Shown here: positions 1 to 64,000 of the stretch, in pieces
Numbering within the stretch: position 1 is the stretch's first letter
Layout of the letters: the number at the start of each line of letters is the position of its first letter
NCBI RefSeq assembly: GCF_000212695.1
Contig: NC_015514.1
Span: 372,001 to 436,000 of the forward strand
Length of the DNA stretch: 64,000 nt
From: Cellulomonas fimi ATCC 484
GTDB taxonomy: Bacteria > Actinomycetota > Actinomycetes > Actinomycetales > Cellulomonadaceae
Reading direction: 5' to 3'
Program-made: the position numbers and the translations under genes
The notes under the pieces: model-generated
What the model saw: the letters and a program-made list of their open reading frames with translations, nothing else
The model's database searches: none
Told to the model about the DNA's origin: nothing

Positions 1-411
1 GTGACGACGGGCCTGCGGATGACGCCCATCCAGTTCGGCGGGCGGGTCCGCCCCGTCGCGGTCGTGGCGCTCGTCGGCCGGTTCGTCCTCGACCTGGTGC
101 GCGCGTCCGCCGAGGTCAGCGCCATCGCGCTGCGGCCCCGCTACCAGCCGCACGGCGCCGTCATCGGCGTCCAGCTGCGCAGCCACTCCGACCTGTACCT
201 CACGCTCACCGCCGAGCTGTGCTCGCTCGTGCCCGGCTCGCTCGTCGTCGAGGCGCACCGGCTCACCGGCATGCTGTACCTGCACGTGCTCGACGTCAGG
301 ACGAGCGGCGGGATCGAGGGCGCGCGGCAGGCCGTCCTGGACCAGGAGGAGCGCGTGCTGCGCGCGTTCGCGTCCGACGAGGAGCTGCGCGCCGCGGGGG
401 TGCCCACATGA
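1..411 (+). CDS. mrpE: Mrp-type Na+/H+ antiporter subunit E, 5'-truncated by window edge
   Basis: C-terminal part of the E subunit of a multisubunit Mrp/Mnh monovalent cation/proton antiporter in the cytoplasmic membrane. An in-frame GTG sits exactly at base 1, but the family carries more N-terminal membrane sequence than the 136 codons seen, so the true start probably lies to the left. A hydrophobic helix near residues 17-30 is followed by the conserved MrpE region (LTLTAELCSLVPG, then LYLHVLDV). The stop overlaps the start of subunit F (ATGA), and F and G follow in family order, so this is the tail of an mrp operon whose A-D genes should lie upstream. Identification is firm; the start is not. 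Confidence 0.85.
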   Translation: MTTGLRMTPIQFGGRVRPVAVVALVGRFVLDLVRASAEVSAIALRPRYQPHGAVIGVQLRSHSDLYLTLTAELCSLVPGSLVVEAHRLTGMLYLHVLDVRTSGGIEGARQAVLDQEERVLRAFASDEELRAAGVPT

Positions 412-797
412 TCGTCGTCGCCGTCGTCTGCACCGTGATGCTCGTCGTGGGCGCCGCGCTCGCGATCGTGCGGGCCGAGAAGGGCCCGTCGATGCTGGAC
501 CGGACCGTCGCGCTGGACGTCGTCGTCGCGACCATGATCGTCGGCGTCGCGCTGTACGCCGCCGTGCACCGGCGGGCCGACGTGGTCCCGGTCCTCGTGG
601 TGCTGTCCCTCGTGGGCTTCGTCGGCTCGGTGACGATCGCGCGGTTCGCGGCCGTCGAGCCCGAGGGGGAGGGCCGGGTGAGGACGCGCGAGGAGCTCGC
701 CGCCGAGGAGGCCGCCCGGGTCGAGGAGCAGCGCGAGGCGCAGGCCCACGAGCACGAGGAGCACCACGGCGGCGGCGCCGAGGGGGAGGTCCGATGA
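408..797 (+). CDS. mrpF: Mrp antiporter subunit F with charged C-terminal tail
   Basis: Small membrane subunit of the Mrp cation/proton antiporter. The first ~85 residues hold three hydrophobic segments and the MrpF signature region (RAEKGPSMLDRTVALDVV). About 45 further residues form a Glu/Arg-rich tail ending in a His/Glu cluster (HEHEEHHGGG), which makes the 129-residue protein longer than the usual ~90. The ATG overlaps the subunit E stop and the TGA overlaps the subunit G start, so the three are translationally coupled. Starting at 408 rather than further upstream fits both the overlap and the family N-terminus. Confidence 0.9.
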   Translation: MIVVAVVCTVMLVVGAALAIVRAEKGPSMLDRTVALDVVVATMIVGVALYAAVHRRADVVPVLVVLSLVGFVGSVTIARFAAVEPEGEGRVRTREELAAEEAARVEEQREAQAHEHEEHHGGGAEGEVR

Positions 798-1231
798 ACC
801 ACTGGTGGGACACCCTCGCGGACGTCGTGTCGATGGTCTGCCTGCTCGGCGGGTCGCTGCTCGCGCTCGCGGCCGGCGTCGGCGCGCTGCGGTTCCCCGA
901 CCTGCTGTCGCGCATGCACGCCGCGACGAAGCCGCAGGTCCTCGGGCTCGTGCTGTGCCTCGTCGGGCTCGCGCTGCGGCTGCGGTCGGGCGGCGCGGTG
1001 TGGGCGCTCGTGCTCGTCGCCGTCTTCCAGATGCTCACCGCGCCCGTCGCCGCGCACATGGTCGGCCGGGCCGGGTACCGGACCGGCAAGGTCCGCAGCG
1101 ACCTCCTGGTCGTCGACGAGCTCACGCGCGACCTGGAGCGGGCGGACGCCGACGCCGCCGCGGCCGGTGCGCCCGACCCGTCCGCCGACCGCCGACGCGA
1201 GCCGGGACGCGACGACATCGGGCCGCTGTGA
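794..1231 (+). CDS. mrpG: Mrp antiporter subunit G
   Basis: Last subunit of the Mrp Na+/H+ antiporter, 145 residues. It shows three membrane helices and the family pattern of a glycine-rich first helix (CLLGGSLLALAAGVGALRFPDLLSRMHAATKP, read in two parts around LRFPD), where the RFPDLLSRMHAATK region is typical of MrpG/MnhG. The C-terminal ~40 residues are hydrophilic and Asp/Arg-rich. The ATGA overlap with subunit F marks it as the end of the operon. It probably acts with the missing A-D subunits in pH and Na+ homeostasis. Confidence 0.88.
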   Translation: MNHWWDTLADVVSMVCLLGGSLLALAAGVGALRFPDLLSRMHAATKPQVLGLVLCLVGLALRLRSGGAVWALVLVAVFQMLTAPVAAHMVGRAGYRTGKVRSDLLVVDELTRDLERADADAAAAGAPDPSADRRREPGRDDIGPL

Positions 1232-1277
1232 CCTCCTCGCCCCACCACGCGGGCCCGGGGAGGGGTTGAATCGGGGG

Positions 1278-2780
1278 ATGGTGGCGAAGCGCGACGTCGT
1301 GGTGGTCGGGTCCGGGCCGAACGGGCTCGCCGCCGCCGTCACGCTCGCGCGGGCCGGGCTCGGCGTCACCGTCCTGGAGGCGCAGCCCACCGTCGGGGGC
1401 GGCGCGCGGACCCTCGACCTGGGCCTCGCGGACGGTGTCGTGCACGACGTCTGCTCCGCCGTGCACCCCATGGCGTGGGCGTCGCCGTTCTTCCGCGGCT
1501 TCGACCTGCGCGCGCGGGGTGTCGAGCTGCTCACCCCCGAGGTGTCGTTCGCGCAGCCGCTGCCCGACGGCCGGGCCGGGATCGCGTACCACGACCTCGA
1601 CCGCACGGTCGTGGGTCTCGAGGACGACGGCCCCGCGTGGCGCGAGGTCGTCGGGCGGCTCGCCGAGCACGCGGACCACGTCGTCCGGCTCGCGATGGGC
1701 GACAAGCGCAGCATCCCGCCCGGCCTGCTGCCCGGCGGCGTCCCGACCGCGGCGCGGTTCGGGTGGCAGGTGCTCGAGCAGGGCACGACGTGGGGCCGGC
1801 GGTTCCGCGGCGACGTCGCACCCGCGCTGCTCACCGGTGTCGCCGCGCACGCGATCTCGCCGCTGCCGTCCCTCGCGGGCGCGGGCACCGCGCTCCTGCT
1901 CGCGGCCCTCGGGCACGCCGGGGCGGGCTGGCCGGTCCCCCGCGGCGGGTCGGGCGCGATCGTCGCCGCGCTCGTCGCCGACCTCGAGGCGCACGGCGGC
2001 GAGATCCGGACCGGGCACCGCGTCGCGCACGCCGGGGATCTGCCGCCCGCGCACGCCTACCTGTTCGACACCACGCCGCGCACGGTCGTCGACGTGCTCG
2101 GCGACCGGCTGCCCGCCCGGCACCGCGCCGCGCTGCGCCGGTTCCGGTACGGCAACGCCGCCGCCAAGGTCGACTTCGTCCTGTCCGGCCCCGTGCCCTG
2201 GGCCGTCCCCGAGGTGGGCCGCGCCGGCACCGTGCACCTCGGCGGCACGCGCGACGAGATGATCGCCGCCGAGGCGGACGTGCACGCCGGCCGGCACGCC
2301 GAGCGGCCCATGACCCTGCTGAGCGACCCGACCGTCGTCGACGACTCGCGCCGCGTCGGCGGCCTGCGCCCGCTGTGGACGTACGCCCACGTGCCCGCCG
2401 GCTCCGACGTCGACGTGACGGAGGCCGTCACCGCGCACGTCGAGCGGTACGCGCCCGGCTTCCGCGACGTCGTCGTCGCGTCCCGCTGCGTCCCCGCGGC
2501 GCACATGAGCACGCACAACGAGAACTACGTCGACGGCGACATCTGCGCCGGTGCGACGACCATGTGGCAGATGTTCGCGCGCCCCACGCCGACGCGGGAC
2601 CCCTACGCGACCGGGCGCGACGGCGTCTACCTGTGCTCGGCGTCCACCCCGCCCGGGCCGGGCGTGCACGGCCTGTCCGGGTGGTTCGCGGCGCGCCGCG
2701 TCCTGCGCGAGGTGTTCTGCACGACGCAGCGCCCGTCGCTCGCCCCCGCCGCCGGCGCCGACCTCTGGCCGGACATCTGA
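1278..2780 (+). CDS. FAD-dependent NAD(P)-type oxidoreductase, CrtI/PYROXD2-like
   Basis: Probable flavin-dependent oxidoreductase of the phytoene desaturase/amine oxidase superfamily, 500 residues, cytoplasmic. The N-terminus has a dinucleotide-binding fold (VVVVGSGPNGLAAAVTLARA, residues ~6-25) ending in an acidic position (VLEA). The C-terminus has the second FAD-contacting motif (GVYLCSASTPPGPGVHGLSG). The ATG at 1278 sits just before the Rossmann strand; an upstream in-frame start would add only low-complexity sequence. It is not in a carotenoid cluster, so the substrate is unknown. Neighbours give no clue. Confidence 0.8.
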   Translation: MVAKRDVVVVGSGPNGLAAAVTLARAGLGVTVLEAQPTVGGGARTLDLGLADGVVHDVCSAVHPMAWASPFFRGFDLRARGVELLTPEVSFAQPLPDGRAGIAYHDLDRTVVGLEDDGPAWREVVGRLAEHADHVVRLAMGDKRSIPPGLLPGGVPTAARFGWQVLEQGTTWGRRFRGDVAPALLTGVAAHAISPLPSLAGAGTALLLAALGHAGAGWPVPRGGSGAIVAALVADLEAHGGEIRTGHRVAHAGDLPPAHAYLFDTTPRTVVDVLGDRLPARHRAALRRFRYGNAAAKVDFVLSGPVPWAVPEVGRAGTVHLGGTRDEMIAAEADVHAGRHAERPMTLLSDPTVVDDSRRVGGLRPLWTYAHVPAGSDVDVTEAVTAHVERYAPGFRDVVVASRCVPAAHMSTHNENYVDGDICAGATTMWQMFARPTPTRDPYATGRDGVYLCSASTPPGPGVHGLSGWFAARRVLREVFCTTQRPSLAPAAGADLWPDI

Positions 2781-2805
2781 CGGCCGCGGGGGCCGACCGG
2801 GAGCG

Positions 2806-3081
2806 TCAGTCGACCAGCTCGCGGCCCGCCGACGTCTGCGACGTGAACTTCGCCGTGCCGCGCGTCGCCAGCACGCGCGCGACCGCGACGAGCGCACCCG
2901 TGAGCGCGGCCGCCGCGACGACCTCCGCCAGGCGCGCGTCGCCCTCGTCCTCCGGCTTCGGCGGCTTGTGACCGCTCGCGGCCTTCCACGCCTGGTTGAT
3001 CGCCTGCTGCGCGACCCACGCCGCGCCCAGGGCGGCGCCGACACCGACGAGCCGGGCGATGGTCGACTGCTTGTCCGCCAT
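2806..3081 (-). CDS. DUF4235 small membrane-associated protein
   Basis: 91-residue protein resembling the DUF4235 family, which is common in actinobacteria and of unknown function. Two Ala/Val/Gly-rich hydrophobic stretches (residues ~9-28 and ~54-72) flank a Lys/Pro/Glu-rich segment (GHKPPKPEDEGDARLAEV). The chosen ATG at 3081 gives the compact family length; the frame stays open much further upstream, but that part overlaps the riboswitch and thiB. It diverges from the thiamine operon across the 3082-3388 intergenic region. Confidence 0.75.
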   Translation of the reverse strand: MADKQSTIARLVGVGAALGAAWVAQQAINQAWKAASGHKPPKPEDEGDARLAEVVAAAALTGALVAVARVLATRGTAKFTSQTSAGRELVD

Positions 3082-3162
3082 GCGGGGAACCTCCGAGGTG
3101 GGACGGGACGGGGCCGCGACCACGCTAGCCGCCGCGCGGCGCGACCGCTGGTCGGACGGGCG

Positions 3163-3168
3163 TAGGAT
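3163..3168 (+). promoter_or_regulatory. Possible -10 element of the thiBPQ promoter
   Basis: TAGGAT lies 13-18 bases before the first conserved base of the TPP riboswitch, a sensible place for a -10 box. No good -35 hexamer is visible at 16-18 bases upstream, which is not unusual for actinobacterial promoters. Inference from position and sequence only. Confidence 0.4.
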
Positions 3169-3180
3169 CGCCCGTGAACG

Positions 3181-3292
3181 ACAGGGGAGCGTCACGTCGT
3201 CGGCAGCCCCGCCGGCGCCCAGGACGCTGAGAGTGCGGACCACCGCAGACCCTCGAACCTGATCCGGTTCACACCGGCGTAGGGAGTCGGGC
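3181..3292 (+). promoter_or_regulatory. TPP riboswitch (THI element)
   Basis: The conserved TPP aptamer elements appear in order: AGGGGAGC at 3183-3190, a variable arm, GCTGAGAGTGCGG near 3225-3238, then CCGCAGACCCTCGAACCTGATC and GGTTCACACCGGCGTAGGGAGT, read in pieces up to ~3287. CTGAGA and the ACC(G)GCGTAGGGA 3' arm are the diagnostic blocks. It lies ~100 bases upstream of thiB with no gene between. In high-GC actinobacteria such elements usually hide the ribosome site or terminate transcription when TPP is bound, so thiBPQ should be repressed by thiamine pyrophosphate. Confidence 0.95.
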
Positions 3293-3388
3293 TTCTCAGT
3301 CTCCGCGGTCGTCGTCGGCGTCCCCGCCCGGGGCTGCGGGCGGCGCGCGCGGCGACCCCCTCCTGCTGACGAAGGAGGAGCACCACCG

Positions 3389-4474
3389 ATGGCGAGCCTG
3401 TCCCGCCGTACCGCCCCCGCCCTCGCGCCCCTCGCGGCGCTCACCCTGGCTCTCGCCGGCTGCTCCGCGATCGGTGGCGGCGAGGCTGCGCCGACGTCGT
3501 CCGGCGACCCCGCCCGGACGACCGTCACGCTCGTCACGCACGACTCCTTCGGGCTGTCCGACGGGCTGATCGAGACGTTCGAGCAGCAGACCGGCATGAC
3601 GGTCGAGATCGTCCAGCCCGGTGACGCGGGCGCGCTCGTGAACCAGCTCGTTCTGACCAAGGACGCGCCCCTGGGCGACCTCGTGTTCGGCATCGACAAC
3701 ACGTTCGCGTCGCGCGCGGTCGAGGAGGGCGTCGTCGAGTCGTTCACGCCCGACGTGCCCGCCGCCGAGGACGCCGCGCAGTACGCGGTCGAGGGCTCGG
3801 ACGCGCTCACCGCGATCGACTTCGGCGACGTGTGCCTCAACGTCGACCACGCGTGGTTCACGGAGCACGGCGTCGCGGAGCCGGCGACGCTCGACGACCT
3901 GACGCGCCCCGAGTACAAGGACCTGCTGGTCGTGCCGAGCGCCGTCACGTCCTCGCCCGGCCTCGCGTTCCTGCTGGCGACCGTCGGCGCGAAGGGCGAG
4001 GACGGCTGGGAGGCGTACTGGCAGGCGCTCGTCGCCAACGGCGTCAAGGTGTCCGAGGGCTGGTCGGACGCGTACTACACCGACTTCAGCGGCGGCGGCG
4101 GCGACGGTCCGCGGCCCGTCGTGCTGTCGTACGCGTCGTCCCCGCCGTTCACCGTGCCCGAGGGCGGCGAGGAGCCCACGACGGGCGCGCTGCTCGACAC
4201 GTGCTTCCGGCAGGTGGAGTACGCGGGGGTCCTGACCGGCGCGGCCAATCCCGAGGGTGCGCGCCAGCTGCTCACGTTCCTGCTGTCCGACGAGGTGCAG
4301 GCCGACATCCCGACGTCGATGTACATGTACCCCGTGAGCAGCGCGGTCGACCTGCCGGAGGAGTGGGCCCGCTGGGCGCCGCTCGCGCAGGAGCCGTTCG
4401 AGGTCGCACCCGCCGACGTCGACGCGCACCGCGAGGAGTGGCTCGCGACGTGGTCGGAGATCGTCGCGGGGTGA
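3389..4474 (+). CDS. thiB: Thiamine ABC transporter substrate-binding lipoprotein
   Basis: Extracytoplasmic binding protein for thiamine or its phosphates, 361 residues. A signal peptide ends in a lipobox (LALAGC, Cys25), so the mature protein is lipid-anchored outside the membrane. The body is a type-2 periplasmic-binding fold of the ThiB/iron-binding class (VTLVTHDSFGLSDGLIETFE near the start of the mature domain; GDLVFGIDNTFASRAVEEG). An AAGGAGGAG ribosome site stands 9 bases before the ATG. The upstream TPP riboswitch and the downstream permease and ATPase genes make thiamine the likely ligand. First gene of a three-gene operon. Confidence 0.92.
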   Translation: MASLSRRTAPALAPLAALTLALAGCSAIGGGEAAPTSSGDPARTTVTLVTHDSFGLSDGLIETFEQQTGMTVEIVQPGDAGALVNQLVLTKDAPLGDLVFGIDNTFASRAVEEGVVESFTPDVPAAEDAAQYAVEGSDALTAIDFGDVCLNVDHAWFTEHGVAEPATLDDLTRPEYKDLLVVPSAVTSSPGLAFLLATVGAKGEDGWEAYWQALVANGVKVSEGWSDAYYTDFSGGGGDGPRPVVLSYASSPPFTVPEGGEEPTTGALLDTCFRQVEYAGVLTGAANPEGARQLLTFLLSDEVQADIPTSMYMYPVSSAVDLPEEWARWAPLAQEPFEVAPADVDAHREEWLATWSEIVAG

Positions 4475-4478
4475 CCCG

Positions 4479-6293
4479 GTGACCGTCGCCACGCCCGCCC
4501 GGCCCGGCGGTCCCCGCACGGGGGCGCCGGGCCCGGGCGTGCCCGGCGGGGGTCCGCTGCCCGACCGTCCCGGACCGGGAGGGCGTACCGGGGTGCGGGC
4601 GGCGGCCGCCGGCCGGGGGCTGCTGTGGGGCCTCGCGGTCGCGGTGCCGCTCGCGTTCCTCGGGGTGTTCTTCGCGTGGCCCGTCGTCATCATGGTCGCG
4701 CGCGGGTTCGTCGTCGACGGCGCGCTCGACCTGTCCGGGTTCGCCGACGTGTTCTCCCGCCCCCGGACCTGGCGGATCGTCGGCCTGACCCTCGCGCAGG
4801 CCGGCACCGCGACGCTCGTGTCCGTCGTGCTCGGCGTGCCCGGGGCGTACGTGCTGCACCGCCGCACGTTCCCCGGCCGGGCCGCGGTGCGCGCGCTCGT
4901 GACGGTGCCGTTCGTCCTGCCGACCGTCGTCGTCGGCGTCGCGTTCCGGTCGCTGCTCGTCGACGGCGGGCCGCTCGGGTTCCTGCGCCTCGACGGGACG
5001 TTCACCGCGATCGTGGCCGCGCTCGTGTTCTTCAACTACGCCGTCGTCGTGCGGTCCGTCGGCGGGCTGTGGGAGCGCCTCGACCCGCGCGCCGAGCAGG
5101 CCGCCCGCGCGCTCGGGGCCACGCCGTGGCGCGCGTTCCGGACCGTCACGCTGCCCGCCCTCACGCCCGCGATCGCGTCGGCCGCGTCGCTCGTGTTCCT
5201 CTTCAGCGCGACCGCGTTCGGCACCGTCCTCGTGCTCGGCGGCCTGCGCTTCGGCACCGTCGAGACCGAGATCTGGGTGCAGACCACGCAGTTCCTCGAC
5301 CTGCGCGCCGCGGCCGTGCTGTCCGTCGTGCAGCTCGTCGTCGTCGCCGCCGCGCTGCTCGTCGCCGGGCGCACCCGGTCCCGCCGCGAGCGCGCCCTCA
5401 CGCTGTCCGAGCCGGTCGCGACCGTCCGGCCGCTCGCCCTGCGGCGCCCCCACGGCACCCCGCCCGGCGACGGGCACGCCCTCGCGCTCGGGGCGGCCGC
5501 CCTCACCGCGGGCGTCGTCGTGCTGCTCGCGCTGCCCCTCGTCAACCTCGTCGCGCGCTCGCTGCGCACGCCCGACGGCTGGGGGCTCGACCACTACGCC
5601 GCGCTCGCCGCGCCTGCCGACACCCTCGGCGTCACCCCGCTCGAGGCCGCGGTCACGTCCGTCCGGGTGGCCGTCGACGCCACGCTCATCGCGCTCGTCG
5701 TCGGCGGGCTCGTCGCGCTCGTCGTCTCGCGCCGCCCACGTCGCGCCGTCGGCCGCCGGGCCGTCGCCGGGCTCGACGCGCTGTTCATGCTGCCGCTCGG
5801 CGTCTCGGCCGTGACCGTCGGGTTCGGGTTCCTGCTGTCGCTGCACCAGCCGTTCGGGCTCGACGTCGACCTGCGCACCTCGCCCGTGCTCGTGCCGGTC
5901 GCGCAGGCCGTCGTCGCCGTCCCGCTCGTGGTGCGGACCGTCCTGCCCGTGCTGCGCGCCGTCGACCCGCGCCTGCGCGAGGCCGCCGCGACCCTGGGCG
6001 CCGCGCCCGGCCGTGTCCTCGCGACCGTCGACCTGCCGCTGGCCGTGCGGTCCCTCGGCCTCGCCGTCGGGTTCGCGTTCGCCGCGTCGCTCGGCGAGTT
6101 CGGCGCCACGTCGTTCCTCGTCCGCCCCGACCGGCCCACGCTGCCGGTCGTGGTGTTCCGGCTCATCGGCCGGCCGGGCGAGGCCAGCTACGGCACGGCG
6201 CTCGCCGCGTCCGTGCTGCTCGCGGTGCTCACCGCGGGCATCGTCGCCGCCTGCGAACGGCTGCGGGCGGGCAGCCCCGGAGGTGACTGGTGA
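4479..6293 (+). CDS. thiP: Thiamine ABC transporter permease, fused two-domain
   Basis: Membrane permease of the thiamine importer, 604 residues, with two homologous transmembrane halves of about six helices each. Each half carries an EAA loop that contacts the ATPase: EQAARALGATPWRAFRTVTL in the first and REAAATLGAAPGRVLATVDL in the second. A Pro/Gly-rich cytoplasmic N-terminus of ~45 residues precedes the first helix. GTG start 4 bases after the thiB stop; the TGA overlaps the thiQ GTG, so translation is coupled. Confidence 0.92.
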   Translation: MTVATPARPGGPRTGAPGPGVPGGGPLPDRPGPGGRTGVRAAAAGRGLLWGLAVAVPLAFLGVFFAWPVVIMVARGFVVDGALDLSGFADVFSRPRTWRIVGLTLAQAGTATLVSVVLGVPGAYVLHRRTFPGRAAVRALVTVPFVLPTVVVGVAFRSLLVDGGPLGFLRLDGTFTAIVAALVFFNYAVVVRSVGGLWERLDPRAEQAARALGATPWRAFRTVTLPALTPAIASAASLVFLFSATAFGTVLVLGGLRFGTVETEIWVQTTQFLDLRAAAVLSVVQLVVVAAALLVAGRTRSRRERALTLSEPVATVRPLALRRPHGTPPGDGHALALGAAALTAGVVVLLALPLVNLVARSLRTPDGWGLDHYAALAAPADTLGVTPLEAAVTSVRVAVDATLIALVVGGLVALVVSRRPRRAVGRRAVAGLDALFMLPLGVSAVTVGFGFLLSLHQPFGLDVDLRTSPVLVPVAQAVVAVPLVVRTVLPVLRAVDPRLREAAATLGAAPGRVLATVDLPLAVRSLGLAVGFAFAASLGEFGATSFLVRPDRPTLPVVVFRLIGRPGEASYGTALAASVLLAVLTAGIVAACERLRAGSPGGDW

Positions 6294-7360
6294 GCGGCCT
6301 CGAGGTCCACGACGTCGTCGTGCGGTACGCCGCCGGACGACGAGGTTCGACGACCGCGGTCGACGGAGTCACGCTGCACGTCGAGCGGGGCGAGGTCGTC
6401 GCGCTGCTCGGACCGTCCGGGTGCGGCAAGTCGTCGCTGCTGCGGGCCGTCGCCGGGCTCGAGCCGCTCGCGGGCGGGTTGGTCGCGTTCGACGGCCGGT
6501 CCGTCGACGGGTTGCCCGTCCACCGGCGTGGGTTCGGCCTGATGTTCCAGGACGGCCAGCTCTTCCCGCACCGCGACGTCGCGGGGAACGTCGCCTACGG
6601 GCTCGCCGGCTCGGAGCGAGGGCCCGAGCGCACCGCCCGGGTCGACGCGCTGCTCGAGCTCGTCGGCCTCGCCGGCTACGGGCCCCGCCCCGTGACGACC
6701 CTGTCCGGCGGCGAGCGGCAGCGTGTCGCACTCGCGCGCGCCCTCGCCCCGCAGCCGCGGCTGCTGCTCCTCGACGAGCCGCTGTCCGCCCTCGACCGTG
6801 CGCTGCGCGAACGCCTCGCCGTCGACCTGCGCGCCGCCCTCGTCGCCACCGGCACCACCGCCGTCCTCGTCACGCACGACCAGGACGAGGCCTTCGCCGT
6901 CGCCGACCGCGTCGCCGTCATGGACCGCGGGCGGCTCCTCCAGGTCGGCACCCCCGCCGACCTGTGGCAGCGGCCCGCGAGCCGGCGCGTCGCCGCGTTC
7001 CTCGGCTACGAGGCGTTCGTGCCCGTCGACGCCGCCGCCGCCGCACCGCTCCTGCGCGCGATCGACGGCCGCGCGCTCACGGGCGGCGTGCTCGCACTGG
7101 CGGAGGGGGCGTTCGTCGTCGTCGACCGGGGGGCGGCCGGCACGGTCGCGCAGGACCAGGGGACCAAGGGCGCGGTCGTCGCGGTCACGTCGCGGCGCGG
7201 GCGGTCCGAGGTGCAGGTCGACGTCGACGGGATCGGTGTCGTCACCGCGCTCGGTCCCGTGGGCGTGCGCCTCGACCCGGGCAGCGTCGTCGCGCTCGCC
7301 GTCGACCCCGACGCCGTCGCCGTCCTGCCCCTCGACGAGCCCCCCGCACCGCCCACCTGA
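6290..7360 (+). CDS. thiQ: Thiamine ABC transporter ATP-binding protein
   Basis: Cytoplasmic ATPase that powers thiamine import with ThiB and ThiP. It has a Walker A motif (GPSGCGKSS), a Q-loop region (MFQDGQLFPH), the ABC signature LSGGERQRVALARAL, a Walker B LLLLDEPLSALD and the switch His in VLVTHDQDEA. The C-terminal ~120 residues form an extra regulatory-type domain, making 356 residues in all, longer than the enterobacterial ThiQ. GTG start inside the thiP stop codon. Last gene of the riboswitch-controlled operon. Confidence 0.92.
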   Translation: MSGLEVHDVVVRYAAGRRGSTTAVDGVTLHVERGEVVALLGPSGCGKSSLLRAVAGLEPLAGGLVAFDGRSVDGLPVHRRGFGLMFQDGQLFPHRDVAGNVAYGLAGSERGPERTARVDALLELVGLAGYGPRPVTTLSGGERQRVALARALAPQPRLLLLDEPLSALDRALRERLAVDLRAALVATGTTAVLVTHDQDEAFAVADRVAVMDRGRLLQVGTPADLWQRPASRRVAAFLGYEAFVPVDAAAAAPLLRAIDGRALTGGVLALAEGAFVVVDRGAAGTVAQDQGTKGAVVAVTSRRGRSEVQVDVDGIGVVTALGPVGVRLDPGSVVALAVDPDAVAVLPLDEPPAPPT

Positions 7361-7482
7361 CCGTCCGCCACCGCCCGCCGGACAGGTCGTCTCGCCGACC
7401 GGGCGCCCGTCGTCGGTGCGCACTACGGTCGGAGGTGTCCGGCGTCGCACTGCGCCGGCACGACGACGCGAGGTGATGCCGG

Positions 7483-8253
7483 ATGACTCTCGACCGCCGC
7501 GAGATCGTGTCGCTCGACCTCCCCGCCGACCTCCACACCGTCTGGGCGCACCTGCGCGAGCCGCACCTCGTGCGCCGGTGGTTCGGCTGGGACTACGAAG
7601 GGCTCGACGCCGAGATCCAGCAGCTCTTCGTCGGGCATGCCGTCGCGGCGCAGCGCGCCGACGGGGACACCATCACGCACACGCTGTCGACGCCGGGCCA
7701 CGACGTCCTCGTCGTCACCGCCGGGTCGCACGACCCGGGCCGCACGCACCTGTCGATCACGCGGCGCAGCCACGACGTCGCCCCCTACGACGGGGTGTAC
7801 GACGCGGTCGACGAGGGCTGGATCCAGTTCGCGCACCAGCTCCGGTTCGCGCTGACCGTCCACCCCGGGCAGGACCGGCGGACGCTGTCCGTCTTCGGGC
7901 TCGACGCGGGCGACCGGCGCGACAAGCTGCTCGACCGGGCGGGGCTGCACGGCGTCCGCGGCATCCCCGTCGGCGGGCACGTCCAGGCGCGCCGGCCCGA
8001 CGGGACGCTGCTCGGCGGGACGCTCGTCTACAAGGAGGAGCACCAGTTCGGGATCCAGCTGCACGGCATCACCGAGTCGTTCCTCGTGATCCTCGAGACG
8101 CCCGTCGCGAGCCACCCGCCGCACGGGACCGTCGGCGCCGTGCTCTCCGTGTACGGGCTCGACGACCCGACGTTCGCGCAGGTCGAGGAGCGCTGGTCCG
8201 GCTGGTGGACGCGGTCGCGGTCGCGGTCGCACGGGGCCGCAGCGACCGCCTGA
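7483..8253 (+). CDS. SRPBCC (AHSA1-like) family protein
   Basis: 256-residue cytoplasmic protein whose first half looks like a START/AHSA1 ligand-binding fold (VSLDLPADLHTVWAHLREPHLVRRWFGWDYEG, with the family W-x(n)-RWFGW pattern). Substrate and role are unknown. The C-terminus ends in an Arg/Ser repeat (RSRSRSHG) and looks disordered. It stands alone between thiQ and a convergent acetyltransferase. ATG at 7483 agrees with the start of the fold. Confidence 0.65.
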   Translation: MTLDRREIVSLDLPADLHTVWAHLREPHLVRRWFGWDYEGLDAEIQQLFVGHAVAAQRADGDTITHTLSTPGHDVLVVTAGSHDPGRTHLSITRRSHDVAPYDGVYDAVDEGWIQFAHQLRFALTVHPGQDRRTLSVFGLDAGDRRDKLLDRAGLHGVRGIPVGGHVQARRPDGTLLGGTLVYKEEHQFGIQLHGITESFLVILETPVASHPPHGTVGAVLSVYGLDDPTFAQVEERWSGWWTRSRSRSHGAAATA

Positions 8254-8281
8254 CGCCGGCCGTCCGCTCTCGCCTACGTCG

Positions 8282-9376
8282 TCAGGCGTCCAGACGGAGC
8301 TGCCACTCGCCCGCACCGCCGGAGGGGCGGAAGCCCAGGTCGATGTTGATGCGCAGCATGTAGGAGTTCTCCTCCGCGTTCCACGTCGCGACGCGCCGCG
8401 CCTGCGGGCGGACCTCCGCGAGCCGCTGCAGGTTCGCCGCCTTGACCAGCATGCCGAGGCGTCGACCGCGGTGCTCCTTGACCACGAGCGTGTCCTCCTG
8501 GTGCACGAACTCCTCGTTCTCCGGCGGGAGCATCAGGGTCGTGTACGCCGCGAGCGTGTGCGTCGGGACGTGCTCCGCGGCGGCGACGACGAGCTCGATG
8601 CCGCGGTCGACGAACTGCGCCTCCGTCGTGCGGATCCGGGTCGCGTCCCAGACGTCCTCCTCGAAGTCGAGGCCGCCGAGCGGCACGTCGGTGCTCATGC
8701 GCGTGTTCAGCCGCGCGTACTCGTCGACCCACTCGTCCGGCGCGTGCGAGCCCCAGTGCACGACGCGGTACTCGTCACCCGCGGCCGCCTGCGCCGCCGC
8801 CCGGTGCTCGGCCAGCGCGCCGTCGTCGACCGGCACCTGAAGCACGGAGCGGCGGGCCACCTGCTCGAGCTGCCAGCCGCGGGCCGTCGCGAACCGCGTC
8901 GCCGGGGCGTCGGCCGACACCCGGCCCGTGCCCGTGGACGGCACGAGCGTCGCGGGCCCCTGCGCCGGCTCCTCGCGCTGGTCGGTGCTCGCCGTGAGCG
9001 CCCGGCGGCCGGCTGCGCGCGCGATCCGCAGCGCCTCGTCGTGCAGCGCCGCGCCGATGCCCTGGCGTCGGAACTGCGGGAGGACCCCGATCTCCACGAG
9101 GCCGGTGTGCGTGTTGTCCTGGAGCGGCAGGTTCATCGCGAGGTAGGCCATCGGCGTGCCGTCGTCGTCGCTCGTGACGAGCTGCCGGACCTTGCGCACG
9201 TACGTCTGGTCGCGCAGCGAGCCGAGGACCTCCTGCGGCGTGCGGTCGTAGTCGCGCGAGCCCCACTCGTGCGCGACGACGTCGTTGGACACGGCGGTGA
9301 GGGCGAGCAGCGGTCCCGCGTCGGCGGCGTCGACGGACGACGGGACGGGGACCTCGTGGGACGACCAGCTGGGCAT
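8282..9376 (-). CDS. Tandem-GNAT N-acetyltransferase
   Basis: 364-residue protein with two GNAT acetyltransferase domains, an arrangement also found in mycothiol synthase. The first domain has an acetyl-CoA loop VLPQFRRQGIGAALHDEAL (residues ~97-115). The second has VVKEHRGRRLGMLVKAANL followed by the TWNAEENSYMLRINIDLGF motif of the C-terminal acetyltransferase core. A GGAGGAGGG site precedes the ATG at 9376, which decides the start within a longer open frame. Whether this is MshD or another tandem enzyme cannot be settled by eye; the TWNAEEN region is seen in several actinobacterial tandem GNATs. Confidence 0.8.
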   Translation of the reverse strand: MPSWSSHEVPVPSSVDAADAGPLLALTAVSNDVVAHEWGSRDYDRTPQEVLGSLRDQTYVRKVRQLVTSDDDGTPMAYLAMNLPLQDNTHTGLVEIGVLPQFRRQGIGAALHDEALRIARAAGRRALTASTDQREEPAQGPATLVPSTGTGRVSADAPATRFATARGWQLEQVARRSVLQVPVDDGALAEHRAAAQAAAGDEYRVVHWGSHAPDEWVDEYARLNTRMSTDVPLGGLDFEEDVWDATRIRTTEAQFVDRGIELVVAAAEHVPTHTLAAYTTLMLPPENEEFVHQEDTLVVKEHRGRRLGMLVKAANLQRLAEVRPQARRVATWNAEENSYMLRINIDLGFRPSGGAGEWQLRLDA

Positions 9377-9497
9377 GGCGCCACCCTCCTCCCGTGCCCG
9401 AGCGCCGGTCGAGCGAATTGCCGGGCGCCGGGAGGGCGGCCTCCCGTCCCGCGCGGCGTCCCGGGCCCCTCCCGGCCGCAGCGGCGATACTGCGTGC

Positions 9498-10115
9498 ATG
9501 CTGTGGCTGGAGGTCGTCGGGTGGCTCGGGTCGGTCCTCGTGGTCGTCTCGCTCATGCAGGCACGGGTCCTGCGGTTCCGGGTGCTCAACCTCGTCGGCG
9601 CGGTGCTCGCCACCGGGTACAACGCCGTCGTCGGGATCTGGGCGTTCGCGGTCATGAACGGGGCGATCGCGATCATCGACGTCTACTGGCTGTGGCGCCT
9701 GCTGCGCGAGCGGCACGACGACACCGCGTACACCGTGGTCGACGTGGGCCCGGGCGACGCCTACCTGCGGCACTTCCTGACCGTGCACGGCGAGGAGATC
9801 GCCCGCTTCCAGCCCGGGTTCGCGCTCGCCGACGACGCCCGGGCGTTCCTCGTCGCGCGGGGTGACGAGGTCGTCGGCGTCGTCGTGGTGCGCGACGTCG
9901 GGCACGGGGTCGGTGTCGTGGACCTGGACTGGGTCACCACGCGCTTCCGCGACTTCACGCCCGGCGAGTTCGTGTACCGGCACAGCGGGGTGTTCGCGGA
10001 GCACGGCCTGCGTGTGCTGCACGTCGAGCCCGCGCCGCAGATGCGCGAGTACTTCGCGAAGGTCGGGTTCCGGGAGACGGCGACGCGCTGGGTGCGCGAG
10101 GTCGAGCCCGTCTAG
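9498..10115 (+). CDS. YgjV-like membrane protein with C-terminal GNAT-like domain
   Basis: 205 residues. The first ~70 hold three hydrophobic segments and end in YWLWRLLRER, similar to YgjV-type small membrane proteins. The remainder resembles a GNAT fold (ARAFLVARGDEVVGVVVVRD, then a late YFAKVGFRETATRWVRE that fits the end of such domains), but without a clear R/Q-x-x-G-x-G/A acetyl-CoA loop. So it may be a membrane-tethered degenerate acetyltransferase. Divergent from the tandem GNAT gene across a 121-base gap. The ATG at 9498 opens directly into the first helix. Confidence 0.6.
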   Translation: MLWLEVVGWLGSVLVVVSLMQARVLRFRVLNLVGAVLATGYNAVVGIWAFAVMNGAIAIIDVYWLWRLLRERHDDTAYTVVDVGPGDAYLRHFLTVHGEEIARFQPGFALADDARAFLVARGDEVVGVVVVRDVGHGVGVVDLDWVTTRFRDFTPGEFVYRHSGVFAEHGLRVLHVEPAPQMREYFAKVGFRETATRWVREVEPV

Positions 10116-10196
10116 GTCGCCCCGGCCGCACGTCCGCCGGGCGCGCCCGGCCTGTGCCGTCGCCGCGTCCCCGACGGTCGGATCCGGGTGTCCGGG

Positions 10197-10218
10197 TATA
10201 AGGTTTCGGGTACCCGAA
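10197..10218 (+). promoter_or_regulatory. -10 box and palindromic operator of mntH
   Basis: TATAAG at 10197-10202 can serve as a -10 box. It is followed directly by the perfect 14-base palindrome TTCGGGTACCCGAA at 10205-10218, so the expected transcription start falls inside the palindrome. The mntH GTG is 15 bases further on. This is the geometry of a repressor that blocks initiation; a DtxR/MntR-type Mn sensor is the obvious candidate, but the sequence does not match the textbook MntR box and no regulator gene is nearby. Confidence 0.55.
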
Positions 10219-10232
10219 CTTCTGGAGGACGT

Positions 10233-11492
10233 GTGGGCACCGACGTCGACGTGGACCTCGCGCGCACCCCGGTCACCGCTGCCCGCCCGCGCCGCCGCAC
10301 GCCGCTGCTGCTCGGGCCAGCGTTCGTCGCCGCGATCGCCTACGTCGACCCCGGGAACGTCGCCGCCAACCTCACCGCCGGTGCCCGCTACGGCTACCTG
10401 CTGCTGTGGGTGCTCGTCGCCGCCAACGTCATGGCCGTGCTCGTGCAGTACCAGTCCGCGAAGCTCGGGCTCGTCACCGGCGACTCCCTCCCCGGCGTGC
10501 TCGGCAAGCGCATGCGCCGCGGACCGCGGCTCGCGTACTGGGCGCAGGCCGAGCTCGTCGCCGCCGCGACCGACATCGCCGAGGTCGTCGGCGGTGCGAT
10601 CGCGCTGCAGCTCCTGTTCGGGATCCCGCTGCCGCTCGGCGGCCTGATCGTCGGCGTCGTGTCCCTCCTGCTGCTCGCGACCCAGAACGTGTGGGGCCAG
10701 CGGCGGTTCGAGGCCGTCGTCGTCGCACTGCTCGCGGTCATCACCGTCGGGTTCCTCGTCGGGCTCCTCGTCAGCCCGCCCGACGGCCGCGGCGTCCTGT
10801 CCGGGCTCGTCCCGCGGTTCGACGGCACCGACTCCGTGCTGCTCGCCGCGTCCATGCTCGGTGCGACCGTCATGCCGCACGCCATCTACGTGCACTCCGC
10901 GCTCGTCCGGGACCGGCACGGCCAGGCGCCCGCCGGCGAGCACCGCGTCCACCTGCTGCGCGCGACCCGGTGGGACGTCGGCGGGGCGCTCGTCGTCGCC
11001 GGGCTCGTCAACATCGGCCTGCTGCTCCTCGCCGCGTCGGGCCTGCGCGGCGTGGGCGGCACCGACTCGATCGAGGGTGCGCACGCCGCGATCGTCAGCG
11101 CGCTCGGCCCCGGCATCGGCATCGCGTTCGCGGTCGGGCTGCTCGCGTCCGGGCTTGCGTCCACCTCCGTCGGCGCCTACGCCGGGGCCACGATCATGGA
11201 GGGCCTGGTCCGGCGCAGCGTGCCGCTGCTCGTGCGGCGCGTCGTGACCCTCGTCCCTGCGATCGTGCTGCTCGCGGCCGGCGCCGACCCGACGTGGACC
11301 CTCGTCCTCAGCCAGGTGGTCCTGAGCTTCGGGATCCCCTTCGCCGTGATCCCGCTGGTCCGCCTGACCCGCGACCGCCGCCTCATGGGCGCCGACCGCA
11401 ACGGCCCGTGGCTGCACGCGGCCCTCGTCCTGGTGGTCGCCCTGGTCGTGGCCCTCAACCTCACCCTCCTCACCCTCCTCCTCACCACCTGA
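10233..11492 (+). CDS. mntH: Nramp-family divalent metal transporter
   Basis: Proton-coupled Mn(II)/Fe(II) importer in the cytoplasmic membrane, 419 residues and about 11 helices. The two metal-site motifs are intact: DPGN in IAYVDPGNVAANL (helix 1) and MPH in ATVMPHAIYVHS (helix 6). A GGAGG site at 10223-10227 sets the GTG at 10233 as start; an in-frame ATG at 10188 would place the palindromic operator inside the coding region. Downstream, the inverted repeats at 11531-11600 may end its transcript. Confidence 0.9.
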   Translation: MGTDVDVDLARTPVTAARPRRRTPLLLGPAFVAAIAYVDPGNVAANLTAGARYGYLLLWVLVAANVMAVLVQYQSAKLGLVTGDSLPGVLGKRMRRGPRLAYWAQAELVAAATDIAEVVGGAIALQLLFGIPLPLGGLIVGVVSLLLLATQNVWGQRRFEAVVVALLAVITVGFLVGLLVSPPDGRGVLSGLVPRFDGTDSVLLAASMLGATVMPHAIYVHSALVRDRHGQAPAGEHRVHLLRATRWDVGGALVVAGLVNIGLLLLAASGLRGVGGTDSIEGAHAAIVSALGPGIGIAFAVGLLASGLASTSVGAYAGATIMEGLVRRSVPLLVRRVVTLVPAIVLLAAGADPTWTLVLSQVVLSFGIPFAVIPLVRLTRDRRLMGADRNGPWLHAALVLVVALVVALNLTLLTLLLTT

Positions 11493-11530
11493 CCCCCCTC
11501 TCCCCGGGCTGCCCCCGCCCGCCGGACGTA

Positions 11531-11600
11531 GACGAGTTCGTCAGTTCTGGTCGAGTTCGACAGCTCGAGCTGACGAACTCGTCTGGGCCTGACGAACTCG
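11531..11600. repeat. Inverted repeats built on CTGACGAACTCG, left of the DUF559 gene
   Basis: A 14-base arm GACGAGTTCGTCAG (11531-11544) is perfectly repeated in inverse at 11570-11583. Nested inside, 11552-11581 is a 30-base palindrome with one mismatched pair centred on CAGCTCGAGCTG. A further CTGACGAACTCG follows at 11589-11600. The same words recur right of the gene. They could be a transcription terminator for mntH, a REP-like element, or borders of a transferred gene. Confidence 0.8.
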
Positions 11601-11732
11601 CGGGTGTCCGGGCGGGGAGGTGGGCTCGGCGGGGCGGGTGAGCCGGTCACAGCCGCGCTAAGGCGGCGGGACGTCCACAGCGTCGTGTCGTGGGGCCGGG
11701 TGCGGTGCGGCTGGGGCGGGAGTCTGCGGGGC

Positions 11733-12671
11733 ATGGTCCAGCGACCGGGCTCACGGCCCCTGCCCCCCGTTCGTCTGCCGCACGTCATGATGGCGGCGGA
11801 CCGTCCGCCGGCCGAGGTTCGGCGGCTGCACCGGGCGGCGGGGTGGGAACGCGTGGGGCGCGGTGCCTACCTCCTGACGCCGCCGACCGAGGACGAGCCG
11901 CACCGCCGAGAGCGCGAGCTGGCCCTCGGGCGGATCGTCGGCGTGCACCGCCGACTCACGGCGGCGCACTGGTTCTCGCACGAGTCGGCAGCGCTCCTGT
12001 GGGGACTGCCGTCGTGGGGACGTCTGACGTCGACTCACGTCGTGCAGCGGAACCGACGAGGCGCGGGTGCTGATCCGGGTGTGACATGGCACTTCATGAC
12101 GCTGGCCGAGCGTGACGTCGGCGAAGCGTCCGGACTGCCCGTCACCTCGCTCGAACGGACCGCGGTCGACTGCGCTGCTGGGTCGGCGGCGCTCGCAGGT
12201 CTCGTCATCGCGGACGGCGCGCTGCGCGCAGGAGCAGACGGCCGCCTGCTCGGCGAGGTGCTGGGCGACCTCGCGGGTCGGCGCGGCATCTGCCGGGCGA
12301 GAGCCGTCCTCGCCCTCGCTGACGGGGGATCGGAGTCGCCGGGTGAGACGGCCACACGGTTCCTGCTGCTCCGCGCGGGCTTCCCGGTACCGCAGACGCA
12401 GGTATGCGTGCGCACGTCCCTCGCGACCTACTGGACCGATCTCGGGTGGCCCGAGTGGCGAGTCGCGGTCGAGTACGACGGACGGTCGAAGTACTTGAGC
12501 GACCCCGAGGTGCTGGTGCGTGAGAAGCGCCGGCACGACGCGATCGTCGACGAGGGGTGGCGGCTGGTCCGCGTGACCAAGGAGGACCTCGCCACGGGCG
12601 CGCTCGTCGCACGGGTCCTGCGGCACGCCCCGACCGGCGTGGTCCTGCACCCGCGCCGAGATCTCGCCTGA
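11733..12671 (+). CDS. AbiEi-like / DUF559 endonuclease-fold protein
   Basis: 312-residue protein of a large actinobacterial family often labelled type IV toxin-antitoxin AbiEi-like. The N-terminal half carries the helical region (RRLHRAAGWERVGRGAYLL, then LTAAHWFSHESAALLWGL). The C-terminal half has a Vsr/DUF559-type PD-(D/E)xK core: VAVEYDGRSKYL, then RRHDAIVDEGWRLVRVTKEDL. No toxin partner is adjacent, and the family's true activity is unknown. The ATG at 11733 fits the family N-terminus. The flanking inverted repeats on both sides are its oddest feature. Confidence 0.75.
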   Translation: MVQRPGSRPLPPVRLPHVMMAADRPPAEVRRLHRAAGWERVGRGAYLLTPPTEDEPHRRERELALGRIVGVHRRLTAAHWFSHESAALLWGLPSWGRLTSTHVVQRNRRGAGADPGVTWHFMTLAERDVGEASGLPVTSLERTAVDCAAGSAALAGLVIADGALRAGADGRLLGEVLGDLAGRRGICRARAVLALADGGSESPGETATRFLLLRAGFPVPQTQVCVRTSLATYWTDLGWPEWRVAVEYDGRSKYLSDPEVLVREKRRHDAIVDEGWRLVRVTKEDLATGALVARVLRHAPTGVVLHPRRDLA

Positions 12672-12696
12672 CCCGGACCGCCCCGTCGTCCCGCCC

Positions 12697-12770
12697 GTCG
12701 AGTTCGTTACCTGTCGTCGAGTTCGCTTGTTGGAGCTGACGAACTCGACCGGAGCTGACGAACTCGGCGG
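12697..12770. repeat. Inverted repeats built on CTGACGAACTCG, right of the DUF559 gene
   Basis: GTCGAGTTCG occurs near 12697 and again at 12716-12725. It is answered in inverse by CGAACTCGAC at 12740-12749, inside GAGCTGACGAACTCG, and a second GAGCTGACGAACTCG follows at 12753-12767. The words are those seen at 11531-11600. The tract lies between two convergent stops (12671 and 12794), so it may also act as a two-way terminator. Confidence 0.8.
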
Positions 12771-12793
12771 GGAGCGGCGGGTGGGGGTGGGGG

Positions 12794-14089
12794 TCAGTCG
12801 GGGGTCGGGAGGGTGGTGAGGCGGGACTGGAGGTGGGCGCGTTCCGTGGGGTTCGTCACCAGGGTGAGGGCGTGGCGGTAGGCGGCGGCTGCGGCGGCGG
12901 GGCGGCCGGCGCGGGTCAGGAGCTCGGCGCGGACCGCGGGGACGCGGTGGTGGCGGGGGAGGGCGTCGTCCAGGCCCTCGAGCAGGCGCAGACCCGCGTC
13001 GGGTCCCTCGGCCTCGGCGACCGCGACCGCTCGGGCCAGGCGGACCACGGGGGAGCCGGTCAGGCGTTCCAGCTCGGTGTACCGGGCGGCGACGACGTCC
13101 CAGCGTGTGGCGTCCGACGACGGCGCGGTCGCGTGCTCCGCGGCCACCAGTGCCTGCAGCACGTACTCGCGCGCCTGCCGGGACAGCGGCGGGTAGCCGG
13201 CCGGACGGGAGTCACCCACGACCTCGGGCGTCAGGGTCGACAGCAGCGCCAGGGCGTCGGTGATCTCGTTGTGGTGCCAGCGCGAGCGGTCCTGGTCGGG
13301 GAGCAGCACGAGGGCGCCGTCGGCGTCGAGGCGGGTGTCGCGGCGCGAGTGCTGCAGCAGGAGGAGGGCCAGCAGGGCGCGGACGACGGCCCGGCCGGGC
13401 AGCAGGTCGTCGAGCACGCGCAGCAGCCGGATCGCCTCGTCGCCGAGGTCGACGCGCAGCGGCACGTCGCCCGCCCCCGGCTGGTAGCCCGAGGTGAAGG
13501 CCAGGTAGACGACCGTCGCCACGACGTCGAGGCGCTCGTCCAGCCGGTCGGTCGCCGGCACCGCGAAGGGGATGCCGGACGCGGCGAGGCGCTTCTTGGC
13601 GCGCGTGAGCCGGGCCGCCATCGCCGACTCCTGCACGAGCAGCAGGCGCGCGATCTCCGCGGTCGAGAGCCCGACCACGAACCGCAGCGTGAGGGCGACG
13701 CGGTCGTCGGGGGCGATCGCGGGGTGGCAGCACGCGAAGACGAGCCGGAGCTGCTCGTCGGCGACGTGCGCGCCCGGGTCGACGGCTGCCGAGGCGGCCT
13801 CGCGCATCTCGTCGTCGACGACCATGAGCGGCGCCTTGCGGCGCTGCACCGCCTCGGAGCGCAGGCGGTCGAGGACGCGCCGACGGGCCGCGGTCAGGAG
13901 CCACGCGCCCGTGCTCGACGGCACGCCGTCGACGGGCCAGTGCCGGGCGGCCGCCTCGAACGCGTCGGACACGGCGTCCTCGGCCAGGTCGGGGCGCGCG
14001 TACTGGCCGATGAGCAGCGCGATGAGGCGCGACCAGTGCGCGTGCCAGGCCTCCGCGACCGCGTCGGCGGCCGCCTGCTCGGCGGTCAT
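12794..14089 (-). CDS. ECF42-type RNA polymerase sigma factor with DUF6596/TPR C-terminus
   Basis: 431-residue extracytoplasmic-function sigma factor. Region 2 is near the N-terminus (QYARPDLAEDAVSDAFEAA), region 4 around residues 125-165 (LTLRFVVGLSTAEIARLLL, then MAARLTRAKKRL). A long C-terminal extension starts with the DUF6596 core (VVATVVYLAFTSGYQPGAGD) and ends in TPR-like helices. This architecture and adjacency to YCII/DGPF proteins define group ECF42, which lacks a classical anti-sigma factor; the extension is thought to control activity. The ATG overlaps the stop of the upstream YCII gene. Target genes are probably this operon itself. Confidence 0.85.
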   Translation of the reverse strand: MTAEQAAADAVAEAWHAHWSRLIALLIGQYARPDLAEDAVSDAFEAAARHWPVDGVPSSTGAWLLTAARRRVLDRLRSEAVQRRKAPLMVVDDEMREAASAAVDPGAHVADEQLRLVFACCHPAIAPDDRVALTLRFVVGLSTAEIARLLLVQESAMAARLTRAKKRLAASGIPFAVPATDRLDERLDVVATVVYLAFTSGYQPGAGDVPLRVDLGDEAIRLLRVLDDLLPGRAVVRALLALLLLQHSRRDTRLDADGALVLLPDQDRSRWHHNEITDALALLSTLTPEVVGDSRPAGYPPLSRQAREYVLQALVAAEHATAPSSDATRWDVVAARYTELERLTGSPVVRLARAVAVAEAEGPDAGLRLLEGLDDALPRHHRVPAVRAELLTRAGRPAAAAAAYRHALTLVTNPTERAHLQSRLTTLPTPD

Positions 14090-14574
14090 GCGGCCACCAC
14101 CGGGTGCACCTCGAAGGTGCCCGCGGGCAGGAGCGTGAGGACGTCGACGAGCGCGTCGAGGTCGGGCGCGTCGAGCACGTGCAGGCCGACGAGCGGCCCG
14201 TCCGCCGTGGTCGCGGCTCCGTCGGTGAGGCTCAGCCCTTCCGCGCGGGAGCGGATCGTCGTCGCCACGTCGGGCGAGCCGAGCGCCTCGTCGAGGACGG
14301 TCGTCACGCCGAGCACGGCGGCGAGCGTCGCGAGGTCGTCGCGGAGCGTGCGGACCGACGCGAGGTCACGCTCGAGCGCGTCGGAGAGCAGGTCGGCCGC
14401 GTGCCGGTCCCGGGCACCGGGCGCAGGGTCGGTGCCGGGAGCCGAGGCCCGGGACCCGTCGGGCGGACCGTTCGTCGCCGGTGCGGCCGGCCACGGCGGT
14501 GCGAGGTCGAGGAACGGCGCGGCGGCGGGCTCGGGCGGGGTCGAGGTCGCGAAGCGCAGGACGACGAACCTCAC
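14086..14574 (-). CDS. YCII-related (DGPF) protein, divergent
   Basis: 162-residue member of the YCII/DGPF superfamily. The N-terminal strand VRFVVLRFAT fits the family start. The C-terminal third has TADGPLVGLHVLDAPDLDAL, in the place of the usual DGPFxExKE...GF motif, of which only DGP is kept; an Ala/Pro-rich insert of ~35 residues follows the first strand. Start taken as the GTG at 14574, which has no good ribosome site but overlaps the stop of a 19-codon reading frame with a strong one. ATGA overlap with the sigma factor. Function unknown. Confidence 0.65.
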   Translation of the reverse strand: MRFVVLRFATSTPPEPAAAPFLDLAPPWPAAPATNGPPDGSRASAPGTDPAPGARDRHAADLLSDALERDLASVRTLRDDLATLAAVLGVTTVLDEALGSPDVATTIRSRAEGLSLTDGAATTADGPLVGLHVLDAPDLDALVDVLTLLPAGTFEVHPVVAA

Positions 14575-14630
14575 GGCTGCCCCGTGGGGGTGGCGGACCG
14601 GCGGTCGGGACGGTCGAGGGGTGCGGTCAT
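14571..14630 (-). CDS. Possible 19-codon leader reading frame
   Basis: An ATG at 14630 with an AGGAG site five bases upstream opens a short frame (MTAPLDRPDRR...) whose TGA overlaps the GTG of the divergent YCII gene. The peptide is hydrophilic and has no recognisable family. It could allow coupled translation of the YCII gene, or be a remnant of a longer N-terminus displaced by a frameshift. Confidence 0.35.
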   Translation of the reverse strand: MTAPLDRPDRRSATPTGQP

Positions 14631-14847
14631 GGGGGCTCCTGGTGCCGGGGCACGCGCGTCGGGCGGTGTGCGTCGGCGGCGTGACGGCCGCGGGCACGCG
14701 GGATCGACGGGTCGTCGGCAGGCCGGTCGGCAGGTGCGTCGACGAGTGCCTCGACGAGGTGCCCGCCGGGTCGGTCGGCGGGCCGGGCGGCAGGCCGGTC
14801 GGCGGGTTCACGGGTGGGGTCGGCACGGCTCGTCGGCGCGCGTCGGG

Positions 14848-15204
14848 TCAGAGGACGGCGACGGGGCGGACCTCGACGGTGTACGACGACGGCAGGAGCC
14901 GCGCGTGGGCGACGACGTCCCCCTGCGTGGCCGCCTCGACGAGGTAGAACCCGCCGAGCTGCTCGGCGGTCTCGGCGAACGGTCCCTCGGTCGCGGGCCG
15001 GCCGTCGCCCGGTCGCAGGGTGGTCGCGCTGGCCACGGGCTGCAGGGCGTCGCTGGAGAGGATCGTGACGCCGTGCTCGGCGGCCCGTCGCTCGTAGGTG
15101 TCGTGCTGCTCGAGGTAGGCCTGCTGCTCCTGGGGGCCGGCGGCGGCCCACGCCCGCTCGTCCTCGTAGAGGAGGACCATCCAGCGGCTGCGGTCGTCGG
15201 TCAT
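14848..15204 (-). CDS. YCII-related (DGPF) protein
   Basis: 118-residue protein with the full YCII/DGPF signature: the first strand WMVLLYEDERAW, then ATEGPFAETAEQLGGFYLVEA, where EGPF replaces DGPF. These single-domain proteins are nearly always encoded beside ECF42 sigma factors; activity is unproven. Probably first gene of the minus-strand set leading to the sigma factor at 12794, separated from the second YCII gene by 273 bases with no other gene. Confidence 0.88.
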   Translation of the reverse strand: MTDDRSRWMVLLYEDERAWAAAGPQEQQAYLEQHDTYERRAAEHGVTILSSDALQPVASATTLRPGDGRPATEGPFAETAEQLGGFYLVEAATQGDVVAHARLLPSSYTVEVRPVAVL

Positions 15205-15370
15205 GCGTGTCCTCCTGCGGTCGCGGTCGTCGCTGCACCGACCTGCTCGGGCGGCGCGGCGGCAGGTGTCCCTGCGCCAGCATGACGCGCGGGTCGCGCG
15301 GTTCTCGACAGGGTCGCGTGGACGGTTCGGCGCGCGCCACCGCCGGCGCGCGATGAATCGTTCAAAGTGC

Positions 15371-15425
15371 GAAACGCTTCACCGCACTCCCGAGGGATGA
15401 CCTCCGGCGAGCGCTTCCCTACGGT
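15371..15425 (+). promoter_or_regulatory. PL11 promoter with two LacI-like operator sites
   Basis: CGAAACGCTTCA overlaps 15370-15381, and GAGCGCTTCC occupies 15409-15418. Both share the AA/AG-CGCTT core of LacI-family boxes such as the actinobacterial CebR/CelR site. ATGACC (15397-15402) and TACGGT (15420-15425) stand 17 bases apart and may be the -35 and -10, which would place the second site between them. Related palindromes precede the GH5 gene at 48629 and 48679. Confidence 0.55.
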
Positions 15426-15513
15426 CTCTCCCTGGGGTCGTGCGCACGCGACGGACGTCGAGCCCCGCATCGCCGCGGCGGGCAGCCCGGCGGCCGACCG
15501 TGAAGGGGAAGCC

Positions 15514-17727
15514 ATGAGAGCACGACGAGCGGCCGCGGGACTTCTCGCCGCCGCGACGACGGCGACCGGAGGCGTCGCCGCCGCCGCCTCGGCCCAGGCG
15601 GCCGTCGGCTGCCGGGTGACGTACGCCGTGACCAACCAGTGGGGGACCGGGTTCGGCGGCGACGTGCGCGTCGAGAACCTCGGGGACGCGCTCGCGGGCT
15701 GGACCCTGACCTGGACGTTCGGCGCGGGTCAGACGGTGACGCAGGCCTGGAACGGCGTCGCCACGCAGTCCGGCGCGGCGGTCTCGGTCCGGGACGCCGG
15801 CTACAACGCGCAGGTCGCGTCCGGCGGCACGGTGTCGTTCGGGTTCAACGGGACGTGGAACGGCTCGTCCAACCCGGCGCCGACGTCGTTCGCGCTCAAC
15901 GGCACCACCTGCACCGGCGCGACGACGCCGTCGCCGACGACGACCCCGACCTCCACCCCCACCACCACGCCGACACCCACCCCGACCAGCACGACCCCAC
16001 CGGCCGGCGCGTGGCAGGCGGAGGACCTCGACCGCGGTCTGGTCAGCGTGCGCAGCGGCACCGCCAACCTCGTCCAGTGGCGCCTGCTCGGCACGGAGGC
16101 GGCGTCGACCGGGTTCCACGTCTACCGCGGCGGGACCCGCATCACGACGACGCCGGTCACGGGCTCGACCAACTACCTCGACGCGGGCGCGGCGGCCAAC
16201 GCGTCGTACACGGTCCGGGCGGTCGTCGGCGGGGTCGAGCAGGCGGCGTCGGCGCCGTCGCTCGCGTTCGTCAACGGCTACCTCGACGTGCCGATCTCCA
16301 AGCCGGGAAGCCAGTACGCCGCCAACGACGGCAGCGTCGGCGACCTCGACGGGGACGGTGACCTCGAGATCGTCCTCAAGTGGGACCCGGCGAACGCGAA
16401 GGACAACTCGCAGTCGGGCGTCACGGACAACGTCGTCGTCGACGCGTACCGGCTCGACGGCACGCGCCTGTGGCGCATCGACCTGGGCCGCAACATCCGC
16501 GCGGGCGCGCACTACACGCAGTTCCAGGTCTACGACTACGACGGCGACGGCAAGGCCGAGGTCGTGATGAAGACCGCCGACGGCACCCGCTCCGGAACGG
16601 GCCAGGTGATCGGCGACGCGAGCGCCGACCACCGGAACTCGTCCGGCTACGTGCTGTCCGGGCCGGAGTACCTGACGGTGTTCCACGGTCAGACGGGCGC
16701 GATCGCCGCGACGACGGAGTACCTGCCGCCGCGCGGGACGGTGTCGAGCTGGGGTGACTCGTACGGCAACAGGGTCGACCGGTTCCTCGCCGGGACGGCG
16801 TACCTGGACGGGGTCCGCCCGTCGATCGTCATGGCGCGCGGGTACTACACGCGGGCCGTCGTCGTCGCGTGGGACTACCGCGACGGGAAGCTCACGCGGC
16901 GGTGGACGTTCGACTCGAACGCGTCGGGCAACGGCACGTACGCGGGGCAGGGCAACCACTCCGTGTCCGTGGCGGACGTGGACGGCGACGGGCGGCAGGA
17001 GATCCTGTACGGCGCCGCGGCGATCGACGACGACGGCACGGGGCTGTGGAACAACCGGACGGGCCACGGCGACGCGGGCCACGTGGGCGACCTGGTCCCG
17101 GGCCGGCCGGGGCTGGAGTACTACAAGGTCACGGAGTCGACGAGCCAGCCGGACTCCTGGATGGCGGACGCCCGCACGGGCCAGATCCTGTGGAGCACGC
17201 CGTCGGGGTCGGACAACGGCCGCGGGGTCTCGGGGGACGTCTGGGCCGGGAGCCCGGGCGCGGAGTCGTGGTCGTCGTCGGACTCGCAGCTGCGCAGCAC
17301 CTCCGGGACCGGTGTGGCGCGCAAGCCCTCGTCGACGAACTTCCTGTCGTGGTGGGACGGCGACACGGTGCGCGAGCTGCTCGACGGCACGCGCATCGAC
17401 AAGTACGGCACGGGCGGCGACACACGCCTGCTGACGGGCTCGGACGTGCACAGCAACAACGGCACCAAGGCGACGCCCGTCCTGTCCGGCGACATCCTCG
17501 GCGACTGGCGCGAGGAGGTGGTCTGGGCGACGTCCGACGACACCGCGCTGCGCGTCTATGCGACGCCGATCGTCACGGACACGCGCGTCTGGACCCTGCT
17601 GCACGACCAGCAGTACCGCGTCGCGATCGCGTGGCAGAACACGGCGTACAACCAGCCGCCGCACCCGTCGTTCTTCCTCGGCTCGCCGTTCACGTCGCCG
17701 GCGCAGCCGAGCGTGTACCTGCGCTGA
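15514..17727 (+). CDS. Secreted CBM2 - PL11 rhamnogalacturonan lyase
   Basis: Extracellular pectin-degrading lyase, 737 residues. Signal peptide to about residue 30 (ASAQAA), then a CBM2 cellulose/polysaccharide-binding module (31-134) with the Cys33-Cys133 pair and the usual tryptophans, then a Pro/Thr linker (135-164), then a PL11 catalytic domain to the end. PL11 hallmarks: repeated calcium-site motifs (VGDLDGDGDLEIVLKWDP, VYDYDGDGKAEVVMKTADG, VADVDGDGRQEILYGAA) and the family N-terminal GLVSVRSGTANLVQWRLLG. PL11 enzymes cleave rhamnogalacturonan I by beta-elimination. ATG preceded by GAAGGGGAA. Monocistronic, followed by a hairpin. Confidence 0.92.
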   Translation: MRARRAAAGLLAAATTATGGVAAAASAQAAVGCRVTYAVTNQWGTGFGGDVRVENLGDALAGWTLTWTFGAGQTVTQAWNGVATQSGAAVSVRDAGYNAQVASGGTVSFGFNGTWNGSSNPAPTSFALNGTTCTGATTPSPTTTPTSTPTTTPTPTPTSTTPPAGAWQAEDLDRGLVSVRSGTANLVQWRLLGTEAASTGFHVYRGGTRITTTPVTGSTNYLDAGAAANASYTVRAVVGGVEQAASAPSLAFVNGYLDVPISKPGSQYAANDGSVGDLDGDGDLEIVLKWDPANAKDNSQSGVTDNVVVDAYRLDGTRLWRIDLGRNIRAGAHYTQFQVYDYDGDGKAEVVMKTADGTRSGTGQVIGDASADHRNSSGYVLSGPEYLTVFHGQTGAIAATTEYLPPRGTVSSWGDSYGNRVDRFLAGTAYLDGVRPSIVMARGYYTRAVVVAWDYRDGKLTRRWTFDSNASGNGTYAGQGNHSVSVADVDGDGRQEILYGAAAIDDDGTGLWNNRTGHGDAGHVGDLVPGRPGLEYYKVTESTSQPDSWMADARTGQILWSTPSGSDNGRGVSGDVWAGSPGAESWSSSDSQLRSTSGTGVARKPSSTNFLSWWDGDTVRELLDGTRIDKYGTGGDTRLLTGSDVHSNNGTKATPVLSGDILGDWREEVVWATSDDTALRVYATPIVTDTRVWTLLHDQQYRVAIAWQNTAYNQPPHPSFFLGSPFTSPAQPSVYLR

Positions 17728-17732
17728 CGGGC

Positions 17733-17782
17733 GCCTGCCGACGGGCCGACCGGACCCCTCCCCGGCCGGCTCGTCGGCAGGC
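17733..17782 (+). terminator. Hairpin after the PL11 gene
   Basis: GCCTGCCGAC (17733-17742) and GTCGGCAGGC (17773-17782) form a perfect 10-base stem starting six bases after the stop. The loop is long (30 bases) and itself GC-rich. No U-tract, as is common in this GC range, so termination is an inference from position. Confidence 0.5.
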
Positions 17783-17829
17783 CCGGCCGGGGTCCCCGCG
17801 GCTCGGGGTCGGCCACGCGGGGTGCGCGG

Positions 17830-17863
17830 GATCGTGCGCAGCGCTTCGCGTTTGCGCACGATC
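17830..17863 (+). promoter_or_regulatory. Inverted-repeat operator upstream of TetR gene
   Basis: GATCGTGCGCA (17830-17840) and TGCGCACGATC (17853-17863) are a perfect 11-base inverted repeat with a 12-base spacer, ending 16 bases before the tetR-type GTG. This size and place fit autoregulation by the TetR protein. A half-site-like GCACGATCGT recurs near 18643-18652 at the start of the next gene. Confidence 0.65.
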
Positions 17864-17879
17864 GTGCTACAACAGACCC

Positions 17880-18554
17880 GTGGGCAGGGGTGACGAGACG
17901 CGGCAGGCCGTGGTCGACCGGGCGGTCGAGATCGCCGGGCGGCTCGGCGTGGCCGGGCTGACGATCGGGTCGCTCGCCACCGCCACCGAGATGTCGAAGA
18001 GCGGGCTCTTCGCGCACTTCCGGTCCAAGGAGGCGCTCCAGCTCGCGGTGCTCGCGCGGGCGCGCGAGAGCTTCGTCGACGAGGTCGTGCGTCCCGCGCT
18101 GGCGGCTGCGCGCGGCGTGCCGCGGGTCCGCGAGCTGTTCGAGCGCTGGCTCGCGGCGTCGCAGGCGAGCGCGGCGGGGTGCCTGTTCGTGTCGGCCGCG
18201 ACGGAGTTCGACGACGACCCCGGCCCGGTGCGCGACCAGCTGGTCCGTGACCACCGTGACCTGGTCGACGCCGTCTCCCAGATGTACCGGGCGGGCGTGA
18301 CCGAGGGGCAGTTCCGCGAGGAGCTCGCGCCCGAGCAGTTCGCGCACGACCTGTACGGCGTGATGCTCGCCCACTTCCACGCGCACCGGCTGCTCCGCGA
18401 CCCCGCGGCCGAGCGCCGCACCCGCGACGCGTTCGAGCGGCTGCTCGCGGGCATCCGCGTGCCCGACGCCACGCCGGAGGGCCCGTCGCGGGACGCGGCC
18501 GCCGGCCCGGCCCCGTCGGCAGCACCCGGTCGGGCGCCTGCCCCCCTCCGCTGA
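17880..18554 (+). CDS. TetR-family transcriptional regulator
   Basis: 224-residue repressor. The N-terminal helix-turn-helix is clear (GLTIGSLATATEMSKSGLFAHFRSKEAL, read as GLTIGSLATATEMSK then SGLFAHF). The C-terminal ligand domain contains a Cys (AAGCLFVSAATEFDDDPGPV) typical of one TetR subgroup; the last ~30 residues are Ala/Pro-rich. GTG start just after a perfect inverted repeat. A hydrolase gene follows 53 bases downstream and is the likely target. Confidence 0.85.
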   Translation: MGRGDETRQAVVDRAVEIAGRLGVAGLTIGSLATATEMSKSGLFAHFRSKEALQLAVLARARESFVDEVVRPALAAARGVPRVRELFERWLAASQASAAGCLFVSAATEFDDDPGPVRDQLVRDHRDLVDAVSQMYRAGVTEGQFREELAPEQFAHDLYGVMLAHFHAHRLLRDPAAERRTRDAFERLLAGIRVPDATPEGPSRDAAAGPAPSAAPGRAPAPLR

Positions 18555-18607
18555 CCGATCCCCTCACCGCCCGGGGTCCCCGGGTCCCGAACCACCGGAG
18601 AACTGCC

Positions 18608-19549
18608 ATGACGACTCCCGTAGGCGCCGCGGGTGCCGCGAATAGCACGATCGTTCGTTCGCACGTCCGGCTCCCGTGGCCCGCGCGGGCCGCCATCGCC
18701 ACGACGGACCGGGTCGCACCGGCGGTCGTCGCGCGGCTCGCGCTCCACCTGTGGTGCCGGCCGGCCGCCCGCCGCGCCGACCACGTGCTCCCCGGCGGCA
18801 CCCGCTGGACGCTGCCGCTCGGCCGCGGGCACGTCGTCGGCCACACCTGGGGCAGCGGGCCGCGCGTCTACCTCGTGCACGGCTGGGGCGGGCACCACGG
18901 GCAGCTCGCCGGGTTCGTCGAGCCGCTCGTCGCGGCCGGCCACCAGGTCGTCACCTACGACGCCCCGAGCCACGGCGACTCCGGCCCGGGCGCCTTCGGA
19001 CGGCGGCAGAGCACGCTCCCCGAGATGTCCGCGACCCTCGCCGCCGTCGTCGCCGCCCACGGGCACGCCCACGCCGTCGTCGCGCACTCGCTCGGCGCGA
19101 CGGCGACAGCCCGCGCGGTCCTCGACGGCCTCGCCGCGGACCGCGTGGTCCTCGTCGCCCCCATGGCCGACCCCCTGCCGCACACGCGCGACTTCGCCCA
19201 CGTCCTCGGTTTCGGCGAGCCGACCCGGCAGCGGCTGCTCGCCCTCATGGAGCAGCGCGCGGGCCGTCCCATGGCCGAGTTCGACGTGGCGGCGGCCGCC
19301 GCCCACCACGGCAGCCCGCTGCCGGCCGCGCTCGTCGTGCACGACACGCTCGACAAGGAGACGAACCACGCCGACGGCGAGCGGCTCGCCGCGGCCTGGA
19401 CCGGCGCGCGGTTCCACTCGACGACCGGGCTCGGGCACCGCCGGATCCTGCGCGACGCCGACGTGGTGGCCGCGGTCGTCGAGCACGTGACGGGCGACGG
19501 GCCGGCGGGCGCCGCGGGGCGCGTCGCGGAGGTGTCCGTGCAGGTCTGA
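18608..19549 (+). CDS. Alpha/beta hydrolase
   Basis: 313-residue serine hydrolase. It shows the oxyanion-region HGWGGHHGQ, the nucleophile elbow VVAHSLGATA (Ser161), a candidate acid in VVHDTLDKE and a late His in TGLGHRRIL. No signal peptide. The substrate is unknown; the TetR gene upstream suggests induction by a small hydrophobic compound. ATG at 18608 has a GGAGAACTGCC lead. Confidence 0.85.
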   Translation: MTTPVGAAGAANSTIVRSHVRLPWPARAAIATTDRVAPAVVARLALHLWCRPAARRADHVLPGGTRWTLPLGRGHVVGHTWGSGPRVYLVHGWGGHHGQLAGFVEPLVAAGHQVVTYDAPSHGDSGPGAFGRRQSTLPEMSATLAAVVAAHGHAHAVVAHSLGATATARAVLDGLAADRVVLVAPMADPLPHTRDFAHVLGFGEPTRQRLLALMEQRAGRPMAEFDVAAAAAHHGSPLPAALVVHDTLDKETNHADGERLAAAWTGARFHSTTGLGHRRILRDADVVAAVVEHVTGDGPAGAAGRVAEVSVQV

Positions 19550-19639
19550 CCCGGCCGGGCGGACGGCCCCCCTCCCCGGTGCGGCCGTCCGTCCGGCAGG
19601 CTGGTCCCCGGCCGCGCCACCCCGCACCGGAGGAGCCCC

Positions 19640-20089
19640 ATGACCGAGCCCCGCAGCACCGCCCGCCGCGTCGCGGACACCCGGCACCGGCTGGAGACCG
19701 ACGTCGACCTCTGGGTCGCGACCGCCGACCCGGCGACCGGCGAGCCGTTCCTGGTGCCGCTGTCGTTCCTGTGGGACGGCGAGACGCTCCTGCTGTCGAC
19801 GCCCGCGTCGAGCCGTACCGCGCGCAACCTCCTCGCGACCGGCCGTGCCCGGCTCGGGGTCGGCGCGACGCGGGACGTCGTGCTCGTGGACGCCGACGTG
19901 GAGGTCGTCGACGCGCTGCCGACCGACGTCGGCGACGCGTTCGCCACCGCGACGGGCTTCGACCCGCGCACCCTCACGGGCTACGCCTGGTTCCGCGCGC
20001 GTCCGCGGACGGTCCAGGCCTGGCGCGAGGCGGACGAGCTGGAGGGGCGCACCGTGCTGCGCGACGGCCGCTGGGTCCTCGAGGCCTGA
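19640..20089 (+). CDS. Pyridoxamine 5'-phosphate oxidase (PPOX) family protein
   Basis: 149-residue split-barrel flavin/F420-binding family protein: VDLWVATADPATGEPFLVPLS followed by FLWDGETLLLSTPASSRTARNL is the standard PPOX opening. Such proteins are often F420H2- or FMN-dependent reductases, but the cofactor cannot be read here. GGAGGAGCCCC precedes the ATG. Its last three codons (GAG GCC TGA) are the first copy of a tandem repeat that continues downstream. Confidence 0.75.
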   Translation: MTEPRSTARRVADTRHRLETDVDLWVATADPATGEPFLVPLSFLWDGETLLLSTPASSRTARNLLATGRARLGVGATRDVVLVDADVEVVDALPTDVGDAFATATGFDPRTLTGYAWFRARPRTVQAWREADELEGRTVLRDGRWVLEA

Positions 20090-20220
20090 CCCGCCCCCGA
20101 GGCCTGACCTGCTCCCGAGGCCTGACCTGCTCCCGAGGCCTCACCGCCCCCGACGCGTGACCTGCCCCCGAGGCCGTCCTGCCCCGAGGCCTGACCCTGC
20201 CGCCGAAGGCCCCGACCTGC
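20081..20220. repeat. Degenerate 18-base tandem repeat containing the stop of the PPOX gene
   Basis: Unit GAGGCCTGACCTGCTCCC. Units starting at 20081, 20099 and 20117 are nearly identical, and at least four decayed units follow to about 20220. The TGA in the first unit is the stop codon of the preceding gene, so the gene's tail has been copied repeatedly. No coding role. Confidence 0.75.
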
Positions 20221-20378
20221 CCCGCGGGCCGTGCCCGGCGGCACCGTGCGACGGGTGCCTCGCGGCCGTCAGCGGGTGAGAAACGAACCGGCGGGTATCA
20301 CTCCGGTGCTCGGCCTCTCCTGGTCGGGTGTTGCTGCCCGCACCGGCGGCGCATCGCCACGACGCAGCAGGGGGGTGA

Positions 20379-20462
20379 ATGGAGATGACGATCGAGATCA
20401 TGGAGGTCGAGGAGATCACCGCGACGCGGATCCACCTCGACCCGGAGGCCGGCGGCGCCTGA
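20379..20462 (+). CDS. Candidate RiPP precursor peptide
   Basis: 27-codon peptide, start MEMTIEIMEV, end RIHLDPEAGGA. An alternative ATG at 20385 gives 25 residues. AGGGGGGTG at 20368-20376 is a plausible ribosome site for either. The N-terminal half is acidic and alternately hydrophobic (IEIMEVEEI), as expected for a leader strand that pairs with an RRE domain; the tail has one Thr-Ala-Thr, one His and a terminal Gly-Gly-Ala. Next come a strong hairpin and two genes for an E1-like enzyme and a membrane protease, each with a leader-binding-like domain. I do not recognise the precursor family; the assignment rests on context. Confidence 0.6.
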   Translation: MEMTIEIMEVEEITATRIHLDPEAGGA

Positions 20463-20474
20463 TCGAGGCCCGCA

Positions 20475-20511
20475 CCGAGGCCGGCCCGGCACACCGCCGG
20501 GCCGGCCTCGG
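20475..20511 (+). terminator. Strong hairpin between peptide gene and E1-like gene (attenuator)
   Basis: A perfect 16-base stem, 20475-20490 paired with 20496-20511, with a 5-base loop ACACC, lies 12 bases after the peptide stop and 29 before the next start. No U-tract follows, so it may be a partial terminator or a transcript stabiliser. Such hairpins commonly let small precursor genes be expressed above their processing enzymes. Confidence 0.75.
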
Positions 20512-20540
20512 CATTCCCACCCCCGTCCCAGGAGGACTCC

Positions 20541-21671
20541 GTGGTTCCCAGGCTCAAGTCCGTCAACTGCCTCGCCGGCGAGGGCGAGCTCGTCGTCAGC
20601 CTCGACCCGAAGGTGCGCGTCCGGCTCGCCGACCCCGACGGTCGCGTCCTCGCGCTGCTGCGCCTGCTGCTCGACGGCTCGCGCGACGAGCCCGCGCTCG
20701 CGGCCGCGCTCCGGGACGCCGGGCACGACGTCACGACCGGCGACGTCCGCGAGGTCGTCGCCCAGCTGGACCGCCTCGGCTGGCTGGAGGACGCGGACGC
20801 CCCGGCCACGTTCGACGCGCACGACCGCGAGCGCTACGCGAGCAACCTGTTCTGGTTCGACGCGTTCACGACGCTCGCCACCCCGCGCGAGGAGCCGCAG
20901 CGCCGGCTCCGGGACGCGCACGTGCTCGTGCTCGGCGCGGGCGGGCTCGGCTCGGCGGTGCTCATGAACCTCGCGGGGCTGGGCGTCGGCTCGCTCACGG
21001 TGGTCGACCAGGACCTCGTCGAGCTGCGGAACTTCGCACGGCAGTTCACGTACACGGAGGCGGAGGTCGGTCAGCCGAAGGCGGAGCGCGTCGCGGACTG
21101 GCTGCGGGCGTTCGACCCGACGCTGCGGGTGGATGCGGAGCGTCGGCGTGTGGAGTCGACGCAGGACGTCGCGGCCCTGCTGGACAGGGCACGGCCGGAC
21201 CTGGTGGTGTCCGCGATCGACGAGCCCGACGAGGTCGACCGCTGGGTCAACGCGGCCTGCGTCGCGGCGGGTGTGCCGTTCGTGCGCGGCGGCCTCGCGT
21301 ACACGCAGGGGCTGTACTGGTCGGTGGACCCGGGCGTCGGGGCCTGCCGCGAGTGCCTGGAGCGACACCGGGAGCGGCTGGCGACGGGCGTGGACCGGCA
21401 GGCCGTCGAGTGGCCGCGGGTCCTGCAGCAGGTGCGGGTGAACCGCGCGATCGGGCCGGTCGCGCAGGTGCTCGGCGGGCTCGTCGCGCTCGAGGCGCTG
21501 CGTTTCCTCACGCGCGACCTGCCCGGGATGCCCCAGCCGGTCGCGTCCGGCCGGTACCGGCTCGTGGACCTCGCGGGCGACTGCTCGACGAGCACCGACG
21601 CCTGGCCTGCCGACCCCGGCTGCCCGGTGTGCGCGGCTGCTCCCGCCCGCCGGTCCGCCGCGGCGGCCTGA
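20541..21671 (+). CDS. RRE-like domain fused to E1/ThiF-family adenylyltransferase
   Basis: 376 residues. Residues ~10-85 look like a winged-helix leader-binding (RRE/PqqD-like) domain, with a strand LVVSLDPKVRVRL and helices ending in VVAQLDRLGWLED. From ~125 follows a ThiF/MoeB/MccB-type fold: ATP loop LGAGGLGSAV (132-138), VVDQD (Asp156), NFARQ (Arg167), QPKAERV (Lys180), and zinc ligands CREC (269/272) and CPVC (361/364). Such enzymes adenylate a peptide C-terminus. AGGAGG precedes the GTG. MccB and cyclodehydratase partners share this plan, but no YcaO gene is here. Likely it modifies the product of 20379-20462. Confidence 0.78.
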   Translation: MVPRLKSVNCLAGEGELVVSLDPKVRVRLADPDGRVLALLRLLLDGSRDEPALAAALRDAGHDVTTGDVREVVAQLDRLGWLEDADAPATFDAHDRERYASNLFWFDAFTTLATPREEPQRRLRDAHVLVLGAGGLGSAVLMNLAGLGVGSLTVVDQDLVELRNFARQFTYTEAEVGQPKAERVADWLRAFDPTLRVDAERRRVESTQDVAALLDRARPDLVVSAIDEPDEVDRWVNAACVAAGVPFVRGGLAYTQGLYWSVDPGVGACRECLERHRERLATGVDRQAVEWPRVLQQVRVNRAIGPVAQVLGGLVALEALRFLTRDLPGMPQPVASGRYRLVDLAGDCSTSTDAWPADPGCPVCAAAPARRSAAAA

Positions 21672-21675
21672 GCCG

Positions 21676-22989
21676 ATGACGACGACGAGCGACGCGCCGA
21701 CCGCTGCCGACGCCGCCGGCGGGACCGTCTCCGCCGCGGACGTCGTCCGCCCGTCGTCCGTCCTGCGCCTGCACCCGCTGACGACGACGCCGCAGGGCGA
21801 CCGCGTGGTCGTCGGCAACCCCGCGACGGGCCGCTTCGTCGCGCTCCCGGAGGTGGGCGCGCGAGCGCTCGCGCTGCTGGGCGCGGGCCGCACCGTGGCC
21901 GAGGTCGAGCGGGCGGTGACGCCCCGCGACGCGGCGGAACCGGTCGACGTGCTGGCGTTCGCCCGCTCGCTCGTGGGACTGGGGTTCGTGGCGTCCGTCG
22001 ACGAGGCGGACGTGCGGGCGCAGGCCCCGCAGGACCGCCCGGGTCGCGGCTGGGTCGTCGCTCCGCGCGCGCGGGCGCGCTGGCTGTTCGGCCGGACGGC
22101 GGCGGTGCTGGCGGCGCTCGCGGCCGTGGTCGCGGTCGGGGTCATGCTCACGGTGGACCGGGTCCGCCCGGACGCGCTGGACGTCTTCTTCCTGCCCAGC
22201 GCGGCGCAGAGCCTCGCGGTGGTCACGCTCGCGACGTACGTGCTGGCGGGGCTGCACGAGCTCGCGCACGTCCTGGCGGCCGCCGCGCTGGGGGTGCCCG
22301 CCCGGCTGCGGATCACCCGGCGCCTGTACTTCCTCACGTTCGAGACGAACCTGACCGGCCTGTGGGCGCTGCCGCCGCGGCGCCGCGTGGGGCCGCTGCT
22401 GGCGGGGATGGGGTTCGACGCGCTCGTGCTGCTGGCGGCGCTGCTGCTGCGCGTCGCGGGCGTCGGCCCGGACGCGTTCCTCGCGGCGGTCGTCGTGGTC
22501 GAGCTGTCCGCGCTCGTCGTGCAGCTCTTCGTGTTCCTGCGCTCGGACGTCTACGCGGTCATGACGGCCCTGCTCGGCTGCACGGTGCTGGACCGCACGA
22601 CGCGGCTGCTGCTGCGCCGCACGGTGCGTCGCCTGTCGCCCGCCCAGCAGGACGAGCTCGCGGCGACACCCGCCCGGGACCTCGCCGTGGCCCGCTGGTA
22701 CCGGTGGGTGCACGTCGCCGGGTACGCGGTCGCGGCCTGGTTCTTCGTCGCGTTCTTCGTGCCGTCGACGTGGCACCTGCTGGTGTGGGTGCGCGACGCG
22801 GTCGCGGTGCACGGACCGGCGACGTGGCCGTTCTGGGAGGCGCTGCTGCTGGGCGCGGTGCTGCTGTCGCCGCGCGTCGTCACCGGGGTGGTCGCGCTGC
22901 GGGACCTGGCCGGGCGCCACCGGGTCAGAGCGGCTCGGGCGCGTCCTGCTCGTCGGCGTGCGCGACGTGCCGCAGCTGCCGCCAGATGA
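21676..22989 (+). CDS. RRE-like domain fused to M50-type membrane metalloprotease
   Basis: 437 residues. Residues ~28-110 have a second PqqD/RRE-like domain (DRVVVGNPATGRFVALPEVG, then a helix pair ending LVGLGFVASVD). The rest has about six or seven membrane helices with a zinc-protease motif HELAH (His194, Glu195, His198) and a later GMGFDAL whose Asp248 may be the third ligand, as in site-2 proteases. It starts five bases after the E1-like gene, so one operon. Probable role: removal of the leader or activation of the peptide at the membrane. The 3' end overlaps the convergent MFS gene by 65 bases. Confidence 0.75.
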   Translation: MTTTSDAPTAADAAGGTVSAADVVRPSSVLRLHPLTTTPQGDRVVVGNPATGRFVALPEVGARALALLGAGRTVAEVERAVTPRDAAEPVDVLAFARSLVGLGFVASVDEADVRAQAPQDRPGRGWVVAPRARARWLFGRTAAVLAALAAVVAVGVMLTVDRVRPDALDVFFLPSAAQSLAVVTLATYVLAGLHELAHVLAAAALGVPARLRITRRLYFLTFETNLTGLWALPPRRRVGPLLAGMGFDALVLLAALLLRVAGVGPDAFLAAVVVVELSALVVQLFVFLRSDVYAVMTALLGCTVLDRTTRLLLRRTVRRLSPAQQDELAATPARDLAVARWYRWVHVAGYAVAAWFFVAFFVPSTWHLLVWVRDAVAVHGPATWPFWEALLLGAVLLSPRVVTGVVALRDLAGRHRVRAARARPARRRARRAAAAAR

Positions 22990-24181
22990 GCACGACGAAC
23001 ACCGCCGACCCGACGAACGCGAACCAGAACGGCGCCGTCACGCCGTAGTGCTGCGCGAGCAGCCCGCCGATCCCGGCACCGATCACGAGCCCGCCGAACA
23101 CCCCGACGAGGTTGACGCTGCCAACCCGCCCCTGCAGCGCCGTCGGCACGGCCCGCTGCCGGATCGTCACCGACGTCGTGCCCCACACGAACGCGTGCGC
23201 GCCGAAGACGAAGAACACGACCATCGCGAACCAGGCCGTCGTCGTGAGCGCGAGCGCGAGGTGCGTGAGCGTCTCGAGGACCAGGCCGATGCGCATGAGG
23301 TTCGCGAGGCTGACGCGCGCCGTGAGCCACCCGTAGCCGAACGTCGCGAGGAGCCCTCCCGCGGCCTGCACAGTCGTGACCAGGCCGAAGCCGACCGCGC
23401 CGAGCCCCAGCCGCTGCTGCGCGTACAGCACGAGCACCGACCAGGCGGCGCCGAACGTCACGTTGAAGATGAGGATCGTCAGGACCAGCGTGCGGACGGC
23501 CGCGTGGTGCAGGACCCACCGCACGCCCTCGGCGATGTCGTGCCGGATGTGGGTCGGCTCGCGCTCGGTGTGCACGGGCGGCAGGTCGAGGCGCGACACC
23601 ATCACGGCGCCCGCCGCGACGAGCAGCGCCTCCGCGAAGAACGGCACGGACTGCCCGAGCGCGAACAGCGCGGCGCCGATCGGCGGTCCGGCGAGCTGGT
23701 TGACGGTGACGAAGCCCGCCTGGATCCGGGAGTTGGCCACGACGAGGTCGTCGCGCTGCACGAGCATCGGGACGAGCGTCGACGACGCGTTGTCCGCGAA
23801 CGTCTCGGCCGTGCCGAGCAGGAACATCGCCGCCAGCACGAGCGCGATCGGGGCCGCGTCGAGGAGCACCGCCGACGCGAGCAGCACGAGGACGACGACC
23901 CGCAGCGCGTTGACCGTCACGACGAGCCGGCGCCGGTCCAGCCGGTCGGTCAGCGCCCCCGCCCACAGCCCGAACAGCAGCGGCGGCAGCCACTGCAGCA
24001 GCGCGGCGAGGGCGACGAGGAACGCGTCGTCGGTGCGCGACGCGACCAGCAGCGGGCCCGCGGCGAGGACGATGCCGTCACCGAGGTTGGTCGTCCACGA
24101 CGACGCGAGCAGCCACCGGAACCCGGTGCCGAGCCGCGGCGGGACGACGGTCTCGACGATCCGGTTCGGCACGTCGAGCAC
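22925..24181 (-). CDS. MFS transporter, drug/macrolide-efflux-like
   Basis: 418-residue transporter with about 12 helices (MFS_3 type). The loop motif GALTDRLDRRRLV after helix 2 is diagnostic, with WLTARVSLANL near the second half. GTG at 24181 is used; another GTG at 24172 is equally possible. Its 3' end overlaps the M50 gene, so it could export the product of the RiPP-like locus, but it is on the other strand and may be unrelated. Confidence 0.75.
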   Translation of the reverse strand: MLDVPNRIVETVVPPRLGTGFRWLLASSWTTNLGDGIVLAAGPLLVASRTDDAFLVALAALLQWLPPLLFGLWAGALTDRLDRRRLVVTVNALRVVVLVLLASAVLLDAAPIALVLAAMFLLGTAETFADNASSTLVPMLVQRDDLVVANSRIQAGFVTVNQLAGPPIGAALFALGQSVPFFAEALLVAAGAVMVSRLDLPPVHTEREPTHIRHDIAEGVRWVLHHAAVRTLVLTILIFNVTFGAAWSVLVLYAQQRLGLGAVGFGLVTTVQAAGGLLATFGYGWLTARVSLANLMRIGLVLETLTHLALALTTTAWFAMVVFFVFGAHAFVWGTTSVTIRQRAVPTALQGRVGSVNLVGVFGGLVIGAGIGGLLAQHYGVTAPFWFAFVGSAVFVVLIWRQLRHVAHADEQDAPEPL

Positions 24182-24270
24182 GGTATCCCGCCGCACCCGC
24201 CGTGCCGAACCCTCGCCCGATCCGTCGTGCCGGCCCCGGGCCGCGACCCGGGGCGTCGGACCGTCGTGCG

Positions 24271-25011
24271 TCAGGCCGGTGCTGCCACCTGTGCCGCCGG
24301 CGCGGTGGTGCCGGGGCCGGCGGGCGTGGTGCGCGACGCGGGCCCGGCGGGCGTACGCACGCCGACGAGCAGGTGGACGAGCAGCCCGACCTCGGCGACG
24401 GACGCGGGCACGACGAGCAGCGTCTCCACGCTCTCGGGCATCCCGGCGACGGCCACGACGACCGCGGACACGAGCCACGACACCGCACCCGCACCGACGA
24501 CAGTCCCGGCGAACCGCACGAACATCCCCGACCGCGCGACGAGCAGCGCCATGGGGGCCATCCACAGGAAGAACGTCACGCCGGCGAGCCCGTAGAGCGC
24601 GTCCTGCAGGTCGAGCAGCAGCAGCGCGAGCCCGTCGGGGTCGCTGACGGCGCCGTGCACCGCGGGGTCGGTCACGACGAGCAGCGCCCCGACGTGGAAG
24701 GTGAGCGTCACCAGCACCATCGCGGCGCTGAGCCACGTGCCGAGGACGACCGCCGCCGCCGCGCGTGCGTGGACGTGGTGCAGCAGCCGCTGCAGGGTCA
24801 GGCCGAACAGCGCGAACGCGGTGGCCTGGAGCGCGTCCGCGGCGACGGCGAGGCGCATCGCGCCCTCGTGGGCGGCGACGGCCGCGGCGGTCGCGGCGGC
24901 GTCGTCGGGCACGAGCACCTGGCCGCGCGCGACGAGGTGCGCCCACCCGCCGAGCACGGCGACGACGAGGTAGAGGAGGCCCGCGAGGCGGGCGGTGCGC
25001 TGGGGTGTCAT
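24271..25011 (-). CDS. DUF4386-like integral membrane protein
   Basis: 246 residues, about six or seven hydrophobic segments, opening with RTARLAGLLYLVVAVLGGWAHL, the typical DUF4386 start. Function unknown. The ATG at 25011 fits the family N-terminus; the frame is open further up but without hydrophobic sequence that belongs to the family. An XRE regulator and a second membrane protein are encoded upstream on the same strand after a 175-base gap. Confidence 0.7.
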   Translation of the reverse strand: MTPQRTARLAGLLYLVVAVLGGWAHLVARGQVLVPDDAAATAAAVAAHEGAMRLAVAADALQATAFALFGLTLQRLLHHVHARAAAAVVLGTWLSAAMVLVTLTFHVGALLVVTDPAVHGAVSDPDGLALLLLDLQDALYGLAGVTFFLWMAPMALLVARSGMFVRFAGTVVGAGAVSWLVSAVVVAVAGMPESVETLLVVPASVAEVGLLVHLLVGVRTPAGPASRTTPAGPGTTAPAAQVAAPA

Positions 25012-25186
25012 GACGGTGCTCCTCGGGGTGGGCGCGCGGCACCGGCACCGCGGCTCGTGGTGCGGAGCGGGGTGCTGGCGGGCGCGCGAGGGCGTGCGAG
25101 GGGAGGGCCGCGGCCGGGCGGCCTGCGGTCCGGTGCGCCGCGGGCGGCGGCGGTACGCGGTGGTGCGGTGGTGCGGTGGTGCGGGG

Positions 25187-25411
25187 TCAGCCGTCGTCGT
25201 CGGGGTACTGGAAGACCTCGTCGAGCGGGACCCCGAGCACCCGCGCGATCTGGAAGGCCATCTCGAGCGTGGGCGAGTAGCGGCCCTGCTCGATGGCGAT
25301 GACGGTCTGCCGCGTGACACCGATGCGCCGTGCGAGCTCCGCCTGCGTCATCTCGTCCGCCGCGAAGCGCAGCGCGCGGATCCGGTTCGTGACGCGCGTC
25401 GTCCTACCCAT
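25187..25411 (-). CDS. Small XRE-family transcriptional regulator
   Basis: 74-residue Cro/C1-type repressor consisting only of the helix-turn-helix domain: MTQAELARRIGVTRQTVIAIE, then YSPTLEMAFQIARVLGVPLDEVF. This class (YozG-like) is normally encoded with a membrane protein of unknown role; here that partner lies directly upstream and overlaps by 8 bases. It probably represses its own operon through the ATGTC/GACAT repeats near 25909-25933. Confidence 0.88.
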   Translation of the reverse strand: MGRTTRVTNRIRALRFAADEMTQAELARRIGVTRQTVIAIEQGRYSPTLEMAFQIARVLGVPLDEVFQYPDDDG

Positions 25412-25856
25412 CGAAGCTCCCGCGGTACGCGCGGAGCTGGGCGACCGCGCCGGCCGTCGTGCCGGCCGCGCCGAGGACGAAGAGCGTGGTGCCGATCCAG
25501 AACGGGTCGACCTCGAGCATCGCGAGCGCGAGGACCGCGACCGCGCCGACCGCCGTGCCGACCAGGGCGATCCGGTCGCCGTGCCGCAGGATCTGCGTGT
25601 CGCGCACGTCCTGCGCGGTCTCGTGGTCGCGGCTGACGATCGCGAGGAGGATCGCGCCGACGATGCTGCCGACGACGGTCAGGGCGATCGACCAGAGCAT
25701 GGGTCCCGCCCACGCGACGTCGGCGACCGGCTGGCTCAGCAGGCGGGGGACGACGACGGCGAGGTACCCGGCGGTGCTGAGCGGCACGACGACGGCCGTC
25801 GTCCACGCGGTCCGCTCGCCGGAGGACAGGGGGGCGTGATCGTCGTCGGTGCGCAT
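25404..25856 (-). CDS. Four-helix membrane protein paired with XRE regulator
   Basis: 150 residues with about four hydrophobic segments (AVVVPLSTAGYLAVVV, MLWSIALTVVGSIVGAILLA, ALVGTAVGAVAVLALAM, WIGTTLFVLGAAGTTAGAV). No catalytic motif. GGAG stands 6 bases before the ATG at 25856; a GTG at 25886 is an alternative. Coupled to the XRE gene by an overlap, as in other two-gene membrane/XRE modules. Function unknown. Confidence 0.7.
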   Translation of the reverse strand: MRTDDDHAPLSSGERTAWTTAVVVPLSTAGYLAVVVPRLLSQPVADVAWAGPMLWSIALTVVGSIVGAILLAIVSRDHETAQDVRDTQILRHGDRIALVGTAVGAVAVLALAMLEVDPFWIGTTLFVLGAAGTTAGAVAQLRAYRGSFDG

Positions 25857-25891
25857 CGAGGGCTCCGCTCGGTCGGGTGCTGACACCGACG

Positions 25892-25933
25892 AATGTATGG
25901 CAGAGCCGACATCATGTCTAGTTTTCTTGACAT
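25892..25933 (-). promoter_or_regulatory. Promoter and ATGTC/GACAT repeats for the membrane/XRE pair
   Basis: Reading the minus strand, TAGACA (25920-25915) and TACATT (25897-25892) are separated by exactly 17 bases and lie ~36 bases before the ATG at 25856. GACAT and ATGTC words are arranged at 25909-25913, 25914-25918 and 25928-25932 around the -35, a probable operator for the XRE protein. The stretch is unusually AT-rich for this genome. Confidence 0.65.
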
Positions 25934-25983
25934 CGAATCGGCCGGCCAGGGGCCGCGGGCCGGGTGGGCCGCGCGCGGTCGGA

Positions 25984-26355
25984 TCAGCGCGGGAGCGCCG
26001 CGAGCAGCTCCGGGTCGTCCATCCCCGGCAGTGCGTACCCGGCGGCGTCGTCCCACGGGACCGACTCGTCGTCGAGGCGCACCGACCACCACGCGTCGGG
26101 CAGCGCGCGCCGCAGCTCCGTGAGCGCGCCGCACCAGTGCAGCAGCGCCGCGAGCGCGTGCAGCGGGTGCGCGGGCAGCGTCGTCGAGCCGTGGAGCAGC
26201 ACCGCGTCGGGCAGCGGCGACGCGTCGAGGGTCAGTCGGGGGGCTTCGAGCCGCAGGCTCGCGTTCTGCTCGTCGAGGATGCGGGCGACGAGCGCCTCCT
26301 CGTGCGGGGCGAGGGGTGCGGGGCGCTCGGCGAGGTACTTCAGGGACACGGCCAC
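25984..26355 (-). CDS. Hypothetical protein
   Basis: 123-residue soluble protein, not recognised. It contains RLTLDASPLPDAVLLHGSTT, a helix LHALAALLHWCGALTELRRAL and WWSVRLDDESVPWDDAAGYA. Start taken as the GTG at 26355 because the recognisable protein-like sequence begins there; a GTG six bases on is possible and the frame remains open far upstream in low-complexity sequence. A GTACC-GTCT-GGTAC inverted repeat lies 12 bases upstream. Confidence 0.5.
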   Translation of the reverse strand: MAVSLKYLAERPAPLAPHEEALVARILDEQNASLRLEAPRLTLDASPLPDAVLLHGSTTLPAHPLHALAALLHWCGALTELRRALPDAWWSVRLDDESVPWDDAAGYALPGMDDPELLAALPR

Positions 26356-26721
26356 GGCCGCACAACGTACCGTCTGGTACCGCCCGCTTGCGACGGGTTC
26401 CGCCCGAATGGTCCCCCTGCCAGCTCCGCCCTCGGCCTGCCCCGCCGGATCACACCCGCGCGCCCTCGCGCTCCTGCCGCGTCGAGAGGACGGGCCGGGG
26501 AGACTGGCACGTGCATGGCGCGGTCTCGCGGGCCTGTCGCAGTCGCGGCCCGGACGGGCGCGGCGAGGGCGCGCGGGTGGAGGGTCGGGGTGCGGGAAGC
26601 ATGGATCGAACGGCCCAGGTCGGGGCGTCCACATGATGGGACGATGGTCGGGCCGGTGACCCCGGCGACCCGTATCCCGGACGTCCGCCGACGTCCCGCG
26701 CACTCACGAGGAGCGTCCCGC
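26356..26721. other. Intergenic region, no gene seen
   Basis: 366 bases between two divergent genes. Near the left end is GTACC (26367-26371), GTCT, GGTAC (26376-26380), an inverted repeat that may be an operator for the minus-strand gene. GAGGAGCG at ~26708-26715 is the ribosome site of the plus-strand gene. Nothing else stands out. Confidence 0.6.
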
Positions 26722-26946
26722 ATGTCCGCCGTCACGATGCACCGGTCCGTCCCCGCCGCCCCCGCGACCACCCGGCTGGTGCAGCTGGTCTCCACGATCC
26801 GCTGGGCCCCCGCGCCGCGCTTCGAGGGCGACGCCGCCCACCGCGCCACCTACGTCGCCTACCTCGTGGGCAGCATGCTCGCGTGGACCCTCGCGGGCGT
26901 CGTCGTCGCCGTCGGGATCGACCGCCTCCTCGCGCTCGCGGGCTGA
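26722..26946 (+). CDS. Small single-helix membrane protein
   Basis: 74 residues. A hydrophilic N-terminus (TTRLVQLVSTIRWAPAPRFE) leads to one or two hydrophobic segments (ATYVAYLVGSMLAWTLAGVV, VAVGIDRLLALAG). Not assigned to a family. ATG follows CGAGGAGCGTCCCGC. It stands alone. Confidence 0.55.
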   Translation: MSAVTMHRSVPAAPATTRLVQLVSTIRWAPAPRFEGDAAHRATYVAYLVGSMLAWTLAGVVVAVGIDRLLALAG

Positions 26947-27065
26947 CCGGCACGACCCCGCGCCGGCCCCCTGCCGGGTCCGCCCGGATCGTCGCATTGC
27001 TCCACCCGGGCGAATCGGGCAGCAGATGACGAAAGGGGAGGCGCTCTCCCGCTAGCCTGCGCGCC

Positions 27066-27830
27066 GTGCCCCTGCTCGCGCCGCCCGACTCGCGGCCCGC
27101 CGTCCGACCCGTCCCGACACCGCTCGGCGACCCCGCCCGCGCGCGCCGGCTGCTGCTGCCGCAGGGCACGGGCCGCGACGTCACCCCCACGGACGCCGCG
27201 CTGCTCGACCGGCGTGCCCGCGCGGCCGCCGCCGTGGGTCGTCGTCGCCTCGCCACCGCGCTCGGCCCGCGCGTCATGCGGGTCGTCGTCGCGTGCGCGG
27301 CGCTCGCGTCCCTCGGGCTCGTCGCCCTGACGGCGACGCTCGCGCCGCTCGGCGAGGACCTGCTGCACGGGCCCGTGAGCGACGCGACGTGGGCGACGCT
27401 GCCCACCGCGCTCGTGGTCGCGGTCCTCGGGTGGGCCGCCGGCACGGTCGTGGGCGTGCGGCTCGGCGCGCTCGTCGCATGGCTCGCCCTGCGGCCCGTC
27501 GCCGCGCGCGACCGCCGCCGGCTCGAGCACCTGCGCGCCGGGTCGCAGGTGCTCCCGGGCGTCGGCATCCGCCCGGGCTACGGTCGCAGCCGCACGGTCG
27601 AGCTGCCCGACGGCGGCTACGTCACCATCACGCGGCTGCAGGAGAGCGACGGCCAGGGCCGGCTGGTCGGGTTCAGCCGGTGCGGGCCGGGCGTCGACGG
27701 GGTCGCCCGCGCCGCCGCGGCGATGGCGCTGACCGACTGGCAGGTCGCGCACGGGGAGCGCCCCTGGTTCCCCTCCCTCGTCGGCGGCCGCACCCCCCAG
27801 CGGTGGGGCACCTTCGGCACCACCCCCTGA
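27066..27830 (+). CDS. Hypothetical membrane protein with two central helices
   Basis: 254 residues, GTG start. Two hydrophobic segments (VMRVVVACAALASLGLVALT and TALVVAVLGWAAGTVVGVRL) separate a basic N-terminal region from a C-terminal soluble domain (GRSRTVELPDGGYVTITRLQ, then ALTDWQVAHGERPWFPSLVG). Codon use is typical of the genome. No function assigned. Convergent with the M3 peptidase gene. Confidence 0.6.
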   Translation: MPLLAPPDSRPAVRPVPTPLGDPARARRLLLPQGTGRDVTPTDAALLDRRARAAAAVGRRRLATALGPRVMRVVVACAALASLGLVALTATLAPLGEDLLHGPVSDATWATLPTALVVAVLGWAAGTVVGVRLGALVAWLALRPVAARDRRRLEHLRAGSQVLPGVGIRPGYGRSRTVELPDGGYVTITRLQESDGQGRLVGFSRCGPGVDGVARAAAAMALTDWQVAHGERPWFPSLVGGRTPQRWGTFGTTP

Positions 27831-27975
27831 CAGCGCGTCGGCGAGGCTGTGTGCCGACCTCGGCGTGCCCGCCGCGTCACGCCCGGGCGCGGTCTCGCCG
27901 GACCGACCGACGAGACCGCTGCGGCCGTCGCCGGCGACGCGGGGTCGCAGGCGACGGCCGGGCGACCGGTGCCGG

Positions 27976-29895
27976 TCAGGCGCGGGTGGTGAGCCAGGAC
28001 TCGAACGCGTCGAAGCTCGTCGGGCGGCCCAGGAAGCGGGCGACGAGGTCGGCGGCGTCGGCCGTGCCGCCGGGGGCGAGGATCGTGTCGCGGTAGCGGC
28101 GACCCACCTCGGGGTTCATCAGGTCGTCGCCGAACGCGGTGCGCAGGTCCTTCGCGATGACGAGGCTCCAGAGGTACGTGTAGTAGGCGGAGCCGTACTC
28201 GTCGAGGTGGCCGAAGCCGCTCGTCTGGTGCGTGTCGGGCAGCGGCGCGTACGGGCCGAACCGTGCGTCGACGTCGGCGGTGAACGCGTCGAGGTCCGGC
28301 GGCGGAGCCGCGTGCAGGCCGTACGAGAGGGCCGCGAAGTTCAGCTGGCGCCGTGTCCACGCACCGCGGCCGAAGGCGTCGGCCCGCCGCATGCGCGCCA
28401 CCAGGTCGGCCGGGATCGGCTCGCCGGACTCGTCGGTCGCGAACGAGCGCAGCACGTCGGCGTCCCAGCCCCACTCCTCGAGCAGCTGGCTCGGCGCCTC
28501 GACGAAGTCCCACTCGGTCGCGACGCCGGAGAACGACGTCCACCGCTGCCCGCCGCCGACGATCTCGTGCACCAGGTGCCCGAACTCGTGGAAGAACGTC
28601 AGCACGTCGTCGTGCTCGAGCGTGCCGGTGGAGAAGTTGCACAGGAGCGCGCCCTCCGGCAGGTGCCGGCCGGCGACGCCCGGGACCAGGGGGAACTGCG
28701 CGGCGTGGCTGAACTTGCCCGGCCGCGGGTGCATGTCGAGGTAGACCCGCCCGAGGGGCTGCCCGTCGGTGTCGAGGACGTCGTGGACCTCGACGTCCGG
28801 GTGCCACGTCGGTGCCTCGACGGGGACGAACGTGAGGCCCAGGAGCCGGGACACCGTGCCGATGACGCCCGCGCGCACCGCGTCGTAGCGGAAGTAGCGG
28901 CGGACCTCCTGCGCGTCGACGTCGTACTGCTCGCGCCGCACGACCTGGTCGTAGTACAGGCTGTCGGCCGGCGTGACGGCGGCCGCCTCCGGGTCGTCGG
29001 CGCGGTACCGCGCGAGCAGCACGTCGACGTCCTCGCGGGACCGCTCGACGGTCAGTGCGTCCAGGCGCTCCACGAACTCCTGGATCGCGGCTCCCGAGCC
29101 GATCATCTTGACCTCGGCGTCGTACGTCGGCCAGTCCGGGTACCCGAGCAGGTGCGCGCGCTCCTCGCGCAGCCGCAGCAGCTCCGCGAGCACCGGCGCG
29201 TTCTCCGGCCACCCGATCCGCAGGTACTCCGACGTCAGGGCCGCACGGACGCTCGCGTCGTGCGCGTAGGTCCGCACCGGGATCAGGTCGGGGTACTCCG
29301 TCGTGAGCGTGACGAGGCCCTCGTCGTCGGCCGGGTGCGCCGCGAGGAAGTCCTCCGGCAGGCCGTCGAGCTGCTCCGGCCGGACCCGGATGCTCCGTGC
29401 GCCGTCGCGGATGTGCCGCGCGAACTCGAGCCCCAGCTCCGTGCAGCGCTGCGCGAGCGCCTTGAGCCGGTCCCGCTCCTCGGGGGAGCGGTCCACACCC
29501 GCCCGGCGGAAGTCGCGCAGCACGTGCTCGCGCAGCCGGCGGGCGTCGTCGTCGAGCCCGTCCTCCGTCGTCGCCGCCAGGACCTCCCACAGCTCGCGGT
29601 CCAGGCCGCGCTCTGTGCCCAGGTCCTCGGCCGCCTGCGCGCGCTCCTCCGCGGCCGCCCGCAGGTCGGCGTCGGGGTGCACCTCGGACAGCAGGTGGGC
29701 GGCGGCCGAGGCGCGACCGAGGGCGAGGTCGCTCGCGTCCCACAGGTCGAGCACCTCGGCGGTGCTGCGCGGCGTGCCGTCCTTGAGCGTCGCGAGGTGC
29801 GCGCGCGCCGCGTCGAGCGACGCGTCGACGGTGTCGGTGAGGAAGGCCGGCCAGGCGCCGGCATCGGTGGGGAAGGCGGTCGGGGCGGCAGTCAT
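27976..29895 (-). CDS. M3-family zinc metallopeptidase (oligopeptidase A/Dcp-like)
   Basis: 639-residue cytoplasmic oligopeptidase. The zinc motif is FFHEFGHLVHEIVGG (His436, Glu437, His440), with the third ligand expected in the downstream PSQLLEEWGWD region, as in thimet-type peptidases. Length agrees with the family (~650-700). It degrades short peptides released by proteasome or Clp proteases. No signal peptide. ATG at 29895. Confidence 0.9.
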   Translation of the reverse strand: MTAAPTAFPTDAGAWPAFLTDTVDASLDAARAHLATLKDGTPRSTAEVLDLWDASDLALGRASAAAHLLSEVHPDADLRAAAEERAQAAEDLGTERGLDRELWEVLAATTEDGLDDDARRLREHVLRDFRRAGVDRSPEERDRLKALAQRCTELGLEFARHIRDGARSIRVRPEQLDGLPEDFLAAHPADDEGLVTLTTEYPDLIPVRTYAHDASVRAALTSEYLRIGWPENAPVLAELLRLREERAHLLGYPDWPTYDAEVKMIGSGAAIQEFVERLDALTVERSREDVDVLLARYRADDPEAAAVTPADSLYYDQVVRREQYDVDAQEVRRYFRYDAVRAGVIGTVSRLLGLTFVPVEAPTWHPDVEVHDVLDTDGQPLGRVYLDMHPRPGKFSHAAQFPLVPGVAGRHLPEGALLCNFSTGTLEHDDVLTFFHEFGHLVHEIVGGGQRWTSFSGVATEWDFVEAPSQLLEEWGWDADVLRSFATDESGEPIPADLVARMRRADAFGRGAWTRRQLNFAALSYGLHAAPPPDLDAFTADVDARFGPYAPLPDTHQTSGFGHLDEYGSAYYTYLWSLVIAKDLRTAFGDDLMNPEVGRRYRDTILAPGGTADAADLVARFLGRPTSFDAFESWLTTRA

Positions 29896-30060
29896 GCGCC
29901 GACGTTACCCATCCCCGACCCCGGCCCTCCTCCCGATATCCCGCCGCGGCCCTGCCGCGCGCCACCGAGACGGCGCCAGACCGGCGGGGGCGGCACGGCC
30001 AGGTCGCGGACGCGTGGTGACGTCGCCGTCTCGGCGGGGAGCGGGGCGAAGGGGGATGCG

Positions 30061-30816
30061 TCAGGTGGGGGTGCGGCCCGTGTCGGGGGAGCGGTCCGTC
30101 AGGCAGTAGACGAGGCCGGCCGGGTCGCGCATCACCGTCCACTGCGGGAACCGCTCGACGAGCGTCGCGCCCAGGTCGACGTGCTCCGCGACCACCACGT
30201 CGCGGTCCGGACCGGCCGCCGCGAGGTCGACGTGACCGGTGACGCGCGTGCGGACGTCGTCGTCGCCGAGCCGCTGGACAAGGATCCGCAGCGGCATGCC
30301 GGCCGGGCGCTCCAGCGGGACGAGCTCGCGCGCCGTGTCGCCGTCGACGGCCCAGCCGGTGAGTGCGGACCAGAACGCACGCTCCTCGTCGACCAGCGGT
30401 GCGGGCACGTCGACCGCGAGCTGGTCCACGAGCGACCGGCCGCCCCGCGCCCCCGTGACCGGCGTCGGGCGGACACGCTCCCCGGCGTCGCGCACGACGC
30501 AGAACACGAAGCCCCCGGGCGAGGAGAGCACCACGTGCTCCTCGCGCATCAGCTCGGTCGCGCCGAGCTCGACGGCCCTCGCGGCGGCGGAGTCCACGTC
30601 GTCGACGTGCAGGTCGAGGTGGACGCGCGGCTCGCCCGGCAGGTCCTGCACGCGCAGGAAGGCGTCCCCGGACGGCGGCAGGAGCGTCGCGAACTGGCCG
30701 CGGTCGCCGCGCGGCGGTGACAGGACGGTGCCGGTCACCGCCCGCCAGAAGGTCACGCCGGCGTCGAACCGGTCGGTCGGGAGGTCCAGGAAGAGGGTCG
30801 TCCACACCACGCGCAC
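30061..30816 (-). CDS. Two-domain VOC (glyoxalase/bleomycin-resistance fold) protein
   Basis: 251 residues containing two VOC modules: WTTLFLDLPTDRFDAGVTFW...VHLDLHVDDVDSAAARAVELG, and VDVPAPLVDEERAFWSALTG...GHVDLAAAG. The His/Glu positions differ between halves. Substrate unknown; members include dioxygenases and resistance proteins. Start set to GTG at 30816, at the first strand of domain one; the open frame continues upstream without VOC features. Confidence 0.75.
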   Translation of the reverse strand: MRVVWTTLFLDLPTDRFDAGVTFWRAVTGTVLSPPRGDRGQFATLLPPSGDAFLRVQDLPGEPRVHLDLHVDDVDSAAARAVELGATELMREEHVVLSSPGGFVFCVVRDAGERVRPTPVTGARGGRSLVDQLAVDVPAPLVDEERAFWSALTGWAVDGDTARELVPLERPAGMPLRILVQRLGDDDVRTRVTGHVDLAAAGPDRDVVVAEHVDLGATLVERFPQWTVMRDPAGLVYCLTDRSPDTGRTPT

Positions 30817-30854
30817 GCCGTCATCGTGCCGCACGTCGGGCACCGCGCGCGGCG

Positions 30855-31337
30855 TCAGCGGGGCAGCAGGAACGGGATCGCGCCCGGCGTCGGCGTGAGG
30901 AGGCCGCGGTCGGCGCGGATCGCGGACCTCACGGACAGGACCAGTCCGTAGATGCCGAGAACCGGGACCAGGAGGATCACGACCCCGATGGGGAAGAACC
31001 CCTGCGGCTCGTCGCGCGCCACCACGAGCACCAGCACGACGTGCACCAGGAGCAGAACGACCGTGTAGGCGAGCTGGCTGAGCTGCCAGTTGACGGCCCG
31101 CCGCACGACCTCGGCCGCGGTCGGCTCCAGGCGCGCCCGGACGCTCGACCGGTAGACCAGGACCGCCCCGGCGGCGATCGCGTTGCTGACGACCGGGGCG
31201 CACAGCAGCGTGAGCAGGCCCAGCCACCAGGCGGCCGACCCGGTGACGGGCGGGCCTGCGGGCGGGTACGGCGGGACGGGCGGCTGCGGCGGGACGGGCG
31301 GCGTGGGGGGATACGTGGGGCCGGTCACGGCGCCCAT
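30855..31337 (-). CDS. DUF4870-like membrane protein with proline-rich N-terminus
   Basis: 160 residues. The first ~33 are Pro/Gly-rich (YPPTPPVPPQPPVPPYPP), followed by three helices of a DUF4870-like protein with the family motif VVRRAVNWQLSQLAYTVV. Function unknown; proline-rich heads in actinobacterial membrane proteins are often disordered cytoplasmic parts. Confidence 0.7.
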   Translation of the reverse strand: MGAVTGPTYPPTPPVPPQPPVPPYPPAGPPVTGSAAWWLGLLTLLCAPVVSNAIAAGAVLVYRSSVRARLEPTAAEVVRRAVNWQLSQLAYTVVLLLVHVVLVLVVARDEPQGFFPIGVVILLVPVLGIYGLVLSVRSAIRADRGLLTPTPGAIPFLLPR

Positions 31338-31359
31338 CCCACCACGCCGCCCGCCGGGC

Positions 31360-32187
31360 TCAGGGAGTCGCTCCGGGGTTCGGGACGCCGGACACGGTCG
31401 CCTCGACCTCGACGGCGACGGTCCCGCCGTCGGCGAGGGTGCCGACGACCTCGCGCGGCTCGGCGGTGCCCGGCCACCACGCCGCCCAGGTCCCGGACGC
31501 GGCGGTCGCCTCGACGCTCGTCCCGTCGGCGAGCACGACCTCCACGGCGCCGACGTCCGGCGCGACGCGGCCCAGCGCCATGCTCCACTGCTCGCCGGCC
31601 ACCGTGTACCGCCCGCTGACGGCGACCGTCAGCCCTCCCGCGGACGGTGCGGCGAACGCGTCGGTGCTGACGACGGCGACGCTCTCCCCGTCGACGGCGG
31701 GCGACCCCGACCCGGCGTACGCCATGCCGCCGTCGGTCGAGTGGCCGTCGACGAACGAGAAGCCCGGGCCGGTGAAGCAGTACCGCACCCACGCGTCCGA
31801 CGCGATGACCGTGAACGTGTGCGGGCCACGCTCCTCGGCGAGCAGCGGCGTCGCACCGTCGGCCGCGGGCATGTCGTGGGAGGACGCCGCGGCCTCGCAC
31901 TCGCCGCCGCGGGCTGCGAGCGCGTCGCCCGTGAGCGGCGTCGGCACGGCCGTCCATCCCGCGAACGCGGGCTGGTCGCCCGGGGAGGGGAGCGTGAGCC
32001 CGGCGACCGTCAGCGCGGCGGCGCTCGCGGCGGCCAGACCCCAGCGGACGGGGTGGTGCCGCGTCGGGCGGGCCGGGGCGGCGGCGGCGTCGAGCCGGGC
32101 GAAGGTCAGGGTGCGGGCTGCGGCCAGGCCGGTGGGGTCGACGGGCGGCCGCGGCGCGTGGCGGGTGAGGGTGTCGGTGCCGGTCAT
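31360..32187 (-). CDS. Single-pass membrane protein beside ECF sigma factor, possible anti-sigma
   Basis: 275 residues: a ~48-residue cytoplasmic-type N-terminus, one membrane segment (WGLAAASAAALTVAGLTL) and a large extracytoplasmic domain rich in beta strands (TFTVIASDAWVRYCFTGPGF). It lies three bases after the sigma gene, where anti-sigma factors are found. However there is no HxxxCxxC zinc-anti-sigma motif, so the role is an inference from position. Confidence 0.6.
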   Translation of the reverse strand: MTGTDTLTRHAPRPPVDPTGLAAARTLTFARLDAAAAPARPTRHHPVRWGLAAASAAALTVAGLTLPSPGDQPAFAGWTAVPTPLTGDALAARGGECEAAASSHDMPAADGATPLLAEERGPHTFTVIASDAWVRYCFTGPGFSFVDGHSTDGGMAYAGSGSPAVDGESVAVVSTDAFAAPSAGGLTVAVSGRYTVAGEQWSMALGRVAPDVGAVEVVLADGTSVEATAASGTWAAWWPGTAEPREVVGTLADGGTVAVEVEATVSGVPNPGATP

Positions 32188-32190
32188 GGG

Positions 32191-32778
32191 TCAGCCTCTC
32201 GTCGTCGGGGCGGTCGCGGTGCGGGGGGTGGTGGGGGCGGCGCGGGGCGTGCGGGGGGCGCCCGGTGCGGGGGTGTCGTCGGTGGTGTCGAGCGCGGCGT
32301 CGAGGCGGCGGCGAGCCCGGTGCAGGCGGACCTTGAAGGCGCCCGGGGTGCACCCGACGACGGCCGCGGCGGCGGTCGGGTCGAGCCCGTCCCAGGCGAC
32401 GAGCAGGAGGGCCTCGCGCTCGCGGGCGCTCAGGGCGGCGAGCGCGCGCAGCAGGGCGTCGCGCTCGACGACCAGCGCGCCGGCGTGCTCGTCGTGCGCG
32501 GGCATGACGCGCTCCAGCCGGGCGACCTCGTCCGCCACGACCCGCGCGCGGTGCTGCGAGCGACGCTGGTTCGCGACGGTGTTCCGCGCGACGACGAGCA
32601 GCCACGGCAGCGGGTCGCCGGGGACGTCGACGAGCCGGCGCCACGCGACGAGGAACGTCTCGGAGACGACCTCCTGCGCCGTGTCGGGGTCGACGTGCCG
32701 CAGCGCGTAGGCCTGCACGCGGGCGGCGTACCGGTCCCACAGCGCCGCGAGGCGGAGGGTGTCGTCGTGGTGGCTCAC
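32191..32778 (-). CDS. ECF RNA polymerase sigma factor
   Basis: 195 residues. Region 2: LWDRYAARVQAYALRHVDPD, then EVVSETFLVAWRRLVDVPGDP. Region 4: LSAREREALLLVAWDGLDPT followed by AAAVVGCTPGAFKVRLHRARRRL. The C-terminus is a Thr/Pro/Arg tail. GTG start at 32778. Upstream of the single-pass membrane protein at 31360, with which it probably forms a regulatory pair. Confidence 0.85.
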   Translation of the reverse strand: MSHHDDTLRLAALWDRYAARVQAYALRHVDPDTAQEVVSETFLVAWRRLVDVPGDPLPWLLVVARNTVANQRRSQHRARVVADEVARLERVMPAHDEHAGALVVERDALLRALAALSAREREALLLVAWDGLDPTAAAAVVGCTPGAFKVRLHRARRRLDAALDTTDDTPAPGAPRTPRAAPTTPRTATAPTTRG

Positions 32779-32812
32779 ACCAGGAAGTGTCCGGGCGGGG
32801 CCGTGGGTTACG

Positions 32813-34270
32813 TCAGGACCCGAACCGGGCCAGCGCACGCAGGTCGACGGCGTCGACGAGCAGCCCGGCGTCCTCGCGGACCCATCGCTGCCCGGTGGCG
32901 CGGCGCTCGGACGGCGACGCGAACCGGTACTGCCACAGGTGCGCGCGGACCCAGCGGGGTCGCTCGCCGTGGAACGGGTCGTGCGCGAGCAGCCGCAACG
33001 TCGGGCGGTCGGCCTCGAGCAGCCGGGCGAGGAACGGCGTGAACCAGCGCAGCTGCGCGGACGACCCGAGGCCGAGGAACCACATCCCCCAGTCGAGCCG
33101 CAGGTGGTACGGCGCGTACTGCCGGGGGAGCCGCCGCACGTCGCCGGGCTTGCCCCGGAACCCGTACTCGCGCCACGTCGCGCCCGCGCCGGGGTCCGCG
33201 TCGGGCGTCCCCTCGACGACGACCTCGGTGCGCCGCCGCGTGATGCTGCCGAACGCGCCGTACGCGTTGACGAGGTGCCACACGTTGAACGACGCGTTCA
33301 TGCGCTGGTGCCGGGACAGCAGGTTGCGCAGGGGATGACGGCTCAGCCAGACGCAGAGCGCGGCGACCGTGAGGACGACGACGACGAACCACGCGGGCGC
33401 GTCGGCGCTCGCGGGCGCGGGAACGTCGACGCCGAGCGGGTCCAGGACGACGGCCCACGACCGGTCGTCGACGGCGGACGCGGCGAGCACGATCGTGAGC
33501 CAGTTGAGCCACGCGAAGTTGCCGGACAGCACGAGCCAGAGCTGCGTGACGATCATGACGCCCGCCCCGACGCTCGCGACGGGACCGGGGACCAGCAGCG
33601 TGAACGGCACGACGAGCTGCGCGACGTGGTTCGCGGCGACCTCAACCCGGTGCAGCGGCCGGGGCAGCAGGTGGAACAGCCGGCTGAGCGGCCCGGGCAT
33701 GGGCTGCGTCTCGTGGTGGTAGTAGAGCGCGGTCAGGTCGCGCCACGCGGGGTCGCCGCGCCACTTGATGAGGCCCGCCCCCAGCTCCAGCCGGAAGACG
33801 AGCCACCACAGGAGCACCAGCACCGGCAGGGGCGGCGCGACGTCCGCCGAGCCGAGGAACGCCGCGAGGAACCCCGCCTCGAGCAGCAGCGACTCCCACC
33901 CGAACCCGTAGAACACCTGCCCGACGTTGACGACGGACAGGTACAGCGCCCACAGCACGAGGAACGCGAGCGCGGGTGCCCAGGGCGGCCCCTGCTGCGG
34001 CAGCCCGACGACGAGCGCTCCCGCGACGAGCAGCCCGGCCCAGCCGACGACGAGCACGAGCCGGTCGGAGTACCAGCGGTGGAACAGGCTGGGCGACGAC
34101 CGCCACGGCACGCGCCGCACGAACGCCGGGACGGGGAGCAGCCCGTGCTCGCCGAGCAGCGGGCGGAACTGGTGCAGCACGGCGACGAACGCGACGACGA
34201 AGACGGCGGCGACGCCTCGTTGCACGACGGCGCGCGCGACCGTGTACCCCTGCGCGTCGAACCACTCCAC
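32813..34270 (-). CDS. Lipase maturation factor family protein
   Basis: 485-residue integral membrane protein of the LMF1 family, with about 8-10 helices and the conserved regions VFYGFGWESLLLEAGFLAAF, LELGAGLIKWRGDPAWRDLT, YYHHETQPMP, then near the C-terminus YHLRLDWGMWFLGLGSS. In vertebrates LMF1 aids lipase folding; the bacterial role is unproven. Transcribed alone. ATG at 34270. Confidence 0.9.
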   Translation of the reverse strand: MEWFDAQGYTVARAVVQRGVAAVFVVAFVAVLHQFRPLLGEHGLLPVPAFVRRVPWRSSPSLFHRWYSDRLVLVVGWAGLLVAGALVVGLPQQGPPWAPALAFLVLWALYLSVVNVGQVFYGFGWESLLLEAGFLAAFLGSADVAPPLPVLVLLWWLVFRLELGAGLIKWRGDPAWRDLTALYYHHETQPMPGPLSRLFHLLPRPLHRVEVAANHVAQLVVPFTLLVPGPVASVGAGVMIVTQLWLVLSGNFAWLNWLTIVLAASAVDDRSWAVVLDPLGVDVPAPASADAPAWFVVVVLTVAALCVWLSRHPLRNLLSRHQRMNASFNVWHLVNAYGAFGSITRRRTEVVVEGTPDADPGAGATWREYGFRGKPGDVRRLPRQYAPYHLRLDWGMWFLGLGSSAQLRWFTPFLARLLEADRPTLRLLAHDPFHGERPRWVRAHLWQYRFASPSERRATGQRWVREDAGLLVDAVDLRALARFGS

Positions 34271-34378
34271 GTCGGACCGTCCCCGGCTCCCGCACCGGCG
34301 CGGTCTGCTCCCGCCCGTCCAGCGTGGTCCGGGTGGGTGCAGCGCGCGAGCGCGGGCGCCGGGCGCCCCGTCAGCACG

Positions 34379-34456
34379 GTGCGGCGGCTCGCGCGCCGCG
34401 CCCGTCAGCGGGGTGCGGCGGCTCGCGCGCCGCGCCCGTCAGCGGGGTGCGGCGGT
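34379..34456. repeat. 34-base tandem repeat over the 3' end of the MMPL gene
   Basis: GTGCGGCGGCTCGCGCGCCG starts at 34379 and again 34 bases later at 34413; GTGCGGCGG starts a third time at 34447. The TCA that is the MMPL stop (34439-34441) belongs to one unit, and another copy of CGTCAGCG sits outside the gene. It looks like duplication of the gene's tail. Confidence 0.75.
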
Positions 34457-37033
34457 CTCCGCGGCCATGGCGACCTCGTGCTCGTGCGGGTGCCGGCGCT
34501 CGAGGGCGGCGCCCTCGACGTCCACGTCGGGCAGGACGCGGCCGAGCCAGCGCGGCAGCCACCACGCGCCGTCGCCGGCGAGGTGCATGAGCGCGGGGAT
34601 GAGCACCATCCGCACGACGAACGCGTCGACGAGCACGCCGAACGCGAGGGCGAACCCGATGGGCCGGATCATCGCGGAGTGCGAGAACACGAAGCCGCCG
34701 AACACGGAGATCATGATGATCGCCGCGGCGGTGACGACGGAACGTCCGGCCCGCACGCCCTGCACGACGGCGAGCCGCGCGGGCGCCCCGTGGGCGTACG
34801 CCTCCCGCATCCCGGAGCCGAGGAACAGCATGTAGTCCATCGCGAGGCCGAACAGGATGCCGACGAGGACGGTCGGCAGGAAGTTCAGCACCGGGCCCGG
34901 GTTCTCGACGCCGAAGACGCCGGACAGCCAGCCCCACTGGTAGATCGCGACGACCCCGCCGAGCGCGGCGAAGAACGACAGGATGAACCCGAGCGTCGCG
35001 ATGAGCGGCACGAACAGCGACCGGAACACGACGATGAGGATGAGCAGCGACAGCCCGACGACGACGGCGAGGTACGTCGGCAGGGAGTCGGCGAGCGTGT
35101 CGGACACGTCGATGTTGCCGCTGGCCTGGCCGGCGACACCGATGGTCACGCCACCGTCGAGCGTCAGGCCGCGCAGCGTGTGCACGAGCTCCTCGGTCGA
35201 CTCGCTCGTCGGGCCCTCGGCGGGGATCACCTGGAACGCGACGGTCCGGCCGTCGTCGGAGGTGCCGATGGGGGCGACGGCGACGACGTCGTCCTGCTCG
35301 AACACCTGCCGGCCGACGGCCGCCTGGACGGCGGTCTCCTCACCCTCGGCAGGGGCCTCGGGCAGCTCGGCGACGACGAGCAGCGTGCCGTTCTGCCCCT
35401 CGCCGAAGCGCTCGGCGACGGTCGAGTAGGCGCGGTACTGCGTGGAGTCGTGCGGCTCGGACGAGCCGTCGGGCAGGCCGAGGCGCAGCTCGGTCGCGGG
35501 CAGCGCGACGACCACGAGGGCGACGACGGACAGCAGCGCGCGGGCCACGGCGCCGAGGGTCGACATGGGGCGCAGCGGCTTGCCCGGCAGGGGCGCGGGT
35601 GCGGTGTCGGCGTCGGGGTCCCGGCTCGCGAGCGTGGCGCGCTCCTTGCGGCTGAGCACGCGCATGCCGAGCAGCCGGAGCAGCGCGGGCGTCATGGTGA
35701 CGGCGATGAGCACGGCGACGAGCACGCAGAACGCGCCGACGGTGCCCATGAGCCCGAGGAACGGGATGCCGGTGACGTTGAGCGCGAGGAGCGCGATGAG
35801 CACGGTCGCGCCCGCGAACACCACCGCGTTGCCGGACGTGCCGTTGGCGAGCCCGACGGACTCGTCGACGTCGTAGCCCTGCTTGAGCTGGCGGCGGTGC
35901 CGGTTGACGATGAACAGCGAGTAGTCGATGCCGACCGCGAGGCCGAGCATGACGCCGAGGATCGGGGTCACCGACACCATCTCGACGACGCCCGACAGGG
36001 ACATCGCGCCGAGCGCACCGATGCCGACGCCGACGAGCGCGGTGAGGATCGGCAGGCCCGCGGCGACGAAGGTGCCGAGCATGACGACGAGGACGATGCC
36101 GGCGACGACGACGCCGATGACCTCGCCCGCGCCGAGCAGCTCGGGCACGCCGCCCGCGATCTCCGCGGAGAAGTCCACGTCCACGCCGTCGACGGGCGCG
36201 TCGGTGAAGACGGCCACGAGCGCGTCCTTCGACTCCTGCGCGAGCTCCATCTGCGGCACGGTGAACGTGACGGGTGCGACGGCGGCGCTGCCGTCGGCGG
36301 ACACGAGCCGGATCTGGTCGGACATCTCCAGCAGCTCGGCGCCGGCCTCGAGCTGCGGCTCCTGCGCCTCGATCTCGGCGGTGCCGGCGTCGATCGTGGC
36401 CTGCTGCTCGGCGACGACCGCGAGCTGCGCGTCGACGGCGGCCTGCTGCGCGTCGAGCTGCGCCTGCTGCGCGTCGAGCTGCGCGGTGACCTGGATCGGC
36501 GCACCGGCCGCCTCGGCCTGCTGGCGCGCGGCGTCGAGCTGGGCCTGGGCGGCGTCGAGCTGCGCGGCGCCGGCCTCGAGCTGGGCGGCACCGGCGTCGA
36601 GCTGGGCCTGGCCGTCGGCGAGCTGCGCGCGTCCCTGCTCGAGCTGGGCGCGTCCGTCCTCGACCTGCTGGCGCTGCTGGTCGAGCTGCTCCTGCGCGGC
36701 GAACGGGTCGACGACCTCCTCGACCTCGGGGGAGTCCGACGCCTCGGCGACGAGGTCGGCGATCGCGGCGCGCTGCTCGTCGGTGAACGCCGAGCCGTCC
36801 TGCGTGGACAGCACGATCGTCCCGGTCCCGCCGGACGCGGACGGCAGCTTCTCCTCCAGGCGGTCGGTGACCTTCCCCGTGGGGGTGTCGGGGATCGAGA
36901 AGCTGCTGGCGAGCGTGCCGCCGGCGACGACGAACGCGACGCCGGCCGCGATCAGGACGGCGAACCAGGCGGCGACGACGGCCCGCGCGTGGCGCGCGGA
37001 GCCGCGACCGAGTCGGTACAGGAGTTCAGCCAT
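34439..37033 (-). CDS. MMPL/RND-type transporter with extracytoplasmic coiled coil
   Basis: 864-residue lipid or drug exporter of the MMPL family with about 12 helices in two halves (first GDYS-like region ILGVMLGLAVGIDYSLFIVNR, second ILFGLAMDYMLFLGSGMREA). Between helix 1 and helix 2 sits a heptad-rich segment at residues ~112-238 built from AQLDAGA/AQLEAGA/AQLDAQQ units, predicted to form a coiled coil. The Asp/Tyr proton-relay positions are present in both halves. It follows a TetR gene by 54 bases and is its likely target. ATG at 37033. Confidence 0.88.
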   Translation of the reverse strand: MAELLYRLGRGSARHARAVVAAWFAVLIAAGVAFVVAGGTLASSFSIPDTPTGKVTDRLEEKLPSASGGTGTIVLSTQDGSAFTDEQRAAIADLVAEASDSPEVEEVVDPFAAQEQLDQQRQQVEDGRAQLEQGRAQLADGQAQLDAGAAQLEAGAAQLDAAQAQLDAARQQAEAAGAPIQVTAQLDAQQAQLDAQQAAVDAQLAVVAEQQATIDAGTAEIEAQEPQLEAGAELLEMSDQIRLVSADGSAAVAPVTFTVPQMELAQESKDALVAVFTDAPVDGVDVDFSAEIAGGVPELLGAGEVIGVVVAGIVLVVMLGTFVAAGLPILTALVGVGIGALGAMSLSGVVEMVSVTPILGVMLGLAVGIDYSLFIVNRHRRQLKQGYDVDESVGLANGTSGNAVVFAGATVLIALLALNVTGIPFLGLMGTVGAFCVLVAVLIAVTMTPALLRLLGMRVLSRKERATLASRDPDADTAPAPLPGKPLRPMSTLGAVARALLSVVALVVVALPATELRLGLPDGSSEPHDSTQYRAYSTVAERFGEGQNGTLLVVAELPEAPAEGEETAVQAAVGRQVFEQDDVVAVAPIGTSDDGRTVAFQVIPAEGPTSESTEELVHTLRGLTLDGGVTIGVAGQASGNIDVSDTLADSLPTYLAVVVGLSLLILIVVFRSLFVPLIATLGFILSFFAALGGVVAIYQWGWLSGVFGVENPGPVLNFLPTVLVGILFGLAMDYMLFLGSGMREAYAHGAPARLAVVQGVRAGRSVVTAAAIIMISVFGGFVFSHSAMIRPIGFALAFGVLVDAFVVRMVLIPALMHLAGDGAWWLPRWLGRVLPDVDVEGAALERRHPHEHEVAMAAETAAPR

Positions 37034-37087
37034 GGTGGTCTTTCCGGTCGGGGCGGACGCCGGGGTGGCGGTGGCGGGTGGTGCTGT

Positions 37088-37837
37088 TCAGGGGGTGCGC
37101 GTGGACGCGGCCGACGGGACGGGTTCCGTGCCGCAGGTGGGTGCCACGGAGAAGACGGGCAGCGGCGCGTCGGCCGTGGGCACCGGCGGGTTGGTCGGCA
37201 GGGGACCGGCCGCGCCGTAGCCGGCGCGCGCGGAGGCGAGGAGGCGGCCCAGCAGCGCGTCCCACACCGCTCGGGACGCGGCGTCGTCGACGGCGCCCGT
37301 CGCGCGGTGCCAGTACGGGTGGATGACGAGCACGCCGCTCATGAGCGAGCCGACGAGCAGCTGCACGTCGAAGGGGTCGGCGTCGGGGTGCCGGCGCAGG
37401 AGCTCGGTGGACAGCCGGGCGCTGACCTCGGTGAGCGCGCGCCCGACCATCGCCTCGCGTCGCGGGGTGAGGGCGTCCGGGGTCGCGCCGCCGAGCAGGC
37501 GCGTGAGGTAGGCCATGGGCGTGACGAGGTCGGTCGTCGTGAGGGCGTGCGCGAGCTCGTCGAACATCGTGGCGTCGGGGTCCGCGGCCGCGCTGTGCTG
37601 CTCGAGGCTGTCGAAGACCGTGCCGAGGATCTCGCCGCACACGGTGGTGACGACGTCGTCGAGCGACTCGAAGTGGTTGAAGACGGTGCGCCGGGACACG
37701 TCGGCGCGCGCGGCGAGCTCGTCGACGGTGAAGGCGGTCCCGCCGGTCTCGTCGAGCAGGGCTGCGGCGGCGTCGAGGATCGCGCGGTGGTGACGCTCGC
37801 GCAGGGCCGCGCGTCGGCCTCCGGTCCGATCGATCAC
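37088..37837 (-). CDS. TetR-family regulator of the MMPL transporter
   Basis: 249 residues. HTH: FTVDELAARADVSRRTVFNHF. A Pro/Thr-rich C-terminal tail of ~25 residues. The start GTG at 37837 has no ribosome site and follows a plausible -10 by seven bases, so the mRNA may be leaderless. It precedes the MMPL gene in the same direction; a tight operator lies in its own promoter, which suggests control of both genes. Confidence 0.85.
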   Translation of the reverse strand: MIDRTGGRRAALRERHHRAILDAAAALLDETGGTAFTVDELAARADVSRRTVFNHFESLDDVVTTVCGEILGTVFDSLEQHSAAADPDATMFDELAHALTTTDLVTPMAYLTRLLGGATPDALTPRREAMVGRALTEVSARLSTELLRRHPDADPFDVQLLVGSLMSGVLVIHPYWHRATGAVDDAASRAVWDALLGRLLASARAGYGAAGPLPTNPPVPTADAPLPVFSVAPTCGTEPVPSAASTRTP

Positions 37838-37844
37838 GTCACGA

Positions 37845-37873
37845 CACTAAGTGCACCGTTGCACGGAGTGCAA
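37845..37873 (-). promoter_or_regulatory. Leaderless-type promoter with embedded operator for tetR-MMPL
   Basis: On the minus strand TTGCAC (37873-37868) and TTAGTG (37850-37845) are 17 bases apart, and the start GTG comes 7 bases after the -10. The spacer contains GTGCA (37851-37855) CCGT TGCAC (37860-37864), an inverted repeat, and another TGCAC overlaps the -35. A repressor bound here would cover the whole promoter. Confidence 0.6.
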
Positions 37874-37918
37874 TCTGAGTCCTCCGTCCGGACGGCCGGT
37901 CCGGTCGCGCCCCGCGCG

Positions 37919-38284
37919 TCAGCGCGGACGGTGGTGCGGCGGGACGTCGTACAGGGCGTGCTCGGTGTGCTGCAGGACGTTCGCGACGAGCGCTGCGACG
38001 TGCTCGTCGGGCTGGCCGTAGAACACCGTCGTGCCGTCGCGCCGGGACGTGACGAGCCGCCCCGCCCGAAGGCGTGCGAGGTGCTGCGACACCGCAGGTG
38101 CGGGCCGTCCGAGGGCCTCGGCGATCGCGTTCACCGGCATCTCGGTGCCGTCGAGCATCGCGAGGATCGCGAGCCGCGTGCGGTCGGCCAGCAGCCGCAG
38201 CACCTCGACGGCGTGGTCGAGGTCCTCGTCGGGCGGAGCGGCGTGCGCACGGTCGGTGGGGTGGGTGGCGGCCACGGACGTCAT
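37919..38284 (-). CDS. ArsR-family transcriptional regulator
   Basis: 121-residue winged-helix repressor: VLRLLADRTRLAILAMLDG, then MPVNAIAEALGRPAPAVSQHLARLR and VTSRRDGTTVFYG. The His-rich C-terminus (HTEHALYDVPPHHRPR) and N-terminal histidines could bind metal, but there is no ELCVCDL-type cysteine site. The ATG overlaps the MFS stop, so both are made from one transcript. Confidence 0.88.
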   Translation of the reverse strand: MTSVAATHPTDRAHAAPPDEDLDHAVEVLRLLADRTRLAILAMLDGTEMPVNAIAEALGRPAPAVSQHLARLRAGRLVTSRRDGTTVFYGQPDEHVAALVANVLQHTEHALYDVPPHHRPR

Positions 38285-39540
38285 GATCGCACCGAGGTCG
38301 CGTCGCCGGCCCGGTTCCGCGCACCGGTTCCGGGTGCGCGGCGCCACAGCAGTGCCGCCGCGACCGTCGCACCCGCCGCGACGACCGCCATCGTCAGCGC
38401 CGCGCCGTCGAGCGTCACGGCCCCGAGCCACCCGACCGCCGGGTAGGTGACGAGCCAGCACGCGTGCGACAGGGAGAACTGCGCGGCGAACGCCGCGCCC
38501 AGGTCGGGGCCGTCGACGTGCCGGCGCAGCAGCCGCCCGACGGGCGTCTCGACCGCCGACCAGCCGACGCCGACGAGCAGCCACAGCACCCCGACCGCCA
38601 CCAGCGCGGCGGTGCCGTGCGCACCCAGCGCGAGCGGGACGAGGGCCGTGGCGACCGCGAGCAGGACGCCGCCGCCGAGCATGAGCGGCTTCTCCGGGAC
38701 CGACCGGAGCACCGCGGGCAGCGCGAGCGCGGCGAGCATCGACCCGCCGCCCATCACCGCGAGCAGGAGTGCGACGACCCCCTCGTCCTGCCCGAGCGCC
38801 GTGCGTGCGACGACGACCGTCTGGACCAGCACGAACGCACCTGCGGCCGCGACCGCGACGTTGAGCGCGAGCACCGGACGCAGCGCGGCGCTGCGCACCA
38901 GCAGGTCGATGCCGTGCCGGGCCTGCGCGCCGAAGGCCCGCTCGGGCGTGTCGACGTCGGCGTGGGTCGCGCGCGGGGGCAGCGCCGTGCCGGCGACCAG
39001 CACCGCCGAGGCGGCGAACCCGACGGCCGTGCCGCCGAACAGCGCGTTCGACGGCACGAGCAGGAGGAGCGCCGCCGCGAGCACGGGCGACAGGACCGCC
39101 TCGAGGTCGTACGCGAGGCGGGACAGCGACAGTGCCGCGGTGTAGTCGTCCTCGTCGGTGAGGACGTCGGGGATCGTCGACTGGAACGTCGGGGTGAACG
39201 TCGCCGACGCCGCCTGCAGGACGAGCACGAGGACGTAGACCTGCCACACCTCGCCGACGAACGGCAGCGTCGCGGCGACGGCGAGCCGCACGAGATCCGC
39301 GGCGACCAGCACCGCCCGGCGGGGGAGCCGGACGACGGCGGCCGCGGCGACGGGCGCGACCAGGACGTACGCGACCATCTTGACCGCGAGCGCGGTCCCG
39401 AGCACCGTGCCGGCGTCGCTGCCCGCGAGCTCGAACGCGAGGAGGGCCAGGGCGACGGTCGCGAGGCCGGTGCCCGCGAGGGCGACGACCTGGGCGAGGA
39501 ACAGCCGGCGGTAGACGGCGTGGGAGAGGGCGCGGCGCAC
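38281..39540 (-). CDS. MFS transporter co-encoded with ArsR regulator
   Basis: 419 residues, about 12 helices. The first ~10 residues are followed by VYRRLFLAQVVALAGTGLAT, typical of ArsR-linked MFS exporters. GTG at 39540 preceded by AAGGTGG decides the start. ArsR/MFS pairs of this kind are common in actinobacteria and may export a drug or metal complex; the substrate cannot be read from sequence. Confidence 0.8.
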   Translation of the reverse strand: MRRALSHAVYRRLFLAQVVALAGTGLATVALALLAFELAGSDAGTVLGTALAVKMVAYVLVAPVAAAAVVRLPRRAVLVAADLVRLAVAATLPFVGEVWQVYVLVLVLQAASATFTPTFQSTIPDVLTDEDDYTAALSLSRLAYDLEAVLSPVLAAALLLLVPSNALFGGTAVGFAASAVLVAGTALPPRATHADVDTPERAFGAQARHGIDLLVRSAALRPVLALNVAVAAAGAFVLVQTVVVARTALGQDEGVVALLLAVMGGGSMLAALALPAVLRSVPEKPLMLGGGVLLAVATALVPLALGAHGTAALVAVGVLWLLVGVGWSAVETPVGRLLRRHVDGPDLGAAFAAQFSLSHACWLVTYPAVGWLGAVTLDGAALTMAVVAAGATVAAALLWRRAPGTGARNRAGDATSVRS

Positions 39541-39560
39541 GAGGCCACCTTCTCGCTGTC

Positions 39561-39574
39561 TGCGCAGATGCGCA
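39561..39574 (-). promoter_or_regulatory. Possible ArsR operator
   Basis: TGCGCA-GA-TGCGCA at 39561-39574, two self-complementary hexamers, lies 21 bases upstream of the MFS start, next to an AT-rich CAAATAGCAAG. ArsR repressors use short inverted repeats in this position. Inference only. Confidence 0.45.
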
Positions 39575-39640
39575 AATAGCAAGCAACGCACGATCCCACG
39601 CGACGCCGGCGGTCGTGGGGTGCGGCCCCCGGGTCCGGCG

Positions 39641-39805
39641 TCAGGCGTGGCGGAGCATGAGCTCCGTCTCGGTGTCCCGGCCCATCGTCGGGTCGGGCGC
39701 GTCGGTCGTCGCCTGCGACGTGATCGTGTCCGCCAGGCGCACCGGCTCGGGCAGCGCGGCGTACCGCGCAGCCGGGTCGGGCTCGGGGTCGGTCCTGTCC
39801 GTCAT
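39641..39805 (-). CDS. Small hypothetical protein
   Basis: 54 residues, hydrophilic, Pro/Asp/Thr-rich, opening MTDRTDPEPD; not recognised. A GAGAGG site eight bases before the ATG supports translation. It begins 20 bases after a strong hairpin that would end the cutinase transcript, so it needs read-through or its own promoter. Confidence 0.4.
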   Translation of the reverse strand: MTDRTDPEPDPAARYAALPEPVRLADTITSQATTDAPDPTMGRDTETELMLRHA

Positions 39806-39824
39806 CTCGCGACCTCTCGTCGAC

Positions 39825-39863
39825 ACGCCGTCCCCCGCAGGCTAGACCCGCGGGGGACGGCGT
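39825..39863 (-). terminator. Terminator hairpin of the cutinase gene
   Basis: ACGCCGTCCCCCGC (39825-39838) and GCGGGGGACGGCGT (39850-39863) form a perfect 14-base stem with an 11-base loop, 54 bases after the cutinase stop. It is the strongest stem of its size around these genes. Confidence 0.75.
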
Positions 39864-39917
39864 GGTGGTGGATCCAGTGGCCCGGCCGCCGGGGTCGCTG
39901 CCCGGTGGTCGACGCGC

Positions 39918-40781
39918 TCAGAACGGGCAGCTGCTGCGGACCTCGGAGTAGGCGAGACCGGACGGCGGCGGGCAGAGGAACTGCGTGTACCGCGTGTCCT
40001 GGTCGACGAACCGCTTGAGCCACGCGATCGCGTTGCGTGCGATCGGCGTGTTCGAGGTGTTCGGCGCGAAGTGGCTCGCGCCCCGCAGCTCGACGTAGGT
40101 GCGCGGGGTCGTCGCCGGCAGCGTGGAGTAGAACGGCTCGGCGTGGGTCGTGACGGACGCGATCGTGTCGTTCTCCGCGCCGACGACGAGCGTCGGCGTG
40201 CTCACCTCGGGCCACGTCTTGTCGAGGTTCCACGGAGTCAGCGCGATCGCGGCGCGCAGCGCCGGGTCGTCCTTGGCGGCCTCGAGCGTCCCGCCGCCAC
40301 CCATCGAGTGCCCCATGACGGCGAGCCGCGACGGGTCGACGCGGTCGCGCACGGCGCTCGACGTGGTGAGGTACTGCAGGGCCGCGCGGAGCTGGTCGCC
40401 GCGCGACGACGGCTGGTCGGACGTCGTGCTCGTGTCGATCGTCATGACGACGAAGCCCTGGGACGCCAGGCGGGGCCCGAGCCACGCGATGCTCGACTGC
40501 CGCGCGGTGTACCCGGGCGAGATCGCCACGGCCCCGAAGGTGCCCTGCGAGCGGTCGGTCGGGTAGTAGATGGTCGCGCCGCCGAACCCGCTCACCGCCC
40601 ACCGGGAGACGGAGGTGCTGGCCGTGGCGAACGGTCCGCGGCTGGCCTCGATGCTGGCCACCGTGGGTGCGGGTCCGCGCTCGTACGGGTTGTCGGCGGC
40701 CTGCGCCGGTGCGACGGCCCCGGTGAGTGCGACCGCGAGCGCCGCGACGGTGAGGCGCGCGCGGGTGGTGAGGTTCTTCAT
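39918..40781 (-). CDS. Secreted cutinase / polyester hydrolase (TfCut2-like)
   Basis: Extracellular serine esterase, 287 residues, very similar in motif order to Thermobifida cutinases that hydrolyse PET. Signal peptide to ~residue 29 (APAQAAD), then [10 protein letters not shown], the mature start of TfCut2-type enzymes. Catalytic triad Ser159 (GHSMGGGG), Asp205 (ENDTIASV), His237 (GASHFAPN). Oxyanion residues Tyr91 (SPGYT) and Met160, substrate Trp184 (LTPWNL), and a C-terminal disulfide Cys270-Cys285 are all kept. Natural role: cutin or polyester breakdown, or triacylglycerol hydrolysis. A GGGGGG tract serves as ribosome site. Single gene with its own terminator. Confidence 0.93.
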
Positions 40782-40894
40782 GACGTCCCCCCCAGGAGTC
40801 AGACGAAGGACAACTCAGGTGATCGGTGACATTACTGCGCCGAGGCGCCCGACGGAAGACCCGACCGACCAGTCGGTCCGTGTGGCGCGCAGGG

Positions 40895-42256
40895 TCACGC
40901 CTCGGCGTCGGGGGCGGGCCTGTGGGCGATCAGCGCGGGGGCTCCCGCGGCCGTCGCGGCCAGGAATGTCGCGGCGAGGACCACGTAGGCCCACCGGATG
41001 CCCCAGGTGTCCGCGACGTAGCCGAGCAGCAGCGCGGTGACGAGCCCGCTGCCGGGCAGCGCCGCGGTCCACGCGCCCATGACCCGGCCGCGCAGGTGCG
41101 GCGGGGAGGTCAGCTGCACGAGAGTGTTGGCCGCGGCGACGAACCAGATCGACACGAACCCGAGAACCGCCGCCGCGACGACGGCGGCCGCGAAGCCGGG
41201 CGCGAGCCCCACCGGCAGGATCGCCAGCCCCGTCGCGAGTGCCAGGCCGGCCACGAGCCGCCCCGAGGGTTCACCCCGACCTCCCGCGGCGGCGATCGCG
41301 CCCGGCAGCGCACCGAGCCCGAAGGCGGCCATGAGCGCCCCGAACCCGTGCGGCGGCAGGTCGAGCGCGTCGGTCGCGAGGACAGGGACGAGCACGCCCT
41401 GGTTGAAGATCATCGTGCTCGCCGCCGCGAGCAGGAGGCACGCCCGCACGAGCGGGTGCCGGAACGCGTACGCGAGGCCCGCGCGCATCGTCACGGCGGG
41501 GTGGCTGTCGACGGCTGGGGGTGCGGCACCGCGACGCACCCGCAGCGCCACCAGCACACCGAGCGGGAGCAGGTACGTCGAGGCGTTGAACGCGAAGCAC
41601 GCGGCCGGGCCGACCAGGGCGAGGAGCACCCCGCCGATCGACGGGCCGACGACGCGCGCCGCGTTCATCACGACCTCGTACAGGCTCACCGCGCTCGCCA
41701 GGCGCTCCCGGCCCACGAGGTCGAGGACGAACACCTGGCGCGCGGGCCCGTCGACGGCAGCGACCGCACCGGACACGAACGCGATCGCGAGCACCATGGG
41801 CACCGTGATCACGTCCGTCGCGGTCAGGACGGCGAGCAGCGCGCCGATCGACAGCAGCAGCACCTGGGTCACGAGCAGGAGCCGGCGCCGGTCGAACCGG
41901 TCCACGAGCATCCCCGCCGGGGCGGCGCCGACGAGGATCGGCAGCATCGCCGCGGTCGTGACCAGGCCGAGGTCGACCGCCCGCCCCGAGAGGCTGAGCA
42001 CCAGCCAGGCGAGGCCCGCGGCCTGCGTGACGTGGCCCGACGACGAGAGCACCTGCCCGAGGAACCACCAGCGGTAGCGCGGCTCGGCGAGCGAGGAGAA
42101 CGCGGACCGGGTCCGGCCGAGGCCGGCTCGCACCGACGCCGCGAGGGCGGTGCTCTGCTCGGCCGGTGCGCTGCTCTGCTCGACCGGTGCGCTGCCCTGC
42201 CCGGCCGCGCGGCGGTCGCTGGCGGGGCGGGGGTCGGTCGTCTCCGTGCCGGTCAC
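40895..42256 (-). CDS. MFS transporter, EntS-like (MFS_3)
   Basis: 453 residues; an Ala/Ser/Gln-rich cytoplasmic head of ~45 residues, then about 12 helices. YRWWFLGQVLSSSGHVTQAAGL and GMLVDRFDRRRLLL are the standard first-helix and loop motifs of this exporter class. GTG start at 42256 with AGGATCC upstream. No siderophore genes are nearby, so the substrate is open. Confidence 0.8.
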   Translation of the reverse strand: MTGTETTDPRPASDRRAAGQGSAPVEQSSAPAEQSTALAASVRAGLGRTRSAFSSLAEPRYRWWFLGQVLSSSGHVTQAAGLAWLVLSLSGRAVDLGLVTTAAMLPILVGAAPAGMLVDRFDRRRLLLVTQVLLLSIGALLAVLTATDVITVPMVLAIAFVSGAVAAVDGPARQVFVLDLVGRERLASAVSLYEVVMNAARVVGPSIGGVLLALVGPAACFAFNASTYLLPLGVLVALRVRRGAAPPAVDSHPAVTMRAGLAYAFRHPLVRACLLLAAASTMIFNQGVLVPVLATDALDLPPHGFGALMAAFGLGALPGAIAAAGGRGEPSGRLVAGLALATGLAILPVGLAPGFAAAVVAAAVLGFVSIWFVAAANTLVQLTSPPHLRGRVMGAWTAALPGSGLVTALLLGYVADTWGIRWAYVVLAATFLAATAAGAPALIAHRPAPDAEA

Positions 42257-42449
42257 CCGAGGATCCTGCCAGCGCCTCCCCGCCCGCCGACCCCCATTTC
42301 CCCCGCTCGCTCCCGCGGGGGCGTCGCCTCCTCGAACGCCCCCGGCCTCCCCGTCCGCCGGTTCCGTCCTCGGGCCCGACCTGGCGTCCGCTCCCCGAGG
42401 CGGACCGGTGGGCGGTGCGGTGGGGGCGGTGCGCGCGGATGATGGGACC

Positions 42450-43010
42450 GTGACGGACAGCTCACTGAGCGGTCGGCTCCTCGTGGCCAAGAACCGGCTG
42501 CTCGACCCGAACTTCCACCGCACCGTGGTGCTGCTGCTCGACCACGGGCACGAGGGCGCGTTCGGCGTCGTCCTCAACCGGCCCGTGGACGTCGACGTGG
42601 ACGTCGTCCTGCCCGCCTGGCAGGAGGCGGTGTGCGTGCCGTCGACCCTGTTCCAGGGTGGTCCGGTCGGTCTGGACGGGGCCATCGGCGTGGTCACCGC
42701 CCCGCCCGGGGCGAGGCTGCCGGGGACCGTCGACCGGCTCGTCGGGCCGTTCGGGCTCGTCGACCTCGACTCCGACCCGGCGGAGCTCGACGGTCTCGTG
42801 ACGGGCGTCCGCGTGTTCGCAGGGCATGCCGGCTGGGGGCCGGGGCAGCTCGAGGCGGAGGTCGAGGAAGGGTCCTGGTACGTGCTGGACGCCGAGTCGA
42901 CGGATGCGGTGACGCCGGAGCCGGAGCTGCTGTGGCGGCGCGTGCTGCGTCGGCAGGGTGGCGACCTGGCGATCGTGTCGACGTTCGCGGAGGACGCGTC
43001 CTTGAACTGA
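42450..43010 (+). CDS. YqgE/AlgH (UPF0301) family protein
   Basis: 186 residues, GTG start. Family hallmarks: SGRLLVAKNRLLDPNFHRTVVLLLDH at the N-terminus (read as LLVAKNRLLDPNF then VVLLL), GAFGVVLNRP, and VRVFAGHAGWGPGQLEAEV. The fold is known but the function is not. Divergent from the MFS gene. Confidence 0.92.
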   Translation: MTDSSLSGRLLVAKNRLLDPNFHRTVVLLLDHGHEGAFGVVLNRPVDVDVDVVLPAWQEAVCVPSTLFQGGPVGLDGAIGVVTAPPGARLPGTVDRLVGPFGLVDLDSDPAELDGLVTGVRVFAGHAGWGPGQLEAEVEEGSWYVLDAESTDAVTPEPELLWRRVLRRQGGDLAIVSTFAEDASLN

Positions 43011-43024
43011 CCGCGGCAGGCGGC

Positions 43025-43042
43025 GCCCGGCCGGCGCCGGGC
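43025..43042. terminator. Short hairpin between convergent genes
   Basis: GCCCGGC (43025-43031) and GCCGGGC (43036-43042) pair with a four-base loop, 15 bases after the yqgE-type stop and before the convergent XRE stop. Could serve both directions. Confidence 0.45.
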
Positions 43043-43069
43043 GGGTGCGGCCGGGCGACGCGCGCGGTG

Positions 43070-43321
43070 TCAGCCGACGGAGCGCAGGTCCTCGTCGGTG
43101 CCGGGGTCGCCCGCGGCGGCGGGCTCCCAGCGCAGGAGGTCGCCGGGCTGGCAGTCGAGGACCTCGCACAGCGCCTCGAGCGTCGTGAAGCGGACGGCCT
43201 TGGCGCGGCCGTTCTTCAGCACGGCGAGGTTCGCGGGCGTGATGCCGACGCGGTCGGCGAGGTCGCCGACCGACATCTTGCGGCGGGCGAGCATGACGTC
43301 GATGTCGACGACGATCGGCAT
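43070..43321 (-). CDS. Small XRE regulator paired with DUF2975 protein
   Basis: 83 residues: SVGDLADRVGITPANLAVLK followed by FTTLEALCEVLDCQPGDLL, the YozG-like Cro/C1 domain. It overlaps the stop of the DUF2975 gene upstream. This two-gene arrangement is widespread; the repressor normally controls the pair. Confidence 0.88.
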   Translation of the reverse strand: MPIVVDIDVMLARRKMSVGDLADRVGITPANLAVLKNGRAKAVRFTTLEALCEVLDCQPGDLLRWEPAAAGDPGTDEDLRSVG

Positions 43322-43818
43322 CAGATCACCTCGTCGAGCTCGGCGCGCAGGGTCGTCGCGGTGGTGTCGAGGGCGACGGCCTGCAGCAGCAGCATCCGCA
43401 GCACGAAGACGACGAGCGCGATGAGCGCGGTGCCGACGCCGCCGATGACCACGAGCATGACCATGCCGGGCGGGACGGCCTCGCCGGGGGCGAGGACGAA
43501 GGACAGGACGACCGCGAGGAGGGTCGCGGCGACGGCGGCGCCGATCACGACGTCGACGTACCGGAACGCCTTCGTGGAGAAGACGGTGTCGCGGCGGACC
43601 ATCGTCACCAGCCGCCAGATGCCGACGAGCGCCACCTGGCCGCAGAGTGCCGCGAGCGCGCCGATGACGGGCAGGGTCCAGCGCAGGTGCGCGACCTCGG
43701 GGCCGGCCTCCTGCAGGTCGATGCCGAGCAGCGGCATGAGGAAGCCCTGCACGAACAGCAGGCCGGTGAACGCGAGCACGATCACCACGCGCAGGGCGAG
43801 GATGGCCAAGCGGCCCAT
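43321..43818 (-). CDS. DUF2975 membrane protein
   Basis: 165 residues, four helices (LRVVIVLAFTGLLFVQGFLM, LPVIGALAALCGQVALVGIW, VVIGAAVAATLLAVVLSFVL, LVVIGGVGTALIALVVFVLR). WRLVTMVRRDTVFSTKAFRYVD is the typical DUF2975 loop. Function unknown. ATG at 43818 preceded by GAGGTGCCC; coupled to the XRE gene. Confidence 0.85.
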   Translation of the reverse strand: MGRLAILALRVVIVLAFTGLLFVQGFLMPLLGIDLQEAGPEVAHLRWTLPVIGALAALCGQVALVGIWRLVTMVRRDTVFSTKAFRYVDVVIGAAVAATLLAVVLSFVLAPGEAVPPGMVMLVVIGGVGTALIALVVFVLRMLLLQAVALDTTATTLRAELDEVI

Positions 43819-43852
43819 GGGCACCTCACAGGGTCGTCGATCGAGGATCGAT

Positions 43853-43881
43853 CTATCGAATAACGATAGAAGGCTATCGTT
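43853..43881 (-). promoter_or_regulatory. CTATCG/CGATAG repeats upstream of the DUF2975-XRE pair
   Basis: CTATCG (43853-43858), CGATAG (43864-43869) and CTATCG (43874-43879) alternate. The last two form AACGATAG-AAGG-CTATCGTT (43862-43881), a perfect 8-base inverted repeat. The tract is AT-rich and lies 35-63 bases before the ATG: a likely overlapping promoter and operator for the XRE protein. Confidence 0.6.
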
Positions 43882-44009
43882 CCGCGTTCGATCGGACAAG
43901 GTCGGCGCACGACCGAGGCCGCCCGCGGCCACCCCGCTCAGGTCGAGGTGGCCGGCGGACGGCCTCGTTGCCAGGAGGGTGCCGGTCGTCCCTCCCGCTC
44001 AGGGGGGCG

Positions 44010-45947
44010 TCAGCCCGTGGCGCACGTAGCGCCCGGCGTCGCGCTGCTGCCGTTCTTGTAGAACGTCACCCCGAACGAGTTCCCGGACCCGTTCGGCCGC
44101 GCGGTCACCGTGCCCGAGCTTCCGGTCAGCGCCGCGTTCCAGCTGCTCTGCACCGACTGGCCGCCGTTCAGGCCGAGGGTCACGACCCAGCTGCTCGAAC
44201 CGCTCACCGAGTAGGTGACGTTGAAGCGGTCCGCCCACTCCTCGCCCCGGACGGCGCTCACCGAGCACGACCCGGTCCCGCCGCCGCCCCCGCCGCCGCC
44301 ACCGGCGGACGACGGTGCCACGGCGCGTCCCGTGCTCGACGAGATGTGGCCCGTGCACAGGTTGCGCGAGCGCAGGTCCTGCAGGATGCCGGGCAGCGCC
44401 TGCACCGTCGCGGCCGGCCAGTCGTGCATGAGGATGATCTGGCCGTTCGTCAGCCGGGACGCGGCCTGGCGGATCTGGCTCGCGCTCGCGTTGTTCCAGT
44501 CCTGCGAGTCGACGTCCCAGATGATCTCGCGCAGCCCGAGCGAGGACTCGACCTGGCGCAGGGTCGCGTTGGACTCGCCGTACGGCGGCCGGAACAGCGT
44601 CGGCGTGACGCCGGCGGTCTGCTGGATCGCCTGCTGGGTGCGGGTCAGCTGCGACTGCATGTCGCTCTGGCTCATGTTGACCAGGTGCGGGTGGTCCCAG
44701 CTGTGGTTCCCGATCTGCACGCCCGCGTTCTTGTACGCCTGCATGAGCGAGGGGTTGCCCTGCGCGTTCTGGCCCGTCGGGAAGACCGTCGCGGTCGCCC
44801 CGTACTGCGTGAGGGTGCTGAGGATCTGGTTGGTCGTGCCCGTGTTGGGTCCGTCGTCGAACGTCAGGCCGACGTACCCGGCCGAGCAGGACTGGGGCGT
44901 CGGCGTCGGCGTCGGCGTGGGGGTCGGGGTCGCCGTGCCGCCGCCGCTGCCCGCGCACGTCGCCGCCGGGGTCGTGCTGCTGCCGTTCTTCATGACGGTC
45001 ACGCCGAAGGTGTTGCCGCTCCCGTTGGGCGTCACGGTGCGCGTCGAGCCGCTGCCGGTGACGTTCGCGTTCCACGACGCCTGGATGGTCTGGCTGCCGT
45101 TGAGCGCGAGGTTGACGGTCCACGCGCTGCTGCCGCTCACGGAGTACGTGACGTTGAAGCGGTCCGACCACTCCTCGGCGCGCGTCGCGGTGACCGAGCA
45201 GCCGGTGCTGCCGCCGCCTCCGCCCGTGTCGCCGCCGCCCCCGCCGCCGGAGCCCTCGCTCACGGTGATGCTGGACGAGCCGCTGCTCTGGTAGCCCTCG
45301 GTCGCCATGATCATGTAGTTGTGCCGGCCGAGGTTCATCCCCTTGGACGCCCACGCGTCGAAGTGGTTGCCGGACGTGATGGTGCCGCCCGTCCGCTTCT
45401 GCTGCCGGACGCTCCAGTACTGGTAGAACGTCGAGCTGTCGCCCTCGATCGACGGCTTGTTGACGCGCTGCGTGCGGTAGATGTCGTAGGTGCCGCCGTC
45501 GCTGGTGACGGTGCCCATGAAGGTGCCCGTCGGCCGATACGTGCCCCAGCTGTCGACGATGTAGTACTCGACCAGCGGGCTCTGGGTCCAGCCGTAGAGC
45601 GTGAGGTAGGCGTTGCCGGACGGGTTGAACTGGCCCGAGTAGCTCACGGTCTTGCGGCCGCCCGTGCTCCAGCCCTTGCCGGCGACGAAGTTGCCGGTGT
45701 TGCTCCAGCGCGTGGCGTACCCGCCGCCGGAGTTGAGGTCCATCGAGACCGAGCCCGGGCTGTCGGTCCAGAACGAGTAGAAGTACCCGTCGTGCGTGCC
45801 GGTCGTGTTGGACGTGACGGCCGCGGCGGCCGGGCTTGCTGCTGCGAGGGCGCCCGCGACCAGGGCACCGGCGGCCAGCAGGCCCGTCAGTGCCTGGAGC
45901 GGGCGGCGACGTCGCGTGGTGCGCGTCGCTTCGAAACTGTCGGACAT
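44010..45947 (-). CDS. xynD: Secreted GH11 xylanase - CBM2 - CE4 acetylxylan esterase - CBM2
   Basis: 645-residue multidomain xylan-degrading enzyme with the domain order of Cellulomonas fimi xylanase D (Xyn11A). Signal peptide to ~residue 43. GH11 xylanase ~45-230: nucleophile Glu127 (PLVEYYIVD) and acid/base Glu217 (ATEGYQ). Gly-rich linker, CBM2 from Cys250 to ~331, Thr-Pro linker, then a CE4/NodB deacetylase from ~355: LTFDDGP (Asp364/365), NHSWDHPH (His415, His419), RPPYG, LMHDW. Gly-rich linker and a second CBM2 end the protein. Endoxylanase and deacetylase act together on acetylated xylan. AAGGAG precedes the ATG. Confidence 0.95.
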
Positions 45948-46271
45948 CGTGCACTCCTTCGTGCGCTCGTCGGAACGGGACGTGGACGACCGTGGCGCAG
46001 AGCCGGCCCGCCGTGGCGGCGCGGTGGCCAGGGGCGTCGGCGGCGACCGCTGTGCTGGCCGCCGCGTAGAAATCGTTATCGACGCCGAGTCTGGCCGACG
46101 CTGGACGGGACGCAACCCCCTGATCGTGGGACGAACCGTTTAGGTAGCCGAGTCGCGCGCAACAGCCGAGCAGCGAGGCGCGGGTACCGATGCTCGGCAG
46201 AACTTTCGATACCTGGCGCGGGCGGTCGCGCACGCCTGGCCCTGAGGCGTCGCACCCGGCATGCTGACGAC
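45948..46271. promoter_or_regulatory. Divergent intergenic region with possible LacI-like site for xynD
   Basis: 324 bases between xynD and a divergent acetyltransferase. GAAATCGTTATCGA at 46069-46082 has the AA-TCG-TT layout of LacI-family sites and is AT-rich for this DNA, ~120 bases before the xynD ATG. AACTTTCGATACC near 46201 is another loose candidate. No convincing -35/-10 pair was found. Confidence 0.35.
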
Positions 46272-46793
46272 GTGGTCCGCCCCGCCGTCGTCCTGCGCCG
46301 ACCGGAACCTGCCGACGAGCGCGCCGTCCGCGCCGCCCAGGCCGAGCTCGAGGCCGACGGCGTCGACTTCGCTCCGGGGCTCGCCGGGTCTGGCTGGGAC
46401 GGGTGGCTCGCGATGATGCGGGACCGCGAGACCGGACGGGCCCTGCCCGTCGGGATCGTGCCCGAGACGTTCGTCCTGGCGCTCGTCGACGGCGTGGTTG
46501 CCGGCCGCGGCTCCGTGCGGCACCGTCTGACACCGCAGCTCGAGGTCGTCGGCGGACACGTCGGCTACGCCGTCCGCCCGGCATTCCGGCGGCAGGGCGT
46601 CGCGACCGTGATCCTGCGGGGCTGCCTGGACGTCCTGCGAGGGCTGGGCGTCGACGTGGCGGTCCTGACGTGCGCGGACGGCAACGTCGCCTCGGCCCGG
46701 ACCGTCGAGGCGGCGGGCGGGGTGCTGCGCGACGTCGTCGTCGACCCGCAGGGGCGTCCGACCCGCCGCTACGACGTGCCCGTGCCGGGCTGA
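46272..46793 (+). CDS. GNAT-family N-acetyltransferase
   Basis: 173 residues. Acetyl-CoA loop VRPAFRRQGVATVILRGCLD and the following VAVLTCADGNVASARTVEAA are standard GNAT motifs; the layout with VPETFVLALVDGVVAGRGSVRHRL resembles YPEA/RimJ-type enzymes acting on small molecules. GTG start at 46272; the frame extends upstream but without GNAT sequence. Convergent with the GH5 gene. Confidence 0.85.
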   Translation: MVRPAVVLRRPEPADERAVRAAQAELEADGVDFAPGLAGSGWDGWLAMMRDRETGRALPVGIVPETFVLALVDGVVAGRGSVRHRLTPQLEVVGGHVGYAVRPAFRRQGVATVILRGCLDVLRGLGVDVAVLTCADGNVASARTVEAAGGVLRDVVVDPQGRPTRRYDVPVPG

Positions 46794-46810
46794 CCCCGCG
46801 ACACGTGCGA

Positions 46811-46845
46811 GGGCGGGGTCGGCGCGCTGCGGCCCGACCCCGCCC
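46811..46845. terminator. Bidirectional terminator hairpin
   Basis: GGGCGGGGTCGG (46811-46822) and CCGACCCCGCCC (46834-46845) form a perfect 12-base stem with an 11-base loop, centred between the stops of two convergent genes (46793 and 46857). Confidence 0.75.
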
Positions 46846-46856
46846 CCGCCGCGCCG

Positions 46857-48560
46857 TCAGCCGGCTGTGCCGGTCACCGTCGTGCCGGTCACCGTGGTGC
46901 CGTCGCGGAGCACCGTGTAGGTCGCGCGGTCGCCGCTCCAGAAGTGGAACGTCAGCGTGACCGGTGCGCCGTCCGCGACCTCGGCGAAGAACGCGGGGCG
47001 CAGCAGGATCACGCCGGCGACCTCGTCGGGCGCGAACGTCACGTCGAACTCCTTGAACGACGTCCACCCGTGGGGTCCGGCGTTCGTGCCGTCGGCGTAG
47101 CGGGCCTCCATCGTGGCGAGCCGGTCGCCGCGGAAGTCGGTCGGGATCGAGAACGCGTCGGTCGTGCCCGTGGCCGCCTCAAGGACGGGAGTGTCAGCCC
47201 CGACGACGTCGATGCGCCACGGCACGCCCTTCGAGAACCGGACCGTCAGCTCGGCCTGCGGGCCGTAGGCGCCGTCGCCGGTCAGCCGGCCGAGCAGCGC
47301 CGCGGGCAGCGTCAGCGTGTCGCCCGCCAGCGTGTAGTCGCGGCCCGCTCGGAGCTTCTTCGAGCCGGCGTACAGGCCTGTGACGGTGGTCCCGTTCGGC
47401 TGGAGGGTCACCTGCTGGTCGACGACCGCGCCGGGGCGGACGAACATCTGGTCCGTCGACGCGGTGCCCGAGCGCCGCTTCCAGCTCGACTCGATCTGCG
47501 CGAACAGCTCCGGGTCGCGCCACTGGAACGACGTGCGGTCGAGGTGCTGGCCGTTGTCCCACCACATCGTCGTGACGCCCGTCGTGCGCGCGAGGTGACC
47601 CAGGTGCTCGAAGAACTTCAGCTTCTCGCCCTGCTCGATCGTGCCGGTGTGCCGGTCGAACCCGAGCAGCCCGTACTCGCCCAGGATCACCGGGACGCCG
47701 CGGGCCCGCAGCGTGTCGCTCACGCGCGTGAACGCACCGACGGTGTCCTGCTGGGCGGTGGCGTCGTACCGGTCGCCGCCGGCGACGTTCACGCTGAAGG
47801 GCCAGTAGCCGTAGTAGTGGAACGTCGCGGCGAGGTTCGGGTCGTCGAGCGCGTCGAAGGTCGCGACGAGCGAGTCCAGCCGCGCCTGTCCCGAGTCGGT
47901 GTGCAGGGTCGGCAGGACGAGGACGCGCTCGGCGTTGCGCCCGCCGGTCGCCCGGACGACCTCGTGGAACGCGACGTTGAGCTCGTCGAGCAGCGCGTAC
48001 GACTGCGCGTCGTCGACGCCGGCGAACTGCGGCTCGTTGATGCTCTCGAACAGCACCGTGCGCGGGTGGTCGCGGAACCGGTCGGCGAGCTGCTGCCACG
48101 TGGCGCGGAACTGCGCGAGCACCTCGTCGTGCCGGGTCGGCATCTGGTTGACCCACATCCACGAGTCGTGGTGGACGTCGAGCAGCACCGTCAGGTCCTC
48201 GTCGAGCGCCCAGCCCACGACCTCCTCGACCCGGTCGAGCGTCGCAGGGTCGATCGTGTGGTCGGGTGCCGGGCCCTCGTGCTGGCCGATCGTGACCGGG
48301 ATGCGGACGCTCCGGAAGCCCTCGTCCTCGATCGCGTCGAAGAGATCCTGCGTCACCCGCGGGTTGCCCCACGCCGTCTCGTCGGCGCCGACCGCGTCGA
48401 GGGTGTTGCCGAGGTTCCAGCCCGGCTGCATTGCGGCGACGACCTTCTCCGCGGCGGTCGGCCTCGGCCCGCTCTCGGCCTGCGCGGGGGCCCCGACGCC
48501 GACGGCGACGGTCAGCGCGGCCAGCGCTGCGGCGAGGGTGGTGCGGACAGCCCGTCTCAC
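46857..48560 (-). CDS. Secreted GH5 glycoside hydrolase (endoglucanase-type) with X2-like module
   Basis: 567 residues. Signal peptide to about residue 28 (GAPAQAE). GH5 barrel ~32-350: acid/base Glu176 in FESINEPQF, nucleophile Glu295 in VILGEYGLL, and supporting VLLDVHHDSW and FHYYGYWPF. Residues ~365-450 (MFVRPGAVVDQQVTLQPNGT, then LRAGRDYTLAGDTLTLPAAL) resemble the Ig-like X2 module found in cellulases, and a further beta-rich domain ends the protein. Likely substrate is cellulose or another beta-glucan; mannan cannot be excluded. GTG start after GAAGGTCCCCAC. A LacI-type palindrome lies at the promoter. Confidence 0.88.
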   Translation of the reverse strand: MRRAVRTTLAAALAALTVAVGVGAPAQAESGPRPTAAEKVVAAMQPGWNLGNTLDAVGADETAWGNPRVTQDLFDAIEDEGFRSVRIPVTIGQHEGPAPDHTIDPATLDRVEEVVGWALDEDLTVLLDVHHDSWMWVNQMPTRHDEVLAQFRATWQQLADRFRDHPRTVLFESINEPQFAGVDDAQSYALLDELNVAFHEVVRATGGRNAERVLVLPTLHTDSGQARLDSLVATFDALDDPNLAATFHYYGYWPFSVNVAGGDRYDATAQQDTVGAFTRVSDTLRARGVPVILGEYGLLGFDRHTGTIEQGEKLKFFEHLGHLARTTGVTTMWWDNGQHLDRTSFQWRDPELFAQIESSWKRRSGTASTDQMFVRPGAVVDQQVTLQPNGTTVTGLYAGSKKLRAGRDYTLAGDTLTLPAALLGRLTGDGAYGPQAELTVRFSKGVPWRIDVVGADTPVLEAATGTTDAFSIPTDFRGDRLATMEARYADGTNAGPHGWTSFKEFDVTFAPDEVAGVILLRPAFFAEVADGAPVTLTFHFWSGDRATYTVLRDGTTVTGTTVTGTAG

Positions 48561-48628
48561 GTGGGGACCTTCCGTCGGGGGCGTCGTCGCCCTTGTCGTC
48601 GACCCGGCAGCGCTCTGAACCGCGTCGA

Positions 48629-48651
48629 TCGAAGCGCTTCGACGGAGTGTA
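48629..48651 (-). promoter_or_regulatory. GH5 promoter with LacI-type palindromic operator
   Basis: TCGAAGCGCTTCGA at 48629-48642 is a perfect 14-base palindrome. On the minus strand TACACT (48651-48646) is a good -10, which puts the start point inside the palindrome, the position for a repressor. The core resembles the CebR/CelR cellulose-response box and the site at 15370-15381. Confidence 0.65.
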
Positions 48652-48678
48652 GGGAGGAACCGCCCGGACCGCACCCAC

Positions 48679-48690
48679 CGAAGCGATTCG
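48679..48690 (-). promoter_or_regulatory. Second LacI-like site upstream of GH5
   Basis: CGAAGCGATTCG differs by one pair from a perfect palindrome and shares ten of twelve bases with the inner part of the site at 48629-48642. It sits around -40 to -50 relative to the inferred start point and may help loop or co-operative binding. Confidence 0.5.
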
Positions 48691-48715
48691 CGGCCCCCGC
48701 AGGCGCGGCACGACG

Positions 48716-49789
48716 TCAGGGGCGCAGCAGCACCTTCGTGGCGCGCCGCTCGTCCATCGCCGCGTACGCGTCGGCGACCTGCTCGAGCGGCAGCTCCAGG
48801 TCGAACACGACGCCCGGCTGCAGGCGCCCGTCGAGGACCTCGGGCAGCAGCTCCCCGATGTAGCCGCGCACGGGGGCCACGCCGCCGCGCACGCCGACGT
48901 TCGTCGAGAACATCGTCCCGACCGGCAGCTCCGGACCACCCGCGGGGACACCCACGAAGCCCACCTGCCCGCCGGGACGTGCCGACCGCAGCGCCTGGTC
49001 CATCGACTCCTTGGTGCCGACGCACTCCAGCACGACGTCGGGACCGACGCCGTCGAACATCTCCTTCAGCCGCGCGACGCCCTCGTCGCCCCGCTCCGGC
49101 ACGACGTCCGTCGCCCCGAGCGTGCGCGCGAGCTCCTGCCGCTGCGGGTGCCGCGACATCGCGACCACGCGCGTCGCGCCCAGCCGCCGGGCCGCCGCGA
49201 CCGCGCACAGCCCGACCGCGCCGTCACCCACGACCGCGACCGTGGACCCCTCCCGCACGCCGCCCGAGACCGCCGCGTGGTGGCCCGTGCCCATGACGTC
49301 GGACAGCGTGAGCAGGTGCGGGACGAGCGCGCGGCCCTCCTCGCTCTCCAGGTCCACGCCCGGCACGACGACCAGCGTGCCGTCGGCCAGCGGCACCCGG
49401 ACGCGCTCGCCCTGCCCGCCGTCCGCCGACGTGCCGTCGGTGTCCTTCGTGCCCCACCAGCCGCCGTTCAGGCAGGACGTCGAGACGCCGTTGCGGCAGT
49501 TCACGCACGTGCCGTCGCAGACGTAGAACGGCGCGATCACCGCGTCGCCCACGGCGACGCCCTGCACGGCGTCCCCGACCTGCTCGACGACACCGATGAA
49601 CTCGTGCCCGATGCGCTTGGGCGCGCGCACGCGCTCCACGCCGCGGTACGGCCACAGGTCGGACCCGCACACGCACGCCGCGACGACCCGCACGACCGCG
49701 TCCCGCCCGCTCCCGTCGGCCAGCAGCACCGGGTCCGGGACGTCCTGCACGCGGACGTCCCGCTCGCCGTGGATGACGGTCGCGCGCAT
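48716..49789 (-). CDS. Zinc-dependent alcohol dehydrogenase family protein
   Basis: 357-residue medium-chain dehydrogenase. Catalytic zinc ligands in VVAACVCGSDLWPY and KRIGHEFIGVV; structural zinc region CDGTCVNCRNGVSTSC; NAD(P) loop VAVVGDGAVGLCAV. The structural-zinc loop has the CxxxCxxC(x7)C-like pattern. Substrate not evident. ATG at 49789 with GAGGAG upstream. Confidence 0.9.
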   Translation of the reverse strand: MRATVIHGERDVRVQDVPDPVLLADGSGRDAVVRVVAACVCGSDLWPYRGVERVRAPKRIGHEFIGVVEQVGDAVQGVAVGDAVIAPFYVCDGTCVNCRNGVSTSCLNGGWWGTKDTDGTSADGGQGERVRVPLADGTLVVVPGVDLESEEGRALVPHLLTLSDVMGTGHHAAVSGGVREGSTVAVVGDGAVGLCAVAAARRLGATRVVAMSRHPQRQELARTLGATDVVPERGDEGVARLKEMFDGVGPDVVLECVGTKESMDQALRSARPGGQVGFVGVPAGGPELPVGTMFSTNVGVRGGVAPVRGYIGELLPEVLDGRLQPGVVFDLELPLEQVADAYAAMDERRATKVLLRP

Positions 49790-49975
49790 GAGTGCTCCTC
49801 CGAGGGGGGCGGGTCGGCCGTCGGGCGACGGCCGCGCCCAGTCTAGGAACGCGTCCCGACCGGTCCGGACACGTGGCGTGCTCACCCGGCACGGGCGAGG
49901 TGCGTCGACCGCCGGCGGCACCAGGGTGGTGGGAGAGCGCGCCCCACCTCCGGGGTCCGCGGCAAGGAGGCGACG

Positions 49976-50812
49976 ATGTGCCGATGGCTCGCCTACTCGG
50001 GCTCCCCGGTGACGCTCGACGAGCTGCTCTACAAGCCCGCGAACTCGCTCGTCATGCAGAGCCGGCACAGCCGCCTCGGGGTGGAGCCCATGAACGGCGA
50101 CGGGTTCGGGGTCGGCTGGTACGACGGGCACGCACCGAACCCCGGCCTGTTCCGCAGCGTCGAGCCGGCGTGGAGCGACCGGAACCTGCAGGAGCTCGCG
50201 CGGCACGTGCGCTCCGGCGTCGTCCTGGCGCACATCCGCGCGACGACCGGCACGGCGGTGCAGCAGACCAACTGCCACCCGTTCCGGCACGGGCAGTGGC
50301 TGTGGATGCACAACGGGGTGATCGACCGGTTCCTCGAGCTCAAGCGCGACCTGCAGCTCGCGGTCGCCCCCGACCTGTTCCCGCACATCGAGGGCACGAC
50401 CGACTCCGAGACGCTGTTCCACCTCGCGCTGTCGTTCGGGCTCACCGACGACCCGCCGTCGGCGGTCGCGGCGGCCGTCGGCGTCGTCGAGGACGTGGCC
50501 CGCGCGCACGGCGTGCCGTTCCCCGTGCAGGGCACGTTCGCGACGACCGACGGGCGGCACGTGTGGGCGTTCCGCTACTCCTCGGAGGGGCGGTCGCGCT
50601 CGCTGTTCCGCAACGCCGACGTCACCGTGCTGCGCCAGCAGTACCCGGACAACCCCGTGCTGCACGACCTGGCCGACGACACGCGGCTCGTCGTCTCCGA
50701 GCCGCTCGGCGACCTGCGCGGCGCGTGGCTGGAGGTCCCCGAGTCGACGTGCCTCGTCATCGGCGACGGCGTCGACGAGCTCGTGCCGTTCGCGCCGCGC
50801 CCGCCGGGCTGA
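49976..50812 (+). CDS. Class II glutamine amidotransferase (YafJ/EgtC-like)
   Basis: 278 residues. Met-Cys N-terminus (MCRWLAYSG) supplies the nucleophilic Cys2 after Met removal; NGDGFGVGWYD, LAHIRATTGTAVQQTNCHPF and WMHNGVI are the Ntn-hydrolase motifs of the family. Stand-alone members hydrolyse gamma-glutamyl bonds; no ergothioneine gene is nearby, so EgtC is not supported. GGAGG precedes the ATG. Confidence 0.9.
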   Translation: MCRWLAYSGSPVTLDELLYKPANSLVMQSRHSRLGVEPMNGDGFGVGWYDGHAPNPGLFRSVEPAWSDRNLQELARHVRSGVVLAHIRATTGTAVQQTNCHPFRHGQWLWMHNGVIDRFLELKRDLQLAVAPDLFPHIEGTTDSETLFHLALSFGLTDDPPSAVAAAVGVVEDVARAHGVPFPVQGTFATTDGRHVWAFRYSSEGRSRSLFRNADVTVLRQQYPDNPVLHDLADDTRLVVSEPLGDLRGAWLEVPESTCLVIGDGVDELVPFAPRPPG

Positions 50813-50854
50813 CCGCGCCGGACGCGGCACCGCCGGGGCGGACGGGGTGGCGGC

Positions 50855-51460
50855 TCACTTGCGCGCGTAGTCGACGTCCGGGTCGCCGATGTGCCCCGGC
50901 GCGTTCGCCGCGAGGACCCGCTGCACGAACGCGCAGTACTCGCTCATGTAGTGCCGCAGGAAGTCGGCCGTCGACGCGTCGCGCACCTCGCCGTCGGCAC
51001 CGAACACCTCGGGGCGGAAGGTGACGTAGGCCTCCGGGGCGTTGAGCTGCGGCGCGTCGAGGAAGCTCAGGACGCTGCGCATCGACGCCTGCATGACCGC
51101 GGTGCCGATCCCGCCCGGCGAGGCACCGATGATGCCCGTCGGCTTGCGCGCGAACGAGTTCTGGCCCCACGGCCGCGAGCCCCAGTCGATGGCGTTCTTC
51201 AGCGGTCCGGGGATCGAGCGGTTGTACTCGGGCGTCACGAACAGGATGCCGTCCGAAGACTCGACGGCGTCCTTGAGTGCGCGCGCCGGGGCGGGGAAGT
51301 CGTCCTCGAGGTCGTAGTCGAACAGCGGCAGGTCGCGGATCGGGATCTCGGTGAACTCCAGCTCCTGCGGCGCGAGCCGGACGAGCGCCCGGGCCAGGAC
51401 CCGGTTGATCGACCCGGCCGACAGGCTCCCGACGACGTAACCGATCTGGTAGGTGGCCAT
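50855..51460 (-). CDS. NADPH-dependent FMN reductase
   Basis: 201-residue flavodoxin-like reductase: FMN loop GSLSAGSINR, LFVTPEYNRSIPGPLKNAID and the conserved KPTGIIGASPGGIGTAVMQ. Such enzymes reduce quinones, azo dyes or chromate. Convergent with the amidotransferase gene. ATG at 51460. Confidence 0.92.
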   Translation of the reverse strand: MATYQIGYVVGSLSAGSINRVLARALVRLAPQELEFTEIPIRDLPLFDYDLEDDFPAPARALKDAVESSDGILFVTPEYNRSIPGPLKNAIDWGSRPWGQNSFARKPTGIIGASPGGIGTAVMQASMRSVLSFLDAPQLNAPEAYVTFRPEVFGADGEVRDASTADFLRHYMSEYCAFVQRVLAANAPGHIGDPDVDYARK

Positions 51461-51557
51461 GGTGCCCTCGTCCCCTCGCGGCCCCCCGGCCGGACGGTCG
51501 GGCGGTGACCGTCCGTCGATCGTCGCGCGAGGCCGGTCCCGGGGCGACCCGGGCGGG

Positions 51558-52193
51558 TCAGGCGCGGCCGAGCTGCACGAGCAGGTCCGTCGCCGCCTGC
51601 TCGGGCGTGTACGCGGCGAGCGCGTCCTCGTCGAGCGACGTGACCTCGAGCTGGACGAGCGCTCCCGCCTCCTCGTCGTGGAACAGCGCCGTCACCTCGC
51701 CGTACGCGGTCTTCGGGTACCAGCGGACGTTGACGTGCACGTCGACGCCGGCGACCTCGACGGTCGTCGGGTCGTTCTCCTGGTCGGTGCTCGTCCCCTG
51801 GTCGAGGAACAGCTCGACCGTGCGTGCGCCGTCCGACGCGGACGTCGTGCGGATGAGCTGGAGCTGCGCGCTGAGGTCGTCGCCGCGGAACTCGCACAGG
51901 TACCGGAACGCGTCGGCGTCCTCCCCGTAGGGTCCCCACCCGCTGAGGTCGGTGCTCCCGGTGGCCCCGTGCGCGGTGACCTCGTCGGTGAGGACGCACG
52001 GCTCGCCGCTCAGGACCGGCACGGACCCGCCGTGCGCGTCCGAGTCCGACCACCCCTGCGTGGTCGCGTCGAGCCAGGCGGCCGGGACAGAGGTGGCCGG
52101 CGTCGGCGTCGCGTCCGCGCCGCCGGACCCTCCCGAGCACGCGGCCAGCAGCAGCACGGGCAGGACGAGGACGGCGGCACGGGAGCGGAGCAC
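51558..52193 (-). CDS. Lipoprotein of unknown function
   Basis: 211 residues. Lipobox LLLAACSGG (Cys19) after a signal peptide, a Thr/Pro linker and a DUF3558-like domain (GEPCVLTDEV, with a paired Cys in FRYLCEFRGDD). Actinobacterial surface lipoproteins of this type have no proven role. GTG start at 52193. Confidence 0.7.
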   Translation of the reverse strand: MLRSRAAVLVLPVLLLAACSGGSGGADATPTPATSVPAAWLDATTQGWSDSDAHGGSVPVLSGEPCVLTDEVTAHGATGSTDLSGWGPYGEDADAFRYLCEFRGDDLSAQLQLIRTTSASDGARTVELFLDQGTSTDQENDPTTVEVAGVDVHVNVRWYPKTAYGEVTALFHDEEAGALVQLEVTSLDEDALAAYTPEQAATDLLVQLGRA

Positions 52194-52276
52194 CCGCCGA
52201 GGGTAGGGCAGGGCCGTGCCGCGGGCCCGGGGCGTCCGCCGGCCCCACGGGTCCGCGACGACCTCGGCGTACCGCC

Positions 52277-52676
52277 TCAGGCGCGGTCGTACGTCAGGAC
52301 GCGCACCCCGGACTCCAGCAGCGTCTCGCCCGCGGGCCGGAACAGGTGCGGTGCGAAGGGGCCGTCGAACATCGGGACACCCGAGCCGATGACCGACCGG
52401 TTCTGCTTGACGACGAGCCGGTCGATCTCGGGCAGGAGCGCGTGGGCCAGCTTCCCGCCGCCGACCAGCCACAGGTCCTTGCCGTCCTCCGCCTTCAGCG
52501 CCCGCACCCGCCCGAGCGTCCTCGCGCACCCGCCCGAGCGCGTCCTCGCGCACCAGCTCGACGGCCGGCGCAGGGACGGACGCCAGCGTCGTCGAGACGA
52601 CGAGGTGACGCAGGTGGGGGTACGCGTCGTCGACGCCCGCCGCGAGCCCGACCTCGTGGTGGGTGGTGCGGTCGCG
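52277..52676 (-). pseudogene. Broken RibD C-terminal / dihydrofolate-reductase-like gene
   Basis: The C-terminal part of a RibD/DHFR-like protein is clear (DLWLVGGGKLAHALLPEIDR, then SVIGSGVPMFDG). Upstream, YPHLRHLVVSTTLAS and PAVELVREDALGRVR continue the family but in another frame. The break is an imperfect 22-base tandem copy near 52509-52553 (CGCGAGGACGCTCGGGCGGG next to its 24-base model); removing it restores VREDALGRVRALKAEDGK. The family N-terminus (start Met with SLDG region) is missing as well, since no matching sequence lies before TTHHEVGLAAG. So it is 5'-truncated and frameshifted. Confidence 0.8.
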
Positions 52677-52785
52677 CGCAGGACAGCGACGGGCGTCGCC
52701 GGCCCGACCCCTTGTCGTGCCGGCCGCGGTGACGGTAGACCGGGGCGGTCACTGCCCGCGCGTGCCCCGGCGACGAGGAGACACC

Positions 52786-53550
52786 ATGGCGACGTTCGAC
52801 CAGTCCGACGACCTCACGGGGGCGCAGTTCGTCGACGTGAACCTGAGCGGCGCGCGGTTCGTGCGGTCCCGGCTGTCCGGAGCGGTGATGCGCGGGGTCG
52901 ACGTCGACGGTGCGGACGTCGACGCGCCGTGGCTCCCCGACGGCCGGTTCCTCGTGAACGGGGTGGACGTCGTGCCGTTCGTCGAGGCGGAGCTGGACCG
53001 CCGGTTCCCGGGGCGCGGGCAGCGGCGCGCGGCCGACCCGGACGGTCTGCGGCAGGCGTGGGCGGCGCTGCAGGCGGCGTGGGGGCGGACGCTCGAGCGG
53101 GTCGCCGGGATGCCGCCCGGCACCGTAGACGTGTCCGTCGACGGGGAGTGGTCGTTCGCGCAGACGCTGCGGCACCTGGTGATGGCGACCGACACCTGGC
53201 TCGGCAAGGCCGTGCTGGGCCTCGAGCAGCCGTACCACCCGTTCGGGCTGGCGAATGCGGAGGCGGAGGACGACGGCCTGGACATGTCGATCTTCGCGGG
53301 GGCCGCGCCGACGTACGACGAGGTGCTCGCGGTCCGGGCCGAGCGCGTCGCGATGGTGGGTGACCTGCTCGCGACGGTGACGCCGGAGGAGCTCGCGGCG
53401 GAGCGGCGCAACCCGTGGGCGCCCGCGTACCCGGAGACGGTCCTGTCGTGCCTGCACACGATCCTCGAGGAGGAGTGGGAGCACCACCGCTTCGCGGTGC
53501 GGGACCTCGACGCGATCGCCGCGGGGCAGACGGCGCCCGCAGGCGCCTGA
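52786..53550 (+). CDS. Pentapeptide-repeat / DinB-fold fusion protein
   Basis: 254 residues. Residues ~8-45 have pentapeptide-type repeats (DLTGAQFVDVNLSGARFVRS). From ~90 follows a DinB-like four-helix bundle with the three expected metal-binding histidines: FAQTLRHLVMATDTW, and HTILEEEWEHHRF. DinB-fold proteins include mycothiol- and bacillithiol-dependent transferases. CGAGGAG precedes the ATG. Confidence 0.8.
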   Translation: MATFDQSDDLTGAQFVDVNLSGARFVRSRLSGAVMRGVDVDGADVDAPWLPDGRFLVNGVDVVPFVEAELDRRFPGRGQRRAADPDGLRQAWAALQAAWGRTLERVAGMPPGTVDVSVDGEWSFAQTLRHLVMATDTWLGKAVLGLEQPYHPFGLANAEAEDDGLDMSIFAGAAPTYDEVLAVRAERVAMVGDLLATVTPEELAAERRNPWAPAYPETVLSCLHTILEEEWEHHRFAVRDLDAIAAGQTAPAGA

Positions 53551-53555
53551 CGGCG

Positions 53556-53812
53556 TCAGCAGCAGCGGGCGCCCGGGCTGGCGTCCTGCTCGGCGTGCCG
53601 GGCCCGCCAGTAGGCGGCCTCCGAGACCGGCTCGCTGCCCGGGTGGGTGCGGGCGACGTGCGCGACGTACCGCGCGTAGTCGTGGTCGCCGAGCAGGGTC
53701 GTCGTGTACCAGCGGACCGCCCTGCCCGCGCGCACGACCGCGTGGGCGAGCGCGGTCCCGCTCGCGCGCGGGACGCCGCGGGGGTGGGGCGTCGCGGCCG
53801 GGCCGGCCGGCG

Positions 53813-53816
<4 letters not shown>
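53556..53816 (-). CDS. ybdD: YbdD/YjiX (DUF466) family protein
   Basis: 86 residues. The family core is present: VRWYTTTLLGDHDYARYVAH, then EPVSEAAYWRARH. Small proteins of this family are required partners of CstA/BtsT pyruvate transporters. The GTG overlaps the cstA stop (GTGA), so translation is coupled. The C-terminus ends in two cysteines. Confidence 0.85.
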
Positions 53817-56077
<2,261 letters not shown>

Positions 56078-56110
56078 CGTTGCCCCCTGGCGTCGTCGTC
56101 GACTCGCCGG

Positions 56111-56702
56111 TCACGCTACGCGGGGGCGCCGACCTCCGCAACCGGGCGAGGCAGGCGCCGGCGGCGAGCGACCCGACGGCCCCCGCGACCAGGTCCCCGA
56201 GCGTGTCGGTGTACCCGACGTTGATCGTCGGGTCGAGGTAGGCGTTCCCGAGCCACTCGCCGATCTCCCACAGCAGCGAAAGAGTCGCGCCCACGCCGGT
56301 CGAGACGACGACGCACCCGGCGACCGGGTGGGCGAGGGACGCGTCGCGCGGGTCGGCGACGACCCCGTGCCGCACGGCCGCGAGGACGGCGACGGCCGCG
56401 ATCAGCCCCGTCGTGACGGTGTGCGCGAGGACGTCGAGCCACCACACCCGCTCGTACCACCCGAGCTGAGCGGCCCAGCCCGACGCGAGCAGCGCCACGC
56501 CGTACGCGGCGTCGAGCCGGGCGGGCGTGCCCAGCCGACGGGGCAGCACCGTGCCGCCGAGGACGAGCAGGAACAGCGCCGCGGCCACCGCGCCGAGCCA
56601 GAGCCCGCCGACGACGACGCTGACCGCCGCGAGCAGGCGCACCGCGTCACCCGCGCGGCGCGAGCCGGCGCCGGACCGGTCGGGTGCCTCCGGCTGGTCC
56701 AC
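56111..56702 (-). CDS. Membrane protein with apparent 3' frameshift
   Basis: About 197 residues with five or six helices; recognisable stretches are YERVWWLDVLAHTVTTGLIA, TLSLLWEIGEWLGNAYLD and TDTLGDLVAGAVGSLAAGAC, like a small family of actinobacterial membrane proteins (DUF2238-type). AGGAGG six bases before the GTG fixes the start. In its own frame there is no stop until 53556, after cstA and ybdD. Stops in the other two frames (TAG at 56118-56116, TGA at 56113-56111) sit exactly where the protein should end, so a one- or two-base indel near the 3' end is likely. End given is approximate. Confidence 0.6.
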
Positions 56703-56816
56703 GGTCCGCCTCCTCGCGGCCGCAGGGCCGTCACCCGGCCGCGCCCGGGCGGTGCAGCCGGGCACCAGGGTGCGTCGGTGCGGTCGCCCGCGCATCCGGT
56801 GCGGCGCGGTGCGACC

Positions 56817-57143
56817 TCAGAGGAACGCCCGCAGCTCCACCGTGCGGCGGCACGCGTGCGACCCGGCCGTGGCCAGGGCGAGCGCGGTGTCCCGGTCCGG
56901 GGCGTCGACGACCCAGAAGCCGGCGACGAACTCGGTCGTCTCGACGAACGGCCCGTCCGTCACGACGGGCTCGCCGTCGCCGCGGTGGTCGACGACGACG
57001 GCAGTCGTCGGCGCGCCCAGACCACCGGCGAGCACCCAGTGGCCGTGCGCACGGAGCCCGTCGTTGAACGCGTCGATCGCCGCCCTCTCGGCGTCCGTCG
57101 CGAGGTCCGTGCCGTCGTGGATCACCGACAGGAGGAACCGCAT
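56817..57143 (-). CDS. YCII-related (DGPF) protein
   Basis: 108 residues with the canonical signature VTDGPFVETTEFVAGFWVVDA and N-terminus MRFLLSVIHDG. Single-domain DGPF proteins usually accompany ECF sigma factors, but none is adjacent; the nearest is the ECF42 gene at 12794. It diverges from the acetyltransferase gene. Confidence 0.9.
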   Translation of the reverse strand: MRFLLSVIHDGTDLATDAERAAIDAFNDGLRAHGHWVLAGGLGAPTTAVVVDHRGDGEPVVTDGPFVETTEFVAGFWVVDAPDRDTALALATAGSHACRRTVELRAFL

Positions 57144-57227
57144 CGTCGTCTCCCTCTCCCTGGCCGCCCGTGCTCGGGCGCTCTCGCCAGGATGACGCCC
57201 GGGCGTGCGCGGATTCGACGGCGACGA

Positions 57228-57245
57228 TATGTTCGTTCGTACATA
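57228..57245 (+). promoter_or_regulatory. TetR-type operator upstream of maa-tetR
   Basis: The sequence fits TATGTnCGnnCGnACATA, an 18-base hyphenated palindrome, ending 20 bases before the ATG of the acetyltransferase gene. TACATA inside it can serve as -10. The TetR regulator encoded second in the operon is the probable ligand. Confidence 0.65.
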
Positions 57246-57265
57246 ACGCGGCTACGCTCGTCGCC

Positions 57266-57868
57266 ATGAGCACCGACCACTTCGCCGGAGACCCGCGCAC
57301 CAACCGCGAGCGGATGCTCGCCGGCGACCTCTACATCGCCGACGACCCCGACAACGAGCGCATCGCGCGCCGCGCGACCGCACTCGTCGACGCGTACCAC
57401 CGCGCGGTCGTCGCGTCCGACGACGCCACCGCCCGCCTGCTGCTCACCGACCTGCTCGGCAGCCTCGGGGAGGGCGCGTTCATCAAGCCGCCGCTCGCCG
57501 TCGACTACGGCGAGAACATCCACGTCGGAGCCCGGACCTTCGTCAACTCCGGCCTCACCGCGCTCGACGTCGCGACGATCACCATCGGCGAGGACTGCCA
57601 GATCGGCCCGAACGTCCAGCTGCTCACCCCGACGCACCCCGTCGACCCGCAGCCCCGACGGGACAAGCTCGAGGCCGCGCAGCCGATCACGCTCGGCGAC
57701 AACGTGTGGCTCGGCGGCGGCGTCATCGTCTGCCCGGGCGTCACCATCGGCGAGAACACGGTCGTCGGCGCCGGCTCGGTCGTCGTGCGCGACCTGCCCG
57801 CGAACGTCGTCGCCGTCGGCAACCCGGCCCGCGTCGTGCGTCGCATCGGGGAGGAGCAGCCGGCGTGA
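57266..57868 (+). CDS. maa: Maltose/galactoside O-acetyltransferase family protein
   Basis: 200-residue hexapeptide-repeat transferase that moves acetyl from acetyl-CoA to a sugar. N-terminal DPRTNRERMLAGDLYIADD is the Maa/LacA start; the left-handed beta helix follows (IGEDCQIGPNVQLLTPTHPV with the catalytic His, then LGGGVIVCPGVTIGENTVVGAGSVV). The stop overlaps the GTG of a TetR gene. Confidence 0.92.
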   Translation: MSTDHFAGDPRTNRERMLAGDLYIADDPDNERIARRATALVDAYHRAVVASDDATARLLLTDLLGSLGEGAFIKPPLAVDYGENIHVGARTFVNSGLTALDVATITIGEDCQIGPNVQLLTPTHPVDPQPRRDKLEAAQPITLGDNVWLGGGVIVCPGVTIGENTVVGAGSVVVRDLPANVVAVGNPARVVRRIGEEQPA

Positions 57869-58458
57869 CCGAACGGCGCGCGCGGCGGCACGACCCCGAG
57901 CGGCGGGAACGGATCCTCGACGCGTGCCTCGACGTGGTCGGGGACGTCGGTGTCGCCGGTGCGTCGACCCGCCGGATCGCTGCCGCCGCGGACGTCCCCC
58001 TCGGCTCGCTCACGTACCACTTCGACGGCGTCGACGAGCTGCTGCACGAGGCGTTCGAGCGCTTCACGCGCCGCATCAGCGACCGCTTCGAGACGTACCT
58101 CGGCGGTGCCGCGGACGTGGAGCAGGCCCGGCGGGCCGTCGTCGAGCTCATCACCGTCGACCTCCTCGCCGACCCCCGCGAGCTCGTCCTCACGCACGAG
58201 CTCTACACGCTCGCCGCGCGCGACCCCCGCTACCGGCGGCTCACGCACGCGTGGATGGCCCGCAGCCGGCACGCGCTCGAACGGCACTTCGACCCGGCGA
58301 CGGCGCGGCTGCTCGACGCGCTGATCGAGGGCCTGACCATCCACCGCGCGCTCGACACCGAGCCGCACGAGCGCGACGAGGTGCGGCACGCCGTCGCGCT
58401 CGTCACGCGGGCACCGGCCGGGCCCGTGGCCGCTCCGCCCGGACCGGCGGCCGGGTGA
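57865..58458 (+). CDS. TetR-family regulator co-encoded with Maa
   Basis: 197 residues. HTH: ASTRRIAAAADVPLGSLTYH. The C-terminal ligand domain is followed by a Pro/Ala tail. GTG start overlaps the maa stop (GTGA). Probably represses its own operon through the palindrome at 57228. Confidence 0.87.
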   Translation: MTERRARRHDPERRERILDACLDVVGDVGVAGASTRRIAAAADVPLGSLTYHFDGVDELLHEAFERFTRRISDRFETYLGGAADVEQARRAVVELITVDLLADPRELVLTHELYTLAARDPRYRRLTHAWMARSRHALERHFDPATARLLDALIEGLTIHRALDTEPHERDEVRHAVALVTRAPAGPVAAPPGPAAG

Positions 58459-58488
58459 CGGGCGCGACCGGGCGGTGCCCGGCGGACG

Positions 58489-59118
58489 TCAGGACCGGTG
58501 CAGCGCGCCGTGCAGGTCACGCAGCAGCGCGATCTCCGCACCGTGGTGCAGCACCTCCTGGTTGACCCACCAGACGATCTCGAGGAACGGCTGGTCGGCG
58601 TCGTCGCCGTCCGGGTACGTGCAGCGGCCGACCTCGTCGAGCGCCGCGTCGTCCGCCGTCACCAGGGCCTCGCGCCACGCGGCGACCCCGCGCGCCAGCA
58701 GCGCCACGCCGCCGTCGGCGTCCCCCGGGTAGACGAGGTCCGCCTCGGACCCCTGCCGGCTGCCGACCGTGTACTCCGCACGGCCGAGAAGCATCTCCGC
58801 CACGTGCGCGATGCGCCACGCGATCGTCGTCACGGGAGGCGGCCAGGGGTGCGGGCGCCCGCCGTCTCGGCCCCAGTCCCCGGCACCGACCAGCACCGTC
58901 GCCCCCGGGCCCGGCCCGTCGACCTTCCGCCGGACCGACCAGGCGCCCGGCGCGGGCTCCCAGAGGTACTCGGCGTCGGTGAGCGGAGGCACGGCGACCC
59001 GCTCGCCGTCGCCGCTGTCCATGTCCGGCCCCGTGAGCCGCGCCAGCAGCCGCTCGCTCGCCCAGTCGTACTGCGCGAGCAACGGCGCGAGCCGGTCCGG
59101 GACGCCCTCGTCAGCCAT
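58489..59118 (-). CDS. DinB-family protein
   Basis: 209 residues with the four-helix DinB bundle: LLAQYDWASERLLARL at the N-terminus, IAWRIAHVAEMLLGRAEYTV carrying one metal His, and WWVNQEVLHHGAEIALLRDL carrying two. Probable metal-dependent thiol transferase; substrate unknown. ATG at 59118. Confidence 0.85.
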   Translation of the reverse strand: MADEGVPDRLAPLLAQYDWASERLLARLTGPDMDSGDGERVAVPPLTDAEYLWEPAPGAWSVRRKVDGPGPGATVLVGAGDWGRDGGRPHPWPPPVTTIAWRIAHVAEMLLGRAEYTVGSRQGSEADLVYPGDADGGVALLARGVAAWREALVTADDAALDEVGRCTYPDGDDADQPFLEIVWWVNQEVLHHGAEIALLRDLHGALHRS

Positions 59119-59210
59119 GCCGCGACGGTACTGCGGGCCACCCACGCCGGGGAGTGCGGCCCTGCCCACCCGCGGCGGGGCCGCGGCGGCGGGTGTGGGT
59201 CGGCTCTGCG

Positions 59211-59885
59211 ATGCTCCGTGTCGTGCCTCTGTCGACCGGCGTCCTGCGTCCCCGCTCCCGTGACCCCCTGTGGCGTGCCGTGCACGCCGAGCGCGCGGCA
59301 CTCGCGGACGACCTCGCGCTCCTGACCGAGGCGCAGTGGGACGCGCCGTCGCTGTGCCGTGGCTGGTCGGTGCGCCACGTGGTCGCGCACCTGACGGCGG
59401 CCGCGAGCCACGGTCGCGCGGCGTGGCTGCGCAGCGTCGCCGGGGCGCGGTTCGACTTCGCCGTGCACAACGACCGGCGGCTGGCCGAGCACCTCGGTGC
59501 GTCGCCGCAGGAGACGCTGGCCCGTTTCCGGGCCGTGGTGCGCAGCACGACCGCCCCACCCGGTCCCGCCGCCGCGTGGCTCGGGGAGGTCGTCGTGCAC
59601 GCGCAGGACGTCCGGCGGCCGCTCGGGCTGCCGTCCGCGGTGCCGGTGGCCGCGTCGACCGCGGTCGCCGAGCTGTTCGTCGGCCGGGACCTCACCGTGG
59701 ACGGCCGCGCGGCGGTCCGGGGCCTGCGGGTGGAGGCGACCGACGGCCCGTTCCGGGCGGGCGACGGCACCGAGCCGGTCCAGGGCCCGACGCTCGCGCT
59801 GACGATGGCGATCGCCGGTCGGGCGGACTTCTGCGACGACCTGACCGGTCCGGGCGTCGCGACCCTCCGGGCGCGCTGCGGCTGA
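59211..59885 (+). CDS. Mycothiol-dependent maleylpyruvate-isomerase-like (TIGR03083) protein
   Basis: 224 residues. The MDMPI N-terminal domain is recognised by LTEAQWDAPSLCRGWSVRHV followed by VAHLTAA, with the metal His in VVAHL; VVVHAQDVRRPLGLP carries a later His. Members use mycothiol as cofactor. Divergent from the DinB gene. ATG at 59211; a GTG at 59223 is an alternative. Confidence 0.8.
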   Translation: MLRVVPLSTGVLRPRSRDPLWRAVHAERAALADDLALLTEAQWDAPSLCRGWSVRHVVAHLTAAASHGRAAWLRSVAGARFDFAVHNDRRLAEHLGASPQETLARFRAVVRSTTAPPGPAAAWLGEVVVHAQDVRRPLGLPSAVPVAASTAVAELFVGRDLTVDGRAAVRGLRVEATDGPFRAGDGTEPVQGPTLALTMAIAGRADFCDDLTGPGVATLRARCG

Positions 59886-59993
59886 CGTCAGGCTGGGCGC
59901 GACGCCACGGTGCTGGTCCCGTGCCGGCCCCGTGCCCGTGTGGTCCCGCGGGACGAGCGGCCGCGACCCTGCCGGGCGCGGCCGCCCGTGCCG

Positions 59994-60791
59994 TCAGAAG
60001 GGCATCTCCGTGGTGACCTGGTCGGCCGGGGGAGCGGTGACGGGCGCGCCCGCGCCGTAGTTTGCGAAGGTGATCGTCGTCCCGTTGCCCGCGATGTCGT
60101 AGGCGACCTTGTGCACCAGGTCGTCGTCCGAGACCCAGTACTGGTAGGTGAGGGTCGGCGGGAGGGCGGCGACGCCCTCGGGCAGCATCCCGGCCGCCAC
60201 CTCCGGGGCGATCTTCGTGGTGTCGACGACCAGCTGGTACGGCTGCACGGTCACGCCGCCGAGGTCCTCGGGAGCACCGACGGGGTCGAAGGAGACGATC
60301 GCCTGCTCCATGCCCGAGAACTCGCTGCGGTCGAGCTCGTCGAGCAGCGTGCCGAGCTCCGCCAGCGGGTTGCTGGTGTCCGCCGGGTCGACCTGGAAGT
60401 ACTTCTCGCCGAGGAGCGCGGGCATGCGCACGAACAGCAGGCCGTCGACGATCCGGATCTCGATGTCGCCGTCGGGCATCGACCCCACCATCGCGATGTT
60501 CCGCTTGCCGCCGGCGAAGTCGACCGACGCGGTGCCGTGGAACGGCGCGCTGCCCGTCTCGTCGATCGTCGTGTCGTAGCTCGTCTGCGCGTTCGAGGCG
60601 GCGTCGAGGCGGGCGACCACGTTCGCCGCGCTGAGCGGCTCGACGGTCGGCGTGGGCGTCGGGGTGGGTGTCGCCGTGGCCGTCTTCGAGGGCGACGCGG
60701 CGGCCGGCTCGGGCTCCGCCGAGGAGCAGGCGGTCAGCGTGACGGCGAGCAGCGCGGTGGCGCTCAGGGCGACGAGGGGACGGGGACGCAC
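59994..60791 (-). CDS. LppX/LprAFG-like lipoprotein
   Basis: 265 residues. Lipobox VTLTACSS (Cys22), Thr/Pro linker, then a half-barrel domain typical of LppX/LprG and LolA-type lipid carriers (ASVDFAGGKRNIAMVGSMPD, GLLFVRMPALLGEKYFQVDP). Likely binds lipid or glycolipid at the cell surface. A perfect AGGAGGT precedes the GTG. Confidence 0.85.
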   Translation of the reverse strand: MRPRPLVALSATALLAVTLTACSSAEPEPAAASPSKTATATPTPTPTPTVEPLSAANVVARLDAASNAQTSYDTTIDETGSAPFHGTASVDFAGGKRNIAMVGSMPDGDIEIRIVDGLLFVRMPALLGEKYFQVDPADTSNPLAELGTLLDELDRSEFSGMEQAIVSFDPVGAPEDLGGVTVQPYQLVVDTTKIAPEVAAGMLPEGVAALPPTLTYQYWVSDDDLVHKVAYDIAGNGTTITFANYGAGAPVTAPPADQVTTEMPF

Positions 60792-60964
60792 GGGACCTCC
60801 TGGGGTGCCGGACCGCTGGGTGGGGTGCCGCCGCGGTCCGGGGCGGCCCGTCATCGTGACAGCCTGTGCACCCGCTGTGTGACGGGTTTCGGAGAACGGT
60901 GTCCAAGCTGTGACCTGGGACCGCGGACGCCGGCACCTCCGCAACCCGCGCCGGCGGCGCGGCG

Positions 60965-61567
60965 TCAGGAGTGCAGCCGGCTGCGGCGCTGCTCGAGCTG
61001 GGTCCGCAGCACGAAGCGGAACAGGTCGTCGGACTCGCGCTCGCCCAGCTCGACGAACCGGCACCCGTACTGCGTCGCCCCCGAGCTGGTGCGCTGCCGC
61101 CGCAGCACCTCGGCCACGAGCGGGACGACGCGGTCGCCGGCGGGGAAGCGGAAGTCGATCCGGTCGTGCTCGCGCAGGGTCGCGGCGGTCGAGATGCGCA
61201 TGCCGTGCGCACCGACGTCGACGACGACGAACGTGACCGGTTCCGGCTCCGCGTCGCCCGACACCACCGTGCCCGTGCAGATCTGCGCGATGCGGACGCG
61301 CGCGACCTTGCGCTTCTGCAGCATCGACGTGAGCTCCAGGTCCGTGACGTGCAGGCGCGTCAGGCCGACCTCGGTGACCCAGCCGCTGTACCGGACCTCG
61401 CCGCGCACGTCGTCCAGCACGAGGATCTTGACGTCCGTGCCCGGCTGCAGCGTCCCGCTCGCGCCGAGCTCGGTGCCGACCGTCATGGTGCCGTCGTCGC
61501 ACTCCACGACGAAGCCCTCGATCACGCGGTCACCGGCCGAGAGGGCGCAGCGTGCGAGGTCGTGCAT
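60965..61567 (-). CDS. PilZ-domain protein with altered c-di-GMP motif
   Basis: 200 residues: an N-terminal YcgR-like barrel (~1-90) and a PilZ domain. The first c-di-GMP motif RxxxR is present as RKVAR, but the second motif (D/N)xSxxG reads DVGAHG, with Gly in place of Ser. C-terminus YGCRFVELGERESDDLFRFV is typical. It may bind c-di-GMP weakly or have lost binding. Not in a flagellar cluster here. Confidence 0.82.
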   Translation of the reverse strand: MHDLARCALSAGDRVIEGFVVECDDGTMTVGTELGASGTLQPGTDVKILVLDDVRGEVRYSGWVTEVGLTRLHVTDLELTSMLQKRKVARVRIAQICTGTVVSGDAEPEPVTFVVVDVGAHGMRISTAATLREHDRIDFRFPAGDRVVPLVAEVLRRQRTSSGATQYGCRFVELGERESDDLFRFVLRTQLEQRRSRLHS

Positions 61568-61733
61568 GGTCTGTCCGTCCGGTCGAGGGCGGCAGCCGCG
61601 AGGCGAGCGGTGCTGTCCCGTGCCTGTCGGATCGGCGGGTATCGCGGGGTGCTGAGGGGTGTCCGTGCGACGTAGCCGATCGGCGGAACGGTAGCCCACG
61701 GCCGGGTCCGTCACCCCGCGACGAAGGCCCAGG

Positions 61734-62801
61734 TCAGCGCCGGAGCGGGTCGAAGAAGGCGCGCAGGTCCGCGGCGAGCGCGTCGGGCGCGTCGACGGCT
61801 GCGAAGTGCGAGCCGGCGGCGTGCTCGGTCCACCGCACGAGGCGGTGCTGCTGCGCGGCGACGCGGCGGACCGTCGGGTCGGTCGGGAAGAGCGCGACCG
61901 CGGTGGGGACGTCGCTCGGCGGCAGCGGGGGCGCGCCGCGCGTCTCGCGGTAGAGGTGGGCGGAGGTCGCGCCGGCGCCGGTGCACCAGTACAGCGTGGC
62001 CGTGGCGAGCAGGTGGTCGACGTCGGGCGGCCAGGCGCCCCAGTCGTGCACCTTGTCCGCGACCCACGCGAGCTGCGCGACCGGCGAGTCGTGCAGCGCG
62101 TAGGCGACGGTGTGCGGGCGCGTGCCCTGCAGCACCGCGTACCCGGTGTCCTCGGCCGTGCGGCGGTGGGCCGCGGCGAGGCGCTCGGCCTCGGCGGTGT
62201 CGAGCAAAGACGCGTCGACGTCCGGCACGTCGAGCGACCCGTGCACGTGGACACCGACCACGTGCACGGGGTCCACGCGCGCGAGCCACGGCGAGACGAT
62301 CGAGCCGGAGTCACCGCCGGCCGCGCCGTACCGGGTGTACCCGAGGTGTGCCATGAGCGCGGCACAGGCGCGGGCGATGCGCGGGTAGTCCCAGCCGGGA
62401 CCGGCCAACGGCGTCGAGAAGCCGAACCCGGGCAGGCTGGGGACGACGAGGTGGAAGGTGTCCCGCAGCCGCTCGACGACGGGCAGCCAGTCAAGGATCG
62501 AGCCGGGCCAGCCGTGCGTGAGGACGAGCGCGAGCGCGTCGGGGTCGTGGCTGCGCACGTGCAGCGCGTGCACGCGCTGGCCGTCGACGTGCGTCACGAC
62601 CTGCGGCAGCGCGTCGAGCCGGTCCTGCCAGGGCGTCCAGTCGTGCCGGAGCCAGGCGTCGACGAGGTCGCGCAGGACGTCGGCCGGCACGCCGCGGTCC
62701 CAGCCGACCTCGGGCAGCGTCGGGGGCCAACGGGTCCGGGCCAGGCGGGCCCGCAGGTCGGCCAGCGTCCCCTCGGGCAGGTGCGCGGTGACGGGCTCCA
62801 T
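61734..62801 (-). CDS. Epoxide hydrolase (EHN-type) family protein
   Basis: 355-residue alpha/beta hydrolase with the epoxide-hydrolase N-terminal domain (LADLRARLARTRWPPTLPEV). Catalytic elements: HGWPGS oxyanion loop, nucleophile Asp in AAGGDSGSIV, and His in GSHFAAVDAP. Soluble, cytoplasmic. ATG at 62801. Divergent from the SRPBCC gene across a palindromic site. Confidence 0.9.
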   Translation of the reverse strand: MEPVTAHLPEGTLADLRARLARTRWPPTLPEVGWDRGVPADVLRDLVDAWLRHDWTPWQDRLDALPQVVTHVDGQRVHALHVRSHDPDALALVLTHGWPGSILDWLPVVERLRDTFHLVVPSLPGFGFSTPLAGPGWDYPRIARACAALMAHLGYTRYGAAGGDSGSIVSPWLARVDPVHVVGVHVHGSLDVPDVDASLLDTAEAERLAAAHRRTAEDTGYAVLQGTRPHTVAYALHDSPVAQLAWVADKVHDWGAWPPDVDHLLATATLYWCTGAGATSAHLYRETRGAPPLPPSDVPTAVALFPTDPTVRRVAAQQHRLVRWTEHAAGSHFAAVDAPDALAADLRAFFDPLRR

Positions 62802-62859
62802 CGCGCGACGGTAGCGACCGCGTCCGACACCCCTCGACAGGGCGTCCGTCCGGGGCTAA

Positions 62860-62881
62860 CGTATAAGTGTCGGCTTATACG
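62860..62881 (+). promoter_or_regulatory. ArsR-type operator for the SRPBCC-ArsR pair
   Basis: CGTATAAG (62860-62867), TGTCGG, CTTATACG (62874-62881): a perfect 8-base inverted repeat with a 6-base spacer, AT-rich within GC-rich DNA, 13 bases before the SRPBCC ATG. This is a typical ArsR/SmtB-family half-site pair. Confidence 0.75.
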
Positions 62882-62894
62882 AAGGGAACGGGCG

Positions 62895-63578
62895 ATGACG
62901 ATCGACGCACTGGAGCAGGTCGGGCTGGTCGCACGCGAGGTGCGCACGGGGGAGCGGGGCGGGCGGCCCACCAAGGTCGCCGAGGCGCGCCGCACCTACC
63001 GCGCCGAGGTCGAGGACGTCTGGGACGCGCTCACCAGCGCCGAGCGGCTGCCCCGCTGGTTCCTGCCGGTCAGCGGCGACCTGCGGGTCGGCGGCCGCTA
63101 CCAGCTCGAGGGCAACGCGGGGGGCACGGTCGAGGCGTGCGAGCGCCCCGGACGCCTCGCGGTGACCTGGGAGTACAACGGCGAGGTCAGCTGGGTCGAG
63201 GTCCACCTCGCGCCCGCCGGCGACGGCACCGAGCTGCGGCTCGTCCACGAGGCGCACGTCGACCCCGCCTTCTGGGAGCAGTTCGGCCCGGGCGCCGTCG
63301 GTGTCGGCTGGGACCTGGCGCTGTGGGGGCTCGCGACGCACCTCGCGACGCGCGCCGCCGTCGACCCCGCCGCCGCCGAGGCGTGGACGGTCGGACCCGA
63401 GGGTCGGGCCTTCGTCACGACGGCGGCGACCGGCTGGGCCGACGCGGCCGCGGCCGACGGGGACGACCCCGCCGCGGCCCGCGAGGCGGGCGCCCGGACC
63501 ATCGCGTTCTACACGGGCCAGGAGGCCCCGACGGGTGACGCGGCTGCGCCCGCCGACGGGGACGAGCAGACGCGTTGA
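62895..63578 (+). CDS. SRPBCC (AHSA1-like) protein co-encoded with ArsR regulator
   Basis: 227 residues. AHSA1 motifs: VEDVWDALTSAERLPRWFLPV, GGRYQLEGNAGGTVEACE and WVEVHLAPAGDGTELRLVHE. The C-terminal ~50 residues are extra and Ala/Asp-rich. Such proteins often accompany an ArsR regulator; usually the regulator comes first, here second. The stop overlaps the TTG of the next gene. Confidence 0.85.
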   Translation: MTIDALEQVGLVAREVRTGERGGRPTKVAEARRTYRAEVEDVWDALTSAERLPRWFLPVSGDLRVGGRYQLEGNAGGTVEACERPGRLAVTWEYNGEVSWVEVHLAPAGDGTELRLVHEAHVDPAFWEQFGPGAVGVGWDLALWGLATHLATRAAVDPAAAEAWTVGPEGRAFVTTAATGWADAAAADGDDPAAAREAGARTIAFYTGQEAPTGDAAAPADGDEQTR

Positions 63579-64000
63579 GCACCGCGGATCGTGCCGCGGA
63601 CGCGCCGGCCGGCGGTCACCGCACCGCGTCCGCCGCCACGCGGCCCGCCGCCGTGCGCCCCGCCACGACCGTCCGCACCCGGGCCGGTGGGTCGGCCCTC
63701 CGGCCGCACCTCGACGCCGTGCTCGCGGCACTCGCGGACCCGGTGCGCCGCCGCCTGCTGGAGCGCCTCGCGGCCGGGGAGTGCGCCGCGGGCGACCTCG
63801 TCGCGCTCGCGCGCGCGGAGTTCGGCATCTCGCAGCCCGCGACGTCGCAGCACCTGCGCGTCCTGCGCGACGCGGGCGTCGTGACGGTGCGCGCCGACGG
63901 GAGCCGCCGCCTGTACGCGCCCGACCCGGCGGCGCTCGCGGTGGTGGGCGACTGGCTCCGCGCCTTCCAGGACCCGTTCGCCCAGCCGCTCGACGCGCTC
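63575..64000 (+). CDS. ArsR-family regulator, 3'-truncated by window edge
   Basis: At least 142 codons. From ~residue 50 a winged-helix ArsR domain: LAALADPVRRRLLERLAAGE, then GISQPATSQHLRVLRDAGVV and DGSRRLYAPDP. TTG start overlapping the SRPBCC stop (TTGA) fits coupling; an in-frame GTG at 63653 is an alternative and would remove a low-complexity head. It runs off the right edge. It is likely the repressor acting at 62860-62881. Confidence 0.8.
   Translation, partial: MSTADRAADAPAGGHRTASAATRPAAVRPATTVRTRAGGSALRPHLDAVLAALADPVRRRLLERLAAGECAAGDLVALARAEFGISQPATSQHLRVLRDAGVVTVRADGSRRLYAPDPAALAVVGDWLRAFQDPFAQPLDAL

Follow-up and report, generated by a model that had tools for sequence, protein, structure and literature searches.

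Small C-termini, Gly-Gly for instance, are the classical substrates that E1 enzymes activate, and relatives of these enzymes also act in several described RiPP pathways. In the pantocin A system (PaaP, PaaA, PaaB and PaaC), an RRE is fused to the E1 enzyme, and a precursor of about 30 amino acids with a Glu-Glu-Asn core is handled together with an oxygenase and an EamA exporter. Microcin C7 (MccA, MccB) is built from a 7-mer ending in Asn by an E1 homologue. The RRE-ThiF enzymes GrcB, EnfB and IndF of the GRC, enterofaecin and Ind pathways use ATP to activate a carboxylate and then close a ring; their partners are radical SAM enzymes, an M16 protease and transporters, and their precursors have a C-terminal Cys (GRC, with radical SAM partners) or Trp motifs close to the C-terminus (WWIVI and NWYFI, for enterofaecin and Ind). 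On the protease side, daptides use an intramembrane HExxH metalloprotease with partner enzymes that differ from E1, and epipeptides and pearlins use radical SAM or PEARL enzymes as partners. M50 proteases (EpeP, TglG, TmoG) are tied to the maturation of the latter two in PMC10885120.

The locus considered here combines elements of these systems. On the + strand of a Cellulomonas chromosome, within a window that comprises the whole 64-kb stretch analysed, a peptide gene is followed by a hairpin, an RRE-ThiF/E1 gene and an RRE-M50 membrane protease gene. As in pantocin A, the RRE is fused to the E1 and the precursor is of similar size, but the family lacks a shared Glu-Glu-Asn core (the residue after the conserved E/D varies, and the window reads VEEIT), and an M50 protease takes the place of the oxygenase and exporter; neither a 2OG-Fe(II) oxygenase nor an EamA exporter was found among the window cassette neighbours scanned (TetR, abhydrolase, PNPOx, M50 and MFS). 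As in microcin C7, a very short peptide stands beside an E1 homologue and its tail is probably activated, whereas the window precursor ends in Ala, and the available part of a review of mcc gene sets does not mention M50. The predicted window core, RIHLDPEAGGA, has neither the Cys of GRC nor the Trp of enterofaecin and Ind, and all ten radical SAM matches in the genome lie outside the window. The protease recalls that of the daptides but has no match to the NCBIfam daptide HExxH protease model NF041824, and an E1 stands where daptides, epipeptides and pearlins have other partners. Unlike the YcaO-dependent azole and thioamide RiPPs, the genome has no YcaO match at all, as an earlier note on this DNA had claimed for the locus. 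That note also knew of no named class with exactly this gene set. The enzyme kinds are known, but the combination was matched to no named class, and no paper in the open-access literature searched was recognised as describing an actinobacterial ThiF and M50 class. According to PMC12150305, its supplement contains additional RRE-ThiF network clusters that are unannotated, so the present group may be among them. The trio recurs in other actinobacteria, with peptide ends of down to four residues, and seems to represent a ribosomal peptide family without a name. The preferred reading, to which we assign a probability of roughly 0.68, is that the cassette makes a small RiPP via a ThiF-like pathway in which both enzymes would grip the same leader and a short modified core would be freed.

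The precursor gene itself differs slightly from its first description. The earlier note reported a 27-codon peptide gene, corresponding to the open reading frame 20379-20462 (+ strand); the gene is present, but the second ATG is the only start kept in the Cellulomonas relatives compared, so that the true gene is probably 20385..20462 (+), starting one ATG downstream of the alternative start at 20379 and encoding the 25-residue peptide MTIEIMEVEEITATRIHLDPEAGGA. Among ten genes compared, all differences in codons 8-20 are synonymous. A G-rich ribosome-binding-like site (AGGGGGG, 20369..20375, +) lies 9 bases before this ATG, and a G-rich stretch also precedes the gene in relatives. The leader would span residues 1-14 (20385..20426, +), ending in a Thr common to the family precursors, and the core (20427..20459, +), bounded by a predicted cut site, varies between clades while being kept within Cellulomonas and at locus L070. 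A scan of both strands of the window finds a single occurrence of the leader motif. An NCBIfam search with nine precursor peptides returned no family, its single match being at chance level (E 0.18).

Between the peptide and E1 genes lies an RNA hairpin of 16 pairs without a T-run (20475..20511, +), whose presence after the peptide gene had been noted before and is confirmed by folding and conservation. The 78-nt stretch that contains it has a fold z of -4.8, and none of 200 shuffles folds as well. Across ten aligned Cellulomonas sequences, 91.2% of cells are paired, five pairs are changed on both sides, with compensatory changes in relatives' hairpins, and conservation is poor for the three outermost pairs. 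The covariation signal is mixed: both partners have changed in 17 cells, compared with a mean of 7.1 after shuffling, a value, like the covariation score, reached by 0/500 shuffles, but the number of pairs altered on both sides was matched by 47/500 and that of further pair types by 474/500. Promoter and terminator scans found none, an Rfam search gave no match, and a comparison with phages gave no DNA match.

The E1/ThiF-type gene (20541..21671, +, GTG start) encodes a 376-residue adenylyltransferase that matches PF00899 at E 1e-50. Its catalytic domain (residues 116-361; 20886..21623, +) contains D158, R167, K180 and D227 and Zn-type cysteines at 269/272 and 361/364, the latter pair at the domain end. 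D158, K180, D227 and the four cysteines are conserved in 68/68 members and R167 in 67/68, leaving the ATP and Mg residues intact on a ThiF fold in 67-68 of 68; together with the PF00899 match, this bears out the E1 assignment of the earlier note. These ATP-site residues correspond by number, not by alignment, to those tested in EnfB (Arg167, Lys180, Asp225) and IndF (K179; the effect of Q167 was minor). At position 240, just 34/68 members have Cys, so there is no conserved catalytic cysteine at that place. The N-terminus (residues 3-85; 20547..20795, +) appears to be a fused, PaaA-type RRE, an assignment that held when tested with broad family profiles and is weak for the window protein alone. 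Specifically, the N-terminal profile A7 aligns with PaaA 8-91 at E 3.3e-11, and a 42-member family profile finds PaaA (5ff5) first in the PDB (E 1.4e-53, positions 3-343), followed by MccB (E 2.5e-53), whose alignment starts only at position 93. For the window E1 alone, MoeB, ThiF and MccB all rank above PaaA and PqqD reaches merely E 0.7; a Cellulomonas-only profile places ThiF and MccB above PaaA, and PaaA-like_N is matched at E <= 0.01 by 6/42 members. That ThiF, MoeB and the PADLOC E1-E2 models match the catalytic domain would also suit an enzyme that merely docks, as reported for ThiF-like partners of YcaO, or that serves housekeeping sulphur transfer or E1-E2 defence. Such roles are very improbable: the genome is devoid of YcaO, the ATP and Mg residues are conserved, the NCBIfam ThiF/MoeB scores fall far below cut-off, and the PADLOC matches shown span the adenylation domain only.

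Directly downstream, four bases after the E1 stop, begins the protease gene (21676..22989, +; 437 residues), in agreement with the earlier description of an M50-type membrane protease. By itself, the window protein stays under the Pfam M50 cut-off (E 0.47) and has no NCBIfam match; PF02163 is reached at E <= 0.01 by 11/44 members. The M50-type call comes from these relatives and from motifs, an HExxH in a membrane protein plus a distal Asp. The HELAH zinc motif (residues 194-198; 22255..22269, +) has H194, E195 and H198 invariant in 44/44 members, and D291-x-Y293 (22546..22554, +), both residues likewise invariant in 44/44, is the probable third zinc ligand region. Beyond what had been described before, the protease carries an RRE/PqqD-like N-terminal domain (about residues 28-110; 21757..22005, +), as indicated by matches of profile A8 to the lasso-peptide B1 proteins TbiB1 (E 2e-4) and TfuB1 (E 0.004). 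The daptide model NF041824 is matched at E <= 0.01 by 8/44 proteases, with that of L071 scoring 25.9 against a cut-off of 300.

The same trio recurs well beyond the window. A leader-motif peptide was found in 59/61 loci with both enzymes, compared with 1/6 E1-only and 2/9 M50-only loci, 0/61 antisense scans, 1/305 shuffles and 0/25 other, control loci; the motif had been composed from such loci after the peptides had been seen. The association of peptide, E1 and M50 is thus far from chance, and the observation in the earlier note is confirmed. At L087 and L138, both enzymes are present and the leader-motif scan found no peptide. All nine other Cellulomonas loci in the precursor table carry the peptide, as do 8/11 further Cellulomonas match loci, the exceptions being L064, which is too short (L091 of the same genome shows the peptide), and L066 and L067, which are partial M50 matches. 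The upstream position of the peptide gene described earlier holds in the window but not throughout the family, since in some relatives the gene lies between E1 and M50 or after M50, and some loci encode several precursors with different cores (two in L134, three in L137). Distances among E1 and among M50 proteins over 60 loci correlate at r 0.975 (best of 2000 permutations, 0.155), although such mirrored divergence would also be expected from joint inheritance without interaction. Co-occurrence, co-divergence, the PaaA-like and B1-like N-termini and the genome without YcaO together give good support to the RiPP-like unit with two maturation proteins and no YcaO that had been proposed.

Sampling of the 61 loci was not random, as mainly top matches were taken: the E1 matched in 89/250 genomes of family f35, and 40 of the matches listed for it were taken on. 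The count leaves out L006 and L007, which duplicate L029 and L025; L030 and L031, whose contigs begin within M50; L093, with its weak M50; L159; and match loci L032-L067 together with L094-L103, which are for the most part the same places. It retains the redundant L092, which repeats L028, and L145, which lies near L144. Scanned later, L057-L067 and L094-L103 showed the peptide in 18/21. A phylum-wide search with the protease profile matched 21/396 genomes, and 17 of these matches (59-71 bits) are probably other M50 proteins; the sole strong match outside the class (genome G846, L159) is on a 4.2-kb contig in which no leader-motif peptide was found.

The precursors, 18-41 residues long, share a 13-residue leader segment ending in Thr, which precedes a variable C-terminal core of 4-14 residues. 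What generally defines a RiPP, a gene-encoded precursor with conserved leader, variable core and tailoring enzymes, was thereby found at 59/61 loci, and 33 distinct cores were counted among the tabulated precursors. In a table of 43 precursors, hand-picked mainly from the 61-locus survey with many near-identical peptides left out, all 43 have T at -1 and E/D at -6 (Asp in ten). This figure cannot stand alone because the search pattern itself demanded those residues: in the survey pattern, -6 had to be E/D and -1 either T or S, on top of the hydrophobic spacing, while the table pattern requires T. With -6 and -1 freed and the hydrophobic spacing still imposed, the pattern recovered at the 61 loci the 62 known precursors (T in 62, E in 48, D in 14) and one extra open reading frame, with 1/61 on the antisense strand; both residues are therefore not search artefacts.

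This conservation bears on which carboxylate the E1 would activate. Six of the 33 cores (GFAV, GLQV, ANGPH, VNGPH, GLRNHG and GWRVIGAGG) lack D, E, K, C, S and T, which rules out the side-chain carboxylates of the core as a general target. The conserved acidic residue sits in the leader rather than the core and could be the target instead, as in the action of PaaA on the Glu residues of PaaP, with the remainder serving as a follower. Its invariance in both precursor sets, the rank of PaaA as top solved relative of the broad profile and the leader that likewise precedes the modified Glu pair of PaaP agree with this scheme. It is nonetheless rather improbable, given the Asp at -6 in 10/43 precursors, the position of -6 inside an alternating hydrophobic stretch resembling an RRE-binding strand, the Cellulomonas core RIHLDP, which would stay unmodified despite strong constraint, and the surroundings of the window cassette, in which neither the oxygenase nor the transporter of pantocin was seen.

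Activation of the C-terminus leaves the choice of nucleophile. The invariant Thr, whose spacing is unchanged in the divergent ENTRLT clade, could supply its hydroxyl to attack the adenylated C-terminus and close a macrolactone with one residue more than the core (hence five for QFMT, GFAV and GLQV), akin to the Agr-type autoinducing peptides (AIPs) but built by an E1 and an M50. A neighbouring SARP regulator, where one exists, would be the receptor: BTAD/SARP proteins with NB-ARC and TPR regions adjoin the cassette in L068, L069, L104, L105, L109 and L114 and the E1-only L126, and one is annotated in L144, these loci having been chosen for scanning because of a long adjacent gene. The Cellulomonas window cassette, however, has no SARP gene beside it, the M50-only precursors of L085 and L089 retain Ser at -1 without an E1, and the E1-only L133 peptide, MPKKEKETRIKIRKLEKTETATVLCSSSA, has Ala at that position by our alignment; from these loci, the -1 residue may belong to protease recognition. 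Closure by Thr is unlikely. A nucleophile from outside, either an amine or, following microcin C, a nucleotide such as AMP, would instead yield a conjugate acting as a Trojan-horse antibiotic. MccB among the best PDB matches, cores whose sequence independence suits a reaction needing the C-terminus alone and one Asn-ended clade (TSSNSVGN, NASNSVGN) favour such a conjugate, but 31/33 distinct cores do not end in Asn and no immunity gene was identified among the neighbours scanned, a partial set, which makes it unlikely too.

The preferred reading, a small RiPP made by a ThiF-like pathway, comprises five steps, graded here by rough odds that were not computed. By comparison with relatives, a short precursor is almost certainly encoded beside two RRE-fused enzymes, an E1 and an M50 protease. 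The PaaA-like domain of the E1 would very probably grip the leader strand and offer the tail to the ATP site. There, the E1 would adenylate a carboxylate, probably the C-terminal one, in line with cores of which 26/33 end in G/A/S/T and none contains Lys; the acyl-AMP could be captured by an internal nucleophile, with an imide or small macrocycle as the outcome (compare GrcB, EnfB and IndF), or by an external one to give an amide or nucleotide conjugate. Subsequently, the M50 protease would dock through an RRE of its own and is quite likely to cut beside the conserved Thr; the short core, by then modified, would be freed at the membrane or across it. Export is left unexplained by the neighbourhood of the window cassette, whose sole transporter is a convergent MFS gene. 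As a guess, the product may be a signal or a narrow-target antibiotic.

The proposed pathway would apparently add one class to the few published ThiF-like RiPP pathways, with precursors small enough to escape ordinary gene calling and, in the window, a protease that Pfam and NCBIfam leave unnamed. Four-residue cores set a low bound on the substrates that two enzymes guided by a leader may accept, and the system is genetically simple, with a single peptide and two enzymes. In its fullest and speculative form, which we consider improbable, the class would pair an E1-like enzyme with an RRE-guided intramembrane protease; precursors of 18-41 residues would become products of 4-14 residues, perhaps macrolactones closed by Thr that act as pheromones and are sensed in some hosts by an adjacent SARP regulator. 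If the pheromone reading is true, it would constitute an actinobacterial counterpart of Agr-type signalling from unrelated enzymes. If the products are antibiotics, the cassette could easily be moved into laboratory strains and varied there, and if they are signals, peptide communication in actinomycetes would be open to direct test.

The cassette at 20379-22989 consists of a small open reading frame, a hairpin, an E1/ThiF gene and an M50-type protease gene that begins four bases past the E1/ThiF stop. The elements named in the earlier note are all present, but the peptide probably starts one ATG later than it had proposed. Specifically, the first ATG (20379) is absent from the relatives read, which share the second, so that the likely precursor gene runs from 20385 to 20462 and most likely encodes MTIEIMEVEEITATRIHLDPEAGGA. 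Ten precursor genes compared show only synonymous differences in codons 8-20 and residue changes at codons 4, 6 and 7. At its 3' end the M50 gene runs about 65 bases into a convergent MFS gene (PF07690; overlap 22925-22989), a neighbour kept in one Cellulomonas subgroup, and a GC-rich tandem repeat (18-bp period, about eight copies) lies just 5' of the cassette at 20080-20223. The hairpin stretch folds better than 200 of 200 shuffles; in relatives, 91.2% of hairpin cells are paired, compensatory changes are present, and 17 cells have changed on both sides versus a shuffled mean of 7.1, with two other covariation measures not clearly above shuffles. The hairpin has no T-run and may act so that more peptide than enzyme is made.

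The comparison covers 76 loci (61 with E1 and M50, six with E1 only, nine with M50 only), and a peptide was counted when it matched the leader motif and had both a start codon and a ribosome-binding-like site. Such a peptide accompanies 59 of the 61 E1-M50 pairs (none was found at L087 or L138), one of the six E1-only loci and two of the nine M50-only loci, bearing out the co-occurrence of E1, M50 and peptide anticipated earlier. The conserved upstream peptide expected there is indeed conserved, but its place varies: 5' of E1, between E1 and M50 or, in Streptomyces, 3' of M50. The motif was matched in 0/61 antisense scans, 1/305 dinucleotide shuffles and 0/25 loci holding further relatives of ThiF or M50; since it was derived from these same peptides after they had been seen, these controls show specificity rather than an independent test. 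A second E1-only locus, L133, holds a leader-like peptide, which fails the pattern at the last position.

All 43 tabulated precursors carry hydrophobic residues at -12, -10 and -7, E or D at -6 and T at -1, followed by the core. Because the search pattern imposes these positions, -6 and -1 were freed in a repeat scan of 61 loci, which recovered the 62 precursors again, all with T at -1 and with E (48) or D (14) at -6, plus a single additional ORF; the antisense scan yielded 1/61. The 33 distinct cores span 4-14 residues (for example QFMT, GFAV, GLQV, QNPAT, ANGPH, LIVPGS, GLREGG, TSSNSVGN and RIHLDPEAGGA), and several precursors with differing cores can share a locus (two in L134, three in L137).

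Both enzymes retain their key residues. D158, K180, D227 and four Cys are conserved in 68/68 E1 sequences, six E1-only loci included, and R167 in 67/68 (ATP and zinc residues). The best solved match of the 42-member family profile is the pantocin enzyme PaaA (5ff5; E 1.4e-53, profile 3-343), followed by the microcin C enzyme MccB (E 2.5e-53), from position 93 only; the window E1 alone places MoeB, ThiF and MccB above PaaA, and the Cellulomonas E1 profile places ThiF and MccB above it. As a profile, the N-terminal 95 residues match PaaA at E 3.3e-11 (next best 0.0017), and Pfam (E <= 0.01) finds PaaA-like_N and PqqD in 6/42 members each. In the protease, H194, E195, H198, D291 and Y293 are invariant in 44/44 sequences, six of them from M50-only loci, and a simple scan picks out seven hydrophobic segments, of which one lies within the N-terminal domain. 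The profile of that domain matches TbiB1 (E 2e-4) and TfuB1 (E 0.004), both lasso-peptide RRE (leader-recognition) proteins; the window protease itself stays under the Pfam cut-off. Across 60 loci, distances between the E1 proteins track those between the M50 proteins (r 0.975; best of 2000 permutations, 0.155).

By homology, E1 and M50 would both grip the same leader, E1 would adenylate a carboxylate, and M50 would cut near the conserved Thr, freeing the core. The C-terminus would be the likeliest E1 target, given that 6/33 cores lack D/E/K/C/S/T, none contains Lys and 26/33 end in G/A/S/T. Leader-type peptides with Cys in the core also lie by M50 genes at L085 (oriented 5751; MKKLVVRKLEPIKTSANADCVPAAA) and L089 (oriented 5308; MKKLIVRRLESVKTSAATSCSVVVA), where E1 was not found, and the leader-M50 module thus seems separable from E1. 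These loci bear on the conserved Thr, which could be the nucleophile of a small lactone: both M50-only precursors have Ser there without E1, and the E1-only L133 precursor seems to have Ala, so the evidence leans towards a protease or leader determinant. Seven other M50 relatives (L072, L074, L075, L079, L080, L086, L090) have neither E1 nor a leader-motif peptide. The domain scan, which covers L072, identifies its next genes as a 710-aa TPR protein and a flavin oxidoreductase (PF00724); similar long genes lie 3' in most of the other six, and this group may be a separate M50-TPR system.

Known RRE-ThiF acyl-AMP outcomes include a phosphoramidate, a bicycle, a thiolactone, a putative imide and an indolylamide (PMC12250964, PMC12150305), the EnfB product still needing NMR work (PMC12150305), and M50 proteases are linked to epipeptides and pearlins (PMC10885120). 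The literature consulted also includes RRE-Finder (PMC7470986), an RRE structure paper (PMC12710340) and PMC13361665. Four groups of ThiF RiPPs are treated in a 2025 review, whose main text gives no hit for M50 or actinobacter- in a word search (PMC12250964); in the parts of the open-access literature consulted, no description of a ThiF-M50 combination was recognised, and the supplement of PMC12150305 may list the group. Distant ThiF genes on a Salmonella plasmid (L147) and a Sporosarcina plasmid (L148) are followed by MFS and ABC transporter genes, respectively, suggesting other ThiF peptide systems.

The window comes from a Cellulomonas chromosome (372001-436000 of one 4.27-Mb contig), and the nine protease relatives from named genomes are all Cellulomonas. 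The peptide is present in 9/9 other Cellulomonas loci of the 43-precursor table and in 8/11 further match loci of the genus; of the remaining three, L064 is too short (L091 of the same genome has the peptide), while the M50 match is partial in L066 and L067. The protease search places the cassette in 12/81 Cellulomonas genomes (own genome counted; two partial), in at least two genomic settings. L024, L026, L030, L031 and L091 have at least two neighbours in common with the window, L028 and L092 the MFS gene only, and L023, L025, L027, L029 and L008 (just 4.1 kb) none of those tested. Further afield, the protease profile matches 17/394 genomes across the class (own genome counted), and the E1 profile 89/250 genomes of a family (f35) that is very likely Streptosporangiaceae, since a Nonomuraea record holds a precursor identical to those of f35. 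In the scanned f35 loci L073 and L077, and likewise in similar ones, a DUF6879 gene (PF21806) lies between peptide and M50. The trio also occurs on Streptomyces megaplasmids, with MEIKVRKVEDVKATGLQV after the M50 gene on two large linear ones (L144, L145); 19 Streptomyces plasmid records have an E1 match, and one megaplasmid annotation reads BTAD regulator, ThiF family adenylyltransferase, hypothetical protein. The core of L070, from another family, is RIHLDPDAGGA and does not differ from Cellulomonas cores, despite an E1 only 42% identical to that of the window and grouping with L108; the shared core would either be ancient and maintained by selection or have been passed on.

Among loci with a long gene beside the cassette, BTAD regulators that also contain NB-ARC and TPR regions adjoin it at L068, L069, L104, L105, L109, L114 and E1-only L126, and one is annotated at L144. 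The scanned window neighbours are TetR, abhydrolase, PNPOx and the convergent MFS gene, so that a signalling role there is a guess; the cassette itself is real and probably functional.
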